A stretch of 64,000 nucleotides of DNA from Manis javanica (Eukaryota > Chordata > Mammalia > Pholidota > Manidae), in contig NC_133170.1 in assembly GCF_040802235.1 (NCBI RefSeq), positions 45,083,501 to 45,147,500 of the forward strand, read 5' to 3'. Below the pieces are notes generated by a model. The model saw only the letters and a program-made list of their open reading frames with translations. It searched no databases and had not been told where the DNA came from. Position 1 is the stretch's first letter. The number at the start of each line of letters is the position of its first letter. This document shows, piece after piece, positions 1-64,000 of the stretch. A program made the position numbers and the translations under genes.

Positions 1-1184
1 CCATGCACTGGGTCTGCCTTCCAGGAATCAGCAGTCTTCGACAAGTCATGTGTCTGTTGCAAATTTGTATCATAGCAACATGCACGTTTTTAATAAATAA
101 ATGGTTCTCCAAATAACTTTATTCACCAAGGAGAGATTTCAGGTTCTTGTCTCTCAGTCTGAATAAGCACTTGATGTTCTGTTCTTCCTGTGTTGAATCT
201 AAAAACCACACCAACTCTCGTCTCCCTCTATAAATTATTATCATAAGTGGAAAATGCTTTGATTTTCATGGGATGGTAAACACTGTTTTCAAAATTCTCC
301 AGAGTTATTAGAGAAACGATGTCAGGCATGAGAGTTTGATTTAAAAGGGTGAGTCTCTGTCCAGTGTCATTTCTGAAGCCACCACAAGAACGCTGACTTG
401 GCTAAGGAGATGTTCTGATTTCATTTCCAGTCAGCAGTACCCTGGCTGCTCTTCTCGAAAGAATCTTGCAGTTAGTGGAAGGGGGGAATGGTGAAGTAGA
501 GTAACAGAAAAAAATGTGATACAAGACAGAACACTGACTAATTTTTACACACATAATTCAGTGAGGGATTATGCAGCTGATTATGAATTTATCAGGCTAA
601 ATTCCCATAATGGCCATTGAAATGCCAACAACGTCTACTTTTCACTTATATCTTCTCCCGCCCCACTTCCATCCACCATGGTTTATGGTAAGCAGATACG
701 ACAAAGCCAGGCTCCTGCACAAATGTCTGAAAAAGACTTGCCCAGCCTCTGTAGAAAGAACTTCACCATTCCGACAGTTGTGGCATCCCTTCCTGCATGT
801 CTCTCGACACCTTTTGGCTTGTCTTTCACCTTTCTGAGATGTTCTCTCACCTGGGAGCCCTCCACCTACAAGTAAGGTACTCTTTCTTCTGGTTCTCACA
901 GCATTTTGCAGACTGCTAGCATAATCTACATTTATTTGTCTGCACATCCATTACATTCTAAGTGTGAACTTCTTAAGGCAGATGCTATATGTTAGGCTTT
1001 TTTTAAAAAAAGAAAAATCTCAATTGCTTAGCAAATTGTTGTTTCAAGAAATGTTTATTGGATGTTTGGATGGCTGGCTGGCTGGATGAATTAAATGATA
1101 AGACCTAAGAGTAGAAATTTTGACATCACTCCCTTAAGGCTCACTAATTAAAATTCATTAATTTAGGAGATGATTAAATAGAGG
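1..1184. other. intergenic, nothing recognised
   Basis: AT-rich sequence with only short chance reading frames. No gene, RNA or confidently named repeat was seen. A short GGCT/GGAT simple stretch lies near 1065-1087. If the gene model at 25-35 kb is right, this lies downstream of that gene. Confidence 0.5.
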
Positions 1185-1425
1185 GAAAAGAGCAATTGGC
1201 TTTGAGGCAAAAAGACTTGGGTTTAAACACCTGCTGCAGTACCTATTTGTTATTTGTTGTTTCTCTGATTGCCTAACTTCTCAGACCACAAACTATCTTT
1301 TTCACAGATTGGGCCTAATAAGAGCTTACTTCAAAGTGTTTTTATAAAAATTAAATAATATCACATATATAAAGAGTCTGGTCAATTATAAATTCTCAGT
1401 GAATAGTAACTATTATTATTTCTAA
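1185..1425 (+). repeat. MIR SINE, old copy
   Basis: The order of landmarks follows the MIR core: a 'ttgggtttaaacacctgct' block, then 'gcctaacttctcag', a stretch resembling the 'ataataagagcttacttc' region, and a 'cagtgaatagtaactattatt' end. Divergence is high, as expected of an ancient mammalian tRNA-derived SINE. Boundaries are approximate. Confidence 0.7.
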
Positions 1426-1684
1426 ACCTAAGAACCTCTGTACACTTTAAAATATATTTTTGCTTCTAAATAAAAACTACTGAAGATTTCCCAGTACACA
1501 CAAAAACATGAGTAGACATTCCTTCCTTAACACTAATGTTCAAACGAATATAATAGATGGTTTATCACCCATACGCATGCACGCACACACACACACACAT
1601 CATGAGTACAAACTGTTCCTTGTTCCCTGAAAACATGAGTTTTAGAGTGGAAATTTTGGCTTGCAGCACATATAAAGGGATAAT

Positions 1685-1880
1685 CCTAGTAATGGTAATA
1701 CTTAAACAGCATTTATTATGTTCTGGGTGCTTCTTTAAGCCCTTCACATATATTAAGTTAGCTAATGGTCACAAGAACACTAGGATGTAGATGTACTCTT
1801 TAACAGAAGGGGAAACTTAAGCACAGACTAATTAACTAATGGGCCCAAGCTCATGCATTGTGTAAATCCCATAATAGCTG
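1685..1880 (+). repeat. MIR SINE, old copy
   Basis: The sequence follows the other end of the MIR consensus: 'cagcatttattatgttctgggtgc', a 'cacatatattaa' block, 'aacactaggatgtagat', then 'gggcccaagctcatgca'. A CA microsatellite of about 16 bp lies just upstream near 1584-1599. Boundaries are approximate. Confidence 0.7.
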
Positions 1881-2740
1881 AGCAAGTTCATTAAGGTAGC
1901 AGTGACATGAAGTCACCTCATTATAAAACTGATGGTTGGATAGGAGCTATTGAACATTTGCAGAACAAAATATACCTACAGCCTTATCAATCATAGTTAA
2001 GGAAGACTGACTCATAGATACACACCATGCTAGTCCAAGGTGATTGGAGCGGAGACTCAGAGTCCCACTCATGTGAATGGTATCCTTTCATTCTTTGCTT
2101 TCTACTGGCACCTGAACTCGCAAAATTCTCAGGTATGGTGGGTGCTAGGCAAGGGTACCATTGTAAGTGTCCAGGGTGCCATTTGGATTTGGAGCACCCA
2201 ATACTTTGTGTGGTTTGTCCCTGAAGTGGGATATGCACTGATGTGTGGGCATAGCTGCCTCAGCTATGTAATCATATGTGCTGGTCTCTAAACCCTCATT
2301 TTCATTCTGGTCTGTCTGCAAATGCTTATATCTATGAAACATAATATACCTGTCCTTTATTATAGAAACTTACAGAGTCATCACTGAATATAAAATATAT
2401 ATAAAGATCTGTCCTTTATTATAGAGACTTACAGAGTCATCACTGAATATAAAATATAAAAAATATCTTAAAATTATAATTATATATAATTACATAATTT
2501 AAAAATAATAAAATTTAGGTTGTTTTGTATATGGAAGAGGTGTAGAATAAATTAATACCAAATTCCAAAATAATGTACGCTTCTCCTAAATAATGTATCT
2601 GTCCAGTACAGAAGATTTAAGCCAAAGTGGAAAAATCCCTTTTGGGGAAAAGGCCTAGTCACGGTGATGACAGGATTCCAGTGTTGTACATGATGCCAAA
2701 AGTGATGGTGAAAGGCCACTAAAGGTTGTTAGAACTAGTA
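1881..2740. other. intergenic, unassigned apart from a tandem duplication
   Basis: No gene or named repeat was recognised. The stretch includes the 59-bp tandem duplication at 2350-2459, followed by very AT-rich sequence to about 2520. Confidence 0.5.
2350..2459. repeat. 59-bp tandem duplication
   Basis: The motif beginning CTGTCCTTTATTATAGA starts at 2350 and again at 2409, a period of 59. The second unit is slightly incomplete. The copies differ by about one substitution over their shared length (AAACTT versus GAGACTT context), so the duplication is fairly recent. Confidence 0.85.
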
Positions 2741-2895
2741 GCTCTTGTGGACAGTGGTCTAGTGTCCATCAGAACCATGAGGGCTGGAGACAGGAAGGGC
2801 GTCACTTTTAAAGGTTCTGATTCTCAGGAGAGCCCAGGAATTTGCATAAAGAGTTTTCCTGGAGATTCTGATGGGATGGCCTAAACACTGCTTGA
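2741..2895 (+). repeat. MER5-like hAT transposon fragment
   Basis: The order 'gtggtctagtgtccatcagaacc', 'ggttctgattctcagg', 'aggaatttgcataaagag' and 'ggagattctgatg' resembles the MER5A/B nonautonomous hAT-Charlie family. It is degraded and the terminal inverted repeats are not clear. Confidence 0.45.
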
Positions 2896-3754
2896 GGGCA
2901 TCTTTAGTTGTTTAGTAGTTAATTCTATTTGTTTAAATGCTTCAAAAGCTGAAAAGCATGACAGAAAGTATCTCTTGACCCTTATGTCAGTACTCTAGAT
3001 CCTAGTATGTATAGGCATTCTTCTACCAGAAATTGGAAGGCAATTTCTGTGAAGTCTCAGACACATCATAGATAATAACATGGTCCTCCATTAAGTGATA
3101 TCGTTTAGTCCTCAGAGCTTGCAGGGTGCATCAAGAAGGCAATTCATCGTCATTTTTTCTGCCATATTTAAAATGTCCATTTCCTGTAATGTGTTTCACC
3201 TTCTCTGGCTGGAGCCCTTGCCCATAGACTGTGGGGGCAGGCAAAATCCTGGGGTTCCATGATTTCTGGCTCCATGGAAGAATTCATTAGGTTAAGCAGA
3301 GCTGCTCCTTGCTACTAGTAATTGATGACACTTCTAACATTAAGTTATCATTGTGTTAAAGTCACTACAACCCAATGAAGACGAAATAAAAGGAATTTGA
3401 GATTTGAATAAAAAAGGTATTGCTGAAAACAGGGAAAGCATTGATGACTGGGCATAGATTTTGTACTTTGGTCTGAACCAAATCTTACATCACTGTGCTG
3501 CAGAAAGAATGACAGCAAACAGCAAAGGTCTCTGGTCCTGAAATGAGCTCAACCATCAGCATCGTTAGCACCATCACCATTGCGATCGTTGTTGCTATCT
3601 TTATTTACCAACAAATTTAATTAAAAGCTGTGCCCTTCAGCCTATACTACAAACATTTTCCACTTATCTATTCTTTATCTAGATTTTTATGATACTGTTA
3701 TTCTTTCTCTGAAAGAGCCTGATTAAAATTTTGCATTGTATGGTAGAAAAAAAA
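2896..3754. other. intergenic, nothing recognised
   Basis: No gene, RNA or confident repeat was recognised. Confidence 0.5.
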
Positions 3755-3975
3755 TGAGGCAGTAGAGCTCTTGATTTAAATATTATCTCCGAAGCTCACT
3801 TAATGTTTATCTTGGGGCAGCTGTCTAACTTCTCGATCTCTTTTATTTTACATTTGTAATATGGAAATGGTAATATTTTCCCCTTGTGATCTTGGAGAAG
3901 ATGGAATTAAAAAGCTGAAGGGTGGGGTTTGACACACAGCCTGGCACTAACTATGTCCTGGTTCCTATTCCGTCT
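3755..3975 (+). repeat. MIR SINE, degraded
   Basis: An MIR-like succession is visible: 'cttggggcagctgtctaacttct', then 'ttgtaatatggaaatggtaatat', then 'cagcctggcactaacta'. It is highly diverged with approximate ends. Confidence 0.55.
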
Positions 3976-4885
3976 CTTATCAGATAAAGTACAGGGTAGG
4001 TTATGGCTGCATACTAATAAAGGGTGCCTGAATAGAAGGATGGCAGATGGAAGGATGGGCAAATAAGAAATTCAATCACTTCACTTATAGTTTATAATAC
4101 TGACTGTTTCTCTAGGAGAAACTTTCTTTTTCCCAAGTGGATTCCCTTAAAAAGCAACACATTTTATTAAGTACAAAGTATTCTGCAGAAACTGTTATTA
4201 TTGGAAGAGTCTTTATATATCATCTATTTTAACCCACTCATTTTATAAATTGGGAAGAGTAAAAAATAAACTGTCCATATAATTTCTCAACCAAACCAGG
4301 GCATTTTTGAGCTTGAAATGGAGCATTGTTCATTATTACACCAGAGTGACAGGTATAAATTGTACATATCCCAGGAAAATGAGGATTACTCATCAGCTTC
4401 CCAAAGATGGCCCATGGCCCTTAGAGGTGATGTCAGCCATCCCTTCTTTCCCAGGTCAGTGTGTTTTTCTGATGACACCTGTCTCTTTCAATACCTTACC
4501 CTTGGATTGCATGAGTGATCAAATAATTGTTTAAATGATTGTTGAAAATATTCAGAGCTTCCCGTGAGTCCAGTCTGAAGCTGATCTCCCTAGCTTTCCT
4601 CTCTGATCCCATTTCAGGCTTCCCTTCTAGGACTCAGCCAATGCTGACAGGATAGGCTGTGTATAGCAAGGGGCAGAATGTTTGAGAAATAGAAAAGACA
4701 GAACAAAAGAGAGTTTTCAGGGGCTTGTTCTGTTACCTGCCCCTCAAAGTTCCATGGTGAAGGTGGAGGCCTTGGTGGTGCTGGTTTGGCTCAGGAACTA
4801 GGCATGTCCTATGACTTAATAATGCCGTAAGGGAAGGGTATAAACAGTGGGTTTAAGTTCTCTGGGAAAGGGGAGGTAAGCCTAA
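3976..4885. other. intergenic, nothing recognised
   Basis: Short open frames only, none with recognisable protein character. No repeat was confidently assigned. Confidence 0.5.
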
Positions 4886-5331
4886 AGTAGGTTGATCTAT
4901 CTCCCCTCAAAAAGATATGCTTAAGTCCTACCACTGGAAACTGACAATGAGACCTTATGAGGAAATAGGCTTTTGCAGAGGTGATTAGTTAAGATGAGGT
5001 CATACTGGGGGAGGGTCCCAATCTAATATGATTAGTGCCCTTTAAAGAAAAGGAACAGAGACAAAGTCCTGAAGAGGAAGGTGATGTGAAGACACTTGAC
5101 GAGAACCCCAATGTGAAAATGAAGGCAGAGGTGGACTTCTGGTGGCCCCCAGAAATTAGGAGAAGGCATGAACAGATTCTCCCTCAGAGCCCCTACGGAG
5201 GAACCACTCCTTACAATGCCTTGAGTTTGGACTTCTAGCCCCCAGAACTATGAAAGAATGAATCTGTTGTTTTAAGCCATCAAAGTATATGGGAATTAAT
5301 TTCAGCAGCCCTAGGAAAAGAATATACCTAA
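4886..5331 (+). mobile_element. MaLR/MLT1-like solitary LTR
   Basis: The segment begins near 'aaaaagatatgcttaagtcc' and contains 'gaccttatgaggaaatagg', 'gatgaggtcatactgg', 'agattctccctcagagccc' and 'ggacttctagcccccagaac'. It ends 'ctgttgttttaagccatc...cagccctaggaaa'. This ordered set is typical of old mammalian MaLR/ERVL-type LTRs, with the polyadenylation side on the right. The exact subfamily is not certain. A 67-codon open frame at 5035-5238 lies wholly inside it and is not credible as a gene. Confidence 0.6.
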
Positions 5332-8300
5332 GTATACAATGACAGTGAGTTAGAATCAAGTGCCTTTTCTTCACAAATCTGCTGAAACCATGTCAGTAGC
5401 AGGTGTTGCTGGCAATTGTGCCCTATGCCTTCCAGAGAAAAGGAAACAGTGGCCAAAATAGGCTTCATTTTTTTCCTATTTTGTATAGCATTTTGCTTCT
5501 GTTAAGTTCTGCATCTTTGGCTAAGTAAACTGCAAACTTAGAGAAGGTATGTTTATGTAGTCTTTTCTCATTATAACCCAACCCACCTGAAATGCTCTGA
5601 CACTTGAGCATAATTTCAATGAATGAATAAAACATGATAAACTGATAATTAGCTTTTGAAGGTGAACTCTTTAACAGGGAGGGTAATTCAGTAATGTTTT
5701 AATTGTTTTTCCCAGCATCAGACCTTAGCTGACATTTGATTTTAGCTTCAGAGTAACAATTCCCAGGCTATGTTTAGAAAACCATGAACAGTTTCCTAGG
5801 ACTTGGCCAGAAATTATTCACAATGCCTGGATTACACACTTAGAAAAATGTGAAGTTGTATGTTAGTCAAGATTCCAAATCTAGTTTTGGCTTAGGCTCC
5901 TGGCTTAGAATACTTAAAAGAAACTTATGATCAACCATTTTTTTTCATTTCTAAGCAAAGCATCATGAGACTTTGGCTCTTAGATAATTAGCAATTAAAA
6001 ATCATGGATATCAATATCAACATCAGTGGGTCAGTTTATCACACAGGCAGGTGATAAGGATAGATATTTTGCATGCTGTGGGTAATTCTATAGTTTTAAT
6101 GCTCTTCCTAAATGTGGGAAGCAATGGGGATTATTTCAAAAAATAAAAATATTTTTGTATGGATGTTTTTCAAATGATCTGGTGGCTTTATATGTATTTG
6201 TGGGACAGTTGTCCGTGCCCTTACATGAAGAACCAAAATGTATTCAGCAAAGATATGCTCAGAAACATTATTACTTTATTACTTTGTAATTTTTCATCAT
6301 ATTTTATGTGAAGGAATACTACAAGCGATAAGGGCTCCTTTTCCTATGAAATATGCTTGGTGTTCTCCCTAACATCCAATTTTTGCTGTTAGCTGAAGAC
6401 AAACCCTCCTGTTGGGAAACACAAAGAAAATGACAGAATCCCTTTCTTGTCTGAATCGAGTCTTCCCTGGAATTTCTAAGAAATTCCACACACACGTCAG
6501 TCATTAATTTGTCACAGGTCATAGTCTGGTGAAGAGCACCTTTACTGAAGTTGATGTTTGCAAGGCATTGCCCCTTATGAAACTGCCCTTCCCACATGAT
6601 ACTCAAAAGCATTACAAGATGAACCCAGCGATAATGAATCAGGATAAAGGGTAGAGGGATGAAGAGGCCCCTGCAAAATAGCTGGCAAAAAAGTAATGTG
6701 GTGGTTGAGAACCTTGCTGTGGGAGTTGCAAGCCAAATGATTATAGGGGCCTGGCAAAAACAATTGCGGGGACCCCGTGTATAGGTCATGATAAATGGCA
6801 AAACTCTGCTTTGTCCAAAGGGGACAGTGACAGTTCATTTGCAGCTATTGGGTGCCTAGTGGGAATGCAGTGACAGGGTTCTTAGATTTTTCTGATTTTT
6901 CAAGAGAAATAAAATGTCCAATTAAAAAAAATTATTAAAAAATAATGTTTGGGAGCTGATGTTTTTTAAACACTGTTCAGGCAAAAAATACCAAAAACCC
7001 AAAACCAAACACCCTTTTTAGCCCTTTGGAAACATGGACTTATTATCTTGCAACATCTCGTATGCACTAGAATTTTATTTCAGCAAGGGCCAACCACAAG
7101 GTTTCAAAGTTAGAAATGAAATGGTTGCTCTGCATTCCATGTCATTAAAATGTAGCAAGTGGTCATTTAAAGATGAAAACTCTTATCTTTCTAACAAGGG
7201 GGGAAGAAAGGACAGTGGATGTGCTTCATTCAGAGACAAATAAAAACAAAACATTTTACTTTTTTTTCCCTTCAAGTAACACATTTCTTTTGAGGAACAG
7301 TCATGAGACATGTTCTGTGAGTCACTAAAAATTCTTAGTAGATACATGGAACAATCATGTTATGTAGATTTTCTGGACTTCTCAGGTTGGTAAATTATTA
7401 CCAACAAGTAGAGTAGAATATAGAGAATATACACTTACTTTGTTCTATTATTCCTCTTCCAAAGACCTTAAAACTTAAACTAAAAAGGAAAAATGGTTCC
7501 CAAATTGGATACATTGCCCACGGATTATTTATGGATGAGAGGCAAATAAACAACCATCTTTTTCATGAACTAAGTGAAGGATAAGGACATAAATGAGCCG
7601 ATTTCCTAAAACCACCAGTAAGGTTATGCTTACCTGGGCAATTTTGAGAGAGAGGAGATAATGGCTGAGGATGTTTCTAGAGCAGCTGAGGGAGCTTTCA
7701 TCACATAAAAGCATCACTAGTATCTTTCTCTTATTGAAACTAACAAGTTCTTCTTAAAGACTCCCCGATAAAAGTAAAGACTAGTTTGTTCATAGCTTCA
7801 AGTTTAACTTTGTACAGGACCAGAGACAAGATAGAATGTGCTATATTTCACATTTCTGAATCAATACAATTGATAGCAACTTCATTTCATATTGTGGAAA
7901 TTTTTGGCATATGGCAGGATTTTATTATATGACTTAAAACAGAAGAATGGCATAATGCAAATGTGAATTATTCTGACTGTTGTTTTAAATTTGGGACTTT
8001 ACTGGCTTACAAAGGGCAGTTTTTTGGGTCTGTATATAAATAAATAAGAATATAAATAATCTGAATTCAAGTATCAAAATGTAAAACACCCCCCAAAATT
8101 CCATCTCAATGGTCCATGACCACCTGGGGACATCTAGAACCTCAGGTTAAAGGTTAGGCAGCATGATTTGTTCAGATGAAAAGAGCAAAAAGCTGTTTAC
8201 CGAACACATGGGCTGATGAAGTGGCACAAATTTCCAGCCTGAGCATTTTGGCTTTGCTGCTCCAATTAAACTTGTAAATATGCAGCTGAAGACAGATCTG

Positions 8301-8335
8301 CTAGTTCTACACCAATGTGACATCACTGCAGCTGA
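5332..8335. other. intergenic, nothing recognised
   Basis: Three kilobases of AT-rich sequence. A 160-codon minus-strand open frame (6801-6319) and an 87-codon one (6838-6575) overlap here, but neither shows domain-like composition or splice context. No named repeat was recognised with confidence. Confidence 0.45.
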
Positions 8336-8470
8336 CTGATGAATCAGAGACCTGTATTTGTGTGACTATAGGCAAGTCAATTTCTTTAATCCTTGTTTTT
8401 CTTTTCTTTTTGTAAAATCAAGGAAGCCATCTACTGTACTCCTTCAAGGTTTGTGGTAATGCTTTTTCAA
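8336..8470 (+). repeat. MIR SINE fragment
   Basis: 'gtgactataggcaagtcaatttctttaatc' followed by 'ttgtaaaatcaaggaag' and 'tcaaggtttgtggtaatg' matches the centre of MIR. The flanks have decayed. Confidence 0.55.
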
Positions 8471-9458
8471 ATATGAAGTATTACTATCATCAAGTAAAAC
8501 TGTAAAACTTGTTGCCAAGTAGCTGATACTGGACAAAGCCCTGCTTGAGTGCTCTAAGCTATGAGAATATAAGGAGGAAAAGATCACATATTTTTTCCCC
8601 GAGTAGTTTTTTTGCAGGATTTCAAAACTGTAGGACAAACCATAGTGTTTTTCTAAATTTCAAATATTACTCATTTTTTTGGATTGCGAATGCTAAAGTT
8701 TCCAATCACAAAAGTGTGGTTCAAAAACAGATACTTCCTTCAATTTGTGGTCACTAAATGCACGGGGATTAACCTATTTTTTGATCTTGAGACTAAGGCT
8801 CAAACTGGCTCATGTCAGTAAACAATCATAGTCATCACTCAATTCATTTGATAGTGTCTGCTTGTAACTCTGGTAAGAATAATCACTTAACAATAGCCAA
8901 ACCTCCAGTTTTTCTAAGAGTTGAATGTTTCATCTTACATTGGCTAATACTAACTTTTCCTTTGACTACTCTTTGGAGGCATAGTAAAATGAATTATAAA
9001 ATGACAGTAAATTAAATATTACTAGCATAAATGATTGACTATGATTAAGTAAGGAAACCTTAGTTGAACTGACGTAAGATGTCAACTGATAAAAAAATGA
9101 AAAAAATGTGACAAATATTCCAAGAAAAATAATGTTCTGAGCATACAGCTCCATGTGCATATAAGGAGATATTTCTTAATCAATTAAGATAGTTTTCTAG
9201 GACAAAATTGAGTATCTAAGATCAGTACACATGATATTGCTTTGGCATCCAATGGGTTCCATTTCAGATATGTAGCAATATGGATACTATTAATATAAGA
9301 TGTATTTTAAAACAATTTTATTGAAATTTATAGGAATTAGGCCTAGGTTTGGAACCACCTTAAGAGGCAAATGACCCGCTTTTACTAAATTCAACCTTTC
9401 TTTTTGCTTAGCTTTGTAACTTAGTCATCATCCCTGTTTTTTTCAGAAGGGACTCATC
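8471..9458. other. intergenic, nothing recognised
   Basis: Unassigned AT-rich sequence leading to the L1 target site at 9460. Confidence 0.5.
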
Positions 9459-9459
9459 A

Positions 9460-9473
9460 AAATATCAAGTGAG
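9460..9473. repeat. left target-site duplication of the L1
   Basis: AAATATCAAGTGAG is repeated exactly at 18237-18250. The cut site reads TC/AAAATAT on the top strand, close to the L1 endonuclease preference TT/AAAA. Confidence 0.9.
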
Positions 9474-11105
9474 GGGGCGGAGCCAAGATGGCGGCGTGAG
9501 TAGAGCAGTGGAAATCTCCTCCCAAAAACACATAGAGCTATGAAAATATAACAAAGAAAAATCTTCCTAAAATAGAGACCACAGGACACAGGACAACATC
9601 CAGACCACATCCACACCTGCAAGAACCCAGCGCCTTGTGAAGGGGGTAAGATACAAGCCCCAGCCCGGCGGGACCCGAGCGCCCCTCCCCCCGGCTCCCG
9701 GCGGGTGGAGAGAAACCGGAGCGGTTTTTTTTTTTTTTTTTTTTTGGCGAGCGCTTTTTGGAAGCCTTAGAGGGACGGGCCCCCGTTGCTGGGGAGGCAG
9801 GGTGGCGGGACCGGTGAGGAGGTGCCTGGGAACGGCGCCAGAGGACAAAGAATATCCTGCGTTTCTCCCTGCGAGACCTGGGGGCGGGTGCCTGAGACCG
9901 GTGCCTGAGGACGGAGGAGGTCGCGCGTTTTTCCCCTTTTTTTTTTTTCTCTTTTTGGCGAGCGCTTTTTGGAAGCCTTGAAGGGACGGGGACCCCAGTG
10001 CTAGGGAGGCACGGTGGCGGGACTGGTGAGCGGGTGGCTGGGACCGGCGCCTGAGGACAAAGAATATCCCCCGTTTTTCCCTGCGGGACCGGTGGGCGGG
10101 TGCCTGAGACCGGCACTTGAGAACAGAGGAAATCGCGCGTTTTTCCCCTTTTTTTTTTCTCTTTTCTGTGAGTGCTTTTTGGAAGCCTAAAAGGGACAGG
10201 GACCCCGGTGCTAGGGAGGCAGGGCGGCGGGACTGGTGAGCGGGTGCCTGGGACCGGCACCTGAGGACAAAGAATATCCCGCATTTTTCCCTGTGGGACC
10301 GGTGGGTGGGTGCCTGAGACCAGCACCTGAGGACGGAAGAAATCGCGCGTTTTTCCCCTTTTTTTTCTCTCTTTTTGCCGAGTGCTTTTTGGAAGCCTTG
10401 AAGGGACAGGGACCCCGGTGCTAGGGAGGCAGGTCGGCGGGACTGGTGAGTGGGTGCGTGGGACCAGTGCCTGAGGACAAAGAATATTGAGCGTTCCTTC
10501 CCTGAGGGACCGGTGGGTGGGTGCTTTTTGGAAGCCTTGAAAGGACAGGGACCCTGGTGCTAGGGAGACAGGGCAGCAGGACCAGTGAGCGGGTGCCTGG
10601 GACCGGCACCTGAGGACAAAAAAAAAAAAAAAAAAAATCGCTTGTTTTTCCCCTTTTTTTCCTTTTTTTTTTCTCTTTCTTTCTGTTCCCTCTCTCATTG
10701 TTGCTGCTGTTGTTTTGGTTTGGAGAGTGCTTTTTGGAAATCTTAAAGGGGCAGGACAGGTCACTTAGACCAGAAGCAGGGAATCTGGGGATCTCTGGGC
10801 ACTCTAACCCCCTGGGCAGCAGGGAGCACAGAGGCCCCTTACGGAGATAAATAGTCTCCTGGCTGCTCCCCCTCCAACGGGGCTCCACCATTTTGGAGGA
10901 ACAGCCCCAGCCAGGCCAAGCCCACAGCAACAGCGGAGATAAACCCCAAAGCAACTGGGCAGGAAGCAGAAGTCCTGTCTGCGCGCAGCTGCCCAGCACA
11001 AGCCACTAGAGGTCGCTATTCTCCCAGGAAAAGGCTACAAACCAACAAGAAGGGAAGCTCTTCCAGCGGTCACTTGTACCAGCTCTGCAAACTATCTCTA
11101 TCACC
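9474..11105 (+). promoter_or_regulatory. L1 5'UTR / internal promoter
   Basis: The element starts GGGGCGGAGCCAAGATGGCGG. The CAAGATGGC at 9484-9492 matches the YY1 site that sets the start of transcription in primate L1. The following 1.6 kb is GC- and CpG-rich, unlike its surroundings, and includes tandem monomers (9747 to about 10740) and a non-repeated part (10741-11105) leading to ORF1. Mammalian L1 5'UTRs carry an internal RNA polymerase II promoter. I infer the same here from position and composition. Confidence 0.85.
9747..10740 (+). repeat. ~210-bp tandem monomers in the L1 5'UTR
   Basis: Units start with GCGAGCGCTTTTTGGAAGCC or a close variant at 9747, 9958, 10168, 10378 and about 10518, and a terminal fragment starts near 10723. 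The first three are 211, 210 and 210 bp. The fourth is shortened to about 140 bp and the fifth has an A-run expansion at about 10617-10637. Each full unit contains a 'gtgctagggaggcag' block, a 'gaggacaaagaatatcc' block and a pyrimidine run. Rodent L1s also have monomer-type 5'UTRs. Confidence 0.9.
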
Positions 11106-12029
11106 ATGAAAAGGCAAAACTACAGGCAGACAAAGATCACAGAGACAACACCTGAGAAGGAGACAGACCTAACTAGTCTTCCTGAAAAAGAATTCAAAAT
11201 AAAAATCATGAACATGCTGACAGAGATGCAGAGAAAAATGCAAGAGCAATGGGATGAGATGCAGAGAAAAATGCAAGAGCAGTGGGATGAGATGCAGAGA
11301 AAAATGCAAGAGCAGTGGGATGAAGTCCGGAAGGAGATCACAGATGTCAGGAAAGAGATCACAGAAGTGAAACAATCTCTGGAAGGATTTATAAGCAGAA
11401 TGGATAAGATGCAAGAGGCCATTGAAGGAATAGAAGCCAGAGAACAGGAACGTATAGAAGCTGACATAGAGAGAGATAAAAGGATCTCCAGGAATGAAAC
11501 AACACTAAGAGAAATATGTGACCAATACAAAAGGAAAAACATTCGTATTATAGGGATACCAGAAGAGGTAGAAAGAGGAAAAGGGATAGAAAGTGTCTTT
11601 GAAGAAATAATTGCTGAAAACTTCCCCAAACTGGGGGAGGAAATAATCGAACAGACCATGGAATTATACAGAACCCCCAACAGAAAGGATCCAAGGAGGA
11701 CAACACCAAGACACATAATAATTAAAATGGCAAAGATCAAGGACAAGGAAAGAGTTTTAAAGGCAGCTAGAGAGAAAAAGGTCACCTATAAAGGAAAACC
11801 AATCAGGCTAACATCAGACTTCTCAACAGAAACCCTACAGGCCAGAAGAGAATGGCATGATATACTTAATGCAATGAAACAGAAGGGCCTTGAACCAAGG
11901 ATACTGTATCCAGCACGACTATCATTTAAATATGATGGTGGGATCAAACAATTCCCAGACAAGCAAAAGCTGAGGGAATTTGCTTCCCACAAACCACCTC
12001 TACAGGGCATCCTACAGGGACTGCTCTAG
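11106..12029 (+). CDS. L1 ORF1p, RNA-binding chaperone
   Basis: This 307-codon protein forms the trimeric nucleic-acid chaperone that coats L1 RNA. The ATG is in good context (A at -3). Residues 1-35 are a short basic/polar leader. About 35-130 is a coiled coil rich in M, Q, K and E, including three perfect 11-residue repeats of MQRKMQEQWDE (41-51, 52-62, 63-73) encoded by 33-bp units. The RRM begins near residue 145 (NIRIIGIP) and includes the HIIIKMAKIKDKERVLKAA strand-helix. The C-terminal domain contains ARREWHDIL and YPARLSF (Y268). It is somewhat shorter than human ORF1p (338 residues), mainly in the N-terminal half. There is no stop or frameshift. It is separated from ORF2 by 195 bp. 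Confidence 0.95.
   Translation: MKRQNYRQTKITETTPEKETDLTSLPEKEFKIKIMNMLTEMQRKMQEQWDEMQRKMQEQWDEMQRKMQEQWDEVRKEITDVRKEITEVKQSLEGFISRMDKMQEAIEGIEAREQERIEADIERDKRISRNETTLREICDQYKRKNIRIIGIPEEVERGKGIESVFEEIIAENFPKLGEEIIEQTMELYRTPNRKDPRRTTPRHIIIKMAKIKDKERVLKAAREKKVTYKGKPIRLTSDFSTETLQARREWHDILNAMKQKGLEPRILYPARLSFKYDGGIKQFPDKQKLREFASHKPPLQGILQGLL
11226..11324 (+). repeat. 33-bp x3 tandem repeat in ORF1 coiled coil
   Basis: Three head-to-tail units (11226, 11259, 11292) differ from each other by single bases (CAATGG/CAGTGG, GAG/GAA). Each adds 11 residues, a hendecad, so both reading frame and coiled-coil register are kept. Confidence 0.95.
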
Positions 12030-12224
12030 ATGGGAGCACCCCTAAAAAGAGCACAGAACAAAACACACAACATATGAAGAATGGAGGAGGAGGAATAAGA
12101 AGGGAGAGAAGAAAAGAATCTCCAGACAGTGTATATAACAGCTCAATAAGCGAGCTAAGTTAGGCAGTAAGATACTAAAGAAGCTAACCTTGAACCTTTG
12201 GTAACCACGAATCTAAAGCCTGCA

Positions 12225-15200
12225 ATGGCAATAAGTACATATCTTTCAATAGTCACCCTAAATGTAAATGGACTTAATGCACCAATCAAAAGACATAGAG
12301 TAATAGAATGGATAAAAAAGCAAGACCCATCTATATGCTGCTTACAAGAAACTCACCTTAAACCCAAAGATAAGCATAGACTAAAAGTCAAGGGATGGAA
12401 AAACATATTTCAGGCAAACAACAGTGAGAAGAAAGCAGGGGTTGCAGTACTAATATCAGACAAAATAGACTTCAAAACAAAGAAAGTAACAAGAGATAAA
12501 GAAGGCCACTACATAATGATAAAGGGCTTAGTCCAACAAGAGGATATAACCATTCTAAATATATATGCACCCAATACAGGAGCACCAGCATATGTGAAGC
12601 AAATACTAACAGAACTAAAGAGGGAAATAGACTGCAATGCATTCATTGTAGGAGACTTCAACACACCACTCACCCCAAAGGATAGATCCACCGGGCAGAA
12701 AATAAGTAAAGACACACAGGCACTGAACAACACACTAGAACAGATGGACCTAATAGACATCTATAGAACTTTACATCCAAAAGCAACAGGATATACATTC
12801 TTCTCAAGTGCACATGGAACATTCTCCAGAATAGACCACATACTAGCTCACAAAAAGAGCCTCAGTAAATTCCACAATATTGAAATTCTACCAACCAATT
12901 TTTCAGACCACAAAGGTATGAAAGTAGAAATAAATTCTACAAAGAAAACAAAAAGGCTCACAAACACATGGAGGCTTAACAACATGCTACTAAATAATCA
13001 ATGGATCAATGAACAAATCAAAATAGAGATCAAGGAATATATAGAAACAAATGACAACAACAACACTAAGCCCCAACTTCTGTGGGATGCAGCGAAAGCA
13101 GTCTTAAGAGGAAAGTATATAGCAATCCAGGCACACTTGAAGAAGGAAGAACAATCCCAAATGAATAGTCTAACATCACAATTATTAAAACTGGAAAAAG
13201 AAGAACAAATGAGGCCTAAAGTCAGCAGAAGGAGGGACATAATAAAGATCAGAGAAGAAATAAACAAAATTGAGAAGAATAAAACAATAGCAAAAATCAA
13301 CGAAACCAAGAGCTGGTTCTTTGAGAAAATAAACAAAATAGATAAGCCTCTAGCCCAACTTATTAAGAGAAAAAGAGAGTCAACACAAATCAACATAATC
13401 AGAAATGAGAATGGAAAAATCACGACAGACTCCACAGAAATACAAAGAATTATTAAAGACTACTATGAAAACCTATATGCCAACAAGCTGGAAAACCTAG
13501 AAGAAATGGACAACTTCCTAGAAAAATACAACCTTCCAAGACTGACCAAGGAAGAAACACAAAAGTTAAACAAACCAATTACAAGCAAAGAAATTGAAAC
13601 AGTAATCAAAAAACTACCCAAGAACAAAACCCCGGGGCCGGACGGATTTACCTCGGAATTTTATCAGACACACAGAGAAGACATAATACCCATTCTCCTT
13701 AAAGTGTTCCACAAAATAGAAGAAGAGGGAATACTCCCAAACTCATTCTATGAAGCCAACATCACCCTAATACCAAAACCAGGAAAAGACCCCACCAAAA
13801 AAGAAAATTACAGACCAATATCCCTGATGAATGTAGATGCAAAAATACTCAATAAAATATTAGCAAACAGAATTCAACAGTATATCAAAAGGATCATACA
13901 CCATGACCAAGTGGGGTTCATCCCAGGGATGCAAGGATGGTACAACATTCGAAAATCCATCAACATCATCCACCACATCAACAAAAAGAAAGACAAAAAC
14001 CACATGATCATCTCCATAGATGCTGAAAAAGCATTTGACAAAATTCAACATCCATTCATGATAAAAACTCTCAGCAAAATGGGAATAGAGGGCAAGTACC
14101 TCAACATAATAAAGGCCATATATGATAAAACCACAGCCAGCATTATACTGAACAGCGAGAAGCTGAAAGCATTTCCACTGAGATCGGGAACCAGACAGGG
14201 ATGCCCACTCTCCCCACTGTTATTTAACATAGTACTGGAGGTCCTAGCCACGGCAATCAGACAAAACAAAGAAATACAAGGAATCCAGATTGGTAAAGAA
14301 GAAGTTAAACTGTCACTATTTGCAGATGATATGATACTGTACATAAAAAACCCTAAAGACTCCACTCCAAAACTACTAGAACTGATATCGGAATACAGCA
14401 AAGTTGCAGGATACAAAATCAACACACAGAAATCTGTAGCTTTCCTATACACTAACAACGAATCAATAGAAAGAGAAATCAGGAAAACAATTCCATTCAC
14501 CATTGCATCAAAAAGAATAAAATACCTAGGAATAAACCTAACCAAGGAAGTGAAAGACTTATACTCTGAAAACTACAAGTCACTCTTAAGAGAAATTAAA
14601 GGGGACACTAATAAATGGAAACTCATCCCATGCTCATGGCTAGGAAGAATTAATATCGTCAAAATGGCCATCCTGCCGAAAGCAATATACAAATTTGATG
14701 CAATCCCTCTCAAATTACCAGCAACATTCTTCAATGAATTGGAACAAATAATTCAAAAATTCATATGGAAACACCAAAGACCCCGAATAGCCAAAGCAAT
14801 CCTGAAAAAGAAGAATAAAGTAGGGGGGATCTCACTCCCCAACTTCAAGCTCTACTACAAAGCCATAGTAATCAAGACAATTTGGTACTGGCACAAGAAC
14901 AGAGCCACAGACCAGTGGAACAGATTAGAGACCCCAGAAATTAACCCAAACATATATGGTCAATTAATATTTGATAAAGGAGCCATGGACATACAATGGC
15001 AAAATGACAGTCTCTTCAACAGATGGTGCTGGCAAAACTGGACAGCTACATGTAGGAGAATGAAACTGGACCATTGTCTAACCCCATATACAAAGGTAAA
15101 CTCAAAATGGATCAAAGACCTGAATGTAAGTCACGAAACCATTAAACTCTTGGAAAAAAACATAGGCAAAAACCTCTTAGACATAAACATGAGTGATCTC

Positions 15201-16040
15201 TTCTTGAACATATCTCCCCGGGCAAGGAAAACAACAGCAAAAATGAGCAAGTGGGACTACATTAAGCTGAAAAGCTTCTGTACAGCGAAAGACACCATCA
15301 ATAGAACAAAAAGGAACCCTACAGTATGGGAGAATATATTTGAAAATGACAGATCTGATAAAGGCTTGACGTCCAGAATATATAAAGAGCTCACACGCCT
15401 CAACAAACAAAAAACAAATAACCCAATTAAAAAATGGGCAGAGGAACTGAACAGACAGTTCTCCAAAAAAGAAATACAGATGGCCAAGAGACACATGAAA
15501 AGATGCTCCACATCGCTAATTATCAGAGAAATGCAAATTAAAACTACAATGAGGTATCACCTCACACCAGTAAGGATAGCTGCCATCCAAAAGACAAACA
15601 ACAACAAATGTTGGCGAGGCTGTGGAGAAAGGGGAACCCTCCTACACTGCTGGTGGGAATGTAAATTAGTTCAACCATTGTGGAAAGCAGTATGGAGGTG
15701 CATCAAAATGCTCAAAACAGACCTACCATTTGACCCAGGAATTCCACTCCTAGGAATTTACCCTAAGAACGCAGCAATCAAGTTTGAGAAAGACAGATGC
15801 ACTCCTATGTTTATCGCAGCACTATTTACAATAGCCAAGAATTGGAAGCAACCTAAATGTCCATCTGTAGATGAATGGATAAAGAAGATGTGGTACATAT
15901 ACACAATGGAATACTACTCAACCATAAGAAGTGGAAAAATCCAACCATTTGCAGCAACATGGATGGAGCTGGAGAGTATTATGCTCAGTGAAATAAGCCA
16001 AGCGGAGAAAGAGAAATACCAAATGATTTCACTCATCTGA
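12225..16040 (+). CDS. L1 ORF2p, endonuclease and reverse transcriptase
   Basis: This 1271-codon protein nicks target DNA and reverse-transcribes L1 RNA. I start at the ATG at 12225 (G at -3 and +4). The open frame extends upstream to a TTG at 12198, which is not a plausible start. With this start, landmarks fall one residue before human ORF2p: N13, E42 (QETH), D144 and N146 (GDFN), D228-H229 (SDHK). The reverse transcriptase FADD motif has its aspartates at 701-702, after the [13 protein letters not shown] block. The C-terminal Cys region is C1129, C1133, H1141, C1142, C1146. No stop or frameshift is present and the length is close to human (1275). With ORF1 also intact, the element has the coding capacity of a mobile L1. 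Activity itself is not shown. Confidence 0.95.
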
Positions 16041-16412
16041 GGAGTATAGGAACAAAGGAAAAACTGAAGGAACAAAACAGCAGCAGAATTACAGAACCCA
16101 AAAATGGACTAACAGGTACCAAAGGGAAAGGAACTGGGGAGGATGGGTGGGCAGGGAGGGATAAGGGGGGGGGAAGAAGAAGGGGGGTATTAAGATTAGC
16201 ATGCATGGGGGGGAGGGAGAAAGGGGAGGGTGGGCTGCACAACACAGAGAGGACAAGTAGTGACTCTACCACATTTTGCTAAGCTGATGGACAGTAACCG
16301 TAATGTGGTTGTTAAGGGGGACCTGATATAGGGGAGAGCATAGTAAACATAGTATTCTTCAGGTAAGTGTAGATTAAAAATTTAAAAAAAAAAAAGAAAG
16401 AAAGAAAGAAAA
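16041..16412 (+). other. L1 3'UTR with G-runs and first A-tract
   Basis: After the ORF2 stop come L1-type 3'UTR blocks. Two G-run clusters follow (about 16136-16190 and 16206-16233) that could form G-quadruplexes, as in other mammalian L1 3'UTRs. The L1 3' end proper, TGTAGATTAAAAATTTAAA, runs into an A-tract and (GAAA)n at about 16380-16412. Two other L1s in this window end in TTTAATAAAA or CTTAATAAAA at this place, giving AATAAA. Here that hexamer is lost. Confidence 0.8.
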
Positions 16413-16577
16413 GGGGGGTTACTCCTTAACAGGATAAAACTATTGGTAAATCAAAGATCAACGCATGCTTTAAATATCCTTAATGTTGATCACTTAAAGG
16501 GTGTCAGATGATCAGCTATGGAGGTACTCTTTTCTGATAATATTCCTTTCTCTTAATTAAAAAAAAAAAAAAAAAAA
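16413..16577 (+). other. unassigned segment ending in second A-tract
   Basis: About 145 bp between the L1 3' A-tract and a second pure A-run (about 16560-16577). It matches nothing else I recognised in the window. Being bounded on both sides by A-tracts, it looks like a first 3' transduction, with the later retroviral piece added behind it. Confidence 0.55.
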
Positions 16578-17895
16578 GCAGTTACTGTGTGCTGACCTCC
16601 AATGAGTTCTGCACAGTGGTATAGAGGGCATGTCAAAGTGTGGGCAAAGGGTCTGTTTGTTTCTAGGCAGAAGATCAAGGCCTAGCTTGGATACCCAGAA
16701 AATGAACTAAGATACGATATGAGGAGGAGCTTCCGGCATCAGCACTCTCTGGAGGACTCGTGCCGGGGGATGATCATCAAAAAGCCTCCACAGGGATCTG
16801 GACGATGCTGCGGTTGTGGCTGCATCCAGCCCACCGTCTCCTGGACTTGCCATAAGAAGGAGGAGGGAGATGTCTAGGCTGGCATGTGCATACAGTGAGA
16901 CAACGAATTTGACTGGATCTGTACTGTTGGAACTCAACCAGGAGTTGGGAGGGGTGCATGTTGTAGCACCCCAAAATCTCATGACTATAGACTATCTATG
17001 GTTAAAAGAACATATGGGATGTGAACAGATCCCAGAAATGGGCTGCTTTAATTTGTCTGATGGTTCAAGTACAGTTCGAAAATATCCATCATATCATAGA
17101 TAAATTTTCACAAATGCCTAGGGTGCCTAAATGGTTTTCTTGGCTTCACTGGAGATGGCTGGTAATTATAGATTTGCTTTGTTTATGTCACCGTATTCCT
17201 ATTATGTTAATATGTGTGTGCAAATTAGTTAGTAGTTTAAAACCTATACATACTTAAGGTACTCTACAAGAAGATACGTCAAAGAAATAATCAATCCTCT
17301 CATGTTTTCTTCCATATGCTACATCTATAGCTTTTCTTCTTCCTTCCTAATTACAAACCTTAAATAGAATTCGTGCCTCATATCGAATTTACCGAGTATC
17401 ATAATTCCTCCAGGTGGTAAAGATACCTCGAGACAAGTGCTGGGCATAGAAGCCACAGGGCATAAATCTGCAAAGAAGTTAAAAGCTAACCTTTGCAAAC
17501 AATATGGCTTCTCTCTCACTTACCAACTTTACATTTCCCTGTATGGCCCCGGAAGATGACTGGTTAGCCAGAGACGGGTAAGATTCCTCAAGGGAGGAAC
17601 AACCTAAGACAGGCACAGTCGCAGGGGGGCCATCAGGTGAGAATTTGGGGATCAACAGAGGTGAGGCTCAGAACCTCACCCCCCCTGCTTTGAGAGAAAT
17701 CTTCTGCATCCGTGGATGTCTTGCTGCCCTTGTCTAGCCTGGATTAATACTTAGTCCATAGGCACACACCTGATCATCTGATCATCTACATTTGCCTTCT
17801 TACAGCACTAAACTATGTTTTCTACCTTTATCTTGCATCTACCTACCACTTCAGCATTTTATTAAAAATAAAAATAATAATAATAATAGGAGAAA
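16578..17895 (+). pseudogene. endogenous retrovirus env (TM) remnant in L1 tail
   Basis: A decayed retroviral envelope segment. One frame (16816-17103) carries a stretch like the ectodomain of a gamma/D-type transmembrane subunit, including IDYLWLKEHMGCE. There a Cys, six residues later, is followed by Gly-Cys where such proteins usually have a Cys pair. The reading then continues in another frame (17021-17257) with a Trp-rich membrane-proximal stretch and a hydrophobic membrane-spanning run. The shift and the absence of the SU part make it non-functional. Sequence from about 17475 to 17895 is non-coding and ends in an A/T-rich (AATAAT)n and AGGAGAAA purine stretch that could be a polypurine tract before the LTR. 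Confidence 0.65.
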
Positions 17896-18017
17896 TGTGG
17901 GATCAACATATAAATCAAGTACAAAAATCAAATGAATATTCATATTTGACCTGATGGTTTATAGGTCATATTGCATGATCAAAACCGAAAGTTTCTGTGA
18001 TGAATGCCCTTGTACTG

Positions 18018-18074
18018 TTCACCATGTAAGAATTTATTCACTCTGTAAGAATTCGTTCACCATGTAAGAACTTG
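18018..18074 (+). repeat. 3 x 19-bp direct repeats in LTR U3
   Basis: TTCACCATGTAAGAATTTA, TTCACTCTGTAAGAATTCG and TTCACCATGTAAGAACTTG lie end to end. They are also present in the 42-kb copy. U3 tandem repeats are often enhancer elements. Any such role here is inference. Confidence 0.8.
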
Positions 18075-18194
18075 TTCGTTATGCTTCAGAAGATTGGAGA
18101 CTGACGAGAATTAGGCTTGAGATGGATTAATGATTGTACATTGAGCATTGACCCCCCTATACTGAATTTTATTGTTGTTAACAACCATTTGATC

Positions 18195-18200
18195 AATAAA
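18195..18200 (+). terminator. poly(A) signal used by the chimeric L1
   Basis: AATAAA ends 18 bases before the terminal A-run at 18219, so this signal defined the 3' end of the inserted RNA. The matching signal in the 42-kb copy is at 42486-42491. Confidence 0.85.
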
Positions 18201-18236
18201 TATGAGAGATGCCCTCTCAAAAAAAAAAAAAAAAAA

Positions 18237-18250
18237 AAATATCAAGTGAG
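18237..18250. repeat. right target-site duplication of the L1
   Basis: This exact copy of the left duplication is joined to the end of the poly(A) run, so its first A residues cannot be separated from the tail. Because it lies after the retroviral segment, that segment was part of the inserted RNA. Confidence 0.9.
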
Positions 18251-19351
18251 TTGGCTGAGATTTCTCACAGATAATTTGTGTTGAAGCCAGAAACCAGGCT
18301 TAGTGTTCTATGACCAATCTTGTGCCCAGATCCTTTGACCACAAGGCTTTTCCCCAATATCCAATACTTTCATACATTTTTTCCATTATCCTTTTAAAAA
18401 ATGGGTGTATTCTCATCAGATTCTTCTTGACTATTTCATGAAAGCTAAACTTTCCAGAATCTCAAGAACCTTACTTCTTTTCTGTCTCTAATCATGTTAG
18501 CTCACATACAATAGACACAAAGCATTTAATAGCCTGCTAGTTCTAGTTAGGTGCTTTGGTCCTATGCTGAAATTATACAATAATGTATTTTAAATTGACA
18601 AGTATCTAATAAAGCTGTTATTTTTGGCTAATGAAGTTCCTTATATGCTTACCATGCCTTAACCACACTATAACAACACTGTCTCTCAGTGGATTTACAT
18701 CTCACGAGATTTGGACAAATAGCTGAGTGACTTTTAAAAATGTCTTCTGGAATAAATGCAATCTAGAACCCCAATAAGGGGTTACTCTTTAGTTTGCTCA
18801 TTGTCTTCAATGCTGCTTTACCATATCCTGCTTATTACCTGGATTTGGAAAAGATTTAATAAGGGTTCAGCTTCTATACTCAAAGTTAGTACCTTGTAGA
18901 AAAATGATACAATTGCATTACCTAACTCAAAGCACTGGTATAATAATGTTATTAGAGGGAATAGTACTTTAATATCATATGCACTTGTCAACCTCTCCAG
19001 TGCCCTAAAGTGATTAAGATTCCCAAGTGTGAAATTAGAGTTTCACTTTTTAAAGTAAAACTGACCTGATCACTGAAAAGAGATAATAATGCCATGGCTT
19101 TTGGGAAGGTTGCTTTCTCTATCACTTTGCACAAATCTTAACCTTAGAACTGGTCACTGTAGAAGTACTTATTTTTAGTTACACTTTTCTGCTCACAAAC
19201 TATTTTAGTCCTCCTCTGTGGATATTACTTTTAGAGCTAACTTCTCAGTCATGAAAAGAACATGGCCCTATTTTCTATGGTCTTAGTAAACTTGATCAAA
19301 TGTTAAGAAACTCCACATGATCATACATATTAATCACAGATTTGACTTAAC
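18251..19351. other. intergenic, nothing recognised
   Basis: AT-rich sequence between two L1 insertions. No gene or confident repeat was recognised. Confidence 0.5.
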
Positions 19352-19362
19352 ATGTATTTTGG

Positions 19363-20198
19363 TACCATTTGACCCAGAATCTCACTCCTAGGGATATACC
19401 CAAAGAATACAACTTCTCAGATTCAAAAAGACATCTGCACTCCTATGTTTATCGCAGCACTTTTTACAATAGCCAAAAAATGGAAGCAACCTAAGTGTCC
19501 ATCTGTAGATGAATGGATAAAGAAGATATGCCCTCTTGTCATTGTTAGTGCAAGAATTGTTTGAACAAAATCATGACAGTGAATGTTTTACATACTGGTT
19601 GCTGTTGGTGTTCATTAAAAAGGAGGGTTTGTTTCTGGGGCATTTTTTCTTTCTATGATTTGCTTCAATAACTACAAAGGCTACTATCAATGGAATATTA
19701 TTCCATTGGAATATATACAATGGAATATTATTCAGCCATAAGAAAGAAACAAATCCTACTATTTGCAACAACATGGAAGGAGCTAGAGGGTATTATGCTC
19801 AGTGAAATAAGCCAGGCAGAGAAAGACAAGTACCAAATGACTTCCCTCATTTGTGGAGTATAACAATGAAGCAAAACTGAAGGAACAAAATAGCAGCAGA
19901 CTCACAGACTCCAAGAATCAACTAGTGGTTACCAAAGGGGAGGGGTGTGGGAGGGAGATAGGGATTGAGGGGTATTATGTTGGTACACATGGTGTGGGGG
20001 GTCATGGGAGAACAGTGTATCACAGAGAAGGTACATAGTGGATCTCTGGCAACTTGCTGCACTGATGAACAGTGACTGCATTGGGGTGTGGGTGGAGACT
20101 TGATAATATGGGTAAATGTAGTAACCACATTGTTTTTTCATGTGAAACCTTCAGAAGAGTGTGTATCAATCATACTTTAATAAAAAAAAATTTTTTAA
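19363..20198 (+). mobile_element. 5'-truncated L1 interrupted by an inverted duplication
   Basis: This copy holds the last part of ORF2 and the 3'UTR of an L1, from TACCATTTGACCC to TTTAATAAAAAAAAA. It is flanked by the duplication ATGTATTTTGG (19352-19362 and 20199-20209). L1 homology stops at about 19526 and resumes at about 19690-19710. The 163 bp between is an inverted copy of DNA from 20606-20768. The reading frame is broken and it codes for nothing intact. Confidence 0.85.
19527..19689. repeat. left arm of 163-bp inverted duplication
   Basis: This is the reverse complement of 20606-20768 over all 163 positions, with no gap and one mismatch that I could find (T versus C within the GGGGCAT(T/C)TTTTC block). 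It lies inside an L1 fragment, so it is the derived copy. Confidence 0.9.
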
Positions 20199-20209
20199 AT
20201 GTATTTTGG

Positions 20210-23200
20210 CCATTTCTAGAGTCAACTTGACCATCTAAAGAAGGAAGCCTTCTCAAAACTGAGAAGAGGGAAGAGAAGATGCTCAGACTGAAGGTAATTC
20301 TTGGTCCTTCCACACCTGAGCATTGATGACCAGCAAGGGAATTCTTCAGATTCTGTGACCCTTTATAACCTGCACAGACTTCTAATCAAGGTGCACATAC
20401 CAGGGTTTTCCTGTGCAGAACCTGCCTTCTATCACCATTCATAATTTGGATAAGCTATAAATTCATTCCTGGAAGTAAAAGCCTTGTGGGCTGCCTGAGG
20501 ATGATATATCTACATATCCACCTTTCACTGGAAGTCATGATGACACTCTTAGAGCTGCTAAGTAGGCCATGGAGACTTGCCATATAAATGATTCATTTCA
20601 CTTTCTGATAGTAGCCTTTGTAGTTATTGAAGCAAATCATAGAAAGAAAAGATGCCCCAGAAACAAACCCTCCTTTTTAATGAACACCAACAGCAACCAG
20701 TATGTAAAACATTCACTGTCATGATTTTGTTCAAACAATTCTTGCACTAACAATGACAAGAGGGCATAAGTGATATCCTTTGGCTGTGGAGGCAGTGGTC
20801 TAAATAAGTATGCCATTAGCTAAACTACGTGCAAACCCAGGACAGCATTAGTGAAGGGAGAAAGTACAACAAAAGGAATAAGGACGAGATATTTTAAATA
20901 TCTGTTGCTATCTTCCACTCCTGCACTGCCAACTTTCTATTGCTTTTACTGGGTTTGGTTTTGCTCAGAATTTATTATAGACTGAGATAAGAGATGCAGT
21001 TATGTCCTTCATGACTTTCAGTCCAATGTGAATTGGCAACTCCACTGATAATAGTTGGTGAAGTCAACTTTCTGATTGACTGGATGAATGACATACTGTG
21101 TGGTGTATACTCAGGGTGGTCAGAAATACTGAGCACTTTTCTGCACACATGCAACTATGTGAGTGGCTTGTGTGGTTTGCTATAAGAAAGCAGTTTTATT
21201 CCTAAGAAGATAGGAGAAGTAATCCTTTAATGCAGGAATAGTAAACCAGCTCAGCTTTTATTCACCCTCACACATTATTACAGATGAAAAAATTAAGGAC
21301 AACACAGTAATTGACTATTTAATTGTTATTCTGCTGGTGAGAGTCTACAATGGACTTCTGTCTTTGAACACTTCATGATGCTATCCTGCATACAAGTAGT
21401 TATTAATACAGTGTCACCCATGTACAGAAAGGTAGTACTATAAACGAATTCAAATTTAAAGGAAGGGGTCTCTAGACATACTGAGTCATCTTTTTGCTTT
21501 GTGATCTGATTTCTTTAGGAAAGTTGAAACATTATGTGGTGTGGGTATAGAAACAACAATATTAATTTAAAATGTAATCATAAGGGAAACATAATGGCTC
21601 TATCTACCATGTATTGGTTCTGTGCTTTAGAAACTTACATGGGTACAGCCAAAATAAACTCTGAGTAATTTTATTTCTTAAAACTTCTTTGTCTTTTAAC
21701 TTTTAATCCTTTGTTTCATTATTTCCAGCTCTCTTCTAATTTCCAAATGGGTATAAACACTCTCTTGGCTAAACAGTTCCTTGGCAGAAAAATATGTAGC
21801 ACCTTCAAAAAAAACCAAATCATATCTCTGATGATAATGGCAGTGAATTATTGCAATAAATGAGGGGAAACCCAATGGTAAGATTGCAATTCTTTCAGAT
21901 GAGGTAATGATGATAAAAACTGCCAAGAACCACCTGCGTGTTTGCTTATATGAACAGAGCCACCACTCTTCAAAGCTTAGGCCCAGTGAGAAGAGCAATT
22001 TCTCATGTATAATCACCTGTTTTCTCAGAAGAGAAATAGAGTACTTCCCCAATGACTGTTTCCCGTTTGTCTGGATGATGTGGATGAAGTACAACCATGC
22101 TTTTTCCAGAGGCATTTGGCTCTTGCAATGCATTTATATTTGTTTCAATTGAAATCAGAGATGCTTTCTCTATCACATCCTTGCCATGGGTGTGATGCAT
22201 GGGAAGAGATATATAACCATAAAGTCAGACCTCCCTGAGGGATTTTCAGAGCACCACTGCTGACCAATCTGAATTATTGATCTTTATTCATGAAAAAAGT
22301 TCCCCAAGGAAAGGATATAGCAGTCTAAACTACAATAGATGTGGATCTGATGTTGATAAATATGTGGAGTGAGGGTAAACAATCACAGAGAATCCACTCT
22401 AAGTTCTGTGGTTAGGCTTCATCCTTTATTAGGTAGTGAGTAAAAGACAACTGATGACCACAACTCCAATTTGAGAGACCATTTAAACAAAAATGGTTCC
22501 ATAGCGAAGTGAGGCAGAAGGGATTTAGGTATTTCTGAGTTTTCTCATATGGCTGATGGAGAAAATATGGCTGATTTGTTTGTTCCCAGCAAATCATTAG
22601 TTAGTAATGCCTTGTGATTCAGGACTCTTGTGTCCCACAGGCCCTGACTGTGGACTGGCTCATTCACTTTGGTGAAAATGGGGAAGAACAGTGAAAGCAC
22701 ATTGTAGTGAGATTCATCAATTAACACCAAGTTCTCCAACAGAAAGAGAGGTTTTCTCATGTGTAAAGGTTGTTGGATAAAGGTTGTCAGGCTAACTTAT
22801 AGTGAAAGATCAAAATATTTGACAAAGCAGAAAAAGGAAGCTCAAGTTCAACACAGTCAGAAGCTTGTCACACGGGACACATGCAACCCACTGAACAATC
22901 AGCACATGAGCAACTCTCCAGCTGACTGAACTAGCAGCGTCTGTGGGTGAAAAAAAGAAACATTTGCTAACACCAGGCAGTAGAGATTGTGGCAAATGCA
23001 AAACTCATCAAATGCTCCCCCAAACAAATTTAATGCTGACCAACATGTTTAACTGGAGATGTATGGTTTGAAATTCTTTTTACCAAATACCGATGGAATA
23101 CTTTTTCCTTCTGCCTGCTTCCTCCCTTTTTTACTTTCTTTTTTTTACATTTTTATTTCTGTTTTCTTTTGGTGGTTTGTTTAACAAAAGATATATAAAG

Positions 23201-24390
23201 CCAACTGCTTTAAAGATAAGTTTATATGACAAACGTCTAGAGCTAGATGGTGGCGAAGAATTCCAAAGACCATGTTTAAAGTTGAGCACCAAGCACGCTG
23301 TGGGTGTTTCTTAAATATAAAATGACAGATGATAAATACCTATCTCTCAAATGGTTTCATCTTAAATCTTTATACCTCTCAAAAGGTTACAACAGTTTAG
23401 GTAAGATCAGTTTCAGGAAGGCCATCTCCAGCCCTTCCCTGTATTTTTAAATAGTCTTTACAAAACCTTTTCAAAAAATACTTTTTTCTCTAAACCTAAA
23501 TCATGTAGGGTTGATTTGTACATGTTTTGTCCTTGTTCTAAGTTTGAGTGTCGTTGTTCTTATTAAAGCAACAGACTGGCTGCATTGAACCCCATCATAG
23601 TGATAGGTACTGTTAGCTTTCTATGGGAAAAAGCAGAGAGCCTTTATCACAAATTAAAGGCACAGCTATTTTTATGCCGTTTGTTACCAATTTAATGATA
23701 ACATGTAACACGGGATGGTTATATAATTATTTATATAGATTTTCTTTTTATAAGTTATTCTCTTAATCTTTCTAACATATATACAATATACATATATTTA
23801 TATATACCCCTGATAAATCTTGTTTTAAAGGTAAAACATCAACTCCTTCCAGCCTACTGGTGAATATCGAAGGCTGTCAATATTTTACAACTCCACTAGA
23901 GAAGTGATGGTTGAATGCATCTTACCAGTATTTTTTTTTAACACTACATCCTTGGTCTGCAACTAACTCAGATTTGTCTTTCTTGTTTTACTAACATTTA
24001 AGTATATATTAATTGTTTATATCATGTCAGTAGGAGATGTAGAAAACAACAAAAAAATCCACAATAGCTAATGTCTATCATCATATTCAAAGCAGAAATC
24101 TTTGCCTAAGAGACAGCCCTACTGGTATGATACAAAGTGGATATTGCAGAGATGCAATATTCTGTTTTTAACGGATATGTACTAAGTTGAAAAAATCCTT
24201 ACTTTGCATTATCATCCTAGGTAATGATCGTCCCTTATCCATGAAACAGAACAGTTGTAATGATTTCTTCCTAAACACCCATGATGCATGGGTTTACCAG
24301 TTTACAGATGCAGTTTCATTACAAACACTTCACTCTTTCCAGCAACACTGCTTCAGGGTGGGAAAATAGCACTGTGTAAAAAAAACCGCC
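20210..24390. other. intergenic, downstream of the ZNF385-type gene
   Basis: Apart from the inverted-repeat arm at 20606-20768, no gene or named repeat was recognised. A 145-codon minus-strand frame (22133-21696) has no recognisable character. A/T-rich simple sequence lies near 23740-23815. A second minus-strand AATAAA is at 23157-23152, should the gene's transcript extend this far. Confidence 0.45.
20606..20768. repeat. right arm (source) of 163-bp inverted duplication
   Basis: Unique-looking flanking DNA about 400 bp beyond the L1 3' end. Its inverted copy is at 19527-19689. The loop between the arms is 916 bp. Confidence 0.9.
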
Positions 24391-25179
24391 TTTATTCATA
24401 CTCTGCCACCTCTGTGCTTAGCCTTGTTCTACTGTTCTCAACTGAAAGTCATCTCCAAGCAGGGCAGGAGGAGGGGAATGTGCACTAACTACGGGGACCT
24501 CCACAAAACCACTGGGTATGAGTTTAGTTTTTGCCTGCTTCTTGGCATGAAATAGTTGTTCATTCTACCTTTTGCCATTCTTTAAAACCTAGTGGCATAG
24601 ATTGAGACACAGCACTATAATTGAACAAGACGTCTACTGTATCTACTTTTGTTGGGATAAATAAATACCCAGTAACTGTTGTCACAGGAAGAGGACCAGC
24701 ACGGGTACTGCTATTCACAGTGTTGCTTTGCTTTTTTTGTTTTTTGTTTTTTTCGCATGATTTTAATCTACAGAGTAAATTATCGTATGTACATCGGAAC
24801 CAGTTAATGCCCTTAGACAATGTTGTTTCATAAAGCAGGAAAGAGAATGGAAGGGGAAACAGGTGCCCAGAAGCACAGTCACGAAGGCGCCAGAAGTTCT
24901 AGGTGCCGCTACAAGTCGATGCTGGAGATCACTTCTAAAACAATCAACGCTCGAGAGGAATGTTGGAATTTGGAGAAAATACCACCCCTCCCCCGCCCAC
25001 CCCCTAACCTCCCTCCTTTTTTTTTTTTAATAATCTTTTCAATTCACTATCAAAAGTCCTGACTCTTCGGATATACTTCATAAATAAAACACTGCATAGT
25101 TCTCTTTTGCTGAATTCTGTGTTTTTTTGTTTTTTCTTTTTTGAAAAATTATTGCAGTACGGTTGCTCCGACGTGGAAT
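24391..25179 (-). other. ZNF385D: putative 3'UTR of the ZNF385D-like gene
   Basis: The first minus-strand AATAAA below the stop codon is at 24396-24391, which would give a 3'UTR of roughly 0.8 kb. It is followed on the minus strand by a T-rich run. Nothing else in the sequence fixes the transcript end, and a longer 3'UTR is possible. Confidence 0.35.
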
Positions 25180-25413
25180 TCAGTAGGGAGCGAACAGCAC
25201 AGGAGTGTGGGCGGTCCTAATGGGCCCCGGGGCCGGGCGCAGGAGCGCGGGCGGGAGCGCGGAGGTCTGGAACAGCGTGGTCGGCGCAGCGCGCAGGCTG
25301 AACGGCGAGTTCACGGCCACGGCGGCGGCGGCGGCGGCCGCCGCGGCCAGCGGGCTCGGCAGGATGCGCGGCGCCAATGGCTTTGAAGGTTCCTTCGAAA
25401 AAACTAATTTCAC
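25180..25413 (-). CDS. ZNF385D: ZNF385D-like gene, last coding exon
   Basis: The exon runs from the acceptor CTTGCAG (25420-25414) to the TGA at 25182-25180 and encodes 77 residues, from VKLVFSKEPSKPL to the C-terminus HTPVLFAPY. This low-complexity, Ala/Pro-rich tail matches what I recall of ZNF385D, including a run of nine alanines encoded by GC-rich triplets (plus strand about 25321-25348). The exon joins in phase 0 to the one at 27137. The local GC and CpG peak belongs to this exon. ZNF385B and ZNF385A have related tails, but the wording here fits D best. ZNF385 proteins are nuclear, double-stranded-RNA- and p53-pathway-related zinc-finger proteins. That role comes from the family, not from this sequence. 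Confidence 0.92.
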   Translation of the reverse strand: MKLVFSKEPSKPLAPRILPSPLAAAAAAAAAVAVNSPFSLRAAPTTLFQTSALPPALLRPAPGPIRTAHTPVLFAPY

Positions 25414-27136
25414 CTGCAAGGGAGAGCACAAGGTTTTGGAGGCTACACTTAGCATTTTAAAATAGAGCAGTGAAGAATAGCAAAGATAAGCTCACACGTG
25501 TGAGCTGACAATAAAAATCATGGCGAGGGTAGACATCTCTCCTTTGGGGGCGCTGGAAGAACCCTGAAAACGGTTGGTCTAGGATGCTTAAAAGTCCTCC
25601 AGAAAAGGATGCGGCAACCTTACTGTATTTTATTTTTCTTGATAAATACACTTCCTGAGAAGAGTATTCATTCACCTTGAGAAAAAAATGAGCAATTTTT
25701 ACTCCATTATTTACACACCCATCACAGAATAGAATTTTTTAAGTGACTTATTAATGCTGTCAGCTGTTATCAGACTACCCAAGCACAGCACGGTGGGAGG
25801 TATTAATCAAGAGAAATAGAAAAAGGAAATTTCCATTATCAGTAAAGAATAAGGGAAACTTAATCTCCCCCCAAATTTGATGTATTTTTCTCTTTGTGCA
25901 AGTGGTAACAATACCCTCCTCGATCCTAATGTACAAAGCCAGTTCGTTCTGTGGCTGGCCACCTTGGTAAGATGGCTGTTCTCATGGAGAGAATGCTCCC
26001 GTTTTTGGAAACAGTTAATAGTGATAGTTAAGAAGGTTTTGGATGTCAACATTAACACAATATGACTTCTCTGTTTATGTAAGAACCATTCACTTGGTTG
26101 TGGAAAGTCAGACATAAGCTCTTCAGGGTACGATGGGCTGTGTCAAGACACCAGCTCTGTGCAGAACACGCAGGTTTCAATGCAACTAAAAATGTTTCTG
26201 TACAAAAGAGTAAATTAACTTCATTTGCATAAAAATGGGTGATACTACTAAATTAATTGGGTCAACTCGTATTGAGGTCTCCTAATAGATGATCGCAGTT
26301 TTCCTTTAACTACATTTTCTTGCGTCAGCAAGCACACAACAGCACCGATTACTAATAAGATCTATTTTGAAGACAACGGATTTCAAAGTTCAGCACTTCT
26401 GCAGATAGGGGTTCTTAACTTTCCCTTCAACCCTGGGTCTCTCTGTGGGAAGCTCTGGTCACTTCAACCAGAACAAAAAGCACATGCTCATCAATATGTG
26501 TCTGGAGCATCTGGAGGGTCACAGATTCCCCCCTAAAATCCCACAAAAATTGCAGGTCAAGACAGCAGTATGTTTACTAGTCTAAAAGGCACATTTGGGG
26601 TGATAGGAAGAGGACAACCCCCAGGAAGTATTTCCCCAGGCCTAAGTCCTGGGGTGAAAAATTACATAATAAGCCATGTCATTGACACTGTGTTTTTCAA
26701 AATTCAAAACTGTTGAGGGTATCAACGATACCAATGCCTCATCTCGTGAAGGTACTAAAAGGAGATTCAAGAATGCGTTTTTCACTGACCCTTCCTGAAA
26801 TGATCTTCTAACTTTGGGACCAGATGTCATGTGATCACCCACCTGACTCAAAGGAGCTTTTGGTATTCCTCCCTTCCCCATGCTCTGTTGTAAACCCGAG
26901 CCCAACTCAGAAAAGTAAGATACTGGACGGTGGTGAAACAGCCAAACAACTCCTGAACCCAGTAATTCTACTGGCAGAGTAAATGTTGGACTTTCCAATC
27001 AGTTGTTTGTCATTACGTAGGTACCTCCACTGATTTCATTTAGTAACTGCCCCTACCCACTGCCCCCGCAAAACCCACATGCAACGGATGGTGGGACATT
27101 GACTTCCGTCTTTTGGGAAGCAAAGATGACACTTAC
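25414..27136 (-). other. ZNF385D: intron between the last two coding exons
   Basis: The intron is bounded by GTAAGTG (27136-27130) and CTTGCAG (25420-25414). No additional coding sequence is needed between the exons because the reading is phase 0 and continuous. No named repeat was recognised with confidence. Confidence 0.8.
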
Positions 27137-27238
27137 CCCCAGTGGATGGGCTGCCTTCTGAAGCTTGTTGTAGGGGCTGTATTTAGGTTTCGGGGGCTTC
27201 CCGGCAGCTCTGTCTTTGTGCCTTCTACTGCTAATGTG
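27137..27238 (-). CDS. ZNF385D: ZNF385D-like gene, penultimate coding exon
   Basis: This 102-bp exon (34 codons, phase 0 at both ends) encodes HISSRRHKDRAAGKPPK and ends at KAAHPLG. The acceptor is CCTTTAATAG and the donor GTAAGTG. Its first residues supply the two histidines (H-x5-H) of the last matrin/U1-type zinc finger, whose cysteines are in the preceding exon. A basic, Pro/Lys-rich linker follows. The exon is too short and intron-bounded to show as a long open frame. I found it by extending from the truncated finger in the exon at 28275. Confidence 0.93.
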
Positions 27239-28274
27239 CTATTAAAGGCAATTAAAAGTAATATCTTTAAAAAAAATCATCCAAAAGAAAACTAAACCAA
27301 AACAAAAAACAACCCGCGTACATACTGCTTTGGGGAAGGGTATAGTCATTTCATACAAGTTGCAGAAAGACAAAAATCACAGAACATGCCTGGGTTCTGA
27401 TGCCTGGGGGAACATCTATTTTTATGTTGTCCATTTTGGTATATTTTTAACAAATAGAAGGATCTTCTTTTCCCAGACTTTCTCCTTACCACTGTACAGA
27501 CCTCCTTTTTTAGAAGTTTACAAAGGAAAGGAATGTCTGAAGGAGCTTTATGTGCAAATAAACAAAGATGCCCACGCCTTCATGAATTTATTTCCATACT
27601 AAAAGTTACCCTCATATTTGTATAGTCAAATGTCAATTCCTTAAATTCTCAAGAATAAATAACTAAGGTTCATAAAACCATGAGATATTATACATATGCA
27701 TGTAAAACACACGGTAGAAGGTTGGGCCTTCAATTAGCAATCTATAAGCAATCTCTTCTGAAGGCTATTCAGAGTAAAAGTAAATACAACAGGATTAGTC
27801 ATCCCTTTAGCAGGTGGCTGAAGGAGTTAGAAATACAGTTTAAAACCGTGTAATAAAGCATATAAAATAAAAGAATAGCACAACATAGAATTAGGAGTAG
27901 CATGTAAATGTCTAAACAAATAAAAATGGAATGCTGCAATTTGACCTTTAAAGAAAATTAATGCTCTTGAGTAGGAAACCTGGTAGCGAAAATATCTAAA
28001 ACCGCTTTTTCCTCCTACTCTGCATCTGTAAGATCGTACAAAGTCACTTCAGTCAATTCCTGAAAAGTCTTAGAAGGTGTTATGTGTTAGTAGTATTCCC
28101 TTGGCAACTAAAATAAGCATAAAGGACAGTGAGTAGGAGATACGTGGATGGATGGGTGGGTGGGTGGGTGGGTGGATGGATGGATGGACAGGAGCCAAGA
28201 ACAGAAAAGAAGGGGACAAAGGAAGCACCCTAAGGGTGTCTCCTGTTCTCATTTCTAAAACATGTGCCGCCTAC
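27239..28274 (-). other. ZNF385D: intron
   Basis: Intron of 1036 bp with donor GTAGGC (slightly off consensus) and acceptor TTTAATAG. A (TGGA)/(GGGT) microsatellite lies at about 28145-28188. Nothing else was recognised. Confidence 0.8.
28145..28188. repeat. GGAT/GGGT tetranucleotide microsatellite
   Basis: GGATGGATGGGTGGGTGGGT-type repeats about 44 bp long, 87 bp downstream (minus-strand sense) of a coding exon. Confidence 0.9.
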
Positions 28275-28453
28275 CTGTTTAAGCTGTGTTTCCGAGTTGA
28301 CGTGCACATCACAGATTTCACAGTGAAACGTTTTGTTTTGCAGGCCTGTATTTCCCTTGTTAACTGGTCCTTTGCCTTTCACACCTGCCCTAGGAAAGGC
28401 TTTGATAGTCCCGCTTCCATTCCGAGCTTCTAGCATGGTTTTGTGCTTAGTAC
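28275..28453 (-). CDS. ZNF385D: ZNF385D-like gene, zinc-finger-bearing exon
   Basis: This 179-bp exon starts with the last two bases of a Gly codon (acceptor GGCAG) and encodes 59 residues from TKHKTMLEARNGSG to SETQLKQ. It completes one zinc finger, whose histidine pair is split across the upstream junction (AHNSG|TKH). It then supplies the Cys pair of the next (FHCEICDVHVNSETQLKQ), whose histidines are in the exon at 27137. Spacing C-x2-C ... H-x5-H is the U1/matrin type that binds RNA. The linker FPRAGVKGKGPVNKG is typical of the ZNF385 family. Confidence 0.95.
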
Positions 28454-29802
28454 CTGCCAGGAATATTGAGGAAAAAAAAGAGAAGGAAAAAAACCTTTAG
28501 CTATATATGCCTTCAAGAAACACTACAATAACAAAAACGTGATGCCTAGATTTAGTGCAGATCTCCCAGGGATTATGGCTGAAATAAGCCTACAACACAA
28601 AAGACTGTAACTATGTGCTCTGACCACCTTACATGTTATTTAATCATTCATTGTTTTATGATTCCCTATGCTGCAAAAAATCAGTATAGTACCTAAACTT
28701 GAGAGTCCTGAGACAAAACTAAATGGGTGCTGCTTTGTTTCATTTCCTCTTGATGTTAATAAGACATAAATGATGGCTGATGAGTAAGAGTGATTTAGTT
28801 GCTAAAGGTATAGTTGGAAGTGATGTGTAACAAATGTAATCAGTTTAAACATGGTGTGTTTACAGAAGTGGCACTAATTAAATACCTACTTTCTAAATAG
28901 AATACAAACAAGCTTTCCCAGCTATGTGTTTTAGGTTCAAAGAGGAAGAGAATCTAATGACTGAAAAAAAGCTGTTTTAGGATAGTAAAACCCACAGGGA
29001 TTGGCTATGTCATTTCAAATGTAAACATGACCGAGCACATGAAGGATGGGATTGCAGGCTAAGCAGACTCACTGAAAGAAATGGTTCTTTTAAATAAACC
29101 AATAACACCTTTGGGCTGTTGCACATAACTAATGTAACTCCTTATCAACATTTGTTTTTTAAAAACCACCGAAGTTCCTATTAGGAGTCTACTCCCAAAG
29201 TTTTGCCAACAATTTTCTTATTAGAGTGAGATGTATCATTTATTTTTTTCACCTAGTCATGTTTATGCTATGAAATTTTCTCTTGTAATCATTTATGTCC
29301 TTCCTGCCATTCTGATTTTTAAAATCCTTTGTCAGTGATTTCCCCTTCCTAATTGTATTTATTAGATTGTTATCAGTTCTGCAAGCATTAAAAAAAGATT
29401 CTTTAGTTTTGATTCTTGCAGCAGCCTCCCAGAGCCACTGAATGCTAAGGACAGAAATACGCAGAGCAGCCCATTAAAGTCAGCACCAATCACCATCAGC
29501 TTGCGTAAGAGGCAGTAAATGCATGAAACATGTTTAAATCTCTCTTTCAAAGTGATTATGACTTTACTGAGTTCAATATAAAAAATGTGTACTTTGACAA
29601 CTCGGATTCCCCACTTTGCATATAAGATTCTTATGCGTAACTATTCAAATGTTCATATTTCAAAGTACCGAGGAAAGAAAAAAGTCAATGCCCTCGCAGC
29701 GCAGCGACACAAACTTTCTACTTTGTATGAAGATGGCATAAGTGAGAGCAGGGCAAAACAATGCTATAGGGAGCAAGAAATATCTTACACAAGGTTTCTC
29801 TC

Positions 29803-29804
<2 letters not shown>

Positions 29805-29833
<29 letters not shown>
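29805..29833. repeat. (TG)n microsatellite
   Basis: Uninterrupted TG repeat of about 29 bp. Confidence 0.95.
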
Positions 29834-29837
<4 letters not shown>

Positions 29838-30329
29838 GGCTGCCCAACCTTCTTTATCCAACAGGTGATATTCTTAAAACGTTTTTTTTCCATGCGGCTT
29901 CTTCAGTTGAACTGAGAGAAGCATTATGCCTAGGGCCATTTTGGTTTATAAATGCCTAAGAAGTCAGAGGGACACTAAATCTCCCCGACTTTCTTGTGGG
30001 TCTCTTGATTCTCTTTGGTTGGTGTCTTTCATGACTGGGAGTCTTACCATTACCCTAGGAGATGCCAAACAGGGGCGGCAGATGCTCTCTGGGCCTTAAT
30101 AAGGCCATGAACACTGCCCATAGCTGACAGGCTTAAACGAGTTTCTCACATGAAACAAGAAATGACAGATTTCTTGATAAAACAAGAAATTCTGTTCCTG
30201 AACAGACTAGACAAAAGCTTCTTGAAGGCAACTCCTGGGGTTTTGCTCAGATTATATTCTCCATGCCCAACACAGAGTAGATGATCAGTGACGATTAGCT
30301 GAAGTGTTAGTTATTATCAAAGATCGCCA

Positions 30330-30500
30330 AACAAGTGGTTTGTAAGGAGAGTTGTGAGCTCAGACTCTAGAATGAATGGTATATGTCAGAAATTGCCCCA
30401 TTAGCTGTGGAGTTTAGATTTATTCATTCCTCAGTATCCTTGGCTATGGAAAAGGAAATGATCTCTATTGAAGTGTTGTATTAAATGTATTGATTATTTT
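30330..30500 (+). repeat. possible MIR fragment
   Basis: Weak MIR-like order ('gagctcagactctagaatg', 'ttattcattcctcagtatcc'). Just upstream, 'caacacagagtagatgatcagtgacg' resembles an MIR/L2-type 3' end. It is too diverged to be sure. Confidence 0.4.
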
Positions 30501-33500
30501 AAGGGTTATTTTTTCACCTCCACATGTTCAATGAACTGCAGTCAATATTGTCCTCTTTTTCTTGCTTAGCATTGTTGTTTTGTTCAGGCAAAAACTTAGA
30601 AATCTCTAAGCATTTTAAGATTTAGTCAGGCCCATTCTGTGATAACTATCTTTTCTATATATTAAAACAGTGAGGGATAGAATAGACTCTGTCTAGGGAT
30701 AGAAAAGCTGGAATGAGCTTAGTGAAATTATCAAATGTTACCACTTCAAATCATTACCAGAAAAATCTGCCTGAATTAGTAATGAACATTAAGTATAAAA
30801 CATATCAAAGTTTAAATTACATAGAGACAAACATCAAAATTAGCTAGGCAAAGCATTATTTAATTCCTAGCGGAATTTCTTTAGAGAAAAATATAAAACA
30901 CATCTTTTGTAATATCTGTGTCCGTAACATACAAGTCAAAGGGGGCTTCCAGATTTCTTGAAAAGAGTATGTCTTCTTACGGTGTATTAAGCATTTTTAG
31001 ACTTTTTTTGTGAATCATATGAGTAAGCATAAGAGAGTGATTTCTCTTCCTAAATTCTAAAAAAGGCAAAGCAAGAATGCCTTGTTCAAATCCTGTATTC
31101 TAATGTTATAGAATATAAGTCAATTAATGGCAACTATGAATGGTTACATAATAGTGAAAAATAAAAAAATGAAAATGAAATAACACAATTGGTCTATAGT
31201 TCTACTAATAATTATGCTGTAGTATTTCATCCTTACAAGGTGCCATATGACCTATAACTCTGAGAGAGTGATCTCCAAAGAGGGCAACTGACTTGCACAT
31301 AGAAAAATTATCTGCAGATCTCAGGTAGCAGTCTGAGTACTTCTAATCCATTCCATTGGATCATACCAGCGGCAATGGTTGGTGCAACTTTGTTTGTGAT
31401 TAAAAACAGATTTTCCAAGATTACAAGAAAAACATGTTTGGAAAGGTCGTTGACTTCCCATGAGCTAAATGCATGGCTCTACACTTAGTGCTACAGGCCT
31501 TATGTTGTGCACATAATGTTTCTAAAGAAAAACACTTAGAGTAATAATCTACATGCAAAGGACAAACAACCTAGTTGCATCTGTTTAAAACTGGTGTTCA
31601 AACCTGGTTTCTAATCCAACATTGGTTTCCTAAAATCTGGCTCTAGAGGAAAGCAGAAAAGTCTTAAAACTCTGTTGGAGGGGCAGAGCAGTACTAAGGG
31701 CAGGGTGATGATTGTGAACTGCTCTGGGTGCAGGTAATAAAGGGGTGCGTTGAAGAGAATTAGAGAATAATAATTAAACGGACTTCAAAAAGGCAGTCTA
31801 CTTTCCATTAGCACCGTGAATGGCGACTGTAAATGATGCCAGTGATAAAGGATCACTCCCTACAAAATATTTTGTTGGTCTGTATTCTAAATAATTGATG
31901 TGTTTACTGTTGAGATTCAGTATATATTAAATTAGTGCATTTTATTACTGGTCCTATAATAAACATCATATGTTGCATAGAAATGAATTTGTAGAACTCT
32001 CCATTATACAGTCAGCTCGGCACAGATCCAGCTTTGAGCTTTCGTTCCCTTAGTAAGTCCATGACAGTTTGAAATCCTTTGAGCTCACAGAGGCTACAGT
32101 TAATGCACTCAACCACTGGGGCATTACGTATTTTTTAATGTAAATAGTACATTTCAATAAAGAACAATAGCACAGTGACTGATGAAGATGAAGAAACAGA
32201 ACTGGAATTGATTCAGTTCTGTTATTCTCCATGACCACTTGAAGTTCTTATGTTTAAAACAGTGAACCAGTGTGTGAGCCACGCAGTGTAAGTTTTGCTC
32301 AGTGAGCCCCACGGGCCACAGTGGTAACTACCCAGAGGATGCACCTGTGCAGACTGTCCTCCCTCCCTGGTCCTTTGCCCACCCCCTAGCCTGCTTCATT
32401 TGCCTTCCCTAAAATCTACTTGCCGCCAAATAGAGTCTCAGAGTCTGCATCTGATGGGACCCAAACTGAGACACACCACACTAAACCTGTGAGAACCGCA
32501 CACTCCTCTCCCGGTTCCCAACAGACTCTCTCCTTTACAGTCACTGCATGGGGTTCCCATATCTGACCTAAGGGAAAAGATGTGGGAGGCCGGTGGGCAC
32601 ATGGAGGTTCTTTGGCTCCTCACTCAAAGGAAGGGTGGCCTTCACCTTCACTGCTTTTGAGAGGAATCCCAGACACCCTGGCAGCCCTGCACCCCTGCAG
32701 CTACAAGTAACAGCCGAGTCTGGAGATCACAGATGGTGCACAAGGGTGGGGGTCCAGGAACATTGGCTGGTATCTCTTTTCTTCTTCCTTTGCCATCCCT
32801 GGGTCCGGCACAGCTGGCTAGTATGTCTAAGGTTAGCCGCAAACCAGCATTAGGCCCTGATCCTGGGAAAAGATGGCTGACGCAGGAAGGAAAATACAGG
32901 GATAAAGAAATCTGAGCAGCAGCTTAGAGGGAAGGGAAGTGGCCACAGCCCTATAATGAGGCTGAAGGTTTGAAGAATATGGGAAGAAATGGGAATATGA
33001 AAACTGTTGACCTATTGTGATATAATCAAATCATTAATTCTTCTTTGTTTCTTAATCGAATGTTTCTCATAAGAATTCAGGAAGAACATCCAAATTCTTA
33101 ATAAATTAACTACAGCCTCAAAGGGTATGGTTTATCTGTCTATATTGATCAAAAAGAATGTGTTTCTCTGTCACTATGTGGAATGATCAAGAGTTCTTGA
33201 GAAATAAATGGGCTTTCAATGACATTTATGCTCTCCTAATTATCTTGCATCCAGGAAGGATGTATTTGCATGAGTTAAACATGAAGCAAACCTGCACAGT
33301 AGAGATTCTGACTTGGGGCCACAGGCTTCTCTGTGTTTCTCAGTCCCTGAACTCAAGAACTCTTCCTGACTACAACCAGTGTAGTGCACAGGAGGTACGT
33401 ACACGCTGAAGGAATTGTTCTCCATCTGCAATTCCTCACTCAGAGTTTTGAAGTCAATACTTGAATATTACTTGTGCAGCATCATGATTAGCCAATGACT

Positions 33501-33656
33501 CAGTCAACATACAGCTGCAATATTATCTCAGGGTATGATGCACAAATTTTTCTTTTTCTCTTGTAATTGCTGACAGAGTCCTTCCTGGCAGTGAACCCAG
33601 TCTTTTAGAGAAAAGCTGATCTTGAGCTATCAATGAATTTATTCAGTTTCTCTTTC

Positions 33657-33800
33657 TAAATATTTAAATATATCTATACATATATATAAATATACTCTTT
33701 CTCTTTCTATACATAAATATAAAGAGAATATATATGTGTGTGTATGTATGAATAGATGTAGGTATGCATAATATCTCTATATGTAGATATAGATAGAGAT
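33657..33800. repeat. AT/GT-rich simple sequence
   Basis: Interrupted TATA, TGTG and AGAT-type repeats. The open frames over it are compositional artefacts. Confidence 0.8.
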
Positions 33801-33894
33801 ACAGATATAGAACAGGTAGATGGAATAAAAACATATTGGGGAAGTATTTCACCCTGGCTTATCAGTATTTTCTGTTATGATATATTAAAGTTAG

Positions 33895-34060
33895 TGTTTA
33901 ACTTAGAAAGACCTGGGTTTGAATCATGGCTCAGTCACTTAATTGGTCATATGCCTTCTCTGAGCCTCAATCAAATAAGTATATAGCATCTTTAGGTTGT
34001 TAGAAAGAGTAAATAAAATATATGTTGAGATCATACCTCACTCAGTAACTTCCCATAATA
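33895..34060 (+). repeat. MIR SINE
   Basis: 'gacctgggtttgaatcatggctcagtcacttaattgg' followed by 'tgccttctctgagcctcaat' and 'ttgttagaaagagtaaataa' is a clear MIR 5' and core section. Confidence 0.75.
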
Positions 34061-34533
34061 AACACTTTAAGTGGCCAAAGACTTAGCCTGAAGAACGTTA
34101 TTTTCCATAAAAATCATAATGGGGAGGTTTCAACCAAAAGCACCTGGAGTTACAGAACCAGTTTTGCAACTATTTTATTGGTACAACATTTTTCATGTAG
34201 AGACAAACACGTCAAATTACATAGCAACCTAGAAATCAACTAAATGCAAAGCTTATGCTTTATAACTTTATTTTACTCTATCTCCTAATGTTTAAAAACA
34301 CACACATACACATACACAAACACATACACAACATGGCATGGGAGCTCTGACACTCTCCCTTGCTCCCATGTGACAGTTTGCATGTCACTTTTGTTTTTTA
34401 ATAGTTAATCAACTCCATGTAATAATTGCCAGTTCTCCACCGCGCCTTTGTCCCCTGCTGCAAAAGACCTAATCTATTCAGAGGAAGATAATTGCAGAGC
34501 TGTTGAGACAGAAAAGAAATCGCTGCATCTCAC

Positions 34534-34767
34534 CACTGTTGTGCGCTTCCAGCTGTGAGGTCGAGTTGACAGCAACCTTGCAGAGCGAACAGTAAAGAAG
34601 CCGTTTTGCCTTTTCTTCCTCCGTCTCCGTGGAAGAACAGGAACTATTGCCAGTGGCTAACGTGGGGCTTTTTTCTGCTTTTGAGGTGATCTCAGTTGTC
34701 ATAACACTGTTTTTGCGAATTTCCACAGTTGCCGTCGTTGATATTGCTGGTGTCCCCGTGGTACTGT
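34534..34767 (-). CDS. ZNF385D: ZNF385D-like gene, Ser/Thr-rich exon with zinc-finger start
   Basis: This 234-bp exon has acceptor TTTGAATGCAG at 34768 and donor AGTG|GTGAGA at 34534/34533. It enters with two bases of an Asp codon and leaves with one base of a Gly codon. It encodes a Ser/Thr-rich linker (TGTPAISTTATVEIRKNSV) and an acidic stretch. The first half of a U1-type finger, YCSLCKVAVNSTSQLEAHN, completes with TKH from the next exon. The TGTPAISTT and TETEEEKAKRLLYCSLCK phrasing fits ZNF385D rather than A, B or C as I remember them. The N-terminal part of the protein, with the first finger, was not found in the window. Confidence 0.93.
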
Positions 34768-36679
34768 CTGCATTCAAAACAGCATAGGAACAAAGAGGAA
34801 AAACAGTGGTATTATCTTTCCCTATTTGGAAATGTATCACTAAAATTACATTCAGCTAATAATGATAAGGGCAGCTAGCCAAGCTGCTTGTCAACTATGA
34901 GTCAGTCATCTCACGAGGAAATTTACATAGATGACCACATGTAGTTTCATGCATTTATATAAAAGAGTCAGATGATTCTTGTAAATGTACACAAACACAC
35001 ACTAAATTTTTTTCTGGGGGTAAACAAACATACCTACAAATTTCTTTTGTTAACATATGACCTTGGTAAAATAATCTTTACAATATATTGTATTTTGTAT
35101 ATAGATATCTATACAGATGACTTAAAAAAATAAACCAAGACAAATGTTTTTAAGATATTTTTATTTTCATTTACTACTTGCTCCTTTTATTTTCTTCCTG
35201 CATTTCTTCCTTTAATTCAAAAAACAAGTACTGATGTTTTTGTATATGCTTGTGCGAAAAAAGAAACTGATGGTATATTGCTTTGTCCAGATTAACAGTT
35301 TAATAAAATCACTGCCCTATTTACACAGAGTTGCATATTCAATACAAGGTACAAAAGTCATCAGTATACAAATAAGAGGAATTTTGGCCTGGCATATTTA
35401 TTAAAGGTGTGGTCTGCTCCAGGCTGTGTACAGGGAGGTTGTGGCACAGTATTCAAACATCAATGGCCACTCTTTGCAAGAGATTCAGACGGTCACGCAT
35501 GTTAATATTACATCACCTTTTCAAGAGTTTGGTGATCATGAAAGAAGCACTGGAACCCAACCACCCTTTAGGCTCTCAAGTCTGATTCCAGATCTGGGGA
35601 GGTCAGCCTCTGAAGTGAAATGACCTTACCCTAGCTTCTCTTGGGTACACACAGCTCTCATTCCAAATATGCCAATTGTCATGAGGTTAGCGATCTTTGC
35701 CATATCCAATAGCAAACCGCAAACACGTTTCCTTTCTACTCTTATACTAATACAAAACCCATTTCCTTTTTACTCTAATACTATTTATTCTTTTCCCAGC
35801 TGGCTGGTCCTTAACCTCAGATTCAAAATATTCCCAGGCTGTCTCTCCAGCTACAGCTGCTCTTGGAACTTTTTCTAATTCCATATGCCAGCATGGTCAC
35901 TATCTAATGCCACACTGCAAAGTCCACGATAAATGGATTGGGCAGTGGTTATAAAGGACAGAGGTCTGCCTGCAACAAAGTGCTGTCCTCATGAATGCTT
36001 GTTCTCCTTAGCTCGTACTATCAAAGATGACTGCAGCTCCAGGGTGCCTTTTCACATGGATACTGCCTTTGATCCAGATGGAGATGTGGGAATATATGTG
36101 AGGCTGGTGATGGCTTCTTTCCCAAACACAGGACCAAAAACATTAGTCAGTAAGATGAGAAATGGGCTCTTGTTGAAGGCTGTTGTATAAAACAATTCAT
36201 GTGAATCTTATTTCCTTTGTGTGACACTTTGCACACTTGTAATCATTTATGTAGCTGCTAAGGTCATCAAGTAAGACTCCTTCAGTGTCATGCAGAATGT
36301 TCATCAACTATGTTAAACACATGCACACACAAACACTTCTGTTAAGTCTCTCATATCTAGAGAAAAATAAGTAAAATTACTCTAGTATTAAGTTTTGCCA
36401 CCACTATACATGATTTCCCTTGAATACTGAAAGGTCCATTTCCTGATTAGTTGGTTTTACTTCTCTACTAAGGTATCAACATTAAAATATCAAGTATAGC
36501 CAGAAAATAATTCTGAAAACCAAGATATGGCATAAGATGCAATGATTACTTAAAGATAGCCAAGTAACTACTCATTAATAAGCCCCAATAAGCCAGAAAT
36601 GATTGAAAGCATATGCATATGTATCTGTAAATAAATAACCAATGGCCAGTTTTTTAGTCAGTATTTTTTGGTCAGTGTT

Positions 36680-36790
36680 TTATATACATAATTTTATTTA
36701 ACCATCACATGAACTTGTGCAAATGAGGAAATTTAGAAGTTAAGGAAATTTCTACAGGTTGCACAAGTAGTATATGATGACCTGGGCAAG
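36680..36790 (+). repeat. MIR SINE fragment
   Basis: 'cataattttatttaaccatcacatgaac', 'caaatgaggaaatttagaagttaagg' and 'aggttgcacaagtag' follow the MIR 3' half, with an internal deletion. Confidence 0.6.
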
Positions 36791-37189
36791 ATGGTTTGTG
36801 GAATCAATAAATTAGTGTTCTTGAAAAGAAATGTGAATGGTACTTTTGGCCATGAATTATGATTTGCCATAGTAAAGTCACAAATGACAGCTAAAACCTC
36901 TAAATTGTTCTTATGATCAACTCTGGGTAGTGACAACCATAAATACAGATTTATTTAAACTTAGAGTGGCCACATGCTAAAGCCAGAGTGTGATACTGTG
37001 GGTGTTTATTTCATTTAAATCTAAGTTACGATACCCCTAGCAATACCCTACTTCTAACAATTGTTCCACTGGATTGACAATATTTGTTTTATGTCTTGAT
37101 TTGAAAATTATACATAACATAGATCATAGTAACCCTAAACCAACTTCCCTATTTGCTATGAATTTCATAAGAGAGATATAGAATAAATT

Positions 37190-38945
37190 GTCAAAATGGC
37201 CATCCTGCCTAAAGCAATATACAGATTCAATGCAATTCCTAACAAAATACCAACAGTTCAATGAACTAGTTCAATGAACTAGAGCAAATAGCTCTAAAAT
37301 TCATAGGGAATGACAAAAGACCCCAAATAGCCAAAGCAATCCTGAGAAGGAAGAATAAAGTGGGGGGGGGGATCTCACTCCCCAACTTCAAGCTCTACTA
37401 CAAAGCCACAGTAATCAAGACAATTTGGTACTGGCACAAGAACAGATCCATAGACCAATGGAACAGACTAGAGACCCCAGATATAAACCCAAGCACATAT
37501 GGTCAATTAATATATGATAAAGGAGCCATGGATATACAATGGGGAAATGACAGTCTCTTCAACAACTGGTGCTGACAAAACTGAACAGCTACATGCAAAA
37601 GAATGAAACTAGATTATTGTCTAACCCCATACAAAAAAGTAAACTCAAAGTGCATCAAAGACCTGAATGTAAATCATAAAACCATAAAACTCTTAGAAGA
37701 AAACATAGGTAAAAATCTCTTGAATATAAACATTAGCAACTTTTTCCTGAGCACATATCCTCAGGCAAGGGAAGTAAAATAAAAAATGAACAACTGGGGC
37801 TACATCATGCTAAAAAGCTTCTGTACAGCAAATGACACCATCAGTAGAACAAAAAGGCATCCTACAGTATGGGAGAATATATTTGTAAATGACATATCCG
37901 ACAAGGGGTTAACATCCAAAATATATAAAGAATGCCTCAACACCCTAAAAGCAAATAACCCTATTATGAAATGGGCAGAGGATCTGAACAGACACTTCTA
38001 CAAAGAAGAAATTCAGATGGCCAACAGGCACATGAAAAGATGCTCCACATCACTAGTTATCAGGGAAATGCAAATTAAAACCACAATGAGATATCACCTC
38101 ACACGTAACACCAGTTAGAATGGCCAACATAGAAAAGACTAGGAATAACAAATGCTGGAGAGGATGCAGAAGAAGGCGAACCCACCTACACTGCTGGTGG
38201 GAATATAAACTAGTTCAACCTTGCGGAAAGCAGTATGGAGGTTCCTTGAAAAACTAAAAATAGAAATACCATTTGATCCAGGAACTCCACTCCTAGGAAT
38301 TTACCCAAAGAAAACAAGTTCTCAGATTCAAAAAGACATATGCACTCCTATGTTTATTGCAGCACTATTTACAATAGCCAAGATATGGAAGCAACCTAAG
38401 TGTCCATCAGCAGATGAATGGATAAAGAAGACATTGTACATATACACAATGGAATACTTACTATTCAGCCCTAAGAAAGAAACAAATCCTACCATTTGCA
38501 ACAACATGGATGTAGGTAGAGGGTATTATGCTCAGTGAAATAAGTCAGACAGAGAAAGACAAGTACCAAATGATTTTCCTCATTTGTCGAGTATAACATG
38601 AAGCAAAATTAAAGGAACAAAATAGCGGCAGACTCACAGACTCCAAGAAGGGACTAGTGGTTACCAAAGGAGAGGGGTGAGGGAGGGCGGGTGGTGAGGG
38701 AGGGAGAAGGGGATTGTGCGGTATCATGATTGGTGCACACGGTGTGTTCAGGTCATGGGGAAGACAGTGTAGCTCAGAGAAGACAAATAGGGACTCTGTG
38801 GCACTTTAGCACACTGATGGACAGTGACTGCAATGGGGGTGGGTGGGGGACTCGATAATAAGGGTGAATGTAGTAACCACATTGTTTTTTTTGTGAGACC
38901 TTCATAAGAGTGAATATCAATGATACCTTAATAAAAAAATTAAAT
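37190..38945 (+). mobile_element. 5'-truncated L1 with broken ORF2
   Basis: About 1.75 kb matching the L1 ORF2 C-terminal third plus 3'UTR, ending CCTTAATAAAAAAATTAAATT. Open fragments at 37360-37575, 37786-38118 and 38221-38538 align to the intact ORF2 of the 9.5-kb element. They are separated by a TGG-to-TGA change near 37575, small indels and further stops. The G-run in 'gtggggggggggatctc' is expanded and frame-shifting. A 13-bp near-palindrome AGTTCAATGAACT is tandemly duplicated at about 37255-37281. Possible diverged target-site copies are GATATAGAATAAA and GATGTAGAACAAA. It has no retroviral tail. Confidence 0.9.
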
Positions 38946-39539
38946 TAAAAAAAAGAATGATGTAGAACAAACAAAACCATGGATCTTCTAATCCCTGTGA
39001 CAGCTACATTATTGTCTTTTCTAACTCCAGAAGATAATGTACATTTACTTCAAAGACTCCATAAGACCAGAGATGACACATTCTACATGCACAGGGCTTA
39101 GTGAAGTATTTACATTTCTTAAGGCACGTCCTTTACATGAGACATTTTTAGAGGAATTAGTATCAAAATGCTTAACTTCTGGGTGATTCTAGTTTGTTGC
39201 ATCCTTTAGATCACATAGTTAAGCACAGAATACTATTTTTTCACATTAGCATTTCATTTGAAAGAAGTACAGTTATGTTTTTCATGTTAAATTTAATATA
39301 TAGATCCTGAGTCTGTAAAGGTAGGATTACTGTTATTTATAAAAGGACATGGAAATTTTCACTTGCTTTTATTAGTGGTAAAGGGGACTTCTTAAATGAA
39401 AAAGGAAGGTAAACCTATTTTAAGATTATGCCATATATCAAAGTTGCAGAGAATATTACATACAACAAAAAGATTTTTCTCCATATGGTACATTAAATTA
39501 TCAATTATATGTAATTCTTATTCACTCATTAAAACAGAA

Positions 39540-40060
39540 TTGTAAATCGGTGGTCATGTTAATAGTACATACTACTGATATGATGTAATAAGAATGATCT
39601 CTGTGATCTTTCTCCCCAAAACTCATAACCTTTGTCTAGCCATGACAGGGGCATAAAAAACCCCTAAGTTTAACAACAGTCTACACAATTCCTGAACAAT
39701 AGTCCTCAAAATTGTCAAGGTCATCAAAACATGGAAAGTCCAAGAAACTGTCACAATTCAGATGAGTCTAAGGAGACATTATGGCCAAGTGTAATGTGGT
39801 ATCCTGGCTGGGATCCTGGGGCAAAAAAAACCCAAACATTAGGTAAAAACTTAGGAAATTTGAATAAAGTATGGATTTTAATTTATGATAATGTAGCAAT
39901 ATTGGTTCAGTACATTTGACAAATGCACCATAGTAATGTGATATGGTCACAATACGGAAATTGGGTGCAGGTATATGGGAACCCTCTGGAATATTCTTGC
40001 ACCTTTTCTGTACATCTAAAGCTATCTAAAATTAAAGATTTATTACATTTAAGAAAATAG
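39540..40060 (+). mobile_element. old L1 (L1M-type) 3' end
   Basis: The block order 'gtcaaggtcatcaaaacatgg', 'ggagacattatggccaagtg', 'tgtggtatcctggctgggatcctgg' and 'ctaaagctatctaaaattaaag' is the familiar 3' terminus of middle-aged mammalian L1s. Confidence 0.65.
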
Positions 40061-40129
40061 AATTATAACCAGTCAATAAGTGGTGCATTATTCCAGTTAC
40101 TTTGTAGAATCATTATCAGAAGGGATCTT

Positions 40130-40250
40130 AGTGGTTTTGCTGTTATAGACTTCTTGTGTTTCAGACTAGGAAATTTCTTAAGGTCACGTAATGCTTTAGG
40201 GTATAAACTGGGACTTGAGATGGTATCTCCCAGTTCCAAATCCAGTGCTT
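40130..40250 (+). repeat. MIR-like fragment
   Basis: 'agactaggaaatttcttaaggtcacgtaatgc' and 'cagttccaaatccagtgcttg' resemble the MIR 3' half. The next ~90 bp ('catcaacatttattaaacagc...') may be a second MIR or L2 piece. Confidence 0.5.
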
Positions 40251-40539
40251 GTTATCCTACCGTGCAACGACTCATGCATTCAAAGTCATTCCATCAACAT
40301 TTATTAAACAGCTATCTTGTGCAAGGTTCTGTATTAAGTCACTGAAGCTGGGGCCAATAAATATCTATTATGTACGAAATATTTTGAGACATCCCATAAT
40401 GACTTGACAAAATAATAATTAATGATTCTTAATCAGGTTGTTCATTGCTATATTCTTACACATACATAGCATGAAAAAATGCACTCCAATATTTCTTCAA
40501 AGAAAACAATGAATCAATGAAAGAAGACCAATAATTTTA

Positions 40540-40740
40540 GCTAATGATAGTAGAAGCACTTTTATAGCATTTACAGGTATGAACTTATTCAATCCTCATA
40601 AAAACTTAAGAGGGGCCTACTATTTTTATTCCCATCTTAGAGAATAAATGGAGATAAGGAGGGATTTGGGAACCTGCTCCATGCCGCAGCTGCCGGCTGT
40701 GGTGCAATGATTTGAGCTTAGGCTGACTTGGGAGCACATG
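40540..40740 (+). repeat. MIR SINE
   Basis: 'tatagcatttacaggtatgaacttattcaatcctcataa', 'cctactatttttattcccatcttagagaat' and 'ggagataagg' follow the MIR consensus order. Confidence 0.6.
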
Positions 40741-41772
40741 CTTTTCATTTATTTTTTTCTTGTTAACATTTTGATTTTTTTCATGAAAGAACTACCTCCC
40801 TCCCCTTCAGTTAATGCAAACCGGTCATGATTTATTATGCATATTTGAAGGGAGCATCCTGAAAATTTGACTTTAAAAGAAATTAAACCTGGCTTGAGCT
40901 AGTGAATCATCCATTTACACTGAGGTATTAAGTTGCTGGAAGCCACTCAGCAGGAGTGCAGAAAAGACAAGCCTACTCCTCTCAACCTCTTGTGCAAAAT
41001 GGTAAGAGTAAACCACAGGCCCTCCTTCTTGGACCTTTTTCTCATTTTCACAATGAGAAACTGCAATAATGATTCACTTTTCTTAATGTTTCTCAAAGGT
41101 GGGTTCAGATTTGTTTGCACTATGCGACCAATGTCCTTTTAGGATCAATATATGTGACAGGGAGAAGGAAGTAGTTCCATGGAAAGAGGAAAGTTTGGAA
41201 CGGTTTGGTTTTGCACTTCTGTGCCGTGTTTCTGCCAGTGCCCTGTAGCAAATATTCGTTCTTGCAACTGTCACTATTTGACTTTGGCATCCAAACAGAT
41301 TGCTAAGACTCTGTGGAATGGGCTTTAGCTGACAATGAAAGGAAACTTGTCAATCTTTAGAGAGGCTCTTTTGTGGCCCTCATCCTTGTAAATACTTAAA
41401 AAAAAATCCATGAAACCTAAGAAAACATTCTAGAAAATATCCACAATTTGAATTTCAGATAATAAAATAGAGCAGCTAAGTTACATGGTCTGGGTAAGAA
41501 ATTACCAAAGTCCTAGATACAGACTTATAACCCAGGTGGGAGAACAAAAGGTGGGTTATTTAAGTTTCCTCCCAGGTAGCAGACATTTGTATTAGGACCC
41601 ATAGATGCTCATCGTATTTTCCTACAGGTTGAAGACTCAGAATTATACACAATTTATTTCCATCTTCCGTGTGTGAATTTTGGTCTCATTCAGGCTGGCT
41701 ACCAAGAGAACAGAACAGCCCCTTCCTCTCAAACATGCTGACATTCTAAAGCATAAAAAAGGCGCTTTGTGA

Positions 41773-42522
41773 AGTAAAAAGCTAACCTTTTCAAACAATA
41801 TGGCTTCTCTCTCACTTACCAACTTTACATTTCCCTGTATGGCCCCGAAAGATGACTGGTTAGCCAGAGACGGGTAAGATTCCTCAAGGGAGGAACAACC
41901 TAAGACAGGCACAGTCGCAGGGGGGCCATCAGGTGAGAAATTGGGGATCAACAGAGGTGAGGCTCAGAACCTCATCCCCCCTGCTTTGAGAGAAATCTTC
42001 TGCATCCGTGGATATTTTGCTGCCCTTGTCTAGCTTGGATCAATACTTAGTCCATAGGCACACACCTGATCATCTACATTTGCCCTCTTACAGCACTAAA
42101 CTATGTTTTCTACCTTTATCTTGCATCTACCTACCACTTCAGCATTTTATTAAAAATAAAAATAATAATAATAATAAAGGGAGAAATGTGGGATCCACAT
42201 ATAAATCAAGTATAAAAATCAAACTAATATTCATATTTGACCTGATTGTTTATAGTTCATAATGCGTGATCAAAACCGAATGTTTCTGTGATGAATGCCC
42301 TTGTACTGTTAACCATGTAAGAATTTATTCACTATGTAAGAATTCGTTCACCATGTAAGAACTTGTTCGTTATGCTTCAGAAGATTGGAGACTGATGAGA
42401 ATTAGGCTTGAGATGGATTAATTATTGTACATTGAGCATTGACCCCCCTATACTGAATTTTATTGTTGTTAACAACCATTTGATCAATAAATATGAGAGA
42501 TGCCCTCTCAAAAAAAAAAAAA
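41773..42522 (+). mobile_element. second copy of the ERV-tailed L1 3' end (5'-truncated insertion)
   Basis: About 740 bp closely matching 17475-18218 of the chimeric L1, with only scattered substitutions. It includes the pre-LTR region, the TGTGGGATC LTR start (42187), the triple U3 repeat and AATAAA (42486-42491), and ends in poly(A). It is flanked by AAAAAAGGCGCTTTGTGA at 41755-41772 and 42517-42534. No L1 coding sequence is included. It therefore moved by target-primed reverse transcription as a 5'-truncated copy of a transcript ending in this tail. It lies in the ZNF385-type intron, antisense to that gene. The 41643-41951 minus-strand open frame is incidental. Confidence 0.92.
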
Positions 42523-42534
42523 GGCGCTTTGTGA

Positions 42535-42588
42535 CAATAAATAAATAAATAAATAAATAAATAACTTAATAACTTAATAAATAAATAG
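42535..42588. repeat. (AATA)n microsatellite
   Basis: AATA repeats with two ACTTAAT interruptions, directly abutting the right target-site duplication of the preceding insertion. Confidence 0.9.
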
Positions 42589-42887
42589 AATCACAAGTTC
42601 TTAGAAATTATTACAGGTGGTTTCGTTCTTATGGATTTTATTTACAGAGCACAGTACCACACTCCTAGACCCAGGTAGGAATGGCTTCTGCACTGGGCTC
42701 TGTATTTCTGACAGCTCCACGTATCACAAGTCACTGAAACAAGAGGCTATTTTGGATTTTTTGATCTTGTCAAAAAGTTTGTGGAGCATTCAACAACCAA
42801 ATGAGCAAAGGGGAACTATAGGAAGAGGAGGTAAGAGTGGCACTGGGTGCCATAAAGGCCAGAGTATAGACTCTGAGAGCCACAAGC

Positions 42888-42906
42888 TTGTGTGTGTGTG
42901 TGTGTG
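42888..42906. repeat. (TG)n microsatellite, interrupted beyond
   Basis: A short TG run followed by degenerate TGTG/TCTATG sequence to about 42965. Confidence 0.8.
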
Positions 42907-43989
42907 GTTATGTGTGTCTGTGTGGGTCTATGTCTATGTGCCTGCATGTGTGGCTGTATGTGTTGAGAGGTGAGGAGAGAAACCAGAGAAAGTGGCTTGT
43001 ATGTTCAAACTCAGCTACCCCAAATCACCACCTAAGTGTATATCTAAGCAGAGAAAGTCCCTCCAAAGGCATTCCCTTCCTTCCTTCTGCTATGGTGGCA
43101 CTGGGTGAGCATCAAAGGGCCAGGAAATCCTGAGCCCACAAAATGAGGCTGGAGAGAAAGAACACCTCCGCTAGAAGGTGGGACCTGCTGGGTCGGTCCA
43201 GTCACCACCGCACAGTCCTGGCGTTGGGAACAGCTTGTGCCTTTGACCCTGCAGATCTGCGTTACCACTCCGTAGGGCTCAGGGCTGACTCAGGTCTGGG
43301 GTCTGTGCTCCCAAATACTGCTCATTTCCAAAGTGGTTCGGAGCCTCTGTCACAGGGACTTAGATCCCCCTCAGAAGGCAAGGTCTCAGTTTTCAGGGAA
43401 GAGGAGTAGAGTTAGTCTTCTTTTTTTCTTTACCAGACAATTTGCTCTTGTCCCCTTCTTTCAAGACCACAAATGGGCTCATTCTAGGATGGAAGCCTTG
43501 GCATGCATGTCTCATCAGCTATGTGTAAAGGTTCATAGCTGAATATCCCAGGGATGTTCCTGGCTGATGACCTCTATTGTGTCTTATCATGTTGGAGCCT
43601 CAGTTTCTAAAAGTCAGTGGGGATTCTGTTCTCTACTCCTACAGTAAATGTACACTCCAAAACACAACTAGAACAGAACTTGCTGGGTACTTGGTATCTG
43701 ATAAACAGAGGCTGCTGTCAACAAATTTCTGTTAGCCATTTGCCTTTCTTTCAAAAGCTGAGGTCATATCCTGTTAAGACACTAGACTGAAAACTGGCAT
43801 AGCAAAGCAGATGGCAAATCTCTGACCTGCTAACCTCAGTTTTCATCCTTAATCATTTTCGTCTTTTAATTTCTAGAACACTTTCTTTCATTCTGTGTTC
43901 TTGATGCTATTTTGGCTCTTACAACATCCAACAATGATGGGGCCAAGAGGTTGGAAACTTCTATGAATCAAAAATAATCCTGTACTGTG

Positions 43990-44180
43990 ATCTAGCGGTT
44001 CTGAAATTTTAGTATACATCGGGATCACCTGGGGAATTTGATAAAACAAACAGAATGTTGATTCCCACCCCCAGACTTGAGGATCCCTCTACATGGGTTG
44101 CTATCTGCATATCTGCATTTCTAACAAGCACCAGGCCTGGTGCTGCTCCTGGTCCGAGGACAATACTTGAGGAAACTCCA
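43990..44180 (+). mobile_element. MER5A hAT-Charlie element
   Basis: It starts TAGCGGTTCTGAAATTTTAG and continues 'catcgggatcacctggggaatttg', 'ttgattcccacccccagac', 'ctgcatttctaacaagcacc' and 'ggtgctgctcctggtccgagg'. This is a nearly complete MER5A in consensus order. Confidence 0.8.
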
Positions 44181-45631
44181 CTGACAGATGTGTTCATTAG
44201 TTTCTGGTTTAGCTTAAACTGGCTTCAGCTGTAGAGCTATAATGTCACTCAACTAGAAAGTCATGAATGTAAAAGGGGGAAATGAGGGATCAGGCGACTG
44301 CTGTCCTGTTTTGCCTGTGACTAAGGAAGTTTCTGAGACATGGGATGTCAGTACTAAAACGGGGAAAGGCCTCAGCAAGTCTGGACGAGTTGATCACCCT
44401 AAGGGAGAATTCGGAATAAGTTAGGAAACAAGTCTTAAGAAATATTTTAGATGCTCCCTAAGCAAGTAATGAACTTTTCTACTGAAAGATGCATTTTTTG
44501 GAGATACATGTGATAATCAATGAGGAAGGATGGAGATGCATTCAGATCCTTGTAGCAGAGAAAAATAACTAGAGCGTTTAATTAATCTTCCACTGAGCAG
44601 GTAAGCCCGAGGTTCTTTTGTAGGAATATAGTCTTCTCTCCCAAACCGAGCCCGTATGTTTCCAAGGAATTCGCTCCCTTCTAGTGCTTACAGACTGTAA
44701 GCTTCGGCCCTTCCCCAAGTAAATTAATCCCAAGCAATTTAATTCAAAACTAAGTCAATCAGAAGGCAGGGTGGCTAAACCTTTGGCAGAGTTAAATGGT
44801 GGGCCTGGTGCTGTACGTATAACTCATAAACCAAGAAGAAATGGTGAGTTTTGTAAGAATTTGTAAATAAATATTAATAAATAATAAAGTTTGATGAATA
44901 ATGAAATATTTCTGATAAATACAGCAAAAGAAGGGGACAAAAAGAAAATCAATTTATTCCAAAGCTATTTTAAATGACTTGGATGCCACTAGGTTAGGAA
45001 GGAGCCCTTTGTAGTCTTCTAGCAGAGACTTTTGTTTTTCTTCCGTAAAGCAGAAGAAAAAATAATCTTTCTAACTCTATGAATGGTAATTCCCTGGCTC
45101 TAAGAGCTCTGGGAAGGGAACAAAGTGGTGCATACCACAGTAGCAGTTCCCATTTCCTTTATGAGAAGACCTGTGTATTGAAAAACCCCATTCGAAATTC
45201 TGCAAAAAGCAAGATGTGGTTTTCAGAGATTCTCTTACCTGATAGTTATCTGTTCAGTATATACGGTGAGAGTCTTCTCCTTCTGGCCATGTGCTTTATG
45301 TTAAGAGTAAGGGTTTTGCCTTGTGTCCTAACTTTCATAACACCTAACTATTAAGAACTATGTGTGATGAATCATGACTCTTGAAAGCTTTTACTAATTG
45401 AAACTGAACATGACGTGAGGCAGACCATGTCTTCTGGCGAGTGAACTCAAGATTGTGTAGTGAACTGAGAGGGTGGAGGTGGTCTTACCAGGCCCCACCC
45501 AGGACACAGATTCTGGCTGCATAAGCCTGTTAGGCAGCCCATACAATAAAAAGGAAGTGAAAACTGGCAGCGATTCATTTTATTTTTTTTTAATACATAG
45601 AGCTGTCTTGAAGATAAGAAAGCAAGATCTC

Positions 45632-45908
45632 CTATACAGAATTTTATTGTGGTTAACAACCATTTGACCAATAAATATGAGAGATGCCCTCACACACACA
45701 AAAAAGTACATACTTCCAATTGTAAAATAAATAAGTAACCGGGATGTAATGTATAGCATAATGAATATAGTCAAAATATTGTAACAACTTGGTATGGTGA
45801 TAGCTGGTACCTAGAATTATCATGTATATAAATGTTAAATCACTGTGTTGTACACCTGAAACTAATGTAATACTGTGTATCAACTACCCTTCAATAAAAA
45901 AAAAAAAT
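45632..45908 (+). mobile_element. composite insertion: ERV tail stub joined to an L1 3' end
   Basis: The insertion is flanked by AGAAAGCAAGATCTC at 45617-45631 and 45909-45923. Its first ~60 bp (to about 45690) match the last part of the chimeric L1 tail (GAATTTTATTG...GAGAGATGCCCTC) including AATAAA. A short CA/A tract follows. From about 45706 it is a conventional L1 3' end ('ggtacctagaattatcatg', 'cactgtgttgtacacctgaaac', 'ttcaataaaaaaa'). The outer ends share one duplication and no inner duplication is visible, so both parts arrived in one event. Confidence 0.8.
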
Positions 45909-47701
45909 AGAAAGCAAGATCTCATAATGGATGGCACGATGATAAAATATTTAGTGTGGATACTCTTTAGAGCATTATCCCATCTGGTCTTGGGCATTTT
46001 ATTGTATGTGTAAGAGTTTCTTAACAGTGTTCATTGCAATGTTAGTGTTTCACAGGTTAAGTAGAAAACGTTTTAATCATGAGAAAGATACCATAAGGTA
46101 ACTGGTATGCATTTGCCATGCTCAGACATCTAGACTTCAGAATTGTTTTCAGATTTCAAGGAAACAAGGAAAGGAGTTTTCAAGGATTAAGTCCCATCAC
46201 ACAAATTGTAAGAAACAGTTGGCAAAGATGAGAGAAATACAGAGAAAGAGAGGACCTTTAAAAACAACTGAGAAAACATACATTTGTTATAGCAACTTTT
46301 CAACAACAGCTAAGCATTCCATTTAAACTGTAAGCAGCATCTCAAAACTTACAGTACCAGTTATTACACCCAGTTCAAATTATTATTATTTTTTTCTATG
46401 CAGGAAGTAGGGGGAAGAGGAAGGTCATCATATAATATAATCACATTTTGACAGAATTTCTCTCCTCAAAGTACTTGTTTCCCTATAATGTTAATAAGCT
46501 TCTACCAAGAAGATTTTTAAGAGTTGGAAGACAGATAAAAATTAGAGGAAAAAATGTGCACATCAAAGAAGAACAAAGAGAAATCAGAATTTTACCTATT
46601 GTGTACAGAAAGGTTGGCTGCTGAAAAATTAATAGAACTGCTTAGAAAATAAGAAAATTCTGGAGCAAATGCCTCTCTTATTCAGCAAATCCAACAGAAA
46701 TCATATAAATCAGATTTTCATGAAATTCCAGATATAAAATTAACTCTTCTATTATTCCCATAAACTATTAAACTGTTCCAGAAAATCCAAGCTATAGCAG
46801 ACTGCCTCTTGCACAAAATTCAATACACCATGTATTCTTTTTGTTTTTGAGAATACATTCATTGTAATGTAATTTATCATCATTTTACCAAAACACTAAT
46901 AAAAACACTAAAAAAGGTCAATCTCTCTTCTGTCGGAATGATGCAGAATAACCGTTTGATTTTCCTTAGGCCTCATTTAAAAGACTAGTTATCTTGGCAT
47001 TATTTGAATAGCTTTCAATACAATTATTTATTTTAACTATATCCTTTAAAAAAAAGACTTGTTGGTTAGCTTTATGAACCAAGATTTCATTCAACACCTT
47101 AAGATAAATATTTCTTAAAGGTAGAGCTGTGATAATAAATGATATACCATCTGAGAATTAATTTCAAAATAAATTTGTATTCTTTGATGGTTAGTATTGG
47201 CCATTCTGATCTGTCAAATGCTAAATATCATTATTGTTACAAAAGGCTAGAAAACTAGTCTCATGCAACTTGATCTCTCAAATGATTAAAACATATGAAT
47301 TTCATTTCTCACTTCATGATCAAACCAGAACACCATATTAGAGACCATTTGAAATGAAAAGAAGTTCTGGAATTTCATCATTCATTTAGATAACAGAATT
47401 TGAAAACATAATTTTTAATCAAGCCTTAGAAAAGAGTCATTAGTTTACCTAGGATACATATTTATATAGCTGCTTTTAATTATCAGTATTTATGACTAAT
47501 TATCACTACCCAACTGTAAAAATTAAAATTTAAAGCCAGCACTATTGGGCAAATCTCTTTGTGTTATAGATCACTTTTTGAAGATGAATTTTCTTGGAAT
47601 AGAACATTTTCTTTTTTTGTATTATTTTTTTATAAACCTGTTTTAAATTAACATTAGGTTCTTTTGAAGATGTTTCTCTAGAAATGGAAAAACTGCCTTA
47701 C

Positions 47702-48010
47702 CACGCCATGACATCCTTGCTGGCAGGCTTCTCTGGCTCAGAGCAGCAGCCAGGCTGCGAGTGCCAGCCGCCCAGGGCCGGAGGCGTGGAGACAGGCCGA
47801 TTGGGTGGAGAGTGTACGGCGCAGAGACCGCATCCAAGCCTGGCACTTGGAGGGCTGCTGCCAGAGTCAAGATCACAGCCAGCTCACGACAGCCAATTCG
47901 CAGGGCTGGGGAGTGAAGGCAGCGCCAGAAGGCCAATCTGGGTGAGAAGAAACAGCCCTGGGGTATTTGAGGACGTGGCTTTAGATGGTTGCAGGCAGAC
48001 AAGGTGGTGA
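47702..48010 (-). other. GC-rich patch with candidate alternative first exon
   Basis: About 310 bp of clearly raised GC with roughly a dozen CpGs in an AT-rich intron. On the minus strand an ATG at 47714-47712 is followed by four codons and one extra base, then GTAAGG (47701-47696), a good splice donor. That phase is exactly what the downstream exon at 34767 needs. Whether it is transcribed is unknown, and the fit of phase alone has a one-in-three chance. A second, weaker GC-rich stretch lies at 48071-48250. Confidence 0.3.
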
Positions 48011-50285
48011 CCTTGTCAGGTTATTTTTAGCTCGAAGGCCTTACCTCCTGGGCAGCTCTGTCATGGTTTTATGGAGGAAAGAGCACTCGTGACTACTACC
48101 TGCCCCAACCAGAGAAGGGGAGAAGAGGCAAAGGGACAGATGGCAGCTGTGCGTCCGGAGACTTGGGGTTTCAGTGCCCCTGGATCACGCTACAGGGAAC
48201 TGGGATGGGCAGGCAGGCATGCCCTGGGCTCAGGCTGTGGCTCTTGGGACTCCTCTTTTGCTCAACGTGCCTACTTCCTACCTCATCAAAAATAAAATAA
48301 AAATATAAATAAATAAATAAGAGAACACACGTGTGCATGTTTTTTTCCCTTTCAGATTTTGGTTTGTGCTGTAAGCCGCCCCTCACTGAAGACAGTTCTA
48401 GAGAAAGCAAATTAAAAACTTCCCTGGTTGGCTGGGAAACAAACAAATAAACAGACAGAAAAGTGACCAAGGACTGGGCAGGTGTTCGGCTAGCAGAGCT
48501 GAGCTGTGCTGTCTGGCTCAGGGAGATCATCTTTTCTCAGAAGCTCATCCAGAGAACATCCCTGTTTAGGCCTAACTTTATAAAAACACAATGCTTTTTA
48601 CCAAAATTGAAGGCCCAGATAAATTTAGCTGGATAATTTAAGTGCACAGATAATTCTAAGTATTGGGAGAATTCTCGAAGAATGGTTAGACATTTAAAAT
48701 ATTGTTTTTCACACATGACATTCAACATGTATGCATTTTCAGCAATTTCAGCAGTTGTTTGCTTTTATTTAACAATTCCACTGTGCTCTAACCTTCACAA
48801 TATAATTGCAAAGCCAGTAAAAGTCTCTTAACTGCCTGACTTGTCAATCTTGGTTAATAAATGTTTCTGCAGACTGGAAGATTAATTAAGTTGAACAGAT
48901 CTGAATGAAGTAGAAATTATTTTTATTTGCTTATTAACTCTGTTTTTTGCAAGATAAGAGAGAACTAGAAAGAAAAGAAGACAGAAGAGCAAGAGGTACA
49001 TGTCTTATTTGCCCTTCTAAATTATGGTTTATAGCTAGAGAACTTTTATGAGCTTCTCCTTTAAAGGATATTTTTATCAGTCAACCCAGATGGATCAATA
49101 TGACGAATGAATCCAAAGGATTTGGATGAAGTTCTTCTCTTTCAATCTCTGATGGTCCCATCATCACAGATGTTCCATTTCTACTGAAGAATATATCCTG
49201 TTAAGATCTCTGAGATGTTAATGGAAAAGGTGTCACCAGTTATGATGATTTATGAATTCTGATGTGAATATCACTGAAACACACAAATGCAGGGCAAATG
49301 CCAAAGAAGTCTACAGCTGATTTTTAAAGATATATTTTATACAATATACTCAAAATGATAGATAATGCATCACTCAAAAATGAGATAAAGACTGCTTCTT
49401 CAACTATTTTTATGTCTCATTATTTTTTGCTCTTTTAAATTTTACATGATATAGAGTAGCTCTCTCTGGTTAGTTCAACAACCTAGCTGCCTCGTTTTGT
49501 AGGTCCTTATTCTAAATGTCATTACGGTTACACGAATCTGCTGTCAGGTATAACAGTGCACTCTCAAAGGTAAACTTAAATAATGACAAAATTAAACAAA
49601 AGTGCCTTAAAGAAAATTCAAAAGATATAGTAGTAATGCTCTATATTTGTTAGTCCTCCTTAACTTTCAAATAACTTTTGTAGACACTTCTCTCTTTTTA
49701 TTCTTAAAATGGTAGTGAGAAATAGTAATAAAGAGCTTTCATTTTATAAGAGAAAAAATGGCTTATAGGTAAAATGTCACTTGCTAGAACCACATAGTTA
49801 TTAACTAGGAAAGGCACTACAAGTACCAAAATTTGTTATGGCTTATTGCTGTCACCTGGTAGAAAATATTATCTTTGGTCATCAAGAGCTAAGAGTAACA
49901 AAATTACATAGTGATAGGACATTGTGGAATCATACAGTAATTTTCTTTTTTTCCTAAGATGTATATGATTAGAACACATTATACACTTAATTTTGAACTA
50001 ATTTTATAGTCTTAGAATATACATATGCATTCAACGTTTTTGTGTAGTAGTCTTACTGTATTATTTAAACCTAATGAACCATGTCCAATTTTTAATATCT
50101 ACTTAGATTTACTAAGGTTATTGGCCTTACTTTTAGAAATTACAATCATTTCAAACAAAAGATAAAGATATTCTTTTAAAATAGTAGTTAGATCACATCA
50201 GTCTTCTCTTCCAAATTCAACAATGGCTGCCCTGTTTTACCCCAAGTAAAAGCCAATGTCCAGCTAAAAGCCTTACTTACCCCTT

Positions 50286-51950
50286 AGAACAGGAACAAGA
50301 CAAGAATGTCCTTCTCATCATTGCTACTGAACTTCCAGCCAGGACTATTAAACAAGAACAAGTAATAAGAGGTATCCAGATTCAAAAGGAAGAAGTAAAA
50401 CTATCTCTATTAACAGGTGACATGATCGTATATATAGAAAACCCTAAAGAATCTGCAAAGAAAATAGAAATAAATCAGAGCTAATAAATGAGGTCAGCAA
50501 TGTTGCAGAAACCAAGATCAATGTACAAAAATCAGGTGTATCTCTATACATTAGCAATGAAAAATAAATTCCTTATCTATGGATTGGAAGACCTACTACA
50601 GCAAAGATAGCAATACTCCCTAAAGCAATGTACATCTTAGATGCAAATTCTATCAAATTCACAATGCCCTTTTTTGCTGACCTGAAGTTCATATAGAAAT
50701 GGAGGGATCCCAATAAGGTTTTTCAATAATATTGAAAAAGAAAAGTTGGAGTACTCACATTCTTTATTTCAAAACTTACTGAAAAGCTGCAGTGTAGCAT
50801 AAGTATAGACCTATCTAATCTACAACAGAATGAAATTAGAGAGTCCAGAAATAAGTCCATACATCTATGGCCAATTGATTTTTGACAAGTGGGCCTGGGA
50901 CAAGGATAGCCCCATGCAAGAGAATGAAACTGGACCTCTGCCTCACACCACGTACTACTCACAATGGATCAACAACCTAACTGGAAGAGCTAAAACTAAA
51001 AATCTTGTAAGGAAAAATAGTTGTAAATACTTGTGACCTTGGATTCAGCAGTGGTTTCTTTAAAATTATACCAAAAGCAATTACACAAGCAGCCAATTAA
51101 CAAGTGGACCAAGTCTTGAATAGACATTTCTCCCAACAAGATATACAAATGGCCCAAAAACACCTGAAAAAGATGTTCTACATCATTAGTCATTGGAGAA
51201 CTGCAGATCAAAACCACAATGATATGTCATTTCACACCTACCAGGCTGCATATAATAATGATGAAAAAGGTAAAAAACAGAAAATAATAATGTATTATTA
51301 AGGATGTGGAGAAAATGGAATCTATGCTCATACATTGTTAGAAGAAAGGTAAAATGTATAACGGTTGTGGAAAGTTTAGTAATTTCTCCGAAATTTAAAT
51401 ATGGGGTAACACATGATTCAGTAATGCCATTTCTAAGTATATACACAAGATAAGATAAAATATATTTTAACTCACAGACTTGCAAGTGAACGCTCATAGT
51501 GGCACTTACTAACTGCCCAAAGATGGCAGCAACAAAAATGTCCATCAGTCAATGAATGGATACACAAATGTGGTATGCTCATACAATGGAATGTTACTCA
51601 GACACCCAAAGAAATGGAAGTGCTGATACGTTTTACAACAAGGAAGAATCTTGAAAGCATTACATTAAGTGAAAGAAGCCAGTCACAAAACACCACATAT
51701 TGTATGATTCCATTTACCAGAAAAGCCAAATCCACAGAGACAGAAAATAGACTGTGGTGGCCAGAGAATGGAGGAAAGGGGAAGAAAGGAAGTATGGAGT
51801 TTCTGTTGGTGGTGATGGAAATGTTCTGGAAGAAGTTGTAATAGCTGCACAACATTGTGACCATACTAAAAACTTCTAGATTGCACACTTTAAAATGAGT
51901 ACAATAGTGAATTATGTTACATGAATTTTATCTCTATTAATTTCTTTTTT
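50286..51950 (+). mobile_element. old degraded L1, ORF2 3' half and 3'UTR
   Basis: Recognisable L1 ORF2 blocks in order: 'caagaatgtccttctcatc', the reverse transcriptase region 'ctatctctattaacaggtgacatgat', 'catctatggccaattgatttttgac', 'agatatacaaatggcccaaaaac', 'catcattagtcattggagaac' and 'tcatacaatggaatgttactc'. The 3' end reads 'tacatgaattttatctctatta'. Many stops and indels make it a fossil. Confidence 0.8.
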
Positions 51951-51964
51951 CTAAACCAATATCC

Positions 51965-52495
51965 TTGCAATGGCCCCAGAAGGTTCTCTGTGGTCTGGTC
52001 CTCCATTATCTATATGACTTTATCTTTTTCTACCTTCCATTTTGTTCTCTCTATAATAAGCACACTGCACTAGCCTTCTTGTTCTTTTTTAAGCAATCCA
52101 GCATGCTTTGTGTCTCAGAAACTTTGTGTCTGCTGTTCCATTTATCTGGAATACTCTTCCCCAGTAAATCCCATTACTCAACTCCTCTCCACCTTCTAGT
52201 CTGAATCACTTTCTCAGCGAGGCCTTATCTTACCACCCTGGGTAAAACTGTATCCCTCTATGCGTGCCTGTAATTCCTCTTTCTCTCCATAGAAATGATC
52301 ACATTCACATATGCTATGAAATATATAACTACCTAAGGGCTGTTTATTATCCGTCTCCCCAGTGGAATGTAAACTCTATAAGAACAGGGGTTTTCAGTTG
52401 TTTTGTTCTCTGCTGATTCTTCGCATCCAGGATTTGCACCTGAAACATAATAGACCCCCAATAAATATTCTTTAATGAATGAATGAACAATCTAA
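51965..52495 (+). mobile_element. L2 LINE 3' region
   Basis: L2-like order: 'ctctgtggtctggtcctcc', 'ccattttgttctctctataataagcacactgcactagccttc', 'ctgctgttccatttatctgg', 'cagcgaggcctta', 'tggaatgtaaactctataagaacagggg', and an end in 'aataaatattctttaatgaatgaatga'. This is the classic L2 tail. Confidence 0.75.
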
Positions 52496-52867
52496 AAACC
52501 CAGGAAATAAAATGACACTTGGAAAGGAAGAGTGGACAGTAGGAGAAGGTGGATAAAGACCCAACATTAGTGTGTGACTCCATGTGTGAGGAAATCATTT
52601 TTTTATCTCTTTAAAATTTCTGCTTTCTTTCATTCGAGTATGACTTAATTAGGTGATTTAAGAAAAATGGATATGGTTTTTTAAAATGAGGAATCTTGTA
52701 ACATGATTTCTGAAGTCCCAGCTCCAAAATAATATGACACTTGGAAAAATAAGATATTTATAAAAACTCAGCTGTAAGGATCCACAGACTTCCTAAAGAA
52801 GTGATTAATAAGATCTGAGAATTACATTCAAATAATTCTTCACTAGTCCTCCAGTTACCAAAGGCCA

Positions 52868-53149
52868 ATGGCTGAATTAGATACGGTATATGTGGAAAAT
52901 TATTTTCTGAATTTGCAAAGCTATGTCAGTGGTATGATTTTCAAGGCACTATTGCCACGCCTTCCCAACGCTTCCATCCCCATTTTGCTAGGTCAGGAAG
53001 AAAGGGATGACACAGTCCAGAAAAGAAAGTTTTCTGAGACTCTTGAGGAAAAGCAACCATCTAACTTCAGGCAGTTGAAAAGAGATTTTAATGTAAAAGC
53101 TAGTAATGCAAGAAAAAAGACTGTAGGAAAATACTCAAATAGCAAGTAG
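52868..53149 (+). other. 93-codon open reading frame of unknown origin
   Basis: ATG-initiated frame with a protein-like composition: a hydrophobic N-terminal half, then a Lys/Arg/Gln-rich C-terminal half ending KKTVGKYSNSK. I do not recognise it. It has no poly(A), splice or promoter context that I can see, and it lies antisense to the ZNF385-type gene. It could be a fragment of a processed pseudogene or chance. Confidence 0.2.
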
Positions 53150-53529
53150 CTGTGTAAAACCTATGATGAACAACATTAAGAAATAGATTAAGGGGTTTTT
53201 TTCTTTAAAACTATAGGTAGAAGTATAAAAAATAGTTTACTTTTGCTAAATATTATGGTTCTTTAAATCTTGTTTTAAAACGAAATGAATTTTATACTTA
53301 TTATTAGGACTAGCTAATACTTACACTTATATTTATTTATTTTATTTTTTGTTTCATTTTGTTTTATTTATAGAAACACCACCATCATTGAGTAAAAACA
53401 CACACTTATTTTTTTTTCCCCCAAATAGTTAATTCTATGAGGAGCCTACCTCTAGGATTATCAACCGTTGGAAAGTTTACAAGCAATTTTGATCTTGTAG
53501 CTAAGACTAAGTAATTTCAAATCTACTAG

Positions 53530-54110
53530 TCCATAAATTGGTATAGCCACTTTGGAAAACATTTTGATATAGTTCCTCAAAAGGTTAAAACAAGGCTACT
53601 ATACACTCCAGCAAATCCCATTCTACTCAAATGCACTCATACCTACGAGAAAGGAAAGCATATGTTTACAGAGTCTTGTATACAAATGTTCACAGCAGCA
53701 GACATACCCATATAATAGGTAATTATTCTGTCCTACAGAGAGGATCGAAGTCATGATACATGGTGTAGCATGAATGAACCTTGAAAATATTATGGTAGTA
53801 AGAGAAATCAGTCATAAAGCACCAGGTATTATGTGATTCTTTTTCTGTGAAATGTCCAGAACAGGCAAATCTAGAGAGACAGACAAGTCTATCAGCGGTT
53901 GCCAGTGGGGTGGGGGTCAGGCCACAGAGAGCAACTACCAGTACACATGGGGCTTCTTTCATGGCTTCTGAAACTGACTGTGCTGATGGTTGCACAACTC
54001 TGTGAATACACTGAAAACCACTGATTTGCACACTTAAATGGGCAAACTAAGGAAATTGTATGGCAGGTGAACCATATCTCAATAATGCAGCCATTAAAAA
54101 TACATAATCA
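53530..54110 (+). mobile_element. old L1 3' end
   Basis: 'ggtatagccactttggaaaac', 'tgaatgaaccttgaaaatat', 'agaaatcagtcataaagcacc', 'cagcggttgccagtgggg' and 'ggtgaaccatatctcaataatgc' are the end of ORF2 and the 3'UTR of an ancient L1. Confidence 0.8.
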
Positions 54111-54399
54111 ACTGTGATAAATCCCCTTAAATCCTAGCTCCCTCATTTCTTGTTCGCTGTGAGAAAGCACGGCCACACGTGGCTCCTGTCACCTAGAGGA
54201 TGAGAAGATGGCAGAGGTTGCATCCACTCATGTTGGTGCAGGGGTGGACTTCAGGAGTATCAAGAGGGGATGGGGCCCCTGGGTTTCTCATGCCTTCAGG
54301 ATGCTCTTTCAGGGGGTTGAGCCTTGTAAATGAATACATGCAAACGGGAAAATAGTTTGCATGTATCTGAAGCCAAAAAAGAATCTCCTAAAACACAAT

Positions 54400-54795
54400 T
54401 ATTATCACTCTTCTGCTAAAAATCTCAAATACTCTATAATATTCCAGTCATCCCTTGAGAGCTCCCCAGCTTCAATACCAGCTTCCCCATGTGCTACAGT
54501 TCATCCTGTCAAACTATCCTAGTTACCCCAATGTCTGTGCTCTTTCCCAGCTCAGTACACATCTTTTGGCCAAGGCGCAGCACAAGTATCATTGTAGACA
54601 TTTGGTGTTTTCTTCTCCATATGCTTATAACCCCTTGTTCATATTCCTATCTGGGTACTAATCATGTTACTATAATTATTTTTTAAATTAGTAATCTTTT
54701 CCCCAGACTGTGAGTCTCCCAAGGGCAATTGCTGGCACATGTAAAGTGCTTAAATAAAGTACTTATTATTTGGCTGAATGGATGAGTGATTGAAT
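54400..54795 (+). mobile_element. L2-like LINE fragment
   Basis: 'aaaatctcaaatactctataat', 'cccagactgtgagtctcccaaggg' and 'ctgaatggatgagtga' follow L2 order in a diverged copy. Confidence 0.5.
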
Positions 54796-56269
54796 CTAAT
54801 GTTGCATTTAACTATCTCTGCTTCGCATCTCTGTTCTACAGGGAAAAGAAGAGGAGGGTGGAGTGAAACGATATTTTATAAGTGAATTGTAAGTTTAAAA
54901 AATGGTGTGGGCAATCTCAAATTAAATGGGTGAACAAAAAGCACAAGATTGGTGTGAAATAAGCACAAGATTGACAGGATATGTTTTCTCTCCATGAGTT
55001 CTCAATCCCTATCAAGACAGCATTCCACAGCCCATAGACACAAGCCGAACTACCTCTAGTGCTCATCCAGGGTACCATAATCTACTTCATTACTTGATGA
55101 AATGAAACAGGTTAGGCACTCAAATTGATGGACTGTCTATACTGAATTGTTACCTTTCTAAGATATGTTCAATGGTCACTATGATAATACCCAATTTTCA
55201 CTTTAGGAGAAGATTTAAGCCTTCAGCTGGCATGTAAAATGGGAGCCCTCTCTTTAAGTCTGGAAATACAAAACTCAGTTCCAGGTCTCAGACTGACCAT
55301 GTATACCTTCCCATAGCCTTGCTTCACAACCTAAGCTGCAGCGAGCATTGGCCCACATCACTAATATCACTGGCTGCTGCTAAATCACCTGTCAGATTTG
55401 CTGAATTCTCAATTTACTCTGAATGTTAAACTTGCTCTTTTGTGTCCATGTTTCTGTTGCTGCTGTTTACTTATGGATTCCCAAAAGATTCAGGCCTGAC
55501 CTCAGTTTCACACTCAGATGCCCTTCCAATAATACAATCTTTTTTCCCTCCAGTGTAGACAAAATAAAATTGAAATATCTTTTAGTGTTGTACGCCCTAA
55601 CTTGCAAGAACGACGGATGTAGATCTGGAGTAGAATGCTTTTGATTTCTTTACCTGCCTGAAATTCAAAGGGCTCAGCCTAAAGCTCTGTGCAACTATTT
55701 CATAACTATTTCACATAACAGATTATGTGAGAAATAGTGTCGAGAGCTGCAAAGCAGTTGATGGATATTGGGTATTCATTATTTAACTTTGCTTATACCA
55801 TATTATATCCATTATAAAGCTTTAACAACATGCTTTCAAATTATGAACTTCAATGGGGACAAAGAAAACCCAACAAAGCAATTGTTTTAAATATTATATT
55901 ACATGTAGCTTAGAAATTAAATCTTTGTATGCAACCTTGTGATGAAGCCACAACAAATGATTCTTTTAATAAACACACAAGTGTTTACACATGTGGTCTT
56001 TGAGCTCTACATGTAGAAGCAATATTTCATATTGTTTTCTATTGACTAGAAACATTTTTAAGGAAAGTATATACAGCAAAGTTACTTATTAAAGCAGTCA
56101 TAACATCTAAAATTGATGGTTTTCAAATCTGATATAGAGTCATGTGTAGAACTTTTAAAGAAAAGAACAATTAATTAGGACAACTGAATTTGTGATCTAA
56201 TTCCTGAAAGACTCAAGACTCATCTTTCTGTCATGTAAAAAAAAAAAAGATGATTGCCTTAACATCTAA

Positions 56270-56370
56270 GATTTGTTTAGCATCGTACAATTCGGTAAAT
56301 GCTTTTACAACCATTCATTTCCACAAAATCCTTTAAAATCAGAGCAGGAACTATTTCTGCTTCTTTAAAA
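56270..56370 (+). repeat. possible MIR fragment
   Basis: 'gtacaattcggtaaatgcttttacaaccattcatttcc' is weakly MIR-like. Low certainty. Confidence 0.3.
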
Positions 56371-57899
56371 AGACAAGTATTGTTGATAACACTGTGTTGT
56401 TAAATTTGCTAAAAGATAAATATGTGAGCTGATAGAGGTGTTAATTAATTAGATGGGCCGAATCCCTTCACAATGTCTATGTACATCAAATCACCACCAT
56501 GTACCCTTTAAATATCTTACAATTTTGTATGTCAATTATATCTCCATAAAAGTGAAATAAAAAAAACACACATGTTGGGAGACTTGAACTAATTCCCCCT
56601 AAGACACAAACTGTGCATCACAGCGCCCGGACCACTGTGTACCTCTCCCATCCCAATAAGGCATCTGAGGGAATTGAGGTGAGGGGTGAATGTAAAGTGA
56701 AAGAACGGAACACTCTCTGCTTTTCATCTTCCAAAATCATTTTCAAGGTTTAGTGTTTCCTCTTGGGTCTTCACATTTTTAATGACATGAACTTTTTAAA
56801 TCTAAAATTCCTCTTTGAAATGAAGTTTTAATTTTGAAGAAGACAACTTAAGAGAGCAATTCTAGTCCTGATGTTATAAATCCAAATTACTCATGTTGGG
56901 TCAAATGTTAAATAGTAACTTAATTGCCTTCAAATTTGCACAGCAACTAATTAGGCCTCTGGCCAGTTGCAATCACACACTATCAACTTGTGGCTGTACA
57001 TTTCAAATGTTCACAGAGCATTTGGGTGCTCATCTGAGAGTGTGTTCCCTGGGCAGCTGCAAAGGTCCACGGAAGCTCCTGGCCGGTGCCAACTGGGACC
57101 AAACACATCTGCAGCCATATCAATGTATTTTTAAGTATTTTTAACCTCTGAGCACTTACATCTGGCTTAGATACTCCCTGGAACTTTCTAGTTCTTAGCA
57201 GAATAGATACAAGCAGGTACAGATACATTTTATGAGCGAACTGATGTTTTTGGCCCTTATAACGTTCTCATGGTAAATTTCAGTCTGGCACATTTGCATG
57301 TACAATGCCAACAATACCAACACCAGAACCTCCAGAGTGCCCCATACTGGTTTGGAGGTTGGAACTGCTATATGCAAATGTAAACACAAACTTTTCTACT
57401 TTAATTTAATCGCCTTCTATTTCCCCCTCCCCCAACCCCCTCCCAGAGATAGCATGCGAGAATTCTCTGGTACTTAAGATTTCTCAGACTATAACCTGTG
57501 AGCCAGGATTTAGTCTCAGACTGTAATTTTGTGACTCAGGAGTTAGTCTCTGGAGAAAATGTTGTATAATGAATAATATCTAGAGCACCTGTCATGGAAC
57601 AAACTGGAAGAGAGATTTTCTTCAGAGCTGATCCTGATGCTGATGATACTTCCTTGCAATCAAGTAAGTCGAGAGAAGAAATATAGAGATAGATAGGTAA
57701 AATGGTAGGTATATACATATTATTTTAAGGATAAAAGTAGACATCAAAATACATGTTAACATTATGTGAGTAATAAATAGCAATTTTTAGGAGGCTAAGG
57801 ATAAAAACATAATGGAGGCAAGAGAGAATACATTAAATTTTAAATTCTATAAGGTTTGAATTATGAAAGGCTACCTTATATTTGAGAATTATTTAATTT

Positions 57900-57992
57900 A
57901 TGTACTATATAGTATGCAATATATGTAACTACATGTAATTATATATATACTGTATATGTAATATATAATTATATGTAAAATAATTATATAAT
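57900..57992. repeat. AT-rich simple sequence
   Basis: Degenerate TATATGTAAT-type repeats. Confidence 0.85.
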
Positions 57993-59394
57993 GTATAACA
58001 GGGTAAGCTAAAAAGGGAAGCAGACAACACCAAATAAAACAATGTTTAAATTATTATTTGGTGAAAAATATGTACAGACTTGAAAGATTAAAAATGTAGA
58101 CTAAGCTACAATGATATTAAGAGCAATACATATAATTTTATTAGTCTAGGTAATTAAAATACTAAATATATAAAAATTAAATAGATTAAGAGGCAAAAGA
58201 AAGTAGAACGTAAAATATGTTCAATAAACAAGATTACAGAACACTACATGTAATGTGATCCCATTTCTGTAAAAAAGTACATCCCATATATTTTTAAAAG
58301 GAAACAAGGATAAGTAATACTCTCTGTATTAAAATACACACACAACTTATTTTCACAGTTATAAAAAATACTAATTACTTAAAATAATGAAGAGGCAGAG
58401 AGCCTGGGCCATGCATGGCACAGCAAGGCTGTAAAGCTGGAAGCAAGCCAGCCACTGAGACCCACAGAGAAGTCCCCACGGGGTAGCCTAGCAGTTCTGA
58501 GGGCATCTTCAAAGCCAAATGCCCCAGCAAAGGGAGGAGCAGCTCAGCCCTTTCACGTACAACTTTCAAGTTCCAGCTCTTTAGGAGAGATGGCTACTTT
58601 CTTCTCACCTATGACCCTAGACTCTCTAGCCTTCTCCACAGCTGCCCGCAAGAAAGGACAGGCGCCCATTTTCAGGGGGTCACGTGACAGATCAAGTATC
58701 TGGGAATGAGGACAAACCTCTTTAGATCTGTGGTCACTCATTTTTCACCGTGACAGACCTTATTAGATGAAATCTAAAATTTATGGACAGAGTTATATGT
58801 TTACAGTTTTAGACATTACATTTTTCTTCCCTGATTGGGACTATTTATTATATAGCATACTCGGGAAAGCCACTTAGCATCGGTTTCTTCACATGCATCA
58901 GGAATGAATCTATGTTCCCTATTGTTTTATTTTTAGGAGGCTACAACACATATATGAATGTAACAATTGAAACCAAGCAATGAACTGAAGTGAGTTCAGC
59001 AGAGGTAAACACTAGCACAATTCTTAGCTTAACCAAAGGAAGCAAAGGTTACAATAAGCCTTAAACCATATAAATCTCTACCTAAGGCAAATATTTTAGA
59101 TTACAATATTCTCAGGGTATTTGATAAAGCAACACCTCAAACACATAAAGCAGACTTTTGCAGAGATTTCAAAATGGCTTTATAATCACTGACTGGAAGT
59201 TTAATGTAGAAATACACATATACTTAACCTGTTAACCATGTAATCTTATATTCTCAAATGGAAAACCAAAAGCTTTCTTTTAAATGGATCTACTAATCTG
59301 AAGCATAAATCTTAAGGCTAATAAATACATTTTTATATTTAATACAGCACAGAAATATATTCCCATGCTGTCTCTCTCTGTGTGTCTCTCACAG

Positions 59395-59395
<1 letters not shown>

Positions 59396-59455
<60 letters not shown>
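59396..59455. repeat. long perfect (CA)30 microsatellite
   Basis: Uninterrupted CA for 60 bp, preceded by a TCTCTCTGTGTG transition. The open frames across it (poly-Thr-His or poly-Cys-Val) are artefacts. Confidence 0.97.
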
Positions 59456-59457
<2 letters not shown>

Positions 59458-61319
59458 CACAGAGGCATACCTGCCCAGGGAACCTCAAACCCTCAAATGT
59501 TTGTTGCTTTTTTTCTCTCTTGAACATTGTATCAACTTCAGAAACAAGAGCAGTCAATTCTTCTCCAAATAGAACTGCAGTTTTAAAACCACAGCTGTTA
59601 GAAGCTGCAGTCCAAAGTTAATATGTTTATGCCATGTTTTCAACTCATAGGCTCCAAAAATTCCTTTTTTGTGAAAAACACAGACACACATCCTCAATTA
59701 TTTATAGCCCCTGGAAAATAAAATACATACACACGCATGCACCATGTGCACGCACACAATCGCAAGCACACTCATGAGCACCATTTCTTCAAATAATTTC
59801 TGAGTTAAGAGAAAAAAATTCACAGAAGATACGTAGAATATTATGCATGAATGCAGAAATATACCCATGTGAAAATGAGATAGTATCCCTGCTTATCATA
59901 CATGACTCACCACGCTGCTTTTTCACTGGGGTGCAGGCTGAGGGATTAAAGCAGATTAATGCGGCCATCATGTGACCCCCATGGCTGGCCAAAGATTCTG
60001 CTACAAAGTGAGAAGCTATAAATTTATTTTTCATTAAATACTTAGTCATCCACACAGGAAGATTTTTATATCCCAACACTCTTTATATGGGACATTTTCT
60101 GCTTAATATTTCTTCACACCTATGTTTTTCACTATTTCCTTGACCACTTGGAAAACCTAAATTTTATTTTCCTGTAGGAAACTGCATTTATATCTAGAGT
60201 CTTCCCAACGTCTTTTACTTTTAGATTATATTTTTACATAAACCATTAAGTGTTTAATGAAAAACACACTAATTTTTAAAGGCTGTTCTCTTCACGGAAG
60301 ATTCTTTTATTCAGAACCATGGTTATGTATATCTCAGTTATTTTAAACTACTTTCTTTTCTCAATGGGAAGAATCACATATTGAAATATTTCATGCAGAG
60401 CTTAAGTCTAATGGGCCTCTCTTTTTCCTAATCATAGTTTTGCAAGCCCCCATCCCCATCCTCAAGAGGGCCATATGCTCTCATCACCTGGCAAAAGTCA
60501 ATAACACAAGACAGAACTTTTTAAAGTTCAGGAAAAGCCATAAAAGAATGAATGAATCAGAAGCCAAACCTGTCAATTATCACCAGGACTTAAGCCTAAA
60601 TTCTCAAATAATTTCTCCAAGTATATACTAGAATTATTTATTTTTCTTGGCACTCCTGTCTTACATCTGTGTGCGTTTCGACATGGTACATTCTGTCCTG
60701 ACCTTGCTTCTTCCTTTAGTGTGAAAAGTAAGCCTTTCAGAGTCCACCTGTGTGATTTTATAACATTTCTATAATCTGCTTATCACCCATTTTACATTGG
60801 TGATTAATTGCACCATAGACCTAAACTGGGCACTGAGGGTAAGATTTGGCACAGAACCAGACTCACGCCTGCACACCTACCCCTCTCTCAGGCTCTACAA
60901 CATTCATTTTCCATTACACTCAAGATACAGAGACTGCTGTGAGCATGAAGAGAGATGCTCTTCTGCATAAACTCATAATGGGCACCTCTGCAAAAGTTTG
61001 CAAGTATTTTGTGAAGCTGTTGCTGTCATCTATTTTGATAGCAAAGTTCAGAATCTTATTATTTGTCACCCACACCACTAAAATAGCTCTGTAGATGATG
61101 TCTGCGTGTCTTCTGTTACATCACCTCAAGCCATTCTAATGTGTACGTTTATAATCAATTTTTACCTTATAATATGTTCAGTTGCACAAAATTTTTGGGA
61201 ACAAAATACAATGACCTTAATATGGTTTATAAGGTCTTTCAGATGCCTTCTTAATTTTCTAGACTCATCTTTCACTTTGCCCACTCCTCCATATATCTAT
61301 ATATCCACTTTGCTCCAGT

Positions 61320-61720
61320 CATATTGAGCATCCTTCATTTCCTTGAAAATCATTCTTATCTCATGGATGTTAAACATTGCATCACCTTTGCCTTTAACAT
61401 CATTCCTCTTCATCACCTGGGTATGCTCGTGAGGCCCTTAGCTAAGAGAGTTCTTTTTCCAGGAAGCCTTCAAGGGTCCCTTAACATCAGTTGTCACCCC
61501 CCACCCCCCAGATGCCGTTCCTAACAGTCATGGCTTTCGACACCTATATCCCAATTTCCTGCCTGCTAGCAGCATCCCTCACTAATCTGAGAGCCCCGTA
61601 AGGCATGGTAACACACTCATCTTGTGCTCCATTATGTTTTGTGCTTTCTGCTCAAGGCATTTATTAACTCTTTACTTACTTTTAATAAATAATATTTATT
61701 ATAAATAATAAACTAAAAAT
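61320..61720 (+). mobile_element. possible L2-like fragment
   Basis: 'tttttccaggaagccttcaagg', 'gagagccccgtaaggcatgg' and 'tcttgtgctccattatg' resemble the L2 3' part, strongly diverged. AT-rich sequence follows to about 61720. Confidence 0.4.
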
Positions 61721-61914
61721 TTGTTGAATTAATGAAACCTGGCTTCATCTCCTTTAACACTATGTTCCCTCCCACTTACACATGCTCTCTTTTCTCCCTC
61801 CCTTACGTCTCCAGGAGTTATTGGCCCTAATAAGTAAATACAGAAAAGCCAGGAGGACTGGGAACTTCGGAGAGTTTCTATTACTGCCCTGCCACTTGAT
61901 AAATGACAGTACAC

Positions 61915-62035
61915 TAGCCCAAAGAGATGAGGCTTGCCCAGGATGCTGAGCTGGAAAGAAGCACACTATGGACCTGAACCTGAATCTTCGAAATCCCTGG
62001 TCCATGTTCTCTTGATTATACCATGCTACCTACCA
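61915..62035 (+). repeat. MIR SINE 3' half
   Basis: 'cccaaagagatgaggcttgcccaggatgctgagctgg', 'gacctgaacctgaatcttcg' and 'ggtccatgttctcttgattataccatgctacc' match the MIR 3' half in order. Confidence 0.6.
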
Positions 62036-62749
62036 ATGATCAGGATTTATCAAGTCTCTCCTGACTGTAGCAGTTACACTTTCATCTGAGCCAAATACTG
62101 ATGGGGTAAGGTAGCTTATTTCATTAATGTCTCTTCGTCAGTGTGCTTGCAAATAATATGGGAAAGTAAAACTGAGAAGGGAACTTTATTAGTGAGATTC
62201 TGTGTTAAAACATGAACACATGCAACTTTTCTACCACATGAACTTGGTAGCTTTTCAAATCTGGAAACCAACAATGGTTTGATTTTTCTTGGTGCTGCTG
62301 TTGTTAAGAAGTTTGCAAAATATTGTGGATATTAGGTACTGTTTTAGCCAAAACAGTATTCTGATTCTGAGTGCACATACATTGAAGGACTAAGTAAGAC
62401 AGTTTCCTTGAGGTGTTATTACTGATGCATGCGGACTTGGAGGAACAAAGTAGTTTTCAAAAATGGTTTAAGGTCCTTTTTGTCAGTCTGAAGCATCTCC
62501 CATTGAGTCTAACCTGGGAAGCAAGGAGAGAGGTCAGTGCTATAAAACATGCTTATTTCAGTTCAGTTCCACCACTATAGCTTCATCCTGTTCTTAGATG
62601 CCTGGTGTCAGTGGCATCTTTTTGTGGGATTCCCACAAGTTAATTCGTAATATCCTCGCTCTGTCACAGCAAACGCAGGCGACCATTTGAGGCTCATCGA
62701 GGTGCACATCTTCAGGACCCAGAAATTCTTATTGTGAGAATATGCATAG

Positions 62750-62860
62750 TTGTTAGAAGCACATTGGAAATGCTGGTTCTGCCGCTTGGCAGTGGTGTGA
62801 ATTTGAACAAGTTAACATTTTTAAACCATGTTTCTGCATCTATAGAGTGGGGCATGAACC
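62750..62860 (+). repeat. MIR SINE fragment
   Basis: 'tgctggttctgccgcttgg', 'gaatttgaacaagttaac' and 'catgtttctgcatctatagagtggg' match the MIR core. Confidence 0.55.
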
Positions 62861-62894
62861 ACAAAGGAACATCCCATCACTCACTTACAAAGGG

Positions 62895-63245
62895 TAATTT
62901 CTTTTTATTGAAGTATAGTTGATATACAGTATTATATTGTTTTTTAGTGTGTAACATAGTGATTCAACAGTTACCCACATTATTAAATCCTCATCCCAAC
63001 TAGTCCAGTTACTATCTGTCAACACAGATGTTATAGAACCATTGGCTATATTCTCTATGCTGACTTTCATCCTCATGACCAACTTATATTATTACTGAGA
63101 TTTTGTGCTTCTTTATCCCCCTCATCCATCCCCTTCCCCATGGTAACCACCAGTCACTTTGCAGTGTCTGTGAGTCTACTGCTATTCTGTTCCTCTTGCT
63201 TTGTTTTTAGATTCCACATATAAATGAAATCATATGGTCTTTCTC
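62895..63245 (-). mobile_element. L1 3'UTR fragment, antisense
   Basis: 'attgaagtatagttgatatacagtatta', 'cccttccccatggtaaccaccag' and 'agattccacatataaatgaaatcatatgg' are the reverse complement of a Laurasiatheria-type L1 3'UTR. Confidence 0.75.
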
Positions 63246-63289
63246 TGCAGAAAGGCTAAAACTTAAAAGACCAGCAATGGCATTTTGGG

Positions 63290-63940
63290 GTAGATATTGG
63301 GCAAATGAGACTTATCTATTGTCTATAGGATATGAAATGGTTCAGTCTCTTTAGAAAAAAGCTTGACAATTTCTTATAGAATGAAACATTCTCCTATTCT
63401 ACAACACAGCAATTCTACTTCTAGTTATTTATCAAGAAAAATCTAAATATGTCCACCAAAAGAAACTTACACAAATGATCAGAGTAGCTTCGTATATAAA
63501 ACTCTGCTTGGGAAGAACCCAAATAGCCAACAGGTAAATAGATAAATTGTGGTATATTTGCTAAATGGGATAATATTTAGCAAAAAAAAAAATTGTCTAA
63601 AAACAACATGGAAGAACCCAAAAACCCTGTTATGCAAAAGACATTAGGTACACAAAGAGTACACAGTGCAATTCCATTTGTATCATATTCTAGAAAAGTC
63701 AAAACTAGTCTATTGTGACAGAAAGTAGATGAGCGGTTGCCTGGGAGTAGAGGGGACTGACTGGAATGGGGCATGAGTGAGCTTTCTGGGGTGATGGGAA
63801 GACCTGGTCATCACCTTGCTGAGGGTGATGTTGTCACTGGTGAACAGATTTGTCTAAACTCCTTTAAAATCTGTGCATTTCATTGTATGCAAAGTTGTCT
63901 CAATGAGATATAAAGTAACTAAAATATCACCTACATTCAT
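63290..63940 (+). mobile_element. old L1 ORF2 end and 3'UTR, sense
   Basis: 'caattctacttctagttatttatcaag', 'gaagaacccaaatagccaac', 'gagcggttgcctgggagtag' and 'catttcattgtatgcaaagttg' are the 3' end of an ancient L1. Together with the preceding antisense L1 it forms a head-to-head arrangement near the window end. Confidence 0.7.
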
Positions 63941-64000
63941 TTTTATATAGTAAATGCAACATGGGAGGAGGCCACAGACTTTCGTGCCATGGACTTGGAA

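Follow-up and report, generated by a model that had tools for sequence, protein, structure and literature searches.

In the Malayan pangolin, a dominant family of young L1 with a 3' end very probably built by serial transduction and terminated in a retroviral LTR

The L1 element described here lies at positions 9474-18235 of the window, which is the whole 64,000-nucleotide stretch of Malayan pangolin DNA that was analysed. Its 3' end is very probably the product of two serial L1 3' transductions, which became the standing, LTR-terminated end of the dominant young L1 family of this species. The copy is full-length and, as far as its sequence indicates, probably still mobile. A 15-bp duplication, AAAATATCAAGTGAG, was read directly at 9459-9473 and is repeated at 18236-18250, past the final A-run. 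This single target-site duplication brackets the whole unit 9474-18235: the L1, two internal poly(A) runs, the env remnant, the LTR-like end and the final poly(A). The preliminary description had placed one duplication around the L1, the env remnant, the LTR and the final poly(A), and the direct reading agrees. The features are as follows.

9459-9473, forward strand: 5' target-site duplication, 15 bp, equal to 18236-18250
9474-11105, forward strand: L1 5'UTR; 9728-10524 is a GC-rich tandem repeat with a 210-bp unit in about 3.8 copies
11106-12029, forward strand: L1 ORF1, open; RBD and dsRBD-like domains; 33-bp coiled-coil repeat at 11223-11323
12225-16040, forward strand: L1 ORF2, open; endonuclease and reverse transcriptase domains
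16041-16378, forward strand: original L1 3'UTR with a G-rich stretch and ATTAAA at 16373
16116-16670, forward strand: putative GT-AG intron, 555 nt, deduced from copies without exactly this stretch
16379-16413, forward strand: relic of the original L1 poly(A), (A)n(GAAA)n, seen in all 8 variant-junction loci read
16414-16557, forward strand: first transduced stretch (td1), 144 bp, with ATTAAA at 16556
16558-16577 (start approximate), forward strand: second poly(A) run, a relic
16578-17895, forward strand: second transduced stretch, a remnant of a retroviral env/3' region; env TM homology at 16774-17100
17896-18218, forward strand: LTR-like U3-R segment, AATAAA at 18195, cleavage site at 18218
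18219-18235, forward strand: final poly(A) preceding the duplication
18236-18250, forward strand: 3' target-site duplication, equal to 9459-9473
41773-42522, forward strand: 5'-truncated, tail-only copy elsewhere in the window, 95% identical, with its own target-site duplication

Both ORFs had been reported as open, and this was borne out by stop-to-stop reading and by the domain matches. ORF1 has 339 codons from stop to stop, with an ATG at 11106 by reading, and matches PF02994 (9e-27) and PF17490 (4e-20) in Pfam. ORF2 is open over 1,289 codons, has an ATG at 12225 and matches the endonuclease PF03372 (3e-24) and the reverse transcriptase PF00078 (7e-47). The Pfam queries started one codon past each ATG. 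The element has these features of a mammalian L1: the ORF1 domains, endonuclease and reverse transcriptase in ORF2, and a poly(A) end with a target-site duplication at an A-rich site. Its 5'UTR with the GC-rich tandem repeat would be the place of a putative internal promoter. It was also considered as an SVA-like non-autonomous composite; this was rejected because both ORFs are open in it and in 17 of the 20 loci read at length. Rfam and ARAGORN gave no matches over the window.

At the 3' end, non-L1 sequence lies between the relic of the L1 poly(A) and the second poly(A), inside one duplication, which is the arrangement that defines an L1 3' transduction. The env remnant and the LTR-like sequence together span 1.64 kb and are followed by poly(A). 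The first part of this tail is read as env because 16774-17100 matches the fusion TM of ASLV type in a PDB sequence search (4jpr, E 7e-7; 5h9c, E 8e-7). The env pieces had no match in Pfam, and a protein search with the env piece returned 29 short proteins, all unnamed. The putative U3-R assignment of the last segment, which is LTR-like, rests on its anatomy (a TG start after a purine stretch and AATAAA near the end) together with the env TM match. No second copy of the LTR was detected within the element by blastn at E 1e-5. A provirus or solo LTR was therefore rejected as an identity for the element: the one LTR-like segment is cut at the poly(A) site and lacks a second copy, and the duplications are long, of L1 type, not 4-6 bp. 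In a retrovirus, U5 usually contains the downstream element of the poly(A) signal; U5 is absent from the copied unit, which was counted against the main reading.

In the genome, the exact junction of td1, A-run and tail occurs 3,738 times, whereas the reversed pattern used as a control occurs 0 times. Therefore, the L1-tail architecture is not due to chance. Exact tail ends with poly(A) number 15,784 and exact L1 5' ends 2,657. The tail is joined to L1 in 38 of 40 tail matches, namely the focal one, all 20 of one set and 17 of the 19 in a second set; in one of the 20 (L023) the link is via a splice-like join. The other two (L052 and L055) are compatible with 5' truncation and were counted against the main reading. 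With an 801-base junction query, all 40 scored matches span its full length at 97-100%. Matches are found on 19 of the contigs C1-C20, among those listed.

The converse relation, from L1 to tail, was read in a sample from contig C1. Among its 86 exact L1 3' ends, 66 have the exact tail junction 120-320 bp further on. The first 8 of the other 20 were read and carry the tail in variant form, so that all 74 checked ends are tailed; the remaining 12 are unread. An exact tail end lies 1.6-1.95 kb downstream of 20 of 23 junctions and 7.8-8.8 kb downstream of 11 of 14 exact L1 5' ends. For the other 3 of the 14, the next 10.5 kb lack an exact tail end; these loci are unread and were counted against the main reading.

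Full-length copies at separate loci bear their own duplications around the whole unit. An exact target-site duplication of 11-19 bp was found for 15 of 18 other full-length copies (L012 among the 15), and the maximum in 240 cross-locus flank pairings among 16 loci was 10 bp. L021, L024 and L027 show no duplication of at least 11 bp in the flank examined, which was counted against the main reading.

The same single 3' end recurs in these copies, and it has persisted: a young copy (L020) is nested inside an older copy of the L1-td1-env/LTR unit. The identity of the older copy is 95.8% over its L1, 92.4% over td1 and 94.1% over the env remnant. It should be mentioned that L018 was also tried as an older chimera; sliding identity revealed that its tail end is young while its L1 is older, and it was set aside. 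In addition, some copies show clean GT-AG gaps. The exact join without 16116-16670 occurs 74 times in the genome, and one of these (L023) was read. The 555-nt stretch is absent exactly, as it would be after splicing.

According to the preliminary description, the RNA that was inserted joined L1 to ERV sequence and had its end at the poly(A) site of the LTR; the evidence supports this. A simple fusion of the two does not hold, since the transduction is serial and in two steps. First, an L1 transcript would have run through the weak signal of the L1 and taken about 144 bp of flank, td1, along to a new site. The L1-td1 copy or a descendant would have inserted into an endogenous retrovirus, within its env/3'LTR part and in the orientation of the virus. 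Transcripts of the inserted L1-td1 would then extend into the LTR, where cleavage would take place at the R poly(A) site of the retrovirus. This longer RNA would be reverse transcribed in cis by ORF2p, starting from the poly(A), and the progeny would have the order L1, relic A-run, td1, relic A-run, env remnant, U3-R and poly(A). We infer the order of the captures, the parental locus and any help of the LTR signal in the takeover. A genome search with the exact source pattern only gave 0 matches for the parental locus, which was counted against the main reading.

A larger claim is that an entire L1 lineage of a mammal has taken the retroviral LTR poly(A) site as its 3' terminator and retained it for at least several million years, and that this site drove the takeover by ending transcripts better than the weak L1 signals, or by hiding the old 3'UTR from host control. 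This is possible, although we regard it as rather doubtful. If the LTR terminator did drive the takeover, all mobile L1 of the Malayan pangolin would make LTR-terminated, partly 3'-spliced RNA.

The tail might instead be a non-autonomous retroposon in its own right: an env/LTR transcript mobilised by L1, comparable to a processed ERV copy, which spreads in trans and for which the L1 join is one context. We consider this unlikely. The excess of poly(A)-ended tail ends (15,784) over exact junctions (3,738) would agree with it, but this surplus is also compatible with ordinary 5' truncation of L1 together with decay of the junction pattern, which is the longer one. Env/LTR copies that end in poly(A) and are older point in the same direction as the excess: 11 of 20 read are 81-90% identical to the focal tail. 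Three older tail copies were read further; one has a duplication, another has a 5' inversion and lacks an upstream L1 of its own, and one was not read to its 5' end. Against this, the older unit hosting L020 is itself an L1 chimera. Furthermore, three exact tail starts preceded by two non-A bases all proved to be L1-td1 chimeras, a result for these three and not a count of all starts. Since such older copies exist and the upstream sequence was read for few, env/LTR RNA moved by L1 without L1 sequence may occur besides the chimera, and this was counted against the main reading.

In 192 copies the tail end is followed by a non-A base. Twenty of these, all on C1 and C2, were read (15 with C, 3 with G and 2 with T) as candidate LTRs with U5. 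This was rejected for 19, which continue into an A-rich end, interrupted in some; L086 is the only one without it.

That a retrovirus captured L1 as cargo, with the provirus as the mobilising unit, is very improbable. A precedent for such an arrangement is ERV-Gamma.b9-Mpen of the Chinese pangolin, a provirus in which a nearly complete L1 lies between env and the 3'LTR, as given in the portion of the report consulted (PMC12584738). In the present element the second LTR is missing, the poly(A) is at the R site, and the L1 ORFs are intact while env is only a fragment. The ends of 15 of the 18 copies contradict capture, as their duplications of 11-19 bp are L1-like and not 4-6 bp.

Dispersal by segmental or satellite duplication might be suggested by the high identity (for 18 selected copies, a pairwise mean of 0.25% over the ORFs), but it is refuted by flanks and target-site duplications that differ between the loci read, by the poly(A) ends and by the spread over the contigs. 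Equally negligible is a one-off transduction, in which L1 would join the tail at the focal locus only and every other tail would be proviral. Families that arise by L1 3' transduction in humans can be small, the chr11-progenitor family, with 14 members, being the largest then known in 2019 according to the part of the source used (PMC6425141), but the 3,738 junctions and the 38 joined tail matches refute it. The lineage that the preliminary description had put forward is therefore upheld by these two counts and by the tail at every checked L1 3' end. The architecture had been called unusual; it does mark a lineage, but not an odd branch, since the population of young L1 that carries it is very large.

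These thousands of natural copies could be used to test the cost and benefit of a weak L1 poly(A) signal, the effect of 3' sequence on cis preference, 3'UTR splicing and host silencing. Where LTRs of pangolin genomes are annotated as retroviral insertions, thousands of them may be 3' ends of L1.

Among titles and abstract starts of the open-licence PMC literature, no description of an LTR-ended L1 lineage was found. SVA and LAVA are composites of unrelated repeats (SVA including ERV-derived sequence) that are non-autonomous and moved by L1 proteins. The focal element shares the composite architecture, whereas it keeps its own intact ORF1 and ORF2.

The provirus ERV-Gamma.b9-Mpen has the arrangement that would be expected at the birthplace or at a landing site of the chimera (PMC12584738). 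The compared part of that report reads it as an insertion breaking one provirus and does not describe a lineage or a chimeric RNA; the comparison is by description. The split of M. javanica from its relatives is placed there at about 16.4 My.

As in human L1 3' transduction families, read-through carries downstream DNA that is kept as a tag in the descendants. Unlike the human family of 14 members, the present one has thousands, and its tag ends at an LTR poly(A) site and is found at all 74 checked young L1 3' ends. For human L1, a spliced 5' transduction begun in an ERV LTR has also been reported (both points from the portion of PMC6425141 considered).

The turnover of the mammalian L1 5'UTR is similar in that an L1 lineage swaps a non-coding end for unrelated sequence and then expands (PMC5872511). 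Here, by contrast, it is the 3' end that changed, by an addition outside the old poly(A) and with no new promoter, and the section of that work consulted reports no replacement of the 3'UTR. Mammalian L1 evolution has been told mainly as turnover of the 5' promoter; in the pangolin, a lineage that is highly successful and apparently mobile seems to have had its 3' end remade out of a retroviral LTR, through a process that looks like ordinary transduction by read-through.

The focal insertion is one 8.76-kb unit bounded by identical 15-bp duplications (9459-9473 and 18236-18250). Its parts are as follows.

Parts of the focal insertion, 5' to 3'
L1 5'UTR: 5' start of the insertion, GC-rich, about 3.8 copies of a 210-bp repeat
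ORF1 and ORF2: both open, expected domains present in each
L1 3'UTR: 3' of the ORF2 stop, with a G-rich stretch, then an A/GAAA run
td1, the first transduced stretch (16414-16557): 144 bp of non-L1 sequence between the A/GAAA run and a second A-run
env and 3' retroviral sequence: 1.3 kb, 3' of the second A-run
LTR-like U3-R segment: AATAAA at 18195, then terminal poly(A)

The last two parts form the tail (16578-18218), of which 16774-17100 is similar to solved ASLV-type TM fusion proteins (PDB sequence search, E 7e-7 and 8e-7). The two internal A-runs are relics to be expected from serial 3' transduction. The ORF1 coiled coil contains a 33-bp repeat (11223-11323); two other copies, L021 and L025, lack 33 bases there and are still open. 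Elsewhere in the window, 45631-45691 is a 61-bp remnant of the LTR end (95% identity), and old L1 fragments adjoin an inverted repeat whose two 163-nt arms (19527-19689 and 20606-20768) are 99% complementary.

The preliminary description had proposed that the chimera represents a lineage, and this is borne out by the genome-wide count of L1-tail contiguity that it suggested: the join is found at many loci, not at the focal one alone. The junction (td1, relic A-run and start of the tail) occurs exactly 3,738 times in the 2,559,957,944 bases of the genome, the L1 3' end 3,024 times, the L1 5' end 2,657 times and the poly(A)-ended tail end 15,784 times, with no occurrence of any reversed control; these are exact matches, with diverged copies outside them, and the tail-end pattern may take in older tail classes too. 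With a 601-bp tail query, 758 first-look candidates were obtained, and each of the 40 scored matches covers its full length. At 20 of these, for which 8 kb each was fetched, L1 was joined to the tail in every case, and 18 of the 20 were at least 98.8% identical to the focal copy across 7.3 kb. The other two are L018, an older L1 bearing the young end, and L023, in which the join runs through a splice-like gap. For a further 19 tail matches the junction region alone was examined, and 17 were joined to L1; L052 and L055 were not. A junction query, with 1,483 first-look candidates, was fully covered at 97-100% in 40/40 scored matches.

In L055 (G000 C5:70381201), a young truncated tail starting from 16604 abuts a segment that matches 17289-17596 at 84% identity and has other sequence upstream of it; this segment may come from a provirus related to the source or from an older copy of the tail. 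Additional exact poly(A)-ended LTR ends were seen on contig C1, three in a row at about 370-bp spacing (2241787-2242560) and one located 563 bp past a full-length copy (10815654-10816248). Both sites possibly represent repeated LTR ends or nested inserts.

Young L1 of this type seems to carry the tail as a rule. Within the first 68.24 Mb of C1, an exact junction follows at a distance of 120-320 bp in 66 of the 86 exact L1 3' ends, and among 100 exact junctions 66 are preceded by an exact L1 3' end. The first eight of the 20 unpaired 3' ends were examined, and all eight had td1, the A-run and the tail, with an altered base or A-run at the junction. All 74 checked of the 86 3' ends of this type thus carried the tail. 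On C1 up to 14.83 Mb, an exact tail end lay 7.8-8.8 kb downstream of 11/14 exact L1 5' ends and 1.6-1.95 kb downstream of 20/23 junctions.

Evidence for independent retrotransposition comes from the duplications, which were surveyed at the 18 full-length loci with a located 5' end. An exact duplication of 11-19 bp surrounded the whole unit, within 160 bp, at 14 of them, and L012 has one of 17 bp lying 260 bp downstream of the tail (15/18 in total); none of at least 11 bp was found at L021, L024 and L027. When the 5' flank of one locus was compared with the 3' flank of another, matches did not exceed 10 bp in 240 pairings (16 loci). At L022, about 13 additional bases separate the duplication from the L1 start. 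The duplication of L009 is sited 99 bp past the tail end; like L012, this copy thus carries an additional 3' transduction atop the two fixed ones. ORF1 and ORF2 were open along their full length in 17 of the 20 loci, a share that is not a genome-wide estimate, because the loci were picked for high tail identity. The young copies L016 and L020 (5' flanks L036 and L040) are both located at an identical AAAAATCAAAC site within older LTR copies, and at L012, L018 and L027 the flanking L1 sequence picks up again at one shared ORF2 position (window 14510). These five are nested in repeated targets.

Mammalian ORF2p primes on poly(A) and is not known to require a specific 3'UTR sequence, so that a strong poly(A) site downstream can become the new 3' end. 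The upstream poly(A) signals are both ATTAAA variants (16373 and 16556), the LTR signal is AATAAA (18195), and two more signal-like words are at 17861 and 17867. The LTR poly(A) site presumably outcompeted both upstream sites. Retroviral cleavage is usually aided by the U5 part; since U5 is not copied, every new copy relies on sequence inside the tail or on its flank. The chimeric RNA also seems to be spliced occasionally. L023 lacks exactly 16116-16670, a stretch that starts with GT and ends with AG, and the exact join across it occurs 74 times genome-wide, L023 being the one examined at the sequence level. RNA spliced in its 3' part would then have been retrotransposed. The 74 joins may reflect recurrent events or, in part, a sublineage.

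An exact-pattern search of the genome found no parental locus. Older poly(A)-ended env/LTR copies do exist: of 20 tail ends examined, 11 share 81-90% identity with that of the focal copy. Two of the older copies look as if they were moved by the L1 machinery: L080, with a duplication and a start within the tail, and L082, located in an old L1 and with an inversion at its 5' end. In a third, L076, the env/LTR sequence extends for at least 1.0 kb and is 85.6% identical to the focal tail. The L076 tail as a query gave 4,262 first-look candidates, all classes taken together, and 39 other copies were scored at 94-95% identity to it; L093 is among such copies. These older tails may belong to a tailed L1 branch that arose earlier, or to a retroposon of env/LTR sequence. 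Among 20 tail ends with a next base other than A, only L086 (G000 C1:69455319) had no A-rich end, and it could be an LTR running on into U5.

Across 18 young copies, an identity-selected set without L018, L023 and L027, pairwise differences averaged 0.25% for the ORFs and 0.42% for the tail. At the mammalian rate of 2.2e-9 per year, as used in PMC4643047, the age of this selected set is less than about 1 My. L020 is nested in an older copy of the same L1-td1-tail unit, including td1 and both A-runs, with identities of 95.8% (L1), 92.4% (td1) and 94.1% (env part). At the same rate this copy is roughly 10-25 My old; subfamily change also contributes to the difference, so this is a loose estimate. 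Additional chimeras (L068-L070) are at about 96%. In the flank of L026, the match to an older L1 (86.6%) ends at an A-rich L1 end and has no td1. This one example supports an order in which tailless L1 would have come first and tailed L1 later.

The best named protein matches of ORF1 come from Manis javanica and M. pentadactyla, and the species here is taken to be M. javanica, the Malayan pangolin. The M. javanica assembly is about 2.56 Gb in 19 chromosome-scale pieces (scaffold NG50 141.80 Mb), with LINEs at 35.41% and SINEs at 0.96%, according to the part of PMC11825179 consulted. The gammaretrovirus family MPERV1 of pangolins has only two copies; the portion of PMC4643047 consulted reports no L1 chimera for it. 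In one Chinese pangolin provirus, an almost complete L1 lies between env and the 3'LTR and was interpreted there as an insertion (PMC12584738, in part). Replacement of the 5'UTR is a known pattern in mammalian L1 (PMC5872511, in part), and a 14-member family arising by 3' transduction of human L1 was termed the largest to date in the part of PMC6425141 consulted. The literature searched, judged by titles and abstract openings, contained no description of an LTR-terminated L1 lineage. L1 3' transduction in itself is already known.
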